From positions 1 through 42,264 of the forward strand of contig CAJBNH010000163.1 of assembly GCA_903955385.1 (NCBI GenBank): a DNA stretch of 42,264 nucleotides. Direction: 5' to 3'. The notes beneath the pieces were generated by a model. It ran no database searches. It saw only the letters and a program-made list of their open reading frames with translations, and had not been told where the DNA came from. This stretch comes from an uncultured Myxococcales bacterium. Its GTDB lineage: Bacteria > Myxococcota_A > UBA9042. A program made the position numbers and the translations under genes. Shown here piece by piece: positions 1-42,264 of the stretch (position 1 is the first letter of the stretch; the number at the start of each line of letters is the position of its first letter).

Positions 1-122
1 CGGGTCGCTGCAACGGCGGGTCGCTGCAATGGCGGGTCGCTGCAACGGCGGGTCGCTGCAACGGCGGGTCGCTGCAACGGCGGGTCGCTGCAACGGCGGG
101 TCGCTGCAACGGCGGGTCGCTG
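1..122. repeat. 16-bp tandem repeat array
   Basis: The unit CGGCGGGTCGCTGCAA is repeated head to tail about 7.6 times, with a single C-to-T change at the start of the second full unit (position 30). The array is cut by the window edge on the left and ends in the middle of a unit just before the imuB promoter. There are no spacers, so it is not a CRISPR. Near-identity of the units suggests recent slippage. Its full length lies outside the window. Confidence 0.95.
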
Positions 123-136
123 TTCACACCCCCACC

Positions 137-165
137 TTGACACTGAACAAGCGTTCAGTAGATCC
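137..165 (+). promoter_or_regulatory. imuB promoter with embedded LexA/SOS operator
   Basis: A TTGACA hexamer (137-142) is followed after 17 bp by AGATCC (a TAGATC or GATCCT register is also possible). The palindrome ACTGAACAAGCGTTCAGT (142-159, perfect 7-bp arms) fills the spacer, so a bound repressor would block polymerase. The core GAAC-N4-GTTC is the Gram-positive type LexA half-site pair and resembles the motif reported for Myxococcus xanthus LexA. The same palindrome lies upstream of dnaE2. The predicted transcript start is only a few bases from the ATG at 174, so the leader would be very short. Confidence 0.8.
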
Positions 166-173
166 TGCCGCCC

Positions 174-1691
174 ATGGGTACGGATCTCCTCGCCTGCATC
201 GACGTTCCCGCCTTGCCGCTGCAGCTGCTGGCGCGTGGGGACCCGTCGCTGGTCGACCATCCGGCCGTCGTCGTCAGCGAGGACCGGCCGCAGGGCGTGA
301 TTCTGTGGGTCAACCGGGCGGCGCGGGCGGCGCGGATCCTGCCTGGGATGCGCTATGCCGCGGGCCTGGCGCTGAATGCCGACCTGCGCGCAGGGGTGGT
401 CACGCCGCAGGAGGAGCAGGCAGGTGTCGAGGCCATCGCCGCGATCTTGCGCCTGTTTTCGCCCGAGGTAGAGCCGTCGCGCGACGAGCCGGGCGTGTGC
501 TGGGTCAACGCCAGCGGCCTCGAGGGGCTGTTCGGGTCGATGCAGCGCTGGGCGGCGGCGGTGCGGGGGGCGCTGCTGGCCCAGGGCTTTCACGCGTCGG
601 TGGCGGTGGGGCGGGGGCGGTTCGCGCTGTACGCGATCACCAAGCACTATCGCGGGTTGCAGGTGTGCGCCGACGAGCGGGCCGAGCGGGCGCTGGTCGA
701 CCGGGTGGCCCTTGCGTCGCTGGGGTCGCTGCTGGGACTGGAACCCGCGACGCGCGAGGCGATGACGCGGCTGGGGGTGACGACCCTGGGGCAGTTTCTG
801 GCGCTGCCCGAGAAGGCCCTGCGCGAGCGGCACGGCGCGGCGGCCCTGCAGGTGCATCGGCGGGCGCGCGGCGATGAGCTGACCCCGCTGCGACCGGAAC
901 ACCCGCAGCCACCCCCCCTTGCCGTGCGTGATCTCGAGCCGCCCGACGACAACGCCGACCGACTGCTGTTTTTGGCCAAGGGGATGCTGGCCGAGCTGCT
1001 GGGACCGGTGGCCGAGCGGCAGCAGGCGGTGGCGGGTCTGACGCTGCATCTGGAGCTGGAAAAGCGAGGGCAGGGTGCCGAACCGCTGCGCGAGGAGCTG
1101 CGGCCGGCCGAGGCCACGTTGAACGAGGCGGTGCTGATCGATCTGGTGCGCCTGAAGCTGGACGCGCTGCAGCTGCCGTCTCCGGTCGAGCGACTGATGC
1201 TGGTGGCTTGGGTGGTGCCCGCGACGGCGCAGCAGGTGCGGATGTGGCAGCTGGCAGGGCGGCGGGATCTCGACGCGGCGACGCTGGCGCTGGCGAGGCT
1301 GCGGGCGGCGTTTGGTCCCTTGGCGGTCGTGCACGCGCAGCTGCGGCAAAGCCACTTGCCGGAAGCGCAGTTTGCCTGGCAGGTGCTCGAGAAGATGCAA
1401 CCGCCGCACCCCCCACCGCCGCCTGAGCACCGCACGCTGGTGCGGCGTCTGTACCCCAAGCCCCAGCCGCTGCCCTCGCGACCGAAGCACGAGCCCGACG
1501 GCTGGCTGCTGAGCGACTGGCGGCAGGGCAGCGTGGTGAAGCTGTGGGGGCCGTTTCGGCTGACGGGGGGCTGGTGGGTGCGCGAGGTGCGGCGCGACTA
1601 CTACTACGTCGAGACCGAAAGGGGCGATTTGCTTTGGGTGTTCTTCGACGCGGTGCGGCGGCGGTGGTTCTTGCAGGGGGTGGTGGACTGA
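174..1691 (+). CDS. imuB: ImuB-like Y-family DNA polymerase accessory protein
   Basis: This 505-residue protein begins with the ImuB hallmark CIDVPALPLQLL (residues 8-19), the counterpart of the first catalytic motif of Y-family polymerases. The usual SIDEAYLD-type motif is replaced by WVNASGLEGLFG, with no acidic pair, so it should be unable to polymerise, as known for ImuB. The middle is a UmuC/DinB-like palm, fingers and little-finger region. A C-terminal module (from about residue 455) has the GPFRLTGGWW and DYYYVETERGDLLWVF patterns found at the end of ImuB proteins. ImuB bridges the beta clamp and DnaE2/ImuC in SOS mutagenesis. The ATG at 174 fits the SOS promoter just upstream. No imuA is visible, and dnaE2 is 14.5 kb downstream rather than adjacent. 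Family assignment is firm; the role is from family knowledge. Confidence 0.9.
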   Translation: MGTDLLACIDVPALPLQLLARGDPSLVDHPAVVVSEDRPQGVILWVNRAARAARILPGMRYAAGLALNADLRAGVVTPQEEQAGVEAIAAILRLFSPEVEPSRDEPGVCWVNASGLEGLFGSMQRWAAAVRGALLAQGFHASVAVGRGRFALYAITKHYRGLQVCADERAERALVDRVALASLGSLLGLEPATREAMTRLGVTTLGQFLALPEKALRERHGAAALQVHRRARGDELTPLRPEHPQPPPLAVRDLEPPDDNADRLLFLAKGMLAELLGPVAERQQAVAGLTLHLELEKRGQGAEPLREELRPAEATLNEAVLIDLVRLKLDALQLPSPVERLMLVAWVVPATAQQVRMWQLAGRRDLDAATLALARLRAAFGPLAVVHAQLRQSHLPEAQFAWQVLEKMQPPHPPPPPEHRTLVRRLYPKPQPLPSRPKHEPDGWLLSDWRQGSVVKLWGPFRLTGGWWVREVRRDYYYVETERGDLLWVFFDAVRRRWFLQGVVD

Positions 1692-1732
1692 CCTCTGGCG
1701 GGTCAACAGGGCTACCAACACGTTCAGGGGGC

Positions 1733-1761
1733 TTGCCAACTCGATTCGATGGGCGTCTGAT
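1733..1761 (+). promoter_or_regulatory. candidate promoter of the rseC-rnf operon
   Basis: TTGCCA (1733-1738) and TCTGAT (1756-1761) are separated by exactly 17 bp and lie about 65 bp upstream of the first gene of the operon. The -10 match is weak (T1, A5, T6). The spacing agrees with other candidate promoters in the window. Confidence 0.4.
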
Positions 1762-1826
1762 CCCGCGCACGCCGCCCTGCCTCCCCCCCAAGGCTGGGCA
1801 GCGTCCCTGCCATCCGGAGGTGCGCC

Positions 1827-2273
1827 ATGTTCGTGCGGGGCACCGTCCTGTCACACGACGGCCACCTGGCCCGCGTGCGCATCTGCCACGGCGAGTACTG
1901 CGGCGGCTGCGGCCACCATTCGGCAGACCAAACCCAAGTCGAGCTCGATGCGACCGATCCGGTCGGGGTGCGGGCCGGGCAGCGCGTCGAGCTGCGCAAC
2001 GAGCCGGTGCGCATGCTGCGCATGATGCTGTTCGTCTTCTGGTTTCCGCTGCTGGCCGCGGCCTTGGGCGCGTGGGGCGGCGATATGCTGGCAGCCCGAG
2101 TCGGCGCGTCCTCTGCCGTTCTGGCCACGCTGGCTGGCGTGCTGGCGCTGGCGGCGGCGGCGCTTGCGGTGCGGGCGGTCGGGCAACGCACCCGGCCCGG
2201 CACCGGTCTGGTCGTCACGCGCGTCATCCCCGACGGCGAAACGTGCGCAGTTCCTTCGGAATCCATCGGATAG
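1827..2273 (+). CDS. rseC: RseC/MucC-like protein associated with the Rnf complex
   Basis: The 148-residue protein has a short N-terminal beta-rich segment with a Cys cluster (CHGEYCGGCGHH, residues 20-31), then two hydrophobic helices (about residues 63-85 and 95-117). This is the layout of the RseC/MucC family of inner-membrane proteins. In other bacteria a member helps an Rnf-like system keep the SoxR sensor reduced, and rseC-like genes commonly sit beside rnf genes. Here it opens the operon: GGAGG lies 6 bases before the ATG and rnfC starts 12 bases after the stop. It probably assists assembly or electron flow of Rnf. No rpoE or soxR is in view, so a regulatory role cannot be claimed. Confidence 0.8.
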   Translation: MFVRGTVLSHDGHLARVRICHGEYCGGCGHHSADQTQVELDATDPVGVRAGQRVELRNEPVRMLRMMLFVFWFPLLAAALGAWGGDMLAARVGASSAVLATLAGVLALAAAALAVRAVGQRTRPGTGLVVTRVIPDGETCAVPSESIG

Positions 2274-2285
2274 GGCGGAAGACTC

Positions 2286-3617
2286 ATGGTCCATTCCTTT
2301 CGCGGCGGCACCCACGTACGGCACGAGAAGCAGCGCACCGCTGGCAAGCCCATCGAGCCGATGCCGCTGCCCGAGCGGCTGGTCGTGCCCCTGCGGCAGC
2401 ACATCGGCGCGGTACCTGAACCGATCGTCGCTCGCGGCGATCTGGTGGCGAAGGGTCAGCTTCTGGCGCGCTCGGACGCGTACGTGTCGGCGACGGTCCA
2501 TGCGCCCACGTCGGGCGTGATCAAGGACATCCTCGAGCTGCCGCACCCAACCCTGGGCAAGGGCATGGCGTTCGTCCTCGAGCCCGACGGTCGCGATGCG
2601 TGGGTCGAAGGGCTGCCGATCGAGCGCGACTGGCGCGACCTGGATCCCGATGCGCTGCGCGAGCTTGTCCGCGCCGGCGGTGTCGTGGGTTTGGGCGGCG
2701 CCGCATTTCCCACCCACGTCAAGCTGTCGCCCCCCGCGGGCACGGTGCTCGAGCACGTGGTGGTCAACGGTGCCGAGTGCGAGCCGTACCTGACGTCCGA
2801 CGACGCTGTCATGTGCGCCCGGGCAGAGGACCTGGTCACGGGCATCGAGATCCTGCTGCGGATCACCGGCGCGGTGCACGGTCACGTCGGCATCGAGGCG
2901 AACAAACCCCAGGCGCTGAAGGCGGTTGCCGCTGCCGCCCGACGTCTGCCGCAAGTGCGGGTGGTGGCGCTGCCGACCCGGTATCCGCAGGGGGCCGAGC
3001 GCAGCATCCTGCAGGCGCTGCTGGGCAAGTGGGTGCCGGCGGGTCAGTTGCCGCTGTCGGTGGGGGCGATCGTCCAGAACACGACGACTTGCGTGGCCAT
3101 CGCGGACGCGGTCGTGCGCGGCATTCCGGTCATCGACAAGGTGCTGACGGTATCGGGCGCGGCCGTGGTGACCCCTCGCAACGTGCTGGTGCGCATCGGG
3201 ACTTCGTGGCGCGACGTGCTGGCCTTCTGCGGCGGACCCACCGAAGACCTGGGGCGGCTGGTGATGGGCGGGCCAATGATGGGCGTGGCCCAGAACAGCT
3301 TTGACGCGCCGGTGATCAAGGCGTCGAGCGGGCTGCTGGCGCTGTCGAAGGCCGAGGTGGCGCACCCGCCCGAGGGCCCGTGCCTGCGCTGCGGCATGTG
3401 CGTGTCCGTGTGTCCGATGGCCCGAAAACCACTGGACTTTCCGACGATGGCCGAGCTGCACCTGGTCAGCCAGGCCGACGCTGCCGGCATCCTCGAGTGC
3501 ATCGAGTGCGGCACCTGCGAGTACGCCTGCCCGGCCAACCGACCGATCTTGCAATCGATTCAGGTGCTCAAGGCCAAGGTCCGCGCCGCGCGTGCCCAGA
3601 CGGCCGCCACCCGCTGA
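2286..3617 (+). CDS. rnfC: Rnf electron transport complex subunit C
   Basis: The 443-residue protein is the peripheral NADH/flavin-handling subunit of the Rnf complex. It has the N-terminal RnfC barrel-sandwich segment, a Rossmann-like region with GGVVGLGGAAFPTHVK and NGAECEPYLTSDD, an SLBB-like segment, and two C-terminal 4Fe-4S motifs: CLRCGMCVSVCP from C366 and CIECGTCEYACP from C405. All eight cluster ligands are present. It lacks the long C-terminal repeat tail of gammaproteobacterial RnfC and resembles the shorter clostridial type. It lies 12 bp after rseC and 22 bp before rnfD, clearly in one operon. Confidence 0.93.
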   Translation: MVHSFRGGTHVRHEKQRTAGKPIEPMPLPERLVVPLRQHIGAVPEPIVARGDLVAKGQLLARSDAYVSATVHAPTSGVIKDILELPHPTLGKGMAFVLEPDGRDAWVEGLPIERDWRDLDPDALRELVRAGGVVGLGGAAFPTHVKLSPPAGTVLEHVVVNGAECEPYLTSDDAVMCARAEDLVTGIEILLRITGAVHGHVGIEANKPQALKAVAAAARRLPQVRVVALPTRYPQGAERSILQALLGKWVPAGQLPLSVGAIVQNTTTCVAIADAVVRGIPVIDKVLTVSGAAVVTPRNVLVRIGTSWRDVLAFCGGPTEDLGRLVMGGPMMGVAQNSFDAPVIKASSGLLALSKAEVAHPPEGPCLRCGMCVSVCPMARKPLDFPTMAELHLVSQADAAGILECIECGTCEYACPANRPILQSIQVLKAKVRAARAQTAATR

Positions 3618-3639
3618 CGGGACCGTCCAGGAGGCTTCC

Positions 3640-4677
3640 ATGACGTCCACCCCTGCCGCCGAACCGACCCCGCCCGCACCCGTGCACGACGAGCGCCGGC
3701 TGTACGCCGCCCTGTTGACGGTGGCCGCCGCGCCGCACGTGCGCACGCGCGAGTCGATTGCCCGCATCATGTGGACGGTGTCGGCGACCTTGGCGCCCGC
3801 GGTGGCCTGGGCCGCGTGGCAGTTCGGTCTGCGGGCGCTGGCCCAAGTGGCGGTGTGCGCGGGGGCGGCCGTGGCCTGCGAGGCCGCGATTCAGAAGTTT
3901 CGCGGGGTTCCGATCACCTGGCGTGACGGCAGCGCGTTTCTGACGGGCCTGCTGCTGGCCCTGTGCATCCCGGTCGGCATGCCCCTGTGGATGACGGCGC
4001 TGGGGGCGGTGTTCGCCATCGGCATCGCCAAGCAACCGTTCGGCGGGCTGGGACACAACATCTTCAACCCCGCGCACGCCGGTCGCGCCTTCCTGCTGGC
4101 CTCGTTTCCGGTGCAGATGACGACGTGGACGGCGCTGACCACCCAAGTTGACGTCGTGACGTCGGCCACGCCGCTGGGAATGCTCAAGGAGCAGGGCATG
4201 CCTGCCGTGGTCGCCACGTTCGGCGGACCATCCGGGCTGTACCAGTCGCTGTTCCTTGGCAACGTCAACGGCAGCTTGGGAGAGGTGTCGGCGCTGCTGC
4301 TCCTGCTGGGCGGTCTGTTCCTGGTGTGGAAGCGGTACATCTTCTGGCAGGGACCCGTCTTCTACATCGGCACCGTCGCGCTACTGGCGTGGGTGCTGGG
4401 CGGCCCCGGCTGGTTCGACGGCGACCCGCTGTTTCATGTGCTGTCGGGCGGCCTGGTGCTGGGGGCGTTCTTCATGCTGACGGACATGGTGACCTCGCCC
4501 ATCACCGCGAAAGGTCAGGTGATTTTCGCCGTCGGTGCCGGCCTGCTGGTGTTCCTGATCCGCAAGTTCGGCGGCTACCCAGAGGGCGTCTGCTACTCGA
4601 TCTTGCTGATGAACTGCTTTACGCCCCTGATCGACCGGTTCGTGTCGCCGCGCACGCCCAAGGAGGCCCACGCATGA
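3640..4677 (+). CDS. rnfD: Rnf electron transport complex subunit D
   Basis: The 345-residue polytopic membrane protein matches the RnfD/NqrB family. It has several transmembrane helices and the family sequence KQPFGGLGHNIFNPAHAGRA (residues 131-150). The covalent-FMN motif is DVVTSAT (residues 171-177), with the acceptor Thr at 177 and the motif Asp at 171 both present. The start at 3640 is preferred over 3592 because CAGGAGG lies 7 bases upstream and the shorter start removes an extension overlapping rnfC. Its stop overlaps the rnfG start in an ATGA, which implies translational coupling. It forms part of the membrane ion-translocating core. Confidence 0.93.
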   Translation: MTSTPAAEPTPPAPVHDERRLYAALLTVAAAPHVRTRESIARIMWTVSATLAPAVAWAAWQFGLRALAQVAVCAGAAVACEAAIQKFRGVPITWRDGSAFLTGLLLALCIPVGMPLWMTALGAVFAIGIAKQPFGGLGHNIFNPAHAGRAFLLASFPVQMTTWTALTTQVDVVTSATPLGMLKEQGMPAVVATFGGPSGLYQSLFLGNVNGSLGEVSALLLLLGGLFLVWKRYIFWQGPVFYIGTVALLAWVLGGPGWFDGDPLFHVLSGGLVLGAFFMLTDMVTSPITAKGQVIFAVGAGLLVFLIRKFGGYPEGVCYSILLMNCFTPLIDRFVSPRTPKEAHA

Positions 4678-5300
4678 CGGCCATCCCCCCTGACCCCGCT
4701 GCAGCCGCCCCACCTGCCGCCCATGCCGCACACGCCGCGCACGGTGCCCCCGCCAGCGACGGCATGGTCCGTATCGCGCTGAACCTGGGCGCCGCGGGGC
4801 TGATCGCTGGCGTGCTGCTGGCGACCCTGAATGCGTACACGGCGCCGATCCGCGAGCAGAACGAAGTGCGCGCGCGCGAGGAGGCCCGGCGCGCCGTCCT
4901 GCCCGCCGCGACCCGGTTTGTGCCGATCGACGGTCACGACGGCTGGTTCACGGGCCAGACGGGCGACGGCCGGCCGGCGGGCTATGTCATCGCCGTGAAG
5001 GAAAAGGGCTATTCGGGTGCCATCGAGCTGCTGGTGGGCGTGGACGACGGATTGCGCATCGTCGACTACCGCGTGCTGCGCCACAACGAGACGCCGGGTC
5101 TGGGGGCCAAGGCGACCGAGATCGAGTTTCGTCAGCGCTTTCGCGGCCGTTCGCTTGGTCAGCTCGGGGTCGCCAAGGTCGCGAAGCTGGGCGAGATCCA
5201 GGCCATCACGGGCGCCACCATCACGTCGCGCGCAGTTGCCCGCGGCATCGAGCGCGAGCTCAAGGCCCTGCACGCCACGCTGCCCGGAGGTCGCCCATGA
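4674..5300 (+). CDS. rnfG: Rnf electron transport complex subunit G
   Basis: This 208-residue subunit has one N-terminal transmembrane helix (about residues 32-52) and a C-terminal FMN-binding domain outside the membrane, as in RnfG/NqrC. The flavinylation motif is TGATITS (residues 179-185) with the likely acceptor Thr182. The Asp usually found six residues before that Thr is Gln (Q176). The N-terminus has an unusual Ala/Pro/His-rich cytoplasmic tail of about 30 residues. The start overlaps rnfD by four bases and the stop overlaps rnfE by four bases, so the genes are coupled. Attachment of FMN would need an ApbE-type transferase, not found in this window. Confidence 0.92.
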   Translation: MTAIPPDPAAAAPPAAHAAHAAHGAPASDGMVRIALNLGAAGLIAGVLLATLNAYTAPIREQNEVRAREEARRAVLPAATRFVPIDGHDGWFTGQTGDGRPAGYVIAVKEKGYSGAIELLVGVDDGLRIVDYRVLRHNETPGLGAKATEIEFRQRFRGRSLGQLGVAKVAKLGEIQAITGATITSRAVARGIERELKALHATLPGGRP

Positions 5301-6037
5301 CCCACACTCCGCAACCCGGTTCGCTGGCCGCTCAGGTCCTCGAGGCCGAGCGCGAGCCCTTTCGCGGGTCGAAGCAGACCACCCTGCGCGGCCTGATCGC
5401 CGACGGGATCTTCAGCAAGAATCCGGTGTTCGTGCTGGCCCTGTCGCTGTGTCCGGCAGTGGCGGTCACCAGTGAGGTCACGACCGCGCTGGCGATGGGC
5501 CTGGCCGTCGTGTTCGTGCTGACGTTCTCGAATCTGTGCACGTCGCTGCTGCGGCGCTTCATCCACCCCAAGGTGCGGCTGCCGGCGTACATCGCCATCA
5601 TCGCGACGCTGGTCACCATGACGCAACTGCTGATGTCGGCGTACTTTCCCGACCTCTACCAGGCGTTGGGCGTGTACCTGGCGCTGGTCGTGGTGTTCGC
5701 CATCATCCTGGCCCGAGCGGAAGTGTTCGCGTCCAAGAATTCGCCCTTGCCCGCGGCGGTCGACGGCTTTGGCATGGGGCTTGGGTTTCTGCTGGCTCTG
5801 GTGGTCACGGCGGCGGTGCGCGAGCTGTTCGGCGTGGGCCGACTGGCTGGCTATCCCGTCTTCGGCGCGGACTATCCGCCCATCCTCATGATCGTGCTCG
5901 CCCCCGGCGGCTTCATCACGATCGGCTTGCTGATCGCGCTGTTCCGCGTGGTCGGTCAGTGGCGCGAGCGGCGGCGTGCGGGTCCGACGACTGACGTTCC
6001 GGCTCCTGCCGCAACGGGTGAGGTGAGCCATGCTTGA
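5297..6037 (+). CDS. rnfE: Rnf electron transport complex subunit E
   Basis: The 246-residue integral membrane protein has about six hydrophobic helices and RnfE/NqrD signatures: KNPVFVLALSLCPAVAVT near residue 40 and ILARAEVFASKN near residue 140. The conserved Cys residues in the first helix pair and in FSNLCTS are those thought to bind a membrane iron-sulfur centre with RnfA. The N-terminus (about 25 residues) and the charged C-terminal tail extend slightly beyond short family members. It overlaps rnfG by four bases and rnfA by eight bases. Confidence 0.92.
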   Translation: MTHTPQPGSLAAQVLEAEREPFRGSKQTTLRGLIADGIFSKNPVFVLALSLCPAVAVTSEVTTALAMGLAVVFVLTFSNLCTSLLRRFIHPKVRLPAYIAIIATLVTMTQLLMSAYFPDLYQALGVYLALVVVFAIILARAEVFASKNSPLPAAVDGFGMGLGFLLALVVTAAVRELFGVGRLAGYPVFGADYPPILMIVLAPGGFITIGLLIALFRVVGQWRERRRAGPTTDVPAPAATGEVSHA

Positions 6038-6611
6038 GTACGGCGCCCTCTTTCTCTCGGCCGTGCTGGTCAACAACTTCGTGCTGACGCGGTTTCTGGG
6101 TCTGTGCATTTTCTTCGGCGTTTCCAAGAGCTTCGACGCGAGCGCCGGCATGGGCGTGGCGTTGACGGCCGTGATGACCATCGCCTCGTTCCTGGCCTGG
6201 GCCATGTACAACCTGGTGTTGGCGCCCCTGCACCTCGAGTTCTTCACGACGATCTGCTTCGTGCTGATCATCGCGAGCACGGTGCAGCTGCTCGACGTCA
6301 TCACCCGCCGCTTCCTCCCCACGCTGCACGCGATGTGGGGCATCTACCTGATGCTGATTGCGACGAACTGCATCGTGCTCAGCGTGCCCCTGATCAACGT
6401 CGAGAACGGCTTTGCGTTGGGCAAGAGCCTGGTCCACGCCGTGGGTGCGGGCGTGGGCTTTGCACTCGCGTTGCTGCTGATGGCGTCGATTCGCGAGCGG
6501 TTGCAGTACGCCAAGGTTCCCAAGGCCTTCGAGGGGTTGGGGATTGCGTTCATCACGGCGGGCCTGTTGTCGCTCGCGTTCCTGGGGTTCTCGGGGATGA
6601 TCCCGATGTAG
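6030..6611 (+). CDS. rnfA: Rnf electron transport complex subunit A
   Basis: The 193-residue protein has six predicted transmembrane segments and the RnfA/NqrE hallmark VNNFVLTRFLGLCIFFGVSK near the N-terminus. A second conserved motif in the middle reads TNCIVLSVPLIN. Length is the family norm. RnfA pairs with RnfE to form the antiparallel membrane core and contributes Cys ligands of the buried iron-sulfur centre. The ATG lies inside the end of rnfE (8-bp overlap), and rnfB follows after 16 bp. Confidence 0.93.
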   Translation: MLEYGALFLSAVLVNNFVLTRFLGLCIFFGVSKSFDASAGMGVALTAVMTIASFLAWAMYNLVLAPLHLEFFTTICFVLIIASTVQLLDVITRRFLPTLHAMWGIYLMLIATNCIVLSVPLINVENGFALGKSLVHAVGAGVGFALALLLMASIRERLQYAKVPKAFEGLGIAFITAGLLSLAFLGFSGMIPM

Positions 6612-6627
6612 TGGGAGCACGTACGCG

Positions 6628-7533
6628 ATGCCGACTGCCATTTCTCCGTTGTGGATCGCGCTCTCGCTCGTCGGCGTGCTGGCCGGCCTGGGCGTGTCGT
6701 TTGGGTTCCTGTTGGCGTGGACCCACAAGAAGCTGGGTGTGTACGTCGACCCGCTGGTCGACGAGGTCGACGAGGAACTTCCCAAGGGCCAATGCGGGGG
6801 TTGCGGCTTTGCCGGCTGCCGCCAGTACGCAGAGGCCGTGGCCACCCGCGCCGACGTCGCGCCCAACCTGTGCACGCCCGGCGGCAACGACGTGGCCCGC
6901 GTGGTGGCGCGCCTGACGGGCAAGGCCGAGCTGGAGGTTGCGCCGCGCAAGGTGGTGGTGCTGTGCGCCGGCGTTCGCGACGACAACTGCAGCGTCAAGC
7001 ACGTGTACGAGGGCATGGAAGACTGCGACGCGGCTGCGCTTTTGTGGGGCGGCGACAAGGTGTGCGAGGCCGGCTGCCTGGGCTTGGGCAACTGCAGTCG
7101 CGCCTGCCCGCACGACGCGCTGCACATCGACCCCCACACCAAGCTACCCGTCGTCGTGATGGACAAGTGCATCGGCTGCGGCCTGTGCGTCGGCGCCTGT
7201 CCGCGCGGCGTGCTGGCGCTGATTCCGGCCTCGGCCAAGAGCTACATCGCCTGCCGCAACACCGACAAGGGCGCCAAGGTCAAGAAGTTCTGCAAGGCAG
7301 GCTGTCTCGCGTGCAGCCTGTGCGTGCGCGCCTGCCCGAGTGCGGCCATCCGCGTGGCCGACAACCTGGCCGTCATCGACTACTCCCCGTGCGCCAACTG
7401 CCCGGCGCCGCTGTGCCTGGACGTGAAGTGCGCGCCACACGTGATCCTGCCGTTCCCTGGCGCGGGGGGGGCTGCCGTCGGGCGACCCAAGCCGCCTGCC
7501 GTCAACCAGAACGAGCCTGCAGCTGGTGCGTGA
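6628..7533 (+). CDS. rnfB: Rnf electron transport complex subunit B (ferredoxin-like)
   Basis: This 301-residue subunit is the ferredoxin-accepting end of the complex. It begins with one membrane anchor (about residues 8-30). The N-terminal cluster motif CGGCGFAGC starts at C56, with a further Cys near residue 77. The C-terminal half has several 4Fe-4S motifs, including CIGCGLCVGACP from C181 and CLACSLCVRACP from C226, plus additional Cys pairs around residues 110-160 and 255-270. It ends in a Pro/Ala-rich tail. It is the last gene of the operon, and the next gene has its own candidate promoter. With rnfC as the NADH side, the set encodes a complete ferredoxin:NAD+ oxidoreductase. Confidence 0.93.
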   Translation: MPTAISPLWIALSLVGVLAGLGVSFGFLLAWTHKKLGVYVDPLVDEVDEELPKGQCGGCGFAGCRQYAEAVATRADVAPNLCTPGGNDVARVVARLTGKAELEVAPRKVVVLCAGVRDDNCSVKHVYEGMEDCDAAALLWGGDKVCEAGCLGLGNCSRACPHDALHIDPHTKLPVVVMDKCIGCGLCVGACPRGVLALIPASAKSYIACRNTDKGAKVKKFCKAGCLACSLCVRACPSAAIRVADNLAVIDYSPCANCPAPLCLDVKCAPHVILPFPGAGGAAVGRPKPPAVNQNEPAAGA

Positions 7534-7620
7534 GCATCCTGTCCCCCGCACCGAGTCCGTTCGCTGCTTGCACCGTGCCGCCGTGACCGACCTTGTCGGC
7601 CTGACCACCCCTGCCCGGAA

Positions 7621-7649
7621 TTGACGGCGCGGGGAGGGTCACGTACACC
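7621..7649 (+). promoter_or_regulatory. candidate promoter of the GT-C glycosyltransferase gene
   Basis: TTGACG (7621-7626) and TACACC (7644-7649) are separated by 17 bp. The predicted start near 7657 gives a leader of about 70 bases before the ATG at 7727. This marks the break between the rnf operon and the following gene. Confidence 0.55.
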
Positions 7650-7726
7650 GCGGAGCGCCGACGCTTGGCGTCTTCGTCCGACAGGCGGGGGACGGACGTT
7701 GCGGCGGCGGCCACGAGGTGCGGTTC

Positions 7727-9352
7727 ATGGGCGACACCCTGGGCGGGAGCGGTGCCCGTTCTCCCGGCAGCACGCTGCGAACGCGGGTGGCCCGGTCGCC
7801 GTTGGTGGTGCCGATGCTCGCGGCGACCGCCATTGTCGCTCTGCAGTGCTGGTTTCAGTTTTCCCGCGCCAGCGCCCAAATCGACGGCGTTCGCTGGTTC
7901 TGGCTCGACGACGACCAGATGATCTCGATGCGCTATGGCCGCAACTTGGCGGAGGGTCTTGGCCTCGTCTGGAATCGTGGCGACTACGTCGAGGGCTACA
8001 CCAATCCGCTCTGGACGCTGGTCATGGCGGCCGTTCACGCGCTCGGAGCCAGTGACGCCCATGCAGCATTGTGGGTGAAGCTCATCAATACGGGATTGGA
8101 GCTTGCGGTCATCGGCTTGGCCCTGCAGCTCGCTCGCCAGTGGCGCGGGGTTTCATCGGCGGCGTTGCTGCTGCTGGCTGTGCTGCTCGCGGTCTGCGGC
8201 GACTTGGGCTATTGGGCGCAAAACGGCTTTGAGGTGCCGTTGCTGCAGGTCGTGTTTCTCTTGGCGTTGCGTCAGCTTGTCGCCGATGACGTGGCACAGC
8301 GAACGCGTCCGTGGGCCTACCTGTTCGCGTCGTTGTTGCCCTTGGTGCGGTCGGATGCCGCGGCGCCCTGGCTGACGATTGCCGCAGTTGCGTTGGCGGA
8401 CCCTCGCGACCGCAAGCTCAAGCTCACGTGGCTCGCCGCCTCGCTGCTGCCGATGCTGGCCCACGTGATGTGGCGGCACGAGTACTACGGGCAGTGGCTG
8501 CCCAACACGTTTTACGCCAAGGCTCTCGACGTGCCGAACCGGTTCAATCGGTCCATCGAGTACCTGCGTCGGTGCGGGGCGGCCTATGCAGTGCCCGTGC
8601 TATTGGCGTTCATCGGAGCGCGCGTGCGCGGCGATCGGTGGAGGGTGACCCTGCTGTCGGCGGGCGTTGCCACAATGTTTCTTTACGTCATGGCGACCGG
8701 AGGCGATGTCTTCCCGTTCTGTCGCTTTGCTGCTTGGATGGTGCCACCGCTTCTGGTCATGGCGGTCGTTGCAGCTGACCGGGATGTCGCCGATTGGCGG
8801 CGGCCCGCGCTGGTGGTGCTCGCAGTCCTTGTGGCCTTGCAGGCCGGCATTACCAGACGGTCACTGCTGGACAGCGCCAACGGTGGTCCACGGGCCAGCA
8901 TCGAAGTCGGTCTGTACCTGCGCCGAATCGCAAAGCCCGACGCTGCGGTGGCAGTGACCGCGGCCGGCTTGGTTCCGTATTTCAGCCGCTTGCGGGCGAT
9001 AGACGCCCTCGGAAAATGTGACGCAGGTGTCGCGCGTCTGCCGTCGCGGGAGGGGGCGCCCATCGGCCACGGCAAGTTCGACGCCAACTGGTCGCTGAGG
9101 TCCCGTCCCGAGTTTGTCGTTGCCCTCTTGTCGCCAAGCCAAGTCGCCAGCGGCGCGCGCGAGTTTCTGCAAATGGGCGAGTTGCCCGAGCCCCAGCACC
9201 GCTACGTCTTTGTCGAGAGCTCCCTCTTTCGAGCGCAGTACCTTCCCAATGTGTTGCCGATGCAAGGGGTTGCGCGGTACGCCAGCCTGTTCGTGCGCGC
9301 CGACGTGGCCGCCAAGTACGGCCAGCCGAAGCCATCCACCTCTCTGCACTAG
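7727..9352 (+). CDS. GT-C type membrane glycosyltransferase (AftB-like)
   Basis: The 541-residue protein has about ten hydrophobic segments and a soluble C-terminal third. The first extracytoplasmic loop contains WFWLDDDQMISMRYGRNLAE (residues 57-76) followed by a GYTNPLWT motif. Acidic loop motifs of this kind are the catalytic signature of GT-C enzymes using polyprenyl-phosphate sugars, and this version is closest to the arabinosyltransferase AftB-like group. The ATG at 7727 is chosen because GAGG precedes it by 8 bases; a GTG at 7718 is the alternative. It is transcribed alone and converges with the methyltransferase gene. Sugar and acceptor cannot be told from sequence; a role in cell-envelope glycans is an inference. 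Confidence 0.7.
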   Translation: MGDTLGGSGARSPGSTLRTRVARSPLVVPMLAATAIVALQCWFQFSRASAQIDGVRWFWLDDDQMISMRYGRNLAEGLGLVWNRGDYVEGYTNPLWTLVMAAVHALGASDAHAALWVKLINTGLELAVIGLALQLARQWRGVSSAALLLLAVLLAVCGDLGYWAQNGFEVPLLQVVFLLALRQLVADDVAQRTRPWAYLFASLLPLVRSDAAAPWLTIAAVALADPRDRKLKLTWLAASLLPMLAHVMWRHEYYGQWLPNTFYAKALDVPNRFNRSIEYLRRCGAAYAVPVLLAFIGARVRGDRWRVTLLSAGVATMFLYVMATGGDVFPFCRFAAWMVPPLLVMAVVAADRDVADWRRPALVVLAVLVALQAGITRRSLLDSANGGPRASIEVGLYLRRIAKPDAAVAVTAAGLVPYFSRLRAIDALGKCDAGVARLPSREGAPIGHGKFDANWSLRSRPEFVVALLSPSQVASGAREFLQMGELPEPQHRYVFVESSLFRAQYLPNVLPMQGVARYASLFVRADVAAKYGQPKPSTSLH

Positions 9353-9424
9353 CGGCCGCCAGCGACGACGCCGCAAACTCGAGACCACTTTCGTCGCCAT
9401 TCGTTTTCGCCGCGACCGCCGCGA

Positions 9425-10528
9425 TCAGATCCCGCTGCCCAGAAACTCCGCACGCGGGCTGCACAAAACGTAGTGGAAGACGTCGCGCCGCCCGGTCTCG
9501 CTGTAGCCCCAGTGGTCGTGCACCTCATGCATCCGGATCTCGAAGCCGGCCTTGTCCAGCTGCCGCGCCAGCGCCTTCTGCGAGGGAAACCAGCGCGATT
9601 GACCGTCGTGGTTGACCCAGACGTCCGGGCGATACAGGGGCAGCCCTTGGCCCTCCCACACCGACCCGGCACCCTTGATGGCAAACGCAAACCAGCCGGG
9701 ATCCGGGGCATTTCGCAGCAACAGCTGGCGAACGAGCTCGAAGATCCGCTGCAGCGCCGCCGACGGGAAATAGTGCAGGCTGGAGTAGGAGTAGACGAGG
9801 TTCGGCGCCGGTCCCGCCGGCAGGTGACGCTCCAGGGTTTGCAGCAGATCGCCGACCAGCAGCTGCGGCTCGACGGTGATGCCCGTGCCGTCCAGCCGCT
9901 GGCGAAAGCGGGTCAGGGCGCGGACGGCAAGGTCCACGCCCACGTACGCCTCGGACTGTGGCGACCGCAGCAGCCCAAGCGCGTCGTTGCCGATGCCGCA
10001 GCCCAGCTCCAGCACGCGCAGCTTCTGGCGCCCCCGCAGCTCGTCCAGCACGCGCCAGACCAGCGGGTTGGGGTCGCGCTCGTCCAGGAACGCATAAGCC
10101 AGCGCTGCGTCGCCGTAGACGCGGTTCCAGTCGAAGCGCAGGTCCAGCACGAAGCGGCCGAACGCAAGCGCGTCCTGCAGGCGACCCGACGACAGGAATG
10201 CCTGAAAGACCCCCAACAGAAAACCAGGCAGGTCCAGCAGTTCGCCATGCTCGGCGCGGGCCAGCCACAGGACTCCGGCCAGGTCGCCGTTGCGCTCCGC
10301 CAGCCACTCCGGCACCAGCGCCGCCAAGCGGGCCTGTTCGGCGGGCAGGCGCGACACTCGGCCGTGAATGGCGTCGCGCAGAGCCAGAAGCTCGTCGGGT
10401 GCGCCAGTTGCGGGAGAGGTCAGCTTCAGCGTGGCGATCTCGCGGGCCAGAGCTTCGACTTGCGCCTCAGCGTCGTCGAATCCGGCGTCCAGGAACAGGT
10501 CGTAACGGCGCATGTAGTGGGTGGGCAT
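9425..10528 (-). CDS. class I SAM-dependent methyltransferase domain protein
   Basis: The 367-residue protein has a helical N-terminal region of about 165 residues, then a Rossmann methyltransferase fold. Motif I is VLELGCGIGN (172-181), followed by the acidic strand end AYVGVDLA and the YSYSSLHYF post-motif region. A C-terminal segment with WFPSQKALARQLDKAGFEIR fits the usual late strands. The ATG at 10528 is preferred to 10546 because GAAGG lies just upstream of it. It has a strong promoter on the minus strand and is divergent from the next gene. The substrate is unknown; the large N-terminal region may recognise it. I do not recognise a named family. Confidence 0.7.
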   Translation of the reverse strand: MPTHYMRRYDLFLDAGFDDAEAQVEALAREIATLKLTSPATGAPDELLALRDAIHGRVSRLPAEQARLAALVPEWLAERNGDLAGVLWLARAEHGELLDLPGFLLGVFQAFLSSGRLQDALAFGRFVLDLRFDWNRVYGDAALAYAFLDERDPNPLVWRVLDELRGRQKLRVLELGCGIGNDALGLLRSPQSEAYVGVDLAVRALTRFRQRLDGTGITVEPQLLVGDLLQTLERHLPAGPAPNLVYSYSSLHYFPSAALQRIFELVRQLLLRNAPDPGWFAFAIKGAGSVWEGQGLPLYRPDVWVNHDGQSRWFPSQKALARQLDKAGFEIRMHEVHDHWGYSETGRRDVFHYVLCSPRAEFLGSGI

Positions 10529-10578
10529 GGGGAACCTTCGGGACATGGATGAAAGGAAGTCGCAGCGATGAGGAAGGA

Positions 10579-10607
10579 ACGCTAGAGATCCCTCGTTGCA
10601 TTGTCAA
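10579..10607 (-). promoter_or_regulatory. promoter of the methyltransferase gene
   Basis: Read on the minus strand, TTGACA (10607-10602) and TAGCGT (10584-10579) are 17 bp apart, one of the best matches in the window. Predicted transcription starts near 10572, about 44 bases before the ATG at 10528. Confidence 0.65.
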
Positions 10608-10661
10608 TGGAGTCGATGTGGAAGATAGGTAATCATCCTCGGCGCCGACCGTTCTTGAGTC

Positions 10662-10690
10662 TTGCCGCACCTGCCGCAGAAGCGTACCTT
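10662..10690 (+). promoter_or_regulatory. candidate promoter of the 163-residue conserved protein
   Basis: TTGCCG (10662-10667) and TACCTT (10685-10690) are 17 bp apart. Transcription would start near 10698, about 20 bases before the ATG at 10717. It is arranged back to back with the methyltransferase promoter. Confidence 0.55.
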
Positions 10691-10716
10691 GCTGAAGTGC
10701 CCCCCCGGAGGTCCCC

Positions 10717-11208
10717 ATGACCACCTCGATTCCCCCCGACCCCGTCGCCGACACCGGCTGCTGCCCCCGCTTTGACCCCCAGCCCTGGGACCGCCAGGAC
10801 CAGGTCTGGAAGGACCGCCTGTTCGTCCGGGACCGCGTCCGCGCCGTCCTGCACATTCCCCTGAACTTCGGGGGCGTGATGACGCGCAACATGACGCGCA
10901 TCGAGGCTGCAGGCGTCAAGACCGACGGCCTGGTGCTCAGCGACGAGAACTCGCTGTGGGGCTCGGACGTCTACATCGGCGTGGACAAGGACTTGCCGGG
11001 CGCGGACATGCAGCGCCTGACCGGCACCTTCATCAGCCGCGTCTTCGAGGGGCCATACAGCCAGATCGGCCGCTGGACCCGCGAGATGCAGGCTTACGTG
11101 AAGGAACGCGGCGTCACACCCAAGAAGGTCTGGTTCTACTACACGACCTGTCCCAAGTGCGCGAAAGCGTACGGCAAGAACTACGTGGTGATCCTCGCCC
11201 AGGTCTAA
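10717..11208 (+). CDS. conserved protein of unknown function with TCPKCAKAYGKNYVV motif
   Basis: The 163-residue soluble protein has no signal peptide or membrane segment. Notable motifs are CCPRFDPQPWD near the N-terminus, LHIPLNFGGVMTRN in the middle, and YYTTCPKCAKAYGKNYVV at the C-terminus. The CPKC pair plus the early Cys pair could bind a metal. I recall similar proteins in databases carrying a vague hydrolase label, but no catalytic residues are evident, and I assign no activity. GGAGG lies 7 bases before the ATG. The MYXO-CTERM-like gene follows after 42 bp on the same strand, possibly co-transcribed. Confidence 0.7.
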   Translation: MTTSIPPDPVADTGCCPRFDPQPWDRQDQVWKDRLFVRDRVRAVLHIPLNFGGVMTRNMTRIEAAGVKTDGLVLSDENSLWGSDVYIGVDKDLPGADMQRLTGTFISRVFEGPYSQIGRWTREMQAYVKERGVTPKKVWFYYTTCPKCAKAYGKNYVVILAQV

Positions 11209-11250
11209 CGTTCCTTCCAGCGGCTTCCCCGCCTTTGACTGGAGCCTTCC

Positions 11251-11691
11251 ATGCGTACCCTCGCCCTGACCGTCGCCGCCCTTTGCCTGTCTGCATCGCC
11301 TGCCTTCGCCGACGTCGCCCCGCCCAACACCTACGGCTGCCAGGGCAAGGCCGCGGGCGACGTGTGCAAGGACGACATGGGCAAGGACGCCACCTGCAAG
11401 GCCGACACCTGCACCGGCCTGGACTATGCCAACTGGGACCAGGACGTGCGCTCGAGCCCGCCCACCAAGACCTACGATTGCTTGAAGTGCGAGGGAGTTG
11501 CAGAGGCCGACACCACCGCCGTGATCGGCGGGGCTGACGTGACCCAGACGGGCGGCAAGGTGACGGTCGCCGAAGAGAGCAGCGGTTGCGTCGCGGGGCC
11601 GTCGGCTGCGCGGGTGTGGGCGCCTTGGGCCTTGCTGGCGGTCGTGACGGCGCTGGGCGTCGGGTTGTTGCGGCGGCGGCGCGGGGTGTAA
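11251..11691 (+). CDS. small secreted protein with MYXO-CTERM-like sorting tail
   Basis: The 146-residue protein starts with a signal peptide (about residues 1-21, cleavage after AFA). A Cys-containing middle follows with pairs such as CKDDMGKDATC and CLKC. The C-terminus shows the tripartite sorting signal of myxobacteria: a Gly-Cys dipeptide (SSGCVAG), a hydrophobic helix (WAPWALLAVVTALGVGLL) and the basic end RRRRGV. In the MYXO-CTERM family the Cys marks processing and surface anchoring. GGAG lies upstream of the ATG. The function of the exposed part is unknown. This tail is one of the main clues to the host lineage. Confidence 0.75.
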   Translation: MRTLALTVAALCLSASPAFADVAPPNTYGCQGKAAGDVCKDDMGKDATCKADTCTGLDYANWDQDVRSSPPTKTYDCLKCEGVAEADTTAVIGGADVTQTGGKVTVAEESSGCVAGPSAARVWAPWALLAVVTALGVGLLRRRRGV

Positions 11692-11711
11692 GCTCCTTGC
11701 TCAACAGATCT

Positions 11712-11755
11712 TATGTTGTCCATAGATGCCCAGATGTGCGATGATTCGCCATCAT
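11712..11755. promoter_or_regulatory. candidate operator region of hipBA
   Basis: This patch is more AT-rich than its surroundings. It contains TATG-N5-CATA (11712-11724) and ATGAT-TCGCC-ATCAT (11741-11755), the second overlapping the hipB start codon. HipB-type repressors bind short palindromes in their own promoters, so these are candidates only. No convincing 17-bp-spaced promoter was found here. Confidence 0.3.
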
Positions 11756-12065
11756 GATGTCTCTTGACCTACTCTCCGCCGAAGAACTCGCACAAGAAGT
11801 CGCCCGCCGCGTTCGCGCGCTTCGCCTCGATCACGCGTGGACGCAGGTCGAGGCCGCCGCGCGGTCCGGCATGACGCTCGCCAGTTACAAGCGGTTCGAG
11901 CGCACGGGCGAGATCGCGTTCAGGTCGCTCCTCAAGATCGCCATCGCCTTGGACCAGGTAGACGCCCTGCAGCGGTGGTTCGCGCCGCCGCCGTTTGCTT
12001 CGCTGGATCAGGCGCTTGCCCAGCCCAAGGTTCGCAAGCGCGCGCCGCGACGGAGGTTGTCGTGA
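11754..12065 (+). CDS. hipB: HipB-like antitoxin, helix-turn-helix protein
   Basis: The 103-residue protein has a five-helix XRE/Cro-type DNA-binding fold with the recognition region WTQVEAAARSGMTLASYKRF (residues 29-48). A Pro-rich segment and a strongly basic C-terminal tail (RKRAPRRRLS) follow. Its position, overlapping the start of a full hipA by four bases, identifies it as the antitoxin and autorepressor of a HipBA module. The ATG at 11754 is immediately followed by a second ATG at 11757; either could be used. A Shine-Dalgarno sequence is not obvious. Confidence 0.8.
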   Translation: MMSLDLLSAEELAQEVARRVRALRLDHAWTQVEAAARSGMTLASYKRFERTGEIAFRSLLKIAIALDQVDALQRWFAPPPFASLDQALAQPKVRKRAPRRRLS

Positions 12066-13324
12066 GCGTGGCCATGCAACTGCCATCGGGAACGGTGCTT
12101 CACGTCAAGCTGTGCTGGGCGCCGGGGGCCGAGGTTGCGGTGGGGCGGCTGGGGATGCGCGACCGGCTGTGTCTGTTCGAATTCGACCCCACGTTTCTCG
12201 CGGACGGGCTCGAGATTTCGCCGTTGCGGTTGCGGGGGCGGCCTGGCGTGATCGAGACGCGCGAACCCCTGTTCGAGAACCTGCCGGGCGTGTTCAACGA
12301 TAGCCTCCCCGACGGCTGGGGCCGGCTGCTGTTGGACCGTCAATCGCGTCGGCACGGAGTGCCGCCCGAGCGACTGACCCCGCTCGACCGCCTGGCGCAT
12401 GTGGGTGTCCATGGCATCGGGGCGCTCGTCTACCACCCCGAGTTCCCGCCCGAGGCTCGCGGCACGTGGCTCGACTTGGACGACGTCGCGGCGGAAACGC
12501 GAAGCGTGTTGGACGGCACCGGAGATGACGTGCTCGGCCGTCTGCAGGCGCTGGGCGGCTCGCCGCAGGGGGCGCGACCCAAGGCGCTCGTTCAGATCGA
12601 GGATGCCACGGGTCGGGTGACCGACGGGCTCGCCGACCGTGGGGCGGGGTGGCGGCACTGGCTGGTCAAATTCGCGTCGCCGGCCGACGTGGCCGACATC
12701 GGTCCGGTCGAGCTCGCCTACGCGCACATGGCGGCGGCGGCGGGGATCGAGGTCCCGCAGGTCCGGTTGCTACCGTCGAGGTCGGGTCCCGGCTACTTTG
12801 CTGCGGCCCGTTTCGACCGCGACGGGCCGCGGCGGCTGCACGTCGCGACCGCAGCAGGCTTGTTGCATGCGGACTTCCGTGCGCCGTCGCTCGACTACGT
12901 GGACCTGGCGAAACTGGCGGTCCGTCTGTGCCGCGACCATCGTCAAGGCGAGGCGCTGTTTCGACTCGCAGCGTTCAACGTGCTCGCGCACAACCGCGAC
13001 GACCACGCCAAGCAGTTCAGCTTCGTGATGGAGCGGGATGGCGCGTGGCGGCTCGCCCCGGCGTACGACCTGACGTTCTCGATGGGTCCGGGCGGGGAGC
13101 ACACGACGGCCGTGGCGGGCGAGGGGCGTCAGCCGAAACGCGAGCATCTGCTCAGGGTTGCCGATGCCGCCGGACTAGCGCGGGGGCGTGCGGGGGAGAT
13201 CTTCGGGCAAGTGCGCGAGGCGGTGGTGGGTTGGTCGGAGGTGGCCGAGGCGGCCGGCGTGAGCGACGCGAGTCGGCGGCGTATCGAGCGGGTGTTGGCG
13301 GAGACTGCGCGGTTGGCGGGGTAG
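12062..13324 (+). CDS. hipA: HipA-like serine/threonine kinase toxin
   Basis: The 420-residue protein matches HipA along its length. It has the N-terminal HipA beta domain, the loop GGSPQGARPKALVQI (around residue 170) that contacts ATP, RFDRDGPRRLHVATAAGLLH, the catalytic loop HNRDDHAKQFSF (from H310) and the metal-binding YDLTFS. These key residues are intact, so it is probably an active kinase. Characterised HipA toxins phosphorylate glutamyl-tRNA synthetase and cause growth arrest. The start is taken as GTG at 12062, which overlaps the hipB stop in GTGA; ATG at 12074 is an alternative. It ends 17 bp from a convergent lipoprotein gene. Confidence 0.87.
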   Translation: MSVAMQLPSGTVLHVKLCWAPGAEVAVGRLGMRDRLCLFEFDPTFLADGLEISPLRLRGRPGVIETREPLFENLPGVFNDSLPDGWGRLLLDRQSRRHGVPPERLTPLDRLAHVGVHGIGALVYHPEFPPEARGTWLDLDDVAAETRSVLDGTGDDVLGRLQALGGSPQGARPKALVQIEDATGRVTDGLADRGAGWRHWLVKFASPADVADIGPVELAYAHMAAAAGIEVPQVRLLPSRSGPGYFAAARFDRDGPRRLHVATAAGLLHADFRAPSLDYVDLAKLAVRLCRDHRQGEALFRLAAFNVLAHNRDDHAKQFSFVMERDGAWRLAPAYDLTFSMGPGGEHTTAVAGEGRQPKREHLLRVADAAGLARGRAGEIFGQVREAVVGWSEVAEAAGVSDASRRRIERVLAETARLAG

Positions 13325-13341
13325 GGGCGACGCGCCAACCG

Positions 13342-13722
13342 TCAGAACTCGCTGCCCTGGATGGTGTATGTGGCGGTGTAGGTCTTGCCGGCCTGTACGA
13401 AGGTCCACGTGACCTTGCCCGTCACGCGGTCGATGACCAGGGTTTCGCTGCCGTCGGGCTTCTTGTACGTACCGCCCTCGATGAAGACCTTGTTGCAGAG
13501 TGCGGAGTCGCCGCCTCCCCCGACATCGGTTCCGGGCGGCGGTGCATCGACCAACGGAACATCGAGTGCGTTGCCATCCGGCGGGGATCCGTCCGGCCCC
13601 GGACCGTCCAAGACCGCTGCGTCACCGTCGTTCTGTGCGTCCAGAGGGATCGCCGTCGGGTCTGAGGAACAGCCTGCCAGGAAGGCCAGGACCAAGATTC
13701 CCCGAAGGAAACGCGCCTTCAT
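13342..13722 (-). CDS. small lipoprotein, Asp/Pro-rich linker plus C-terminal beta domain
   Basis: The 126-residue protein has a lipoprotein signal with lipobox LAGC (Cys near residue 16). A low-complexity Asp/Pro/Gly linker follows (about residues 20-75), then a compact C-terminal segment (VIDRVTGKVTWTFVQAGKTY) that looks like a small beta-sheet domain. It is the last gene of a minus-strand trio. Its ATG at 13722 overlaps the stop of the upstream gene (ATGA) and GGAGG lies 6 bases before it, which decides the start over the long upstream in-frame extension. No known family recognised. Confidence 0.7.
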   Translation of the reverse strand: MKARFLRGILVLAFLAGCSSDPTAIPLDAQNDGDAAVLDGPGPDGSPPDGNALDVPLVDAPPPGTDVGGGGDSALCNKVFIEGGTYKKPDGSETLVIDRVTGKVTWTFVQAGKTYTATYTIQGSEF

Positions 13723-13991
13723 TGCGGACCTCCGAAGTAGACGGATCCGTAGCTGTAGGCATCCCGTGCACAGTCGTAGACCTTCACCCCGCCACCGTAC
13801 GCCGCCTGAACGCAGAGCGGCTCTGGCATCGTCGGTTGCGGGTCGTCGGCGGTCAGCGGCGCGCCGTCTACGGTCACGGTGGGGGGCGACAAGATCAGGA
13901 CCTCGTTCAGGTCCCCGCACGTGTCCGAGTAGGCCACCTGGGGCAGCAGTCCGACCAGCAACAGGGCGAGCAGCCAGTGTTTGCGGTTCAT
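13719..13991 (-). CDS. small secreted protein of unknown function
   Basis: The 90-residue product begins MNRKHWLLALLLVGLLPQ, a typical signal peptide with cleavage near residue 21. The mature part of about 70 residues contains three Cys residues and a C-terminus rich in Tyr and Gly (YDCARDAYSYGSVYFGG). GGAGG precedes the ATG at 13991 by a normal distance, while the longer in-frame opening upstream has no such site. It follows the barrel-like gene by 47 bp and overlaps the lipoprotein gene by four bases. Not recognised. Confidence 0.6.
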   Translation of the reverse strand: MNRKHWLLALLLVGLLPQVAYSDTCGDLNEVLILSPPTVTVDGAPLTADDPQPTMPEPLCVQAAYGGGVKVYDCARDAYSYGSVYFGGPQ

Positions 13992-14038
13992 CCGTACCTC
14001 CATGCCGCGTCGGCGCGGCCAGCCACGTGTCTGAGGTG

Positions 14039-15091
14039 TCAGGGCTGCGGCAGCCACTCGAAGCGCACCGCCAGGGTCTGTTCCTCGCCTTCCCAGTGCT
14101 CGGTCGTCGTCGTGACCTGACCGGCCTCCAGGACCATGCGCCAAGGCCGCAAACTCAGAGATACGCCTGCGGTTGCCGTGGTCCGTTGCCGCCCGAAGTC
14201 GTTCGGGTCGCCCAGGTCGCCCGTGGACAGGCGGGCGACCGCGAGCATCGCCTGAATCGGCACATCGAATCGCATCAGGTCCACGCTGAGCCCCGCGCCG
14301 ACTCGCAGTCCCTCATCCTCGTAGCCCATGGTGAGGAAGTGCTCAGACAGACTGGGGTCGGGGTCCCCGACGGGCAAGAGTGCCTGGGCCATCCCGGACA
14401 GCGCCAGCCAGCCATCGCCGGCGCTGACCGCGGCGCCCGGCACCAGATACCAACCGGCGTTGTCGTGCCACTTGACGCTCCGCGGCGCGTCGAGATGCGT
14501 GAAGCTCAGTGTCTCGTACCGGACGGACTGGTGGCGCGTTCCGAGCATCAGGGCAAGCTGCAGCCAGGTCAGCCGCACGGGTACCGTCCAGGCGGCATCG
14601 ACCTGAACATTGCGGTATCCACTCAGAAAGAATCCGCGGACGTCGCGGGTTGGAGCTGTCGCCTTGGCCTCCGCGGACAACCGCTCCTCATCCAGCCAGC
14701 CCCGCTCCAATTCCGCGTCGGCACGGAGGAACCACGACCGGGACAGCGCGAGCGTTCCCTGTGCCCTGCCGTCGACGACGTGCGTGACGTACTCGTCTTC
14801 GTCGCTCCTGGTCCCCAACTGCACGGCCGCGGACGAGGCGGCAAACGGCGTTGCCCAACCGAACGGAACGAGCGGGCGGTGGCCCTGGAAGCCGGTGCGG
14901 TCCCAGCCGCAGTACGGCAGGATGCACGCGCCATTCGGCGGGACGCAGATGCCGCACGACTCGTTGCAGCAGGTGTCGCCGTCGTCGCAGGTGCGGGGGC
15001 CGCAGCGCTCGCCGGCCAGAACGGGGGCGGCGGCGAGCAGGCTCGCGGTCAGCAGTAGCGTCAGGAGTTTCGGCATGTTGCGTCTCGCCAT
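14039..15091 (-). CDS. putative outer-membrane beta-barrel protein with Cys-rich N-terminus
   Basis: The 350-residue protein has an N-terminal signal peptide (MARRNMPKLLTLLLTASLLA, ending near residue 24). A Cys-rich segment with eight or more Cys residues follows (about residues 27-55, including CGPRTC and CCNESCGIC). The rest alternates hydrophobic and polar residues with many aromatic strand ends and finishes VRFEWLPQP, consistent with a barrel of about 12 strands. ATG 15091 is chosen for its upstream GAGG; ATGs at 15118 and 15076 are alternatives. It is the first gene of an operon with two small exported proteins. Family not recognised. Confidence 0.6.
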   Translation of the reverse strand: MARRNMPKLLTLLLTASLLAAAPVLAGERCGPRTCDDGDTCCNESCGICVPPNGACILPYCGWDRTGFQGHRPLVPFGWATPFAASSAAVQLGTRSDEDEYVTHVVDGRAQGTLALSRSWFLRADAELERGWLDEERLSAEAKATAPTRDVRGFFLSGYRNVQVDAAWTVPVRLTWLQLALMLGTRHQSVRYETLSFTHLDAPRSVKWHDNAGWYLVPGAAVSAGDGWLALSGMAQALLPVGDPDPSLSEHFLTMGYEDEGLRVGAGLSVDLMRFDVPIQAMLAVARLSTGDLGDPNDFGRQRTTATAGVSLSLRPWRMVLEAGQVTTTTEHWEGEEQTLAVRFEWLPQP

Positions 15092-15345
15092 CCTGATGCC
15101 TCGTAGGGAGGACCCCATCATGGACGTGGACGGGCGGAGCGGCAAGGGTGCGGGGTGCTGGTGGCCCGATCGTACCCTGTTGGACCCCGATTCTCGAACC
15201 GCGCTCGGGTGGGGGCGATGCGCCTCGACAACTGGTTCTTGGGCCTCTTTGGCGTGGGTGCGGATTCTAGGATTGGACTGTGAAGCGTCATGACAGCAGC
15301 AAGATATGGAGCGGGTGAATCGGCCCAAGCCACCGGTGCCCGTAA
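15092..15345. other. gene-free stretch upstream of the barrel gene
   Basis: I see no gene here. A weak minus-strand promoter candidate has TACGAT (15174-15169) preceded after 18 bp by TTCGAG, which would start transcription about 70 bases before the ATG at 15091. The left end of the DUF559 cassette follows at 15346. Confidence 0.4.
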
Positions 15346-15392
15346 CCGATCGCGCCTCTCCCCGTCGCCTATCGGCGACACCCCTCTCCATG
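15346..15392. repeat. left 47-bp inverted repeat of the DUF559 cassette
   Basis: This 47-bp sequence is the reverse complement of 15957-16003, with mismatches only in the 4-bp loop and one further base. It contains its own hairpin (CGTCGCC-TATC-GGCGACA region). Its inner end CCCCTCTCCATG (15381-15392) also pairs with CATGGAGAGGGG at 15431-15442, and that second hairpin contains the stop codon of the DUF559 gene. Confidence 0.9.
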
Positions 15393-15393
15393 C

Positions 15394-15825
15394 TCACCCG
15401 ACGGCGGCGGCTCGCCGCCCGTCTGGGCGACATGGAGAGGGGATGTGCACTCCAGGTCTGGGTTGGAGTGCAGCGCGGATGGCGGCCAGCACGCCTTCGA
15501 TGTCGGTGAGGACAGCCTGGTTCGGGAAGCGAATGAGGCGGTACCCACGGCGCGCTATCGCGGCGCTACGCGCCTCATCCGACTCGCGTTGCTCCAGGTG
15601 ACCCGGACCGTCGAGTTCGACGACCAAGTGCGCGTCCACGCAGCAGAAGTCAGCGATGTAGGTCCCCAATGGATGCTGCCTCCGGAACTTGCGGCCAAGC
15701 GCCGAGCCTTTCAATCGTTCCCACAGCATCGCTTCGGCGCGGGTGGGCTGGCGTCGCATCGCCTTGGCGGACGACAGGATTTGATGACGATACCCGGCGT
15801 GGACCTTGTCGTGGTGCTGCGTCAT
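15394..15825 (-). CDS. DUF559 family protein, Vsr-like endonuclease fold
   Basis: The 143-residue protein matches the DUF559 family of PD-(D/E)XK-type nuclease-fold proteins related to very-short-patch repair endonucleases. It has an N-terminal helix with LRRxxTxAE-like [18 protein letters not shown], the core [16 protein letters not shown] with the catalytic-type Asp, [10 protein letters not shown] with the second acidic position, and [11 protein letters not shown] near the end. The stop codon lies in the loop of a hairpin at 15381-15442. The gene is enclosed by 47-bp inverted repeats and has no close operon partner. No strong ribosome-binding site is seen before the ATG at 15825. Whether it cuts DNA is unknown. 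Confidence 0.85.
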
Positions 15826-15908
15826 GGCTGGTCGTCACCGTCAGGGAGTCAGTCCCCGCCTGTATGATCGGCGTGTGGGGGAAAACGACGCGCGGCTCGA
15901 ACCAGAAT

Positions 15909-15966
15909 CCCCTCTCTACGTCGCCCCGCGTGCTGCCCCACGCAGCACGGGGCGAGCGTGGAGAGG
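15909..15966. repeat. inner hairpin at the right end of the DUF559 cassette
   Basis: CCCCTCTCTACG (15909-15920) pairs imperfectly with CGTGGAGAGGGG (15955-15966 region). A further GCGTGCTGCC/GGCAGCACGG-like arm set between them makes a long hairpin. It mirrors the hairpin at 15381-15442 on the other side of the gene, although the loop sequences differ. Confidence 0.75.
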
Positions 15967-16003
15967 GGTGTCGCCGCCCGGCGACGGGGAGAGGCGCGAT
16001 CGG
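15957..16003. repeat. right 47-bp inverted repeat of the DUF559 cassette
   Basis: Reverse complement of the left repeat at 15346-15392 with about five differences. The loop reads GCCC instead of the left copy's GATA on this strand. Together the two repeats bound a unit of 658 bp holding only the DUF559 gene. Confidence 0.9.
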
Positions 16004-16191
16004 CGCAGTCCTCGCCATGGCGTCTACGGTGGGCGCTCGTGCGCTGGGTGCTCGTGTCTTCCCCATCGCGGGGATACACCGCCTCCCTTCGTTTTGCCGA
16101 GTTACGATTCAAGTGCCGGCTCCTGCCCGCGTATGTCCGCGTCATCAGATCGAAGATCAGTCCGCCGATGCGCCCACAAGGGCAATGCAAC
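16004..16191. other. gene-free stretch before the dnaE2 promoter
   Basis: No gene, repeat or clear hairpin was recognised between the end of the DUF559 cassette and the dnaE2 promoter. An open frame runs through from upstream in the dnaE2 frame, but its composition does not look coding and the dnaE2 start is clear at 16238. Confidence 0.5.
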
Positions 16192-16220
16192 TCGACAACT
16201 GAACACCCGTTCAGTATCCT
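16192..16220 (+). promoter_or_regulatory. dnaE2 promoter with embedded LexA/SOS operator
   Basis: TCGACA (16192-16197) and TATCCT (16215-16220) are 17 bp apart. The palindrome ACTGAACACCCGTTCAGT (16198-16215, perfect 7-bp arms) fills the spacer, the same arrangement as at imuB. Only the central four bases differ between the two operators. Predicted transcription starts near 16227, about 11 bases before the ATG. This is the clearest evidence for a shared SOS regulon in the window. Confidence 0.85.
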
Positions 16221-16237
16221 CGGGAGCGAGGCCCCCC

Positions 16238-19200
16238 ATGTACGTCCCCCTCCTGACCAAATCCAACTACAGCTTTCTGGAAGGCGCCTCGCACCCGGCC
16301 GAGCTGGTCGCCGCGGCCCACGAGCTCGGCTTGCCTGCGCTGGCCATGACCGATCGCGATGGCGTCCACGGCATCGTCCGCGCGTTCGTAGAGGCCAAGT
16401 CCCTTGGCATCCGCTTGATCGTCGGCTCGCAAGTCACCGTCGCCACACACCTTCCGCCTGCCGCCGCGACCGGGCCGCTCTCTGCCGCCGACTTGGACGG
16501 GTGGCCCGTCGAGACACCCGTGCTGCTGGCCGCCGACCGGGCAGGGTACGGTCGCCTGTGCCAACTGCTGACCGTGGGCCGCCGCCGCTGCGCCAAGGGC
16601 ACGAGCCTCGTCACGTGGCAGGAAATCGCCGCCGCCGCCCAAGGCCTCGTGCTCCTGTACCCCGACGCGGGCTTGGACCTCGCCGCTACCCGTGACCCCC
16701 TTGCCCGTGACCCCCTTGCCCGTGACCCCAAGCAAGTCCCCGCCCTACCCGAACTTCCCGACCCGGTCGTGCGCCTGCTGCGCCCCTTGCCCACGCCCGT
16801 GCCCCGCGACCCGCTGCACCAGGTGGCCGATGCCTTTGGCGACCGCGCGTACGGCCTGCTGACCCGCCACCACCAGGCCGACGAGGTGCACGCCGAACGG
16901 CGCCTGCGCGCCCGCATGAAGACGCTGGGGTGGCCGCTGGTGGGTGCGACCGAGGTGCTGTACCACTCGCCCGCCCGCCGCCCGCTGCAAGACGTGCTGA
17001 CGTGCATCCGCCACGGCGTGCCGCTGCACCAGGCGGGCACGCGGCTGAAGGGCAACGCGGAACACGGGTTATGGACGCCGTTTGCGTTCGACCGGCTGTT
17101 TGCCGACGACCCGGCGCTGGTGTCCCGAACGCTTGCCATCGCCGACCGCTGCCGCTTTTCGATGGCCGACCTGCGCTATCGCTATCCGTCCGAGCGGCTG
17201 CCCGACGGCTCGACCGAGACCGAGTGGCTGCGCGAGCTGGTGCGCCGTGGGGCGCTGGACCGCTGGCAGGGACCGCCGCCGGATGCCGTACAAGCGCAGA
17301 TCAACAGGGAATTGGCGCTGATCGAGACGCTGGACTACGGCGGCTACTTCTTGACGATGTGGGAGATCGTCCAGTTCTGCCGAGGTGAGGGAATCCTGTG
17401 CCAAGGACGCGGATCGGCGGCGAATTCGGTGGTTTGCTATGCGTTGGGCATCACGGCCATCGACCCGGTGCGGATGGGGCTGCTGTTCGAGCGCTTCCTC
17501 TCGCTGGAACGCGCCGAGCCGCCAGACATCGACCTCGACATCGAGCACGAGCGGCGCGAGGAGGTGATCCAGCACGTTTACGCCAAGTACGACCGCTCGC
17601 ACGCCGCCATGGTCGCCAACGTGATCCGCTACCGCGCGAAGTCGGCGGTGCGCGACGTGGGCAAGGCGTTGGGCATCGCCGAGACGTCGCTCGACCGGTT
17701 GGCGCGGCTGACCTCGCACTACGGCGACGGCGTAGACGAGGCGGCGCTGGGGCTGGCGGGCCTGGACCCCAACACCCAGGCGCACCAGCTGCTGATGCAG
17801 TTGACGCAAGAGATCCAGGACTTTCCCCGGCATCTGTCGGTCCACCCGGGCGGCTTTCTGCTGGGGCACGAGCCGGTCGACACGCTGGTGCCGGTCGAGA
17901 ACGCGACGATGGAGGCGCGCACCGTCATCCAGTGGGACAAGGAGGACGTCGAGGCGCTGGGCCTGTTCAAGGTCGACCTGCTGGGGCTGGGGATGCTGAC
18001 GCAGGTGCACCGGTGTTTCGACTTGTTGAAGCAGACCAAGGGGTTGGACCTGTCGATGGCCACGGTGCCGGCCGAGGACCCCGAGACCTACGCGATGATT
18101 TCGCGCGGCGACACGGTCGGCGTGTTCCAGATCGAGAGCCGCGCGCAGATGAGCATGTTGCCGCGCCTGAAGCCCAAGACCTTCTACGACCTGGTGATCG
18201 AGGTGGCGATCATTCGCCCGGGACCGATTACGGGCGGCATGGTCCACCCCTATCTGCGGCGGCGCGACGGCGAGGAGGAGGTCGTCTATCCGCACCCCAG
18301 TCTGCGCCCGGTGCTGGAAAAGACCTTGGGGGTTCCGCTGTTTCAAGAGCAGGTGATGAAGCTGGCGATGGTGGCGGCCGACTACACGCCGGGAGAGGCG
18401 GACCAGCTGCGGCGCGACATGGCGGCGTGGCGCAAGTCTGGGCGCATCGAGGGCCACCACGACCGCTTGGTGCAGCGCATGACGGCCAAGGGCATCGACG
18501 CGGCCTTTGCCGAGCGGGTATTCGACCAGATCCGGGGATTTGGCGAGTATGGATTTCCAGAATCCCATGCCGCGTCATTTGCCTTGATTTCGTATGTGAC
18601 CTCGTGGCTGAAGTGTCACCATCCCGCCGAATTCACGTGTGCATTGCTCAATGCCCAGCCGATGGGGTTCTACACGCCCGCGACGATCCTCGAGGACGCG
18701 CGCCGGCATGGCGTGCAGGTGCTGCCCATCGACATCACGCGCTCGGGGTGGGATTGCGCGATGGTGCCTGACGTGACTCTTCAGGGCGCACCCACCGCCG
18801 TGCGCATGGGGCTGCGGTACGTCAGGGGCTTGGGGGCGCGGCACCGGCAGGCCATCGAAGCCGCCCCTGGGCCTTGGTTTTCGCTCGATGCCTTCGTGCG
18901 CGAGACGCAGCTGGACCGGGCGGCGCTGGAGGCCCTGGCAGAGTCGGGGGCGTTCGACGGTCTGCAGCTCGACCGGCGGCAGGCGCTGTGGCAGGTGCGG
19001 GCGCTGGTGCAGCGGGCGCACGAGACGCTGGAGCTCGACCGGCACGAGGACCTGCCGCTGTTCCAAACGCTTGATCGTCAACAGGAAATCCTGTGGGACT
19101 ACCAGCGCAGCAGCCACTCGACCCGCGGCCACCCGCTGCAACCCCTGCGCGACGAGCTCAGCCGTCAGGGTCTGCCCACCGCCGCCCAGGTCAACGCGAT

Positions 19201-19492
19201 GCGCGACGGTCGCCGCCTGGACTACGCCGGCCTCGTGATCTGCCGGCAGCGCCCGGGCACGGCCAAGGGCGTCACGTTCTTCACGCTGGAGGACGAGACC
19301 GGCTTCGTGAATTTGGTGGTGTGGCGCGACGTGTACGAGAAGTTCCAACTGCTGGCCAAGACGTCGGCCGTGGCGGGCGTGTCAGGCAAGCTGCAGTCGC
19401 AGCACAACGTCGTGCACCTGGTGGTCGAGCGGTTCTGGGAGCTGCAGTTGGGGGCGGTGGCTCCGGCCCGGGCGAGTCGCGACTTTCATTGA
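16238..19492 (+). CDS. dnaE2: error-prone DNA polymerase DnaE2/ImuC
   Basis: The 1084-residue C-family polymerase has an N-terminal PHP domain ([32 protein letters not shown]), the polymerase palm motif [17 protein letters not shown] with Asp430, 432 and 434, and fingers sequences such as [18 protein letters not shown]-terminal OB-fold follows ([20 protein letters not shown]). It ends in SRDFH, the usual terminus of DnaE2. It lacks the longer C-terminus of replicative DnaE. A 15-bp tandem repeat encodes [12 protein letters not shown] near residue 155, in a region variable in the family. It acts with ImuB in SOS translesion synthesis. The start at 16238 is fixed by the N-terminal family sequence and the SOS promoter. 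Confidence 0.95.
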
Positions 19493-19595
19493 GTCAGGAA
19501 CCTCGGCTGCGAGCGAGAATCCTTTCGACAACGAGCCTGTCCAAGCGCTCACAGGTCGCGATCCACGGCACTAACCGCCTCGCACGGACCGGGCC

Positions 19596-19814
19596 ACCCA
19601 GGGTTAAAAACCCCGGGCTATCACACGGGAAGCCCACCTTCGTGGGCTCAGCGGCCAGGCAGCCCGCGAAGGCGGGCTTCTCGACTGATAGCCCACCATT
19701 TCAATGGTGGGTGGATCGGCCACGCCGGCCGCCTGCCTGCAGTCCACGTAAGCTATTGATCTGTATGGACCACAACCATCGATCGATAGGGTGCCACCGC
19801 GCCGAGGTTCCTGT
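19596..19814 (+). repeat. 219-bp structured dispersed repeat, copy A
   Basis: Roughly 90% identical by eye to the reverse complement of 41905-42123, and the same length. It folds on paper into four hairpins: CCCAGGGTT/AACCCCGGG (19597-19617), AGCCCAC-CTTC-GTGGGCT (19631-19648), AGCCCGC-GAAG-GCGGGCT (19661-19678) and CCCACCATT/AATGGTGGG (19692-19711). GGGCTATCA (19615-19623) and TGATAGCCC (19686-19694) could instead pair and enclose the middle two hairpins. The module GGGCTAY-N6-RGAAGYC occurs at both sides (19615-19634 plus; 19694-19675 minus). It lies between the dnaE2 stop and a lipoprotein promoter. No protein is evident. Bases 19493-19595 show nothing recognised. Confidence 0.9.
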
Positions 19815-19828
19815 GACTCCATGAGCCC

Positions 19829-19857
19829 TTGAACCCGGCCGCGGTCTGCCGTAGCGT
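19829..19857 (+). promoter_or_regulatory. candidate promoter of the TPD-repeat lipoprotein gene
   Basis: TTGAAC (19829-19834) and TAGCGT (19852-19857) are 17 bp apart, starting 15 bp after the end of the 219-bp repeat. The predicted transcript start near 19865 supports the ATG at 19889 rather than the ATG at 19829, which would lie inside the promoter. Confidence 0.6.
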
Positions 19858-19888
19858 CCGCGCCTGGTCGTCCATGCAGGAGTTCGCC

Positions 19889-21481
19889 ATGAAGTCGGTC
19901 GCGTGTTGGGGAATCGTTTCGGGTTTGCTAGTCGTTTCGATGGGTTGCGGCTCGTCGGGCGGCGGCAGTGGCGGCGGCGGTGGCGCAGGGCCGGCCGGCA
20001 GTCCGTGCAGCCCCGTCAACCAGAACCAAGGTTGCTTGGGGGCGCAGCGCATGACGTGCGACCCGACCCTGAGCAAGTGGGCGCTGATCGAGATCTGCAC
20101 CACCGGATTCTACTGCCAGGAACTGCCGGATCCGGCGGCCCCGGCCACCGCCAAGCGCGTGACGCAGTGCACGGCCTCGACGACGCCCGACACGACTACG
20201 CCAGACACGACTACGCCAGACACGACTACGCCTGACACGACTACGCCTGACACGACTACGCCAGACACGACCGACCCGGGCGACACGACCGAAGACACGA
20301 CCACGCCCGACACCACGCAGCCCGACACCTGCCAGACCACGTGCGGCGACAAGGAGTGCGGTTCCGACGGTTGCGGCGGACAGTGCGGCAAGTGCCCCAC
20401 CGCGGCGCCCACGTGTGTTGACGGCTACTGCCAGAGCCAGTGCGTGCCCGATTGCCAGGGCAAGGAGTGCGGGTCGAACGGCTGCGGCGGCGAGTGCGGC
20501 CCGTGCCTCTCTGCCGCCCCCCTGTGCGTCGCCAACAAGTGCACCAAGGCCGGCACCGGCTTGCCCAAGGGCGCGAACTGCTACAACAAGACTGAGAGCT
20601 GCGTCGCCGGCACCACCTGCACGCTCAGCAGCCAGGGCACCGGGTGGACCTGCATGACCGACCTGGCCCCCGGCGCCGCGTGTGGACCGGGGCTGGGTGA
20701 CTGCAAGTCCGGGTCGCAGTGCGTGTTCACGACCGCGGGGCTGAACGAGTCCGTCTGTGTGGCCGACGCCAAGGCGGGCAACGCGTGCTGGCCCTGGGGC
20801 GGGCCGTTGTGCGACGCCAACACCACCTGCAACTACACCAGCTCGGCCGCGACGTCTGCCAAGTGCTATCCCAAGGGCGGAGCAAACGCGCCGTGCGGTC
20901 AGGCCGCCATGGGCGACTGCCAGGACGATCTGGTGTGTTGGACCATGAGCTCGTCGGTTCCGCCCAAGTGCAGCCCTCGTCAGCCGGCCGGGGCCGAGTG
21001 CGGGTCCATGGGCGGATGCGTGGAGGGCAGCGAGTGCGTGTGGCAGACGTCGGCCAAGATCAAGGCGATCTGCGCACCTGCGGGCAAGGCTGGCGACTCG
21101 TGCGCCGCGTGGGGCAAAGCGACCGAGTGCGCGGAGTGGCTGACGTGCGTGCCCGAGAGCGACGCCGAGGGCGCGCCGGCGACGTGCATGACACAACTGC
21201 TGGTGGGGCAGGCGTGTGGCTACGGACTTGGCGTGTGTACGCCGTACCTGTCCTGCGAGTTCACCGACAGCTCGCAGACCAGCCGCGCGTGCGTGGTGGC
21301 CAAGGGCAAGGACGAGACCTGTCAGTACGGCTCGTCCGGCTGCATGGGCAACTACTACTGCTCCTACGTCGACCCGGCCGATGCCTCGGGCACCTGCGTC
21401 GACCCCTGCGCGCAGTACAACCTGTACGGCAACGGGACCTGCGAGGAGTACTGCGTCGACGCCGATCCCGACTGCGGTTGA
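19889..21481 (+). CDS. Cys-rich lipoprotein with Thr-Pro-Asp repeat stalk
   Basis: The 530-residue protein has a lipoprotein signal (lipobox SMGC near residue 20) and a Gly/Ser linker. A stalk of TTPDT repeats (residues about 98-130) is encoded by near-identical 15-bp DNA repeats. Two copies of a Cys module follow (CGDKECGSDGCGGQCGKC and CQGKECGSNGCGGECGPC), then five or more longer Cys-rich units (for example GAACGPGLGDCKSGSQC and CQYGSSGCMGNYYC). Surface proteins of this build are common in myxobacterial genomes. CAGGAG lies before the ATG. It has its own promoter and precedes another exported protein. An adhesive or structural surface role is inferred; no enzymatic motif is seen. Confidence 0.75.
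   Translation: MKSVACWGIVSGLLVVSMGCGSSGGGSGGGGGAGPAGSPCSPVNQNQGCLGAQRMTCDPTLSKWALIEICTTGFYCQELPDPAAPATAKRVTQCTASTTPDTTTPDTTTPDTTTPDTTTPDTTTPDTTDPGDTTEDTTTPDTTQPDTCQTTCGDKECGSDGCGGQCGKCPTAAPTCVDGYCQSQCVPDCQGKECGSNGCGGECGPCLSAAPLCVANKCTKAGTGLPKGANCYNKTESCVAGTTCTLSSQGTGWTCMTDLAPGAACGPGLGDCKSGSQCVFTTAGLNESVCVADAKAGNACWPWGGPLCDANTTCNYTSSAATSAKCYPKGGANAPCGQAAMGDCQDDLVCWTMSSSVPPKCSPRQPAGAECGSMGGCVEGSECVWQTSAKIKAICAPAGKAGDSCAAWGKATECAEWLTCVPESDAEGAPATCMTQLLVGQACGYGLGVCTPYLSCEFTDSSQTSRACVVAKGKDETCQYGSSGCMGNYYCSYVDPADASGTCVDPCAQYNLYGNGTCEEYCVDADPDCG
20178..20275 (+). repeat. 15-bp coding tandem repeat (TTPDT stalk)
   Basis: About six near-identical copies of ACGACTACGCCAGAC (with CCA/CCT third-base variation) encode Thr-Thr-Pro-Asp-Thr. 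The near identity at DNA level, rather than only at protein level, points to recent expansion by slippage. Confidence 0.85.
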
Positions 21482-21529
21482 CCCCGCGACCCCAAGACCA
21501 CCGGTCGCGCCGCCCTCCGCATCCCGCCA

Positions 21530-21558
21530 TTGAGCCCAACCGCGCGCCAGCGTACAGT
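21530..21558 (+). promoter_or_regulatory. candidate promoter of the mosaic P-domain protein gene
   Basis: TTGAGC (21530-21535) and TACAGT (21553-21558) are 17 bp apart. The transcript would begin near 21566, about 35 bases before the ATG at 21600, which has GGGAGAA just upstream. Confidence 0.6.
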
Positions 21559-21599
21559 TCCCGAATCCACTTCGCCCCGACTGGGCAGGGAGAACGGTC

Positions 21600-23759
21600 A
21601 TGGTCCGGCTGCGTTGGCTCGTGGTGCTGGGTTTGATGTGCGTGGCTGCGGGGTTGGCCTTGCCCGCGGCGGCAGCGATCCCGAACACGGTGCTGATCGA
21701 GGGCGTCCTGCAAGCGACCGGCGGCGGCGCGGCAGCCGACGGCGACTACGCGATGACGTTCACCTTGGTGACGGCGGGGCAGAACCCGACGACGTGGAAG
21801 GAAGGGCCGGTGACGATCGCCGTGAAGAACGCGGCCTTCGTGCACGCTTTGGGCTCGGTGACGCCGCTTGACGCCTCGATCCTCGACAAGCCCGACGCCG
21901 TCTCGCTGCAGATCCAGATCGGCGAAGACCCGGCGCTGCCCAAGCAACCGCTGAACGCGTCGCTGTTCGCCCTGCGTGCGGCGTTGTCGCAAGGGCTGTC
22001 GTGCTCAGGCTGCGTGACCGCGGCGCAGCTGGGTGCGAGCGTGATCGACGACCTGATCGCGGCGGGCAAGCTGGCGAAGGTGGCGAAGACGGGCGCCTTT
22101 GCCGACCTGTCGGGAGGGCCGGACCTCAGCGGCTATGCGCAGCTGTCCAAGCTGGCCAAGGTCGCCACGTCGGGGGCGTACGCCGACCTGCTGGGGCTGC
22201 CGGACCTGACCGTGTACGCCAAGGCCGTCTCGCTGGCGACGGTGGCAACCAGCGGAAGCTACAAGGATCTCGAAGACTTGCCCGTACTGGCCAAGCTCGA
22301 TGCCTCCTGCGGCACCGGTCTGGTCATCCAGGGCCTGAAGGCCAACGGCGAATACGAGTGCGTGGCGGCGATGGACCCGTCCGCGCTGCCGGGCGACGGG
22401 CTGGACGAGATCTCAGGCGGCCTGCTGACCAACCAGTTCGACGAGGCCGCTGCCAGTGCCAAGACGCCTCTGGAGATCCCGGACAACAACCCGGTCGGCA
22501 TCAGCGACCTGATCGACCTGCCCGACTTCGGTCTGGCGCAGTCGTTGACGGTGTCTGCTGAGGTGACGAACAGCGACACGGCCAACCTGGTGCTGAATCT
22601 GGTCGACCCCGCCGGCACCAAGTACGTCCTGTGGAGCAAGACCGCCAAGGGCACCACCGTCAAGACGACCTGGCCCACCCTGACCAAGACCGTGTCGGGC
22701 GATCTGGGTGCATGGGTTGGCAAGAACCCGAAGGGGAAGTGGTACTTGCAGGTCGTCGACACGGCCTTCCTGAACAACACCAAGGACGGCGCCCTCAAGG
22801 CCTGGAGCATTCAGGTCAAGGTGCAGTCGTCGGTCAAGGTGGGCATGGCCGGCGCGTTGGTGCTGCAGAACGTCGCTCAAGAGCCGTTCCCGTGTGGCAC
22901 ATCGGTGCAGGGCGCCCTGTACTTCGACAGCACGGACAAGGCAGTGCGGTACTGCGACGGCTCGATCTGGCGGAAGATGAACGACACCTGCGGCAACGGC
23001 AACTTGGACACGGGCGAGCAGTGTGACGACGGCAACCAGACCAACGGCGACGGCTGCAGCTCGACCTGTGTCGCAGCGACGGGCTACGCAGAGGCCAAGC
23101 CGGGTTCATCGTGTGCCAACGTCTTGACGCTTGCCAAGGCCAACGGCGGCTCGCCCAAGACCGGCTTGTACTGGGTCGACCCCGACGGCGCCGGGGCGCT
23201 GGCGGCGCGACAGGTGGGCTGCGACATGACGACCGACGGCGGCGGCTGGACAGTCGTGTGGGCCTCGGCCGACACCGATCCCGGCGACGTGCCGTGGACG
23301 ACCGGCTCGTACGGCACCAATCCGTTCATCGAGAAGTCCAAGGTGACGCTGGCCTACCTGCAAGCACTGCAGCAGACCGAGCATTTGTTGGTCCGCAAGT
23401 CTGGCGCCGGCTGGCTGAAGGTGAACAAGCCGTTCTTCGCTTCGTCGCAGTGGCCGGGGCACAACCACTACTCCGCGACCATCACCAGCGCGTCGGGTCA
23501 GACGGCAGCGGCCACGCTCGCCTTCTCCAACACCGGCATCGGCGGCGGCGGCTGGTACGCACTGGCCAACGGTGCCCCCGACCACCACGCGCCCGGCAGC
23601 TACATGGACCTGAACGGCGGCTGCACCAACGACTACGTCTACGTGTACGGTGGGAACTACTTCGCCTCGAACACGGCGCTGGGGTCGGGCTGGCCGGCCA
23701 GCAACCAGTGCTCGAACTCGGCGGCCGACAACCCCGGGACTTGGGTCGGCGTCCGGTAG
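21600..23759 (+). CDS. mosaic secreted protein: tail-fibre-like repeats, P domain, Cys repeat, fibrinogen-like end
   Basis: The 719-residue protein has a signal peptide ending near residue 26. Residues 27-140 form a globular domain. Residues 155-235 hold three copies of a repeat of the form LAKVATSGAYADLLGLPDL, resembling the GSYxDLxxxP repeats of phage tail fibres. Residues 290-405 match a proprotein-convertase P domain (LVDPAGTKYVLW; GKNPKGKWYLQVVD). Residues 463-491 are a DUF4215-type Cys repeat (CGNGNLDTGEQCDDGN). The C-terminus has the fibrinogen-like hallmark DMTTDGGGWTVVW and ends in a Gly/Tyr/Asn-rich region. No protease domain is present, so binding or adhesion is more likely than catalysis. 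It converges with the VWA gene. Confidence 0.75.
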   Translation: MVRLRWLVVLGLMCVAAGLALPAAAAIPNTVLIEGVLQATGGGAAADGDYAMTFTLVTAGQNPTTWKEGPVTIAVKNAAFVHALGSVTPLDASILDKPDAVSLQIQIGEDPALPKQPLNASLFALRAALSQGLSCSGCVTAAQLGASVIDDLIAAGKLAKVAKTGAFADLSGGPDLSGYAQLSKLAKVATSGAYADLLGLPDLTVYAKAVSLATVATSGSYKDLEDLPVLAKLDASCGTGLVIQGLKANGEYECVAAMDPSALPGDGLDEISGGLLTNQFDEAAASAKTPLEIPDNNPVGISDLIDLPDFGLAQSLTVSAEVTNSDTANLVLNLVDPAGTKYVLWSKTAKGTTVKTTWPTLTKTVSGDLGAWVGKNPKGKWYLQVVDTAFLNNTKDGALKAWSIQVKVQSSVKVGMAGALVLQNVAQEPFPCGTSVQGALYFDSTDKAVRYCDGSIWRKMNDTCGNGNLDTGEQCDDGNQTNGDGCSSTCVAATGYAEAKPGSSCANVLTLAKANGGSPKTGLYWVDPDGAGALAARQVGCDMTTDGGGWTVVWASADTDPGDVPWTTGSYGTNPFIEKSKVTLAYLQALQQTEHLLVRKSGAGWLKVNKPFFASSQWPGHNHYSATITSASGQTAAATLAFSNTGIGGGGWYALANGAPDHHAPGSYMDLNGGCTNDYVYVYGGNYFASNTALGSGWPASNQCSNSAADNPGTWVGVR

Positions 23760-23791
23760 GGAAACCTGAGCATACGAGCAGATGGACAGTT

Positions 23792-25669
23792 CTACAGGCC
23801 CGGGTTGGCCGCGTAGGTCACTTGGACCTCGTCACCGGGCAGCGGCGCCTGCGTGAAGAACACCGCGGTGTCGAACGGCGTGCACTTGCCGGATTCGCAC
23901 ACCAGCTCACCCTGACAGTCCCGCGACAACTTGCACGACTCGCCCTCACCCGGGGGCGTGACCGCACCGGCGCGGCAGTCCGGGGCGTGGGCCACGTAGT
24001 ACGAATCAACGGCGTTCGAGGCGGGATTGGCCACATACGCCATCTCCTTCGACACCTTGCCCCGCTTGCGGACGACGTCCAGCAGGGGTTCCCCCTTGGC
24101 ATTGGTAAAGGGCGGATGCGGCAAGCACACCTTGACGACGCGGCGCAGCACCAGGTCGGACACCTGCGTCAAAGCGGGGCCGAAGTCGCTGCCGGAGCAG
24201 ATGTTGAAGGCCACGCCGTTTTCGCGGAACGCCTGCACCAAGGTCAGGTACCGGGACCCGTAATCCGCGGAACCCCGAGCGCCCGCGCACACGTACGGGG
24301 ACTGGCTGGAGAAGAACGGCTTGACGGACGACTTGTAGAATTCGATGCGGTCGGTGGTCAGCTGGGCGGCGATGGCCGCGGCCGTCCCTGCGATGGGCAC
24401 CGCGTCGCCCGTGATGGCCGCCACCATGACGCGGCTGGGGTCTGACTTGAGGGTGCGGAAGCGGTTCACGAAGTCGCCCACCGGTGCCACGAAGTTGTTG
24501 AAGGTCGGCGCGCCCAAGGCGGTGTTCAGCACGGGATTTCCGCCGACCTGATCGCCCTTCAGCGCGCAAGTACCGGTCGAGAATCCTGTGATCTCAGTCT
24601 TGTAGCTCGCGTTGCTGGCCATCGGCAAGTCCAGACGCACCGAGCAGTCGTCGGCGTCGCTGATGAAGACGATGACCAGGTACGCGTCGTCACGCACCAG
24701 CTGCTTGAACTGGCAGTCGGCCGTCATCTCTCCCTTGGCGTCGCGCGGGCAGTTGGGGCCGAATGGGTCCAGCGCCATCCACGCCGACCGCAGGCCGCCT
24801 TCGAAGCCCGCCTCCGTCGTCGACGAGATGCCGGGCGACGCAATGCAGCGGAACAGGTCCAGGTTGCCCTTGACGGTGGCATCGGTGGGGTTGGGACGTG
24901 ACTTGAGGACGGCAGGCAGCTTGTCGGCCGTCGGGCAGGTCGAAGTGTCGGGCGGGTACATGCAACCCGCTATCGATGCGTCACCGCCGGGGGCGTAGCA
25001 GATCATCTTCTGCTGTGTGACGGCGACCTTGGGCTCAAACGTGGCTCGGCACTCCGCGTCGCTTTTGCAGCGGGACTCGCAGAACGCGTTGATGGAGCAG
25101 TTGCTGTTCGCGATGTTCGAGGCCAGCGAAGGCTTGGTGCACTTCCACGTCAGGTTGCCGGCCGAGGCGTTGGCGAAGGTGGCGGTGGCTGCGGCAGGGC
25201 ACAGAGAGGATGCGGTCTTGTTGGCGTAGGTGAACTCGAACGAGCTCTTGCCGCACTGATTGTCGCTGGCGCAGGGGACGGTGACGCGCTCGATGCACTG
25301 CGCGGGAAAGGTCTTGGCGGCAGAGTGCAGGAAGGCGCCGACCTTCTTGACCGACGAGGTGTCGGTCGTGCCGGCGGGGTCCGGAGCCTGTTGCACCGTC
25401 ACGACGGCCATTTGCGCGTCGATGGTGCCCAGGGACTCGAGGTTCTTGACGAAGCTGGTAAAGCCGGCAGCAAGTTCACGTTGTTCTTGACACATGGATG
25501 TCGAATGGTCGATGACCCAAAGGAAATCCAGCTTCACCGGGTCGGTGTTGGACAACGACTTGACGACACGCACTTCCAGCGAATCGGTCAGCCGCACGAT
25601 CGGATAGTCGTTGCAGCTGCCGGCCAGAACCGCGAGACCGAGCAGGAAGGGCCAGTGCGACTTGCTCAT
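23792..25669 (-). CDS. VWA-domain lipoprotein
   Basis: The 625-residue protein has a lipoprotein signal (lipobox LAGSC, Cys19). A von Willebrand factor A domain begins at about residue 46, with an intact metal-site motif DHSTS (D54, S56, S58) and a later FISDADDC segment. A long Cys-rich insertion (about residues 105-215, with CASDNQC, CESRCKSDAEC) interrupts the domain. A further Cys motif near the end (CKLSRDCQGELVCESGKC) recalls the neighbouring lipoproteins. ATG 25669 is chosen because GAGG lies 5-8 bases before it; the 49-residue upstream extension looks non-coding. Likely an outer-surface metal-dependent binding protein. It is divergent from the kinase gene. Confidence 0.8.
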   Translation of the reverse strand: MSKSHWPFLLGLAVLAGSCNDYPIVRLTDSLEVRVVKSLSNTDPVKLDFLWVIDHSTSMCQEQRELAAGFTSFVKNLESLGTIDAQMAVVTVQQAPDPAGTTDTSSVKKVGAFLHSAAKTFPAQCIERVTVPCASDNQCGKSSFEFTYANKTASSLCPAAATATFANASAGNLTWKCTKPSLASNIANSNCSINAFCESRCKSDAECRATFEPKVAVTQQKMICYAPGGDASIAGCMYPPDTSTCPTADKLPAVLKSRPNPTDATVKGNLDLFRCIASPGISSTTEAGFEGGLRSAWMALDPFGPNCPRDAKGEMTADCQFKQLVRDDAYLVIVFISDADDCSVRLDLPMASNASYKTEITGFSTGTCALKGDQVGGNPVLNTALGAPTFNNFVAPVGDFVNRFRTLKSDPSRVMVAAITGDAVPIAGTAAAIAAQLTTDRIEFYKSSVKPFFSSQSPYVCAGARGSADYGSRYLTLVQAFRENGVAFNICSGSDFGPALTQVSDLVLRRVVKVCLPHPPFTNAKGEPLLDVVRKRGKVSKEMAYVANPASNAVDSYYVAHAPDCRAGAVTPPGEGESCKLSRDCQGELVCESGKCTPFDTAVFFTQAPLPGDEVQVTYAANPGL

Positions 25670-25781
25670 CGGACCTCTGCAGCGCCCGGGGGGAGCGCGC
25701 GGGCCGCAGGGGCGCGGCCTACCCTCGCACGGTACCAGCAAGGGCGGGACTGCGCCACGGTCCGCTGCACATGGCTCACGC

Positions 25782-25810
25782 TTGGCACCACCGGGAGCGA
25801 CGCCTACACT
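25782..25810 (+). promoter_or_regulatory. promoter of the Ser/Thr kinase gene
   Basis: TTGGCA (25782-25787) and TACACT (25805-25810) are 17 bp apart, a strong match. It lies downstream of the first in-frame ATG (25771), so that ATG cannot be used from this promoter. This supports the GTG at 25858. Confidence 0.65.
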
Positions 25811-25857
25811 GCCCACCTTCCCGGCTCGACACGGGCCCGTCCCCGAGGCACCCCGGC

Positions 25858-27120
25858 GTGTGGCGAATCTGCCCCAATTGTGGTCATCGCACCGACTCGT
25901 ACGCCTGCGAGAAGGACGGCGGCGAGACGCGCTTCATCCGCACCGACACGGAGTTTCCGGGTCGCCTGCATCAGGGCGATCTGCTGTTGGAGCACTACGA
26001 AGTTCACGACCTGATCGGCGTGGGCGGCATGGGGGCCGTGTACCGCGGGCAGCAGCGCATGACCCACCAGCAGGTGGCGATCAAGGTGCTGTGGCGGGAC
26101 CTGGCGGCCGACCCGGTCGAGGTGCGGCGGTTCTCGCGCGAGGCCCGGGCCGCGTCGCTGCTGAGCCATCCCAACTCCGTGCGCGTGTTCGATTTTGGCG
26201 CCGACGACCGAACCGGAACGCTGTTCATCGTCATGGAGTTTCTGGTCGGCCAGAAGCTGTCGGACGTCCTGCGCTCGACTCCCGTGCTGCCCCCCGGGCG
26301 TGTGGTGCACATCGTCACGCAGGTCGCCAAGGCGCTGGAGGAAGCCCACCGCAAGGGCGTCGTGCATCGCGACCTGAAGCCCGACAACATCTTCTTGCAG
26401 GAAATTGCAGGCGAAAAGGACTTCGCAAAGGTGCTGGACTTTGGTCTCGCCAAGTTCATCGCCGGGGACTTCGAGCGCGACCAGCTGACGCGCGTGGGCT
26501 ATGTCGTCGGGTCGCCGGAGTACATGGCGCCAGAGCAGGCGTCGGGCGGCAACGTGGGGCCGGCAGCGGACCTCTACTCGCTCGGCGTGGTGTTGTACGA
26601 GTGCCTGACCGGGAATTTGCCGTTCGACTCGAATTCGACTGCGGAAGTGTTGCGCATGCACATCCTGCAGGGCCCTCCGCCACTGGTCGCTCCGTCGGGT
26701 GAGGACTTGCCCCCGGCGTTGGTTGAAGTCGTGCTCCGCTGTTTGGCGAAGGACCCGAGCGATCGCCCCGCGAGTGCAGATGCGTTGCGGATTCAGCTGT
26801 TGCAGGCCTGTGACCGCCGCGGCTTGTCCGTTCCCCGCGCTCCTGGTCCCACGCGGGAGGACCGCGGCGCAGCGAATCGCCCCAGACCTCCGGTCGGTCC
26901 CTCTGACGCGCCTCCGTTCGCGCCTGCCGACAGCGGCTGGGGCACCTTGGACGACCGCCTCGATCCCTTGCCCGACGCCGATCGCGCCGCACCGTTGTTG
27001 ACGCCCGCCGCTCGCACCCGCGCCGTCGGTCGGGCCCTCGCTCACTCACCTTGGGGGCTGTTGATCCTCGGGGTCGGAATCGGCATGACGATTGCGGCGT
27101 TCTGGATCGCGTGGCGCTGA
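25858..27120 (+). CDS. membrane-anchored serine/threonine protein kinase
   Basis: The 420-residue eukaryotic-like kinase begins with a Cys-rich zinc-ribbon-like segment (MWRICPNCGHRTDSYACEK). The catalytic domain follows at about residues 46-320: glycine loop IGVGGMGAVYRG, Lys76 in VAIKVL, HRDLKPDN with Asp172, DFGLAKF with Asp194, and APEQ. All catalytic residues are intact. A Pro/Asp-rich linker leads to one C-terminal transmembrane helix (PWGLLILGVGIGMTIAAFW) and a very short exterior end, so the kinase is cytoplasmic with no sensor domain outside. The GTG start has GAGG upstream and sits after the promoter. Its targets are unknown; such kinases are abundant in myxobacteria. Confidence 0.88.
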   Translation: MWRICPNCGHRTDSYACEKDGGETRFIRTDTEFPGRLHQGDLLLEHYEVHDLIGVGGMGAVYRGQQRMTHQQVAIKVLWRDLAADPVEVRRFSREARAASLLSHPNSVRVFDFGADDRTGTLFIVMEFLVGQKLSDVLRSTPVLPPGRVVHIVTQVAKALEEAHRKGVVHRDLKPDNIFLQEIAGEKDFAKVLDFGLAKFIAGDFERDQLTRVGYVVGSPEYMAPEQASGGNVGPAADLYSLGVVLYECLTGNLPFDSNSTAEVLRMHILQGPPPLVAPSGEDLPPALVEVVLRCLAKDPSDRPASADALRIQLLQACDRRGLSVPRAPGPTREDRGAANRPRPPVGPSDAPPFAPADSGWGTLDDRLDPLPDADRAAPLLTPAARTRAVGRALAHSPWGLLILGVGIGMTIAAFWIAWR

Positions 27121-27147
27121 CCGTCACAATTCGAAACGAGCCGTTCA

Positions 27148-27176
27148 TGGACGCCGCAACACGAGCCTCCTAGCTT
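27148..27176 (+). promoter_or_regulatory. candidate promoter of the ABC/LolA-like operon
   Basis: TGGACG (27148-27153) and TAGCTT (27171-27176) are 17 bp apart. Transcription near 27184 would leave a leader of about 70 bases before the ATG at 27257. Confidence 0.45.
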
Positions 27177-27256
27177 GGTGGTCTGCCTGAACCCCCCAGG
27201 CGTTCCGCCGCATCCGACGGGTCACGCACCGTCACCGTTTTGCAAGAGGAACCCGC

Positions 27257-27988
27257 ATGGACCACCCCCCCGCTATCGTCCGCCTGACTGGCGTCGACAA
27301 GGACTACCTGCTCGGCAAGGTGGTCGTCCCCGCGCTGCGAGGCATCGATCTCGCCATCCAGCCTGGCGAATTCACCGTCATCGCGGGACCGTCCGGCAGC
27401 GGCAAAACCACCGCCCTGAACCTGATCGGCTGCGTCGATGTCGCGACGCGCGGCATCGTCACGGTGGACGGGCACGACACGGCCAAGCTCAGCGAGCGCG
27501 ACCTGACGAAGCTGCGGCTGGAGCGACTGGGCTTCATCTTCCAGTCGTTCAATCTGGTCGGCGTGCTGGATGCCTTTCAGAACGTCGAGTTTCCGTTGCT
27601 GCTGCAGCGCAAGCTGACCAAGGCAGAGCGGCGCGAGCGGGTGATGGACCTGCTGCAGGAGGTCGGCATCGACCAGTACGCCAAGCACCGGCCAAACGAG
27701 CTGAGCGGTGGACAGCGGCAGCGCGTGGCGATCGCTCGGGCGCTGGTCACACGTCCGCAGATCGTGCTGGCCGACGAGCCGACGGCGAATCTGGACTCTG
27801 AGACCGGCAACGCCATTGTCGACCTGATGGAGAAGCTGAACGACGAGGGCACGACCTTCCTCTTCTCGACCCACGACCCCCGTGTCGTCGACCGCGCGGG
27901 TCGCGTCGTGCGCCTGATGGACGGCCGCATCGTCGAGGACGTCACGCGCCGCGCCGTGGGGGCCTCCCGCATCGCCCAGTCAGCCTGA
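27257..27988 (+). CDS. LolD/MacB-type ABC transporter ATP-binding protein
   Basis: The 243-residue ATPase has Walker A GPSGSGKTT (near residue 49), Q-loop FQSFNLVG, ABC signature LSGGQRQRVAIARAL, Walker B IVLADEPTANLDSETG and the switch His in FLFSTHDPRV. The sequence is of the LolD/MacB/FtsE subfamily, whose members drive mechanotransmission across the envelope rather than import. AAGAGG lies before the ATG. It is followed after 16 bp by an FtsX-type permease, then a second permease, a LolA-like protein and a barrel protein. The order suggests an envelope lipid or lipoprotein trafficking machine, though the true cargo is unknown. Confidence 0.92.
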   Translation: MDHPPAIVRLTGVDKDYLLGKVVVPALRGIDLAIQPGEFTVIAGPSGSGKTTALNLIGCVDVATRGIVTVDGHDTAKLSERDLTKLRLERLGFIFQSFNLVGVLDAFQNVEFPLLLQRKLTKAERRERVMDLLQEVGIDQYAKHRPNELSGGQRQRVAIARALVTRPQIVLADEPTANLDSETGNAIVDLMEKLNDEGTTFLFSTHDPRVVDRAGRVVRLMDGRIVEDVTRRAVGASRIAQSA

Positions 27989-28004
27989 AGCCACGGAGAC
28001 GCCC

Positions 28005-30122
28005 ATGGTGCTGTTTCGCATCGCGCTCCGGAACCTCTGGAGTCACAAGACCAAAACCCTGATCGTCGGTGGCCTGCTGGTCTTCGGCACGCTGCTGGTG
28101 GTGCTGGGTCAGAGCCTGCTGACCACGCTGGATCAGTCGATGGCCCGCAGCATCGTCAACAGCGTCGCGGGGCACCTGCAGGTGTACGCCGCCGACGCCA
28201 AGGACAACCTCGCGCTGTTTGGCTCGTTCGAGGGGACGGAGATCGGTCAAATCAAGGACTTTCCGCGTGTCCGCAAGGTGCTGGAGGGTCTGCCGGAGGT
28301 GCAGGCCGTCATCCCGATGGGCATCGACTCGGCGGTGGTGTTCGGTGGCAACGTATTGGACGTGAAGCTGGAGCAGCTGCGAGCCGCTGAGAAGCAGGGC
28401 GACCACGCGCGGTCGCACGCGCTGCGCAACCACGTGCGGCGCATCGTCGTGATGCTGCATCAGGAGCTGAAGAACCTGAACGGTCTGGTCGACAAGGCCA
28501 AGCTGACCGAAGAGACGCGCCAGGGGCTGGTGGACGTTGAGCGCGCGGCTGCGAAGGAATTCTGGGACAGCTACGAGACCGACGTGCTGGGGCATCTCGA
28601 GTTTCTGGAGAACAAGATCGCCCCGATGGCCTTGGGCGAGGACATGATCTTCCTTCGCTACATCGGCACCGACACCAACCGGTACGCGAAGGCCTTCGAC
28701 CTGTTCGAGATGGTCGACGGTCAGCCGATTCCTGCGGGCAAGCGCGGATTTCTGTTCAACAAGCTGACGTACGAAGAGCAGGTCAAGCACAAGACTGCGC
28801 GACGTCTCGACCGCATGCGCGATCGACTGGCCGGCGGCTTCCAGCTTGCGACGGACGATGAGCTGAAGAATTGGCGCAAGCTCAACAAGGACCAGCACAA
28901 GGAGATTACCTACCAGCTCGACGACGACTCGGCTGCTGCCGTTCGCAAGGCCCTGCAAGCCGAGCTGAAGTCGTCCGAGACCGACCTTGTCAAGCTGATC
29001 GTCGCGTTCATGGACATGAACGATCAGAATTTCGCTCGTCGTTACAAGCTGTTCTACGAGACTGTGGTGCCGCACCTCAACCTCTACAGCGTCAAGATCG
29101 GTGACACGCTGACCCTGCGCGGGCTGACGGCGTCGGGCTATCCCACGTCCGTTCCTGTCACACTGTACGGCACGTTCCGCTTCCGCAGTCTGGACAAGTC
29201 GGCGGTATCTGGCGCAGCGAACCTTACGGATCTGAACACGTTTCGCGACCTCTACGGCTTCATGAGCGCCGACCGCAAGAAGGAACTGGAGGCATTGGAG
29301 GCCAAGAGCGGCGTGCGCGCGATTTCCCGCGATGAAGCGGAGGCCGCGTTGTTCGGCGGCGAGGGCGAAGAAGTGGCCCCCGAGGCGGTTGCCGTCACGC
29401 CCACTGCCGTCGAGGCAGCCCTGGATCCGACGGAGGGCTTCGACGAGTTCGCGGGCGTCGACATGGCGACCGGAGCCAAGACCCACGGAGCGTCGCTGGC
29501 CGACCTGACGTACACGCAAGCGCAGACCGACGGTGGGGTGGTGCGCAACGCCGCCATCATGCTGAAGCCGGGTGTCGCGGTGGCCGACGGGCTGCGGGCC
29601 GTCACGCTTGCCGTCGAGCGCGAGAAGCTGGGGCTGAAGGTCGTCGACTGGCGCAAGGCCAGCGGCCTGATCGGCGACTTCGTGTGGGTCATCTATGTCA
29701 TTCTGTTCACTGCGATTTTCGTCATCTTCATCGTGGCGCTGGTCATCATCAACAACTCGATGGTGATGGCGACGATGGAGCGGGTGCGCGAGATCGGCAC
29801 CATGCGGGCCATCGGTGCCCAGCGGACCGAGATCCTCAAGATGTTCGCGGCGGAAGCCGTCGTGCTGGGGACCGTCTTCGGCGCGGTGGGCGTGGGGCTC
29901 GGCGCGGCGATAGTCGGGACGCTGGGCTACGTCGGCATCCCCGCGTACGTCGATCAGATGGTCTTCCTGTTCGCGGGACCGCGCCTGCACTTGCTGCTGT
30001 CGCCGACGCACCTGCTGTTCGCTTGGGCGATCGTGTACGTGGTCGCCGCGCTGTCGACGATCTACCCGGCCTACCTGGCCACCCGAATCACGCCGCTGCA
30101 GGCGATGCAGGACGCGGAGTAA
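28005..30122 (+). CDS. FtsX/LolC-type ABC permease with enlarged periplasmic domain
   Basis: The 705-residue permease has one N-terminal transmembrane helix (about residues 17-40) and three C-terminal helices (about residues 570-700) with the FtsX-like motif ERVREIGTMRAIGAQRTEIL. Between them is a periplasmic region of more than 500 residues, far longer than in LolC or LolE (total near 400). It includes a highly charged helical stretch (about residues 120-330, many Lys, Arg, Asp and Glu), probably coiled coil. It is followed five bases later by a second permease of normal size, so the pair may act as a heterodimer like LolC and LolE. Confidence 0.85.
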   Translation: MVLFRIALRNLWSHKTKTLIVGGLLVFGTLLVVLGQSLLTTLDQSMARSIVNSVAGHLQVYAADAKDNLALFGSFEGTEIGQIKDFPRVRKVLEGLPEVQAVIPMGIDSAVVFGGNVLDVKLEQLRAAEKQGDHARSHALRNHVRRIVVMLHQELKNLNGLVDKAKLTEETRQGLVDVERAAAKEFWDSYETDVLGHLEFLENKIAPMALGEDMIFLRYIGTDTNRYAKAFDLFEMVDGQPIPAGKRGFLFNKLTYEEQVKHKTARRLDRMRDRLAGGFQLATDDELKNWRKLNKDQHKEITYQLDDDSAAAVRKALQAELKSSETDLVKLIVAFMDMNDQNFARRYKLFYETVVPHLNLYSVKIGDTLTLRGLTASGYPTSVPVTLYGTFRFRSLDKSAVSGAANLTDLNTFRDLYGFMSADRKKELEALEAKSGVRAISRDEAEAALFGGEGEEVAPEAVAVTPTAVEAALDPTEGFDEFAGVDMATGAKTHGASLADLTYTQAQTDGGVVRNAAIMLKPGVAVADGLRAVTLAVEREKLGLKVVDWRKASGLIGDFVWVIYVILFTAIFVIFIVALVIINNSMVMATMERVREIGTMRAIGAQRTEILKMFAAEAVVLGTVFGAVGVGLGAAIVGTLGYVGIPAYVDQMVFLFAGPRLHLLLSPTHLLFAWAIVYVVAALSTIYPAYLATRITPLQAMQDAE

Positions 30123-30127
30123 CCACG

Positions 30128-31426
30128 ATGGGCCAGCTTCTTCTGATCAGCCTGCGCAACCTGTTCCAGCATCGGCGGCGAACGCTGCTGCTGGGGTCGG
30201 CGATCGCGTTCGTCACCATGCTGCTGGTGCTGCTGTCGTCGCTGTTCAACGGCATGCAGGACACGATGTTGCGGTCGGCGACGACGCTGATGACCGGCCA
30301 CGTCAACATCGGCGGCTTCTACAAGATCACCGCGGGCTCGGCGGCGCCGGTCGTCACCAACTACGCGAAGATCGAACAGATCGTGCGCCGCGAGATCAAG
30401 GGGTTGGACCACGTGGTCGTGCGCGGCCGCGGCTTCGGCAAGGTCATCAGCGACACGACCTCGCTGCAGGGCGCCATCAACGGTATCGACATCACGCACG
30501 AAAAGGGCTTTCGCGACGTCGTGCAGGTGCGGTCGGGACGGCTCGAGGACCTGGCGCAACCCCGCACTGCGTTGATCTTCGAGTCCCAGGCCGAGCGGCT
30601 GGAGGTCAAGGTCGGCGACATGCTGACGCTGTCGTCTCCCACCTTCCGTGGCGTGCAGAACACGGTCGACGTGCGCATCGTGGCCATTGGCGGCGACCTT
30701 GGGTTCATGAGCAACTTCATGATCTTCGTGAACTCTGAGGCCATCCGCGACCTGTACCAGCTGGACGTGACGACCGCCGGCGCCTTGCACCTGTACCTGA
30801 AGGATCCTGAGCAGGCCGATACGGTGGCGGCCAAGCTGCGCAAGGTCATCCAGGCCGAGGGCTATGGCGTCATGGACAAGGTCGCCCAGCCCTTCTTCCA
30901 CAAGTTCGATACCGTCAAGCGCGAAGACTGGGTGGGGCAGAAGATCGACATCACCACCTGGATCGACGAGATGCTGTTCATTCGCTACACGTTACAGACG
31001 CTGAGCGTCCTGATTGCCATCCTCGTGACCGTGTTGCTGGTCATCATCGTCATTGGCGTGATGAACACCCTGTGGATGGCCGTCCGCGAGAGAACCAGAG
31101 AGATCGGCACCTTGCGGGCCATCGGCATGCAGCGGGGGCGGATTCTGGCCATGTTCGTCATCGAGACCGCGCTGCTGGCCTTGGGGGCAACCCTGTTTGG
31201 CGTGTTGCTGGCAACCCTGCTGGCCGCGGGGGTGAACGCCGCCGAGTTCGTCGTGCCCAAGGGTTTCCAGATGTTCCTGATGTCCGACACGCTGCGTTTG
31301 GTGGTCGACGTGCCCACGGCCGTGCGGTCGCTGGTCATCATCTCGGTCATCACCACGCTCGGGTCGCTGGAACCCGCCTGGCGCGCCGCCCGCCTGCAAC
31401 CCGTTACCGCGATGCACGCCAACTGA
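30128..31426 (+). CDS. FtsX/LolE-type ABC permease
   Basis: The 432-residue permease begins MGQLLLISLRNLFQHRRRT, leading into the first transmembrane helix. A MacB-like periplasmic domain follows (about residues 45-285), then three C-terminal helices with the motif ERTREIGTLRAIGMQRGRIL. Length and topology are typical of LolC/LolE proteins. The start at 30128 follows the stop of the first permease by five bases. The two permeases are clearly related in their C-terminal halves but differ greatly in the periplasmic region. They presumably share the ATPase at 27257. Confidence 0.88.
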   Translation: MGQLLLISLRNLFQHRRRTLLLGSAIAFVTMLLVLLSSLFNGMQDTMLRSATTLMTGHVNIGGFYKITAGSAAPVVTNYAKIEQIVRREIKGLDHVVVRGRGFGKVISDTTSLQGAINGIDITHEKGFRDVVQVRSGRLEDLAQPRTALIFESQAERLEVKVGDMLTLSSPTFRGVQNTVDVRIVAIGGDLGFMSNFMIFVNSEAIRDLYQLDVTTAGALHLYLKDPEQADTVAAKLRKVIQAEGYGVMDKVAQPFFHKFDTVKREDWVGQKIDITTWIDEMLFIRYTLQTLSVLIAILVTVLLVIIVIGVMNTLWMAVRERTREIGTLRAIGMQRGRILAMFVIETALLALGATLFGVLLATLLAAGVNAAEFVVPKGFQMFLMSDTLRLVVDVPTAVRSLVIISVITTLGSLEPAWRAARLQPVTAMHAN

Positions 31427-31440
31427 TGCGAGGAAGGCCC

Positions 31441-32289
31441 ATGATCCGTCGACAAACGCTTTGCCTGACCCTTTGCGCGGCCGCGCTCGGTCTGCTGCCC
31501 GCTGCCGCCCACGCCCAACCCGCGGCGCCGGCCGTAGCAGCAGAAACGGCCCCGCCCGTCGCCGCGCCACCGCAGCCGCTGGACGCCGCGGCGGTGAAGA
31601 AGCTGCTGCAGGAGATCGACGACCGGCAGCGCAATTCGGGTGATTACAAGACGTTGGTCTACATCGAGCGCAAAGAGCGCAACAAGAACGACGTGGTCTT
31701 CGAGGCCGTCGTCTACCGCCGCGATGCCGACGACAAGCTGATGATCCTGTTCCTGCAACCCAAGGCAGAGCGGGGCAAGGGCTATCTGCGCATTGAGAAG
31801 AACCTGTGGATGTACGACCCCGGCGCGGGCAAGTGGGAGCGGCGGACCGAGCGCGAGCACATCGGCGGCACCGACAGTCGCCGCGCGGACTTTGACGAGT
31901 CGCGGCTGGCGGACGAGTACGACGCGGTCTACGACGGCATCGAGAAGTTGGGCAAGGTGGACGCGCACAAGCTGACCCTGACGGTGAAGAAGGGGGTCGA
32001 CGTGGCGTATCCCAAGCTCTCGCTTTGGGTTTCGGCCGCATCGAGCATGGTCCTGAAGCGCCAGGAGTTCGCGGCCAGCGGCAAGCTGATGCGCACGACG
32101 TACACGCCCAAGTGGGCCCGGCTCTATAGCGCGTCGAAGAAGGCGGAAGTCTGGTCGCCCAAAGAGATCCGCATCTTCGACGAGGTCGAGAAGGGCAACT
32201 CGACGGTGATCTTGATGAAAGAGCAGGACCTGCGCCCCCTGCAGACCAACCTGTTCACCAAGGCGTGGTTGGAGTCGCAGTCGCGTTAG
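31441..32289 (+). CDS. LolA-like outer-membrane lipoprotein-sorting family protein
   Basis: The 282-residue protein has a cleavable signal peptide (ending AHA near residue 24) and a short Pro/Ala linker. The domain that follows has the LolA-like pattern: YKTLVYIERKERNKNDVVFE, LMILFLQPKAERGKGYLR, KNLWMYDPGAGKWERR and a late strand SASSMVLKRQEF. This matches the COG2834-type sorting protein family rather than classic LolA. Genes of this family often accompany LolCDE-like ABC genes. It starts 14 bp after the permease stop with GAGGAAGG upstream, and 8 bp separate it from the barrel gene. It probably carries a lipid or lipoprotein through the periplasm. Confidence 0.8.
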   Translation: MIRRQTLCLTLCAAALGLLPAAAHAQPAAPAVAAETAPPVAAPPQPLDAAAVKKLLQEIDDRQRNSGDYKTLVYIERKERNKNDVVFEAVVYRRDADDKLMILFLQPKAERGKGYLRIEKNLWMYDPGAGKWERRTEREHIGGTDSRRADFDESRLADEYDAVYDGIEKLGKVDAHKLTLTVKKGVDVAYPKLSLWVSAASSMVLKRQEFAASGKLMRTTYTPKWARLYSASKKAEVWSPKEIRIFDEVEKGNSTVILMKEQDLRPLQTNLFTKAWLESQSR

Positions 32290-32297
32290 GAGGCCCC

Positions 32298-33713
32298 ATG
32301 TTCCGAACGATCGCCGCGGTGGCGGTGGCGCTGGCCGTGATGCCGGTGGCCGCCGTCGCCCAACCCGCCGCAACGGAAGAACAATCGCGCGAGTCCGACC
32401 TGTTCGCCGAGGACGATGGCGCCCCCAAGCCCGCCGCGCCCGCACCGGCGACACCCGGAGTCGCTGCGACACCCGCGCCTGCCACCGACGACCCAGGCGA
32501 CCTGGGCGACGCGCGCATGGTGGGACAGGCCGAGGAGAACACGGCGCTGTTGCGCGACCGCACCCAGCTGGGCGGGATGTTCTATCTGCGCAACGCCTTG
32601 CAGTGGAACGAGGACACGGACGTGTCGGACCAGCGCCTGTCGCAGTCGACGCTGGTGGATCTGTACCTGGACGCCCGCGTGAACGACCGCGTGCGTGCGT
32701 ACTTGCGAGGTCGCACCGTCTACAACCCGCTGGCCGACACCGCGGCGACGTCGCCGATGGCGGGGCTGCTGGGGGCCAAGGCCAGCGCCGACGAGGTCTC
32801 GGTGCTGCTGGACCAGGCGTGGCTGAAATTCGACATCGCGCGCAGGGTGTTCCTGACGCTGGGCAAGCAGCAGGTCCGCTGGGGCACGACGCGCATGTGG
32901 AATCCGGTCGATGTGATCAACCCGACGCGACGCGACCCGCTGACCTTCTTCGACGAGCGCCAGGGTCTGCCGATGGTCAAGATCCATGTGCCGTTCGAGA
33001 ACGGTTGGAACGGCTACCTGCTGGCCCTGACCGATGACGCCGCCAAGCTGGACCAACCCGGCGTCGCCTCACGCATCGAGTACGTGGTCGAGTCGGCCGA
33101 GATCGGGCTGGTAGGGGCCGTGCGCAAGGGTCAGGACCCGAAGGTTGGCCTCGACTTGTCGGCAGGCGTCGGCGACTTCGACGTCACGGGCGAGCTGGGC
33201 ACGGTGTTCGTGGGCGACAGCGTCGAGTGGCAGGCCAGCGCGGGCGTCAACTGGACGTGGGCGTATGCCGAAGACGACAGCCTGACGCTGGGCGTCGAGT
33301 ACTTCCACAACGCCCAGGGAGCCGGCGACGACGCAGGCGTGGTTTCGGCCGGAGCGGCGGCTATCGTTGCGGGAAAGCCCTGGCCGTATCAGCCCTTCTA
33401 TACGGGCACCGACTACGCGGCGGTGTTGGCGGCACTGATCTCGCCCGGATCCTGGTCCGACGCGGTCGTCAGCTTCATCGGTCTGACGAACTTGAGCGAC
33501 GGCTCGGCCCTGGGGCGCCTGTCCCTTCAGGGCAGGGTGCTGACCGACCTGTCGCTGGAGGGCTACGTCTCTGCGCCCGTGGGCGAGGGCGAGTTCACCG
33601 GGTACACGCGTGAGATCCGCAAGCAATTCGGCCCCATGGCGACGTTGATCGGTGCAGAACTGCCGACCCGGCAGGTGGCGACCGTGGGCCTGAACCTGCG
33701 CGTGGACATGTAG
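32298..33713 (+). CDS. putative outer-membrane beta-barrel protein of the ABC operon
   Basis: The 471-residue protein has a signal peptide (ending VAQ near residue 22), then an acidic Pro/Ala-rich segment to about residue 75. The remainder has alternating beta strands and the sequence LGKQQVRWGTTRMWNPVDVI (near residue 195), recalling the DUF1302-type barrels found beside similar ABC genes. It ends TVGLNLRVDM, an amphipathic final strand. TAGGAGG lies 7 bases before the ATG. As last gene of the operon it likely forms the outer-membrane end of the same pathway. Family assignment is tentative. Confidence 0.65.
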   Translation: MFRTIAAVAVALAVMPVAAVAQPAATEEQSRESDLFAEDDGAPKPAAPAPATPGVAATPAPATDDPGDLGDARMVGQAEENTALLRDRTQLGGMFYLRNALQWNEDTDVSDQRLSQSTLVDLYLDARVNDRVRAYLRGRTVYNPLADTAATSPMAGLLGAKASADEVSVLLDQAWLKFDIARRVFLTLGKQQVRWGTTRMWNPVDVINPTRRDPLTFFDERQGLPMVKIHVPFENGWNGYLLALTDDAAKLDQPGVASRIEYVVESAEIGLVGAVRKGQDPKVGLDLSAGVGDFDVTGELGTVFVGDSVEWQASAGVNWTWAYAEDDSLTLGVEYFHNAQGAGDDAGVVSAGAAAIVAGKPWPYQPFYTGTDYAAVLAALISPGSWSDAVVSFIGLTNLSDGSALGRLSLQGRVLTDLSLEGYVSAPVGEGEFTGYTREIRKQFGPMATLIGAELPTRQVATVGLNLRVDM

Positions 33714-33750
33714 CGAAGTCCCCATGGCCACCTCCGACAATTCCTGACCG

Positions 33751-33779
33751 TTGACACGATCTTGCCCCCCCGACAGACT
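33751..33779 (+). promoter_or_regulatory. candidate promoter of the NCS1 transporter gene
   Basis: TTGACA (33751-33756) and CAGACT (33774-33779) are 17 bp apart. The predicted start near 33787 lies between the in-frame start at 33762 and the ATG at 33819, supporting the latter. Confidence 0.6.
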
Positions 33780-33818
33780 CCGCGGCTCCCCCTCATCACC
33801 GCCTGTCTCGAGGACGCG

Positions 33819-35399
33819 ATGCACGACCCCCAGCTGACCCAAGAGGCCTTGGCCTCTTTGCCCGCCGACATCGCCCACAGCCCGCTGTTCAGCGGTGACC
33901 TGGCGCCGGTTCCGGCCTCGCGGCGCACGTGGAACACCTATGCGTTCGCGGCGTTGTGGATCTCGATGGCCCACTGCATCCCGACCTACATGATGGCGGG
34001 CGGCCTGATCTCCGAGGGCATGAACTGGTGGCAGGCCTTGCTGACCATCGGCTTGGGCAACCTGATTGTGCTGGGGCCGATCCTGTTGAACGCCCACCCC
34101 GGCACCAAGTACGGCATTCCGTTTCCGGTGCTGGCGCGGTCCTCGTTCGGCACGCAGGGCGCCAACATCGCGGCCGTGCTGCGCGCCGTGGTCGCGTGCG
34201 GGTGGTTCGGCATCCAGACCTTCATCGGCGGCGAGGCGGTCAAGACCTTTCTGGTCGCGCTGTGGCCGGCCTATGGAAGCCTGGGCGGCGACACGATGAT
34301 CCTGGGCCTGTCGCTGCCCAGCGCGATCACGTTCCTGATCTTCTGGGCGCTGCAGATCTACATCATCTTCCGCGGCATGAACGCGGTGCGGATCTTCGAG
34401 AATTGGGCCGCCCCCATCGTACTGTTCCTGGCTGCCGCGCTGCTGGTTTGGGTGGTCAACCGTGCCGGCGGTCTGGGGCCGATGCTGCATCAGCCCTCGA
34501 AGTTCGCGACCACCGCCGAGTTCTGGGTCGTGTTCGTGCCGTCGCTGACCGCCATGATCGGCTTCTGGGCCACATTGTCGTTGAACATTCCCGACTTCAC
34601 CCGGTACGGCAAGGGCCAGCGTGAGCAGATGCTGGGGCAGACGCTGGGCCTGCCGACGACGATGATCCTGTTCTCAGCCATGGGCGTCGTGATCACCAGC
34701 GCCGCGCAGGCCGTGCTGACGGGGCACACGATCGCCGAGCTGTGGGATCCCGTGGTGATCCTGGGCCAGCTGACCAGCTCGACCGCGCCCAAGGGCCTGA
34801 CCGAGCCGCTGATTGCGTCGGGCGCGGTGCGCTGGGCCGTCGCTTTCATCTCGCTGCTCGGCGTGGGCGTCGCGACCATCTCGGTCAACATCGCGGCCAA
34901 CGTGGTCAGCCCCGCCAACGACTTTGCCAATCTGGCGCCGCGCCTGATCTCGTTCAAGACGGGCGGCCTGATCACCGGCATCGTCGGCATCGTGATGATG
35001 CCTTGGAAACTGATGGCGTCGGCGGGCGACTACATCTTCACGTGGCTGATCGGCTACTCGGCGCTGCTGGGCCCCATCGCCGGCATCATGATTGCCGACT
35101 ACTGGCTGGTGCGGCGTCGTGAGCTCGACGTGCCGGATCTGTACCGGACGACCGGTCGCTACGCTGGCGTCAATCCGGTGGCGGTGGTCGCACTGGTGGT
35201 CGGCGTGCTGCCCAACCTGCCGGGCTTCCTGAAGGCGGCGGGGCTGTTGCACGGGCCCAAGACGTTCTGGGACGAGCTGTACGTGTACGCGTGGTTCGTC
35301 GGCTTTCTGCTGGCCGGTGGTGTGTACCTGGTCGGGATGAAGCTGCGGCCGCATCGGCAACAGGGGCAGGGTTCCGCGGCGGAAGGCGAGACGGCGTAG
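33819..35399 (+). CDS. NCS1 family nucleobase/hydantoin-type transporter
   Basis: The 526-residue membrane protein has about twelve transmembrane helices and NCS1 signatures: RTWNTYAFAALWISMAHCIP in the first helix region, GTKYGIPFPVLARSSFG, GWFGIQTFIGG, and NIPDFTRYGKGQREQMLGQ. NCS1 carriers import allantoin, hydantoins, uracil, cytosine or related compounds with cations. No catabolic gene for these substrates is nearby, so the substrate cannot be chosen. The ATG at 33819 has GAGG upstream. Its stop lies a single base from the stop of the convergent gene. Confidence 0.88.
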   Translation: MHDPQLTQEALASLPADIAHSPLFSGDLAPVPASRRTWNTYAFAALWISMAHCIPTYMMAGGLISEGMNWWQALLTIGLGNLIVLGPILLNAHPGTKYGIPFPVLARSSFGTQGANIAAVLRAVVACGWFGIQTFIGGEAVKTFLVALWPAYGSLGGDTMILGLSLPSAITFLIFWALQIYIIFRGMNAVRIFENWAAPIVLFLAAALLVWVVNRAGGLGPMLHQPSKFATTAEFWVVFVPSLTAMIGFWATLSLNIPDFTRYGKGQREQMLGQTLGLPTTMILFSAMGVVITSAAQAVLTGHTIAELWDPVVILGQLTSSTAPKGLTEPLIASGAVRWAVAFISLLGVGVATISVNIAANVVSPANDFANLAPRLISFKTGGLITGIVGIVMMPWKLMASAGDYIFTWLIGYSALLGPIAGIMIADYWLVRRRELDVPDLYRTTGRYAGVNPVAVVALVVGVLPNLPGFLKAAGLLHGPKTFWDELYVYAWFVGFLLAGGVYLVGMKLRPHRQQGQGSAAEGETA

Positions 35400-35400
35400 G

Positions 35401-36096
35401 CTACAAATTGGCCGCGTAGTCAAACCGCCAGTGCAGCATCAGGAAAGCCTGACCGACGTGCCAGATCGACGCGTCGTCGAAGCCGCCCATCTCCAGATAC
35501 GGCCCCTGCAGCTTCTGCGGGATGTAGAGCTGTGACGCCCAGCCCAGGCTGAACAGGAACCGGTCGGTCACCGGCACCTCCCACTTCAGGGACGCGGCGA
35601 TGCCCGGACGCAGAAAGTGAAGCGTCGAGAAGGCTTGCGTGTCCGAGTGCAGGAAGGCGTAGGTCAGGATCGCGCCCAGGCTGATGTCCAGGTTGGTCTG
35701 TGCGCGGGCCAGCGCCACCGAGAGGCTCCAGGGCTCCCACGTCACGCCGTACATGCCGGAGTGGCCGATACCGGGCGAGATCACCAGCGAATCCGGGATG
35801 AAGATCGACGGGGAGTAGCGGAACTCCTGCATCTGCAGCGCCTGTGCCTGATACTTCGGGGGCACGCGGTGGATCAGCTTGCGGATCATGGCGTTGTCCA
35901 GTACGGCGGCCACCGACAGCTTGATGCCCGGGTGGTACGCAAACTCGTCGCCAATCGGCCCCGTGACCCAGTGCGCGGCCGGACCCACGCCGATGTCGAC
36001 CGGCAGGACCACTTCGGCCGCGTGCGCAGGGCGCGTCGGGACCACCACAAGGGCGGCAAACAGCAGCGCGGACAGCAGGGTGACGGGATGGCGCAT
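35401..36096 (-). CDS. putative small outer-membrane protein
   Basis: The 231-residue protein has a signal peptide (MRHPVTLLSALLFAALVVVP to AHA, about residue 26). The mature part has alternating strands with many aromatic girdle residues, ending in MLHWRFDYAANL. The size suits an eight- to ten-stranded barrel or a periplasmic beta protein. AAGGAG lies upstream of the ATG. It converges tightly with the NCS1 gene. I do not recognise the family, and pairing with the transporter is not supported because they are on opposite strands. Confidence 0.6.
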   Translation of the reverse strand: MRHPVTLLSALLFAALVVVPTRPAHAAEVVLPVDIGVGPAAHWVTGPIGDEFAYHPGIKLSVAAVLDNAMIRKLIHRVPPKYQAQALQMQEFRYSPSIFIPDSLVISPGIGHSGMYGVTWEPWSLSVALARAQTNLDISLGAILTYAFLHSDTQAFSTLHFLRPGIAASLKWEVPVTDRFLFSLGWASQLYIPQKLQGPYLEMGGFDDASIWHVGQAFLMLHWRFDYAANL

Positions 36097-36124
36097 CGGC
36101 AGCTCCTTGAAACGGCGAGGGGTG

Positions 36125-36154
36125 AGCGTCGGGGGCGGGCAGGGCGGCTGTCAA
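36125..36154 (-). promoter_or_regulatory. weak candidate promoter of the small outer-membrane protein gene
   Basis: On the minus strand TTGACA (36154-36149) is followed after 18 bp by GACGCT (36130-36125). The -35 match is perfect, but the -10 match is poor. Confidence 0.35.
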
Positions 36155-36213
36155 GGTGAAAGGGGGTGGGGTTTGCCGCGGTCGCAAGAACGGTCGCCCG
36201 CGTGTTCCGGCAC

Positions 36214-36471
36214 GCCCCCGGGCTAAAGGCCGTGGGCTACGTGTCTAGAAGTCTGCGGCGATGACTTCGCAGACTGGAGGCGCGGCCCGATTCTTCAGGA
36301 GGTGACCTGGCCTGTGACCACCGTTCTGTAGGCGTCGCCGTTTGCACTTGCCGTTGCCATCCTGGACATGTCGTCCAGAGGTTCAAGGGACCGGATGTGC
36401 CGACCGTGGCCCTGGTTCCAGTCCCGGTAGGGACTTCTTGAACGGTAGCCCACGGCCTTCAGCCCGGGGGC
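36214..36471. repeat. 258-bp structured element with 27-bp terminal inverted repeats
   Basis: The ends 36214-36240 and 36445-36471 are inverted repeats with one mismatch in 27. The interior has three good hairpins: AGTCTGCG/CGCAGACT (36250-36275), CTGGAC/GTCCAG (36362-36378) and AGTCCC-GGTA-GGGACT (36420-36435). Just inside each terminal repeat is the module GGGCTAY-N6-RGAAGYC (36234-36253 plus; 36451-36432 minus), which is also in the 219-bp repeats. No credible protein is encoded. The size and ends suggest a non-autonomous mobile element or paired REP-like sequences. Bases 36155-36213 and 36472-36512 show nothing else. Confidence 0.85.
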
Positions 36472-36512
36472 CTCTGTCGGACGGACGCTCTTGCGATCGC
36501 TCTGCATCGGGT

Positions 36513-36541
36513 TTGCCCGAACCCCCGGCAAGGCCTACGAT
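36513..36541 (+). promoter_or_regulatory. candidate promoter of the first duplicated-module lipoprotein gene
   Basis: TTGCCC (36513-36518) and TACGAT (36536-36541) are 17 bp apart. Transcription near 36549 would give a 20-base leader containing AAGGAGG before the ATG at 36569. Confidence 0.6.
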
Positions 36542-36568
36542 GCGTGGACTGCCGCAAGGAGGCCTACC

Positions 36569-37699
36569 ATGTCTGTTCTGCTCCAACGAAACCTCGCCCT
36601 GTTCGCCCTGGTCGTGCTGCTGGCCGCGTGCGAGGGCGCCACGGGGACGGGCGTGCCACTCACAGGCGGCGACGTCGACACCGGGCAGATCGGCGACACC
36701 AGCGACGACAGCAGCGCCGACGTGCTCGCGGACACGACCCCGGGCACGGACACCGTCACGTATCCCGACCTGTCCGACACCGGACCCGTGGATGTCTCAG
36801 TCGATACCCAGCCCTACGACGCGCCGCCGCCCGACGCCTTGGCGTGCCCCGCCGACCCGTTTGGCGAGAAGTGCTCGGTTCCCGGCCAGAAGTGCGAGAT
36901 CGGTCAGGAGTGCTGCTGCGGCCAGTGCTATCCGTCGCTGGTGTGCACCTGCGGCGCCGCGGGTCAGGCGTGGTCCTGCTACAACACCGACGCGTGCATG
37001 ATCTCCAGCTGCCCCGACGTGATCGGCGAGGTCGACACGGCGGGCGACACCGGTCCCGACGTCAGCGTCGACACGTCGCCCGATGGTGGCCAGACCGTGC
37101 AGTGCGGCGGCGAGAACCACTTCTTCCCCACGTTCTCCGACGCGTGCGCCAACGACGCCGACTGCAACATCGGATTGCACCAGATCAATTGCTGCGGCAC
37201 CAAGGTCGCGATTGGCGTGACGGGCGGCGACTACGCCGCGTTCGAGAAGGCCGAGGCCACCTGTTCGCAGCAGTTCCCCAAGTGCGGCTGCGCGACCTTC
37301 CCCACCCAAGCGCAAGACGGCTTCACCGCCGCGATGGGCAACGAGGGCTTGGGCGTGCGTTGCGTGGAGGGCATGTGCCGCACCTTCGTGCAAGGCGCTC
37401 AGGTCGACTGCGCGGACAAGGAAAAGGGCATTCCCCAGCCGTTCAAGGCGTGCCAGGACACGTCTGAGTGCGTCTACGTCCTGCACCAGACCGATTGCTG
37501 CGGCTCTGAAGTGGCGGTCGGCATGAGCCAGGGCACGGCCGCCTCGTACGCCGCGGCCGAAGCCAAGTGCGCAGAAGGCCAGCCGATTTGCGACTGCATG
37601 GCCAAGCCCACCACGGCCGAAGACGGCGTCAGCGCGGGCGAGGGCATGTTGGCGGTCAAGTGCCAGTCGGGGCTTTGCTACACGTACGTCAAGCAATAG
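36569..37699 (+). CDS. Cys-rich lipoprotein with two repeated modules
   Basis: The 376-residue protein has a lipoprotein signal (lipobox LAAC near residue 21). An Asp/Thr/Pro-rich stalk with a Cys-rich insert (CSVPGQKCEIGQECCCGQC) follows, then two related modules of about 90 residues (about 205-290 and 300-376). Each has the pattern C-x4-D-x2-C, then NCCGTKVAIGV or DCCGSEVAVGM, a helix with AEAxC, a CxC pair and a final VxCxxGxCxTYV. It is strongly preceded by AAGGAGG. A protein downstream at 39008 has a related two-module design. Probably surface-exposed; no enzyme motif seen. It converges with the ankyrin-like gene. Confidence 0.75.
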   Translation: MSVLLQRNLALFALVVLLAACEGATGTGVPLTGGDVDTGQIGDTSDDSSADVLADTTPGTDTVTYPDLSDTGPVDVSVDTQPYDAPPPDALACPADPFGEKCSVPGQKCEIGQECCCGQCYPSLVCTCGAAGQAWSCYNTDACMISSCPDVIGEVDTAGDTGPDVSVDTSPDGGQTVQCGGENHFFPTFSDACANDADCNIGLHQINCCGTKVAIGVTGGDYAAFEKAEATCSQQFPKCGCATFPTQAQDGFTAAMGNEGLGVRCVEGMCRTFVQGAQVDCADKEKGIPQPFKACQDTSECVYVLHQTDCCGSEVAVGMSQGTAASYAAAEAKCAEGQPICDCMAKPTTAEDGVSAGEGMLAVKCQSGLCYTYVKQ

Positions 37700-37712
37700 C
37701 CAGGCGCCACGG

Positions 37713-38846
37713 TCACTTGCGGGCGTCGATCTCGCCGTAGCGGTATACCCAACTGAACTTGTAGTTGCGGTACCAGTCGGCCGGCAGCCAGCCGGAGTCG
37801 CCGCGCTGCAGCGCCTGCCCCATGTCCCAGATGAAGTTGTCGTACGACTGACTCCCGAGCATCCGCGCGGCGACGTAGCCGTTGAAGCACCAACGGCCGC
37901 CGTCGTCGCCGCCGGTGCCGATGGCGGTCTCGGCCTTCAACTGGTCGATGGCGGGGCGCACGGCCGACAGGATCTCGCTCTCGCTGGACCGGTCGGTCGC
38001 CTGCACGTAGATCGTGTAGGCCTTCAGCGAGTTCTCACCGTATTGTCCCGCACAGTAGATCGCCGCGTAATAGACCACGTGATCCATGGACTTGGCCTCG
38101 GCCGGGCGCTGTTCGGCAGGCGGGTCGCGGCGCGGCGGGTCGGCACGTGGGGTCGGCGTCTGCGCGACGGTGGGCAGGTCGCCGGGAGACAGCTCGCTCT
38201 CGTGGTACGCCCGCAACCGCGGCGGGTCGAAGTTCGAGGTGCCCGTGACCAGGCCGTACACGCTGCCGCAGCGGCTTTGCACAGGCACCCGCAGGCGACC
38301 GGGCTTGTCGACCCACACGTACTCGCCCACGTGGTACTTGCCGGGCAGGCGCGACATGGCGCCGTAGAAGGGTTTCAGTCCCTCCGTGTCCCAGATGCAC
38401 GCGAGCTCGCCCTGGGTGAAGCCGTCGGGGTCCTTGAGCGTCGGTGACGCGCCGCGCTCGAAGAACAGCCGCGCCAACGCCAGCTTCTCTGGCATCGCGA
38501 CAATGCCGCCTCGCAGCAGCAGCGCCAGCACCGGCCCCTTGCTGGTCAGCGCGTCGATCTCGGTCTTCTTGGCGTGCTTCAGCAGCACCGGCAGGCTCTT
38601 CCAGGCAAACCACGAGACGGCGTGGAACAGGCAGTTCTTCTCTTCGCAATTCGGGTTGGGGGCGATGCGCGCGCCTGCCTTCAACTGCTCTTCGACGGAC
38701 TCGGGCAGGTCCTTGCGGATGCTCCACGCGAACCAGTCGTTGTCGACCTTGGGCTTCTTGGCCAGGGCCGTCCCGGCGCCGAGCGTCAGGCCAACGGCAA
38801 GGGTCAGAAGCACGAACGCGGACGGGCAACGTGCGGTGGGGCGCAT
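37713..38846 (-). CDS. exported protein with degenerate ankyrin-like repeats
   Basis: The 377-residue protein has a signal peptide (ending ALA near residue 29). A helical region at about residues 45-155 has ankyrin-like spacing (LFHAVSWFAWKSLPVLLKHA; ALARLFFERGASPTLKDPDG). An SH3-like stretch around VGEYVWVDKPGRLRVPV follows, then a Pro/Arg-rich linker (TPTPRADPPRRDPP) and a C-terminal domain with Trp/Tyr-rich motifs (DWYRNYKFSWVYRYGE). GGAG lies upstream of the ATG at 38846, and the promoter candidate supports this start over the one at 38903. Probably a periplasmic interaction protein; the C-terminal domain is not recognised. Confidence 0.6.
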   Translation of the reverse strand: MRPTARCPSAFVLLTLAVGLTLGAGTALAKKPKVDNDWFAWSIRKDLPESVEEQLKAGARIAPNPNCEEKNCLFHAVSWFAWKSLPVLLKHAKKTEIDALTSKGPVLALLLRGGIVAMPEKLALARLFFERGASPTLKDPDGFTQGELACIWDTEGLKPFYGAMSRLPGKYHVGEYVWVDKPGRLRVPVQSRCGSVYGLVTGTSNFDPPRLRAYHESELSPGDLPTVAQTPTPRADPPRRDPPAEQRPAEAKSMDHVVYYAAIYCAGQYGENSLKAYTIYVQATDRSSESEILSAVRPAIDQLKAETAIGTGGDDGGRWCFNGYVAARMLGSQSYDNFIWDMGQALQRGDSGWLPADWYRNYKFSWVYRYGEIDARK

Positions 38847-38874
38847 GGAATCTCCAAAGGCGACTATTGTGCTG

Positions 38875-38903
38875 ACGATACCCGGCGTGGGTGGTGGCGG
38901 CAA
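38875..38903 (-). promoter_or_regulatory. promoter of the ankyrin-like gene
   Basis: On the minus strand TTGCCG (38903-38898) and TATCGT (38880-38875) are 17 bp apart, giving a start near 38868, about 22 bases before the ATG at 38846. Confidence 0.6.
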
Positions 38904-38949
38904 CGGTTGCGGAGGGGGGCTGCACCTCCGGTCGAGTGCCGGACGCCCG

Positions 38950-38978
38950 ACGACACAGCGCGCGGGAAACGGTAGGCT
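38950..38978 (+). promoter_or_regulatory. weak candidate promoter of the second duplicated-module lipoprotein gene
   Basis: ACGACA (38950-38955) and TAGGCT (38973-38978) are 17 bp apart and about 30 bp before the ATG at 39008. The -35 match is 4 of 6. Confidence 0.35.
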
Positions 38979-39007
38979 TGCCGGGGACCACTTGCCAGGA
39001 TGCCGTC

Positions 39008-39931
39008 ATGACTTGCACAACCCGATGCCCTTCCTTCACTTTTCCCCGCATCGCCCTGGCCCTCGTAGCCGCGGTTGCGCTCGCGGCCTGCGAGCAGTCG
39101 AACGGGGCGGCCTCGCCAGCCACGACCAACGACGTCGCCGACGGCAGCCTCGGACCGACCGACGACGCGGCCAGCGACCTGACCGCCGCCGATGCCGAGG
39201 CCGATGCTGCGGCCGCAGACGCGCCCGCGGATGCCACGCCGCCGCAGGATGTGCCGCCCATCGACGCCACGCCGGGCGACTCGACTCCGGTGGACACAAG
39301 CCCGGCCGATGCCGACCCGGATGCGTTCTCGTGCCAGGCGACGATGCAGGCGCTGAAGGACGGCGTGAATGCGCTGCTGGCGACCGCGCAGACCTGCGAC
39401 AAGTCGAGTGAATGCGTGCATGTGTGGGCCGACACCTCATGCCAGGGCACCTGCGGGTATGCCGTGAACTTCGCCCGCAAGGACGATTTCCAGGCCGGCC
39501 TGGCGGCGCTCGACGAAACCCTGTGCAAGGCGACGAACTATCCCGACCACTGCGGCTATGCCACGCCCGACTGCATGGAGCCCAAGGTCGCGTGCGAAAA
39601 CGGCATTTGCACCGCGTGGGCCAAGGGGCCGACCTGCGAGGACATGAAGGCGGCGCTGGACCAGAAGCTCGCCAGCCTGATCGACGCCGCCAACACCTGC
39701 ACCGTCGACAGCGACTGCGCGCACGCGGCCACCACCACCGCTTGCCAGGGCACGTGCGGCGTCGCCATCCGTGCCGACCGACTCGGCGACTTCGCCACCC
39801 AACTGGCCGCCATGGACCAGGAATTGTGCGTCGCCACCGACTACGCCGCGCAGTGCGGGTACTCGACGCCCAAGTGCATGGCGCCCGACCCCGGCTGCGT
39901 CGACCAGCATTGCGTATACGACAAGCCGTGA
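39008..39931 (+). CDS. Cys-containing lipoprotein with two repeated modules
   Basis: The 307-residue protein has a lipoprotein signal (lipobox LAAC near residue 28). An Asp/Ala/Thr/Pro-rich stalk of about 75 residues follows, then two homologous modules (about residues 110-205 and 210-307). Each contains TC-x4-SxC, CQGTCGYAV or CQGTCGVAI, a helix, a CGYxTPxCM motif and a closing GxC pair. The general plan (two modules of similar length with paired Cys and a stalk) matches the lipoprotein at 36569, though sequence identity looks low. The ATG at 39008 is chosen for the signal peptide and AGGA upstream. Function unknown; likely surface-exposed. It converges with the ATPase gene. Confidence 0.72.
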   Translation: MTCTTRCPSFTFPRIALALVAAVALAACEQSNGAASPATTNDVADGSLGPTDDAASDLTAADAEADAAAADAPADATPPQDVPPIDATPGDSTPVDTSPADADPDAFSCQATMQALKDGVNALLATAQTCDKSSECVHVWADTSCQGTCGYAVNFARKDDFQAGLAALDETLCKATNYPDHCGYATPDCMEPKVACENGICTAWAKGPTCEDMKAALDQKLASLIDAANTCTVDSDCAHAATTTACQGTCGVAIRADRLGDFATQLAAMDQELCVATDYAAQCGYSTPKCMAPDPGCVDQHCVYDKP

Positions 39932-39944
39932 CCGGCCTTTGATC

Positions 39945-41117
39945 CTAACCGCCCCCGCCGGGCTCGAGGACGCCTCCCGCCTGCAACCTGGCCAGAAACT
40001 CAGCAACCGGCAGCACTTCCACCTCGCCGAACCGCATCGCCACGTCGCCCCCGTACACGCAATAGGCGCGTGCGAGCAGGCCCGTCGCGAGCAGCGCGTT
40101 CAGCCCGGACAAGTACTCGGGCCGCCATCGGGCCGACGCCTTGACCTCTATCGCCACATGGTGGTCGCCTCGGCTCCAAACGAAGTCGACCTCGACCCCT
40201 TGGGGCGTGCGCCAGTACGAGAGCCGACCGCCGGTCCGCGCGACCTCCTGATAGGCACGCAGCTCGTGCAGCAGCCATGTCTCGAGCAGCGAGCCCCGCT
40301 CCTCGGCCGTGATGGGGTCGCGGACCCGGCCGGTGAGGGTGCGAACCACTCCCGTGTCGAAGAAGAAGAACTTCGGATGGCCGGTTTCGCGAACACGGAC
40401 CCGGGGTTGCCAGCTTGGCAGCCAGACCCCCAGCATCGTCTCGGTCAGCACGTCGAACCAGCCCTGGACGGTTGGCCGGGCGACCCCCGCATCGCGAGCC
40501 AGGCTGGCTACGTTGACGACCTGGGCGTTGGCCAAGGCAGCGACGTCCAGGAAGCGCGTGAAGGCGTCCAAGCTGCGCACGGCGGCCTCGGCGCGGATTT
40601 CCTGGGACAGATACCCAGCCACGTAAGCCTCGAGCAGATCCACGCGACCCTCGGTGCCCCCCGTGGCCTGCACGGCGGGGAGGCCGCCGAAGCGGAGCAC
40701 GCGGTCGAGGTCGAAGTCGGCGCCCAACTCACGTGCGGTCAAGGGGTGGAAGCTGCGCTGAACGGCCCGGCCTGGCAGAAGGTTGACCTCGCCGCGCCGA
40801 AGCTTGCGTGCGCTGGAACCGGTCAGGGCGTAGCGGATGTCTTGACCACGTTCGGTGATCAGCGCCTGGACTTCGTTGACCAGGCCCGGAAAGCGCTGGA
40901 CCTCGTCGACCACGACCCAGGTTCCGGCAGGAAGGGCCAGGACCTCTGCGCGAAACACCTCTGGCGCACGCATCAGCCGCCACAGTTCGGCATCGTGAAC
41001 GAGGTCGTACCATCTCGCATCTGCCAAGACGCGCCGCAGCCAGGTCGTCTTGCCGCTGCCACGCGGACCGAGCAGAAAGAAGGAATGATCTGGGAGTGTT
41101 GCAATACGTGTATACAT
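39945..41117 (-). CDS. AAA family ATPase with DUF4143 C-terminal domain
   Basis: The 390-residue protein has Walker A GPRGSGKTT (residues 17-25) and Walker B WVVVDEVQRFPGLV near residue 69. An arginine-finger region follows (YALTGSSARKLRRGEVNLLP), then a winged-helix segment and a C-terminal DUF4143 domain with nuclease-like YWRTPQGVEVDFVWSRGDHH and AIEVKAS. This is the common solitary ATPase family found near toxin-antitoxin and mobile genes; its role is not established. The promoter places the transcript start at or next to the ATG at 41117, so the message may be leaderless; ATG 41126 lies inside the -10 region. It is divergent from the nucleotidyltransferase gene. Confidence 0.82.
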   Translation of the reverse strand: MYTRIATLPDHSFFLLGPRGSGKTTWLRRVLADARWYDLVHDAELWRLMRAPEVFRAEVLALPAGTWVVVDEVQRFPGLVNEVQALITERGQDIRYALTGSSARKLRRGEVNLLPGRAVQRSFHPLTARELGADFDLDRVLRFGGLPAVQATGGTEGRVDLLEAYVAGYLSQEIRAEAAVRSLDAFTRFLDVAALANAQVVNVASLARDAGVARPTVQGWFDVLTETMLGVWLPSWQPRVRVRETGHPKFFFFDTGVVRTLTGRVRDPITAEERGSLLETWLLHELRAYQEVARTGGRLSYWRTPQGVEVDFVWSRGDHHVAIEVKASARWRPEYLSGLNALLATGLLARAYCVYGGDVAMRFGEVEVLPVAEFLARLQAGGVLEPGGGG

Positions 41118-41124
41118 AGGCAGC

Positions 41125-41153
41125 ATTATGCGTTGCAAATCGCTACCGGTCAA
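41125..41153 (-). promoter_or_regulatory. ATPase promoter, apparently giving a leaderless transcript
   Basis: On the minus strand TTGACC (41153-41148) and CATAAT (41130-41125) are 17 bp apart. Counting seven bases from the -10 hexamer puts +1 at about 41118, one base before the ATG at 41117-41115, and there is no room for a Shine-Dalgarno sequence. Confidence 0.6.
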
Positions 41154-41161
41154 TACGGGCT

Positions 41162-41320
41162 TTGCGTGGACTTGCCCGCGACGAGGAGCGAGACGTAGCT
41201 CGCATAGAAGTGGATGTTCTAAATAGAGAAGTCGCCGGACTTCGCCGTCAGGTGGCGCGACACGGCATCGCCGGGATGACCGGTCGCCGACCACGTATGT
41301 CCTCGAAATCACGTCGATGA
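41162..41320 (+). other. possible relic reading frame between the ATPase and nucleotidyltransferase genes
   Basis: An open frame of about 52 codons (stop at 41318-41320) reads LARDEERDVARIEVDVLNRE then VAGLRRQVARHG, which looks like a short charged coiled coil. It has only a TTG start and no ribosome-binding site. It may be a decayed gene end or chance. The rest of 41321-41377 shows nothing recognised. Confidence 0.25.
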
Positions 41321-41377
41321 TCCGTTCGCGGATGCGCCCCGGCTGCGCGGTCTCTACCCCTGGCGACCCGTTGCCCC

Positions 41378-41383
41378 TATACT
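41378..41383 (+). promoter_or_regulatory. possible -10 element of the nucleotidyltransferase gene
   Basis: TATACT lies 32 bp before the ATG at 41415 and is the best -10 match nearby. No good -35 is present at 17 bp, so this is weak. Confidence 0.3.
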
Positions 41384-41414
41384 GCGCTGGCCTCGCCCGG
41401 CGGTGGAGCGGACC

Positions 41415-41732
41415 ATGAGCGAAGAACAGTTGCTGGCAGAAGTCGTCCAACGCACGCTGACCATCTTCCCTGACGCCCGCATCGTTCTCTTTGGATCACG
41501 CGCCAGTGGGCAAGGGCGTGCCGACAGTGACTACGACCTCGCCATCGTGGCGCCGGGTGCGCGGCCTGGGCCAGGTGCTGGCGCGCGCTTGCGTCTTGCC
41601 CTGTACGGCCTGGGCGTCGGGCTAGACCTCGTGCTCGCGACGCCGGCAGAGTGGGAGGCGATGCTCGCCGCCGGGAATTCCGTTGCGAGTGAGGCGCAGG
41701 CGCGCGGTCGGGTGCTCCATGCGGCGGCATGA
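41415..41732 (+). CDS. MNT-type minimal nucleotidyltransferase (MntA-like)
   Basis: The 105-residue protein has the nucleotidyltransferase motif FGSRASGQGRADSDYDLAIV (residues 32-51), the GSx10DxD pattern with both Asp residues, and the third Asp in GLDLVLAT. Such small enzymes usually pair with an adjacent HEPN protein; MntA antitoxins inactivate HepT by AMPylation. All catalytic positions look intact. GGAGCGGACC precedes the ATG at 41415, preferred to the in-frame start at 41403. The HEPN-like partner starts inside the end of this gene but is cut short. Confidence 0.82.
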   Translation: MSEEQLLAEVVQRTLTIFPDARIVLFGSRASGQGRADSDYDLAIVAPGARPGPGAGARLRLALYGLGVGLDLVLATPAEWEAMLAAGNSVASEAQARGRVLHAAA

Positions 41733-41925
41733 CGACGTGCACGTGGCGCCTTGGTTGGCCTTGGCCATCGCCGACCTCCAAATGGCCGAATTCGTGCTCC
41801 AACAGGCCGCGCCGACGCAGGCGCCGCCGCGGGGTCGACGGCCGCCGGGCAGCCACGACCCGCAGACACAGTGCGCCCCTGCCATGCATGGTTTGTCCTC
41901 TCTGACAGGAACCTCGGCGCGGTGA
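41719..41925 (+). pseudogene. truncated HEPN-like partner of the nucleotidyltransferase
   Basis: The ATG at 41719 overlaps the end of the nucleotidyltransferase gene by 14 bases, as in MNT/HEPN pairs. The start MRRHDDVHVAPWLALAIADL and the following QMAEFVLQQAA resemble helix 1 of a HEPN domain (a WL-x4-DL-xAExxL pattern). The frame has only 68 codons and its last codons lie in the 219-bp repeat that begins at 41905. The later HEPN helices and the RX4-6H motif are absent in all three frames. The residues between 35 and 60 no longer look HEPN-like, so decay may have begun before or with insertion. Assignment is tentative. Confidence 0.5.
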
Positions 41926-42123
41926 CATCCTGTCGATCGCTGGTTGTGGTCCATACAGATCCATACCTTACGTGGACCGTAGGCGGGCGGCCGGCCTGGC
42001 CGATCCACCCACCATTGAAATGGTGGGCTATCAGTTGAGAAGCCCGCCTTCGCGGGCTGCCTGGCCGCTGAGCCCACGAAGGTGGGCTTCCCGTGTGATA
42101 GCCCAGGGTTTCTAACCCTGGGT
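41905..42123 (-). repeat. 219-bp structured dispersed repeat, copy B
   Basis: Reverse-complement copy of 19596-19814. The hairpin CCAGGGTT/AACCCTGG at its right end is perfect here, where copy A has one mismatch. The other hairpins and the GGGCTAY-N6-RGAAGYC modules are kept. The left boundary falls in the HEPN-like frame and the right boundary lies about 40 bp before the promoter of the next gene. Confidence 0.9.
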
Positions 42124-42164
42124 CTGGAGTTTGTACAGAAGCCCCTAGGCGCGTACATAGAACA

Positions 42165-42193
42165 TTGACGTACAAGTAGACTTTGGCTAAGCT
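42165..42193 (+). promoter_or_regulatory. candidate promoter of the partial gene at the window end
   Basis: TTGACG (42165-42170) and TAAGCT (42188-42193) are 17 bp apart, about 30 bp before the ATG at 42221. Confidence 0.5.
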
Positions 42194-42220
42194 GCAAGCC
42201 TCAACGCGTGGAGGCTTTGC

Positions 42221-42264
42221 ATGAACCCGAAGCTCGACAACACAGACGTCCTTGAGGTGATGGA
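42221..42264 (+). CDS. start of a gene cut by the window end
   Basis: An ATG preceded by GTGGAGG at 8 bases opens a frame reading MNPKLDNTDVLEVM to the window edge. The good ribosome-binding site and promoter make a real gene likely, but 14 codons do not allow identification. Confidence 0.5.
   Translation, partial: MNPKLDNTDVLEVM

Follow-up and report, generated by a model that had tools for sequence, protein, structure and literature searches.

A DUF559 nuclease gene and the tagged hairpins that enclose it seem to act as partners in spreading repeats, a system that has apparently not been described before. The cassette that they form lies in a stretch of 42,264 nucleotides from an uncultured Myxococcales bacterium, referred to here as the window, and is probably the gene-bearing "master" copy of a REP/REPIN-like family, whose partner would be a Vsr-fold nuclease and not a RAYT. 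As far as tested, the cassette is not a classical homing element or an insertion sequence. Searches of the open-access literature on DUF559/COG2852, Vsr, and GIY-YIG together with repeats or palindromes turned up no account of such an association.

The cassette consists of one DUF559 gene between 54-nt inverted repeats, which are 91% complementary (Table 1). An earlier note, made from the letters of the window, had described 47-bp inverted repeats with about five differences, most of them in a loop, and the alignment confirms this, since the 47-nt core of both arms has about five differing positions, mostly inside the small head loop. The inverted-repeat score of the cassette is 40.5; 500 dinucleotide shuffles reached at most 13.0, and 802 controls with the same spacing along the window at most 12.5. 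The second hairpin noted inward of each arm is real as well, and both end regions of the cassette, folded as single-stranded DNA, show z values of -6.5 and -4.5. The stop codon (15394-15396), which the note had placed in a hairpin loop, falls within the stem of the left hairpin according to the predicted fold. Each end is a short tagged palindrome, namely, the head CTC(A/T)CCCC followed by the hairpin, and a conserved GTAG tag is absent from the ends aligned. The absence of a transposase gene holds for the inside of the cassette, where DUF559 is the only gene. CGATCG borders the cassette left and right, although this palindrome runs on into the repeat without a break. Farther out, a 22-nt direct repeat (86%) is found at 15213-15234 and 16180-16201, which may be due to chance.

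Table 1. Features of the DUF559 cassette, with positions in the window
Feature	Position	Strand	Basis
Left terminal repeat: head CGCGCCTCTCCCCGTCGCC and start of hairpin	15346..15399	+	pairs with 15950-16003, 91%
Left-end small head stem-loop, GTCGCC-TATC-GGCGAC	15364..15379	+	predicted fold
Left long hairpin CCCCTCTCCATG...CATGGAGAGGGG, includes the stop codon of the gene	15381..15442	+	inverted-repeat alignment, predicted fold
DUF559 (PF04480) Vsr-fold nuclease gene, 143 aa	15394..15825	-	Pfam, alignment, structure model
Right long hairpin, outer stem CCCCTCTC...GAGAGGGG	15909..15968	-	predicted fold
Right terminal repeat, inverted copy	15950..16003	-	inverted-repeat alignment
Right-end small head stem-loop	15970..15985	-	predicted fold

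The open reading frame matches the DUF559 family with an E value of 1.5e-32, the only other Pfam match of the protein being a sub-threshold REase family. The residues D59, E70, D72, and H76 (window numbering) are invariant across 29 sequences. The AlphaFold model (pLDDT 85) has its structural matches in Neisseria gonorrhoeae NGO0050 (3hrl) and the catalytic domain of I-Bth0305I (3r3p, TM 0.75), with a weaker match to Escherichia coli Vsr. By model and alignment, the window protein thus has a homing-nuclease fold with conserved acidic residues. The resemblance to I-Bth0305I lies in this fold, whereas no intron, intein, or cognate-allele insertion was found for the DUF559 cassette. A PADLOC search of the cassette as a defence system gave zero matches, and phages yielded only three DUF559 matches, each below 36% identity.

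The host genome (5.3 Mb) carries a single DUF559 gene, and the cassette-end sequence is found without DUF559 at seven more places (contigs C17, C143, C131, C158, C134, and C87, the last one twice). The copies on C17, C143, and C131 are inverted pairs of about 200 bp, in which a short linker replaces the gene of the window, and by eye, none of the three has a target duplication. The ends therefore do not always bracket DUF559. Ends at many sites unrelated to DUF559, which the earlier note had counted against its own proposal, are literally what we find at the seven places, and the cassette idea survives, because a REP/RAYT-like system predicts one nuclease gene together with gene-less pairs. 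In its outline, the proposal of a mobile or self-maintaining cassette finds support in the dispersed ends, the bracketing in many phyla, and the I-Bth0305I fold. Of the suggested likeness to a homing-type or transposase-mobilised unit, the homing fold stands, while neither a transposase in the cassette nor a consistent target duplication or clean empty site at the loci examined was found.

In an alignment of twelve ends, the head and proximal stem CCCCTCTCC...GGAGAGGGG hardly vary. The distal stems are of several unrelated sequences, and the ones that were folded still form pairs. Among the 27 distinct spacers from CTCACCCC to CCCTCTCC in the host and its relatives, 23 form a stem (32% after shuffling), and 12 different sequences make up these stems; the spacer structure is preserved despite sequence change. 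Some genomes of the family to which the host belongs, without a detected full DUF559, also contain a few such repeats (up to 7), most of these genomes being fragmented drafts. Two DUF559 genomes of the same class (G035 and G038) are without this repeat pattern. In G035, the DUF559 gene lies between direct, not inverted, hairpin-containing repeats of about 78 bp (L023:1-680). Outside the repeats, the gene-less host copies share flanking modules of about 50 to 80 bp and of several kinds (C17, C87, C134, C143, C158, and C131), which the window cassette seems to be without, and some of the modules stand alone as fragments (C114, C134:22959, and C184).

The survey of bracketing comprised 80 DUF559 loci of GTDB genomes from many phyla, picked by protein similarity alone, and compared the best inverted repeat across the gene with all sliding controls in the same locus. 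The bracketing repeats beat all in-locus controls in 41 of the 73 loci with enough flank (1.7 expected), and about 44% of the loci fail to beat every control. In Sphingomonadales, 25/29 DUF559 loci beat the controls. A common design, CCCTCACCCC-n-CCCTCTCCC-loop-GGGAGAGGG, recurs with variants in the repeats of Rickettsiales, Cyanobacteria, Bacteroidota, Chloroflexota, Alphaproteobacteria, and other groups. The groups in which the enclosed gene is DUF559 include Bacteroidota, Proteobacteria, Cyanobacteria, and Chloroflexota. In 36 of 106 loci, none of the 105 other right ends fits the left end as well as its own does. Repeat similarity also tracks protein similarity, with a Mantel r of 0.37 (p 0.0005) over 56 bracketed loci, host phylogeny being uncorrected. 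On pSymB of Sinorhizobium meliloti (accession no. CP090106), a DUF559 gene is located between nearly identical inverted repeats of about 114 bp, with a copy of ISRm16 adjoining (L172:3850-4560).

The hairpin pattern is dispersed in 40 of 49 genomes, namely, 48 genomes with DUF559 loci of the survey and the host, and the reversed-pattern control is zero or low in most of them. In Hymenobacter, many of the hairpin copies are paired at a distance of 60 to 90 bp. The dependence on the nuclease is seen in 197 Sphingomonadales genomes, where five or more hairpins, the abundance cut used, occur in 46 of the 94 genomes with a strong DUF559 match (E <= 1e-20) versus 0 of the 103 genomes without (Fisher 7.6e-19); this p value is only indicative, because the genomes are related to one another and the association tests ignore host phylogeny. 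The numbers also correlate in the same 197 genomes (rho 0.43). A CCCTCTCC-type repeat is present on at least one side of all 29 Sphingomonadales DUF559 loci, compared to 1 of 177 distant segments.

The hairpins are located at both ends of the gene and overlap its stop codon, and their stems are preserved while the stem sequence varies, which would also fit regulatory or protective elements (terminators, attenuators, or mRNA stabilisers) by which the level of a dangerous nuclease is held down, the dispersal being due to another enzyme, for example, a RAYT. We consider this explanation unlikely, as it accounts neither for tens of gene-less hairpins only in genomes with a strong DUF559 nor for the mutual match of the cassette ends as inverted repeats with the head motif.

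The conservation of the ends was followed in a cassette between sufB and sufC, first met on a plasmid of Sphingomonas parapaucimobilis and represented by 24 sequences, the plasmid record and 23 Sphingomonas genomes. The two repeats of this cassette have mean pairwise identities of 95% and 98%. The adjoining spacer reaches 62%, the DUF559 gene 64%, and the third codon positions of the suf genes 66-71%. The dN/dS of the nuclease is about 0.30. Together with the identity figures of the 24 cassettes, this value indicates, at the level of sequence, a nuclease under purifying selection and cassette ends that are maintained, either by selection or by concerted exchange with dispersed copies. What fills the sufB-sufC gap depends on the species: it may be a DUF559 cassette, a cassette with GIY-YIG, a repeat pair that lacks the gene, or another insert. 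A near-identical empty allele was not found at this position in Sphingomonas, where the gap contents vary among species. The gap seems to be insertion-prone in Sphingomonas, and at one locus, a gene-less repeat pair replaces the cassette.

The DUF559 gene of E. coli K-12 is ycjD, located between sapF and fabI, where CCCTCTCCC overlaps the 3' end of the gene and a GGGAGAGGGTTAGGGTGAGGG copy follows downstream. In E. coli H240, where a ycjD-type DUF559 locus adjoins the repeat motif, CCCTCACCCYNNCCCTCTCCC occurs 33 times if up to 2 mismatches are allowed, and the reversed control is zero. The box C repeats of E. coli are described as 22 to 32 copies of 50 to 56 nt with stem-loops (PMC2267715). 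Setting copy number and length beside this published description, we infer that the CCCTCACCCYNNCCCTCTCCC repeats are box C. If ycjD and box C form one system, the idea becomes testable in the best-known laboratory bacterium.

At three E. coli intergenic gaps, yhjE-yhjG, nrdA-nrdB, and bacA-cca, strains that lack the box C-like repeat carry a cluster of RAYT-type REP sequences in its place. Two candidates for an empty site in E. coli were rejected: in strains without ycjD, the place upstream of fabI is taken by genes for efflux and TetR, and the shorter allele at alx-sstT is a deletion between two hairpins. No filled and empty pair was found for the S. meliloti CP090106 flanks or the Azospirillum locus, and the loci examined in E. 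coli, S. meliloti, Azospirillum, and Sphingomonas gave neither a clean empty site nor a consistent target duplication.

The alternation of box C-like repeats and RAYT-type REPs at the three E. coli loci and the varied sufB-sufC gap contents among species, together with the homing endonuclease fold, could mean that DUF559 homes into repeat sites, cutting other intergenic palindromes so that repair copies a repeat-bearing template and repeat families swap at fixed addresses. This explanation appears improbable to us; the loci examined are few, gaps that tolerate inserts would look alike, and the choice of the template is invisible in sequence.

We prefer to read the cassette as the master copy of a repeat family with DUF559 as its partner. 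Bracketing, dispersal, co-occurrence in one order, end conservation, and the nuclease fold are observed, and from them we infer that the nuclease moves the repeat. Two inverted tagged hairpins (head CTC-A/T-CCCC, then CCCTCTCC...GGAGAGGG) enclose the gene for a single-domain Vsr-fold DUF559 nuclease, and the same repeat is scattered through the genome without the gene, partly as inverted pairs. In the proposed mechanism, the nuclease would recognise the tagged hairpin, probably in its extruded or single-stranded state in replication or repair, and would cut at or near it. Host repair would then carry copies of the repeat pair, or of the cassette as a whole, to other sites. Overall, such a system would work like REP/RAYT, with a hydrolytic homing-type nuclease replacing the HUH transposase. 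The GTAG REP/REPIN-RAYT system (REPtron) resembles it in the short tagged palindromes, the inverted pairs, the dispersed copies, and the repeat-flanked unit bearing a gene; there, however, the partner is an HUH tyrosine transposase and the tag is GTAG, whereas here we find a Vsr-fold DUF559 and a CTCACCCC-like tag. The master-copy reading would give a likely biological role to a large and widespread family annotated as of "unknown function", and abundant repeats for which an enzyme was missing would gain a candidate.

The inverted ends and the gene-less derivatives of about 200 bp also resemble a conventional transposon with its MITEs, moved by a transposase encoded elsewhere with DUF559 as a passenger. 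We regard this as very unlikely, since a passenger would vary, while the same nuclease family is enclosed in many phyla, and a consistent target duplication was not found. The cassette also differs from an insertion sequence or MITE in having DUF559, and not a transposase, between its terminal inverted repeats.

To our knowledge, no role of Vsr in the spread of repeats is described. Of the three near neighbours tested in the window, one encodes a DnaE-type polymerase, one is HipA-like, and one has no Pfam match; a cytosine methyltransferase is not among them. The Caulobacter VsrA, which has a DUF559 domain, is functionally linked to a cytosine methyltransferase, and Vsr-type genes unlinked to such an enzyme exist as well (PMC12907096). 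Despite this link and the Vsr-like fold of the window protein, an ordinary Vsr-like mismatch-repair nuclease with coincidental repeats is the least probable explanation and, with bracketing and genome-wide association far above controls, strongly disfavoured as the sole one, the roles in mismatch repair and as a repeat partner not being mutually exclusive.

On a broader view, which we put forward tentatively, bacterial REP repeats might represent, in place of a single RAYT system, several convergent partnerships of a nuclease and a repeat, each joining one solitary nuclease fold to one type of palindrome, namely, HUH/RAYT with GTAG, DUF559 with CTCACCCC-CCCTCTCC (including ycjD/box C), and GIY-YIG with CGTC, where homing-type nucleases would spread repeats via host repair without a transposase. 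The CGTC REPs are tagged palindromes, occurring mostly as dimers, and reportedly have no dedicated transposase (Di Nocera 2013, PMC3733652). They are of another sequence than the repeats of the DUF559 cassettes and bracket small GIY-YIG genes instead of DUF559. In Sphingomonadales, the inverted repeats beat the controls at 26 of 27 small GIY-YIG loci. CGTC REPs are present at 26/27 of these loci and CCCTCTCC-type repeats at 0/27, and the CGTC type is found at 0/29 DUF559 loci; the repeat type is specific to its nuclease. The genome-wide association is weaker, with five or more CGTC REPs in 28/105 versus 5/92 genomes, the GIY-YIG search having started from a single protein. If the pairing of GIY-YIG and CGTC holds, it answers a question left open in 2013. 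The sufB-sufC gap of Azospirillum lipoferum likewise contains a gene for a GIY-YIG nuclease, with CGTC REP dimers bracketing it (L215:1000-1640).
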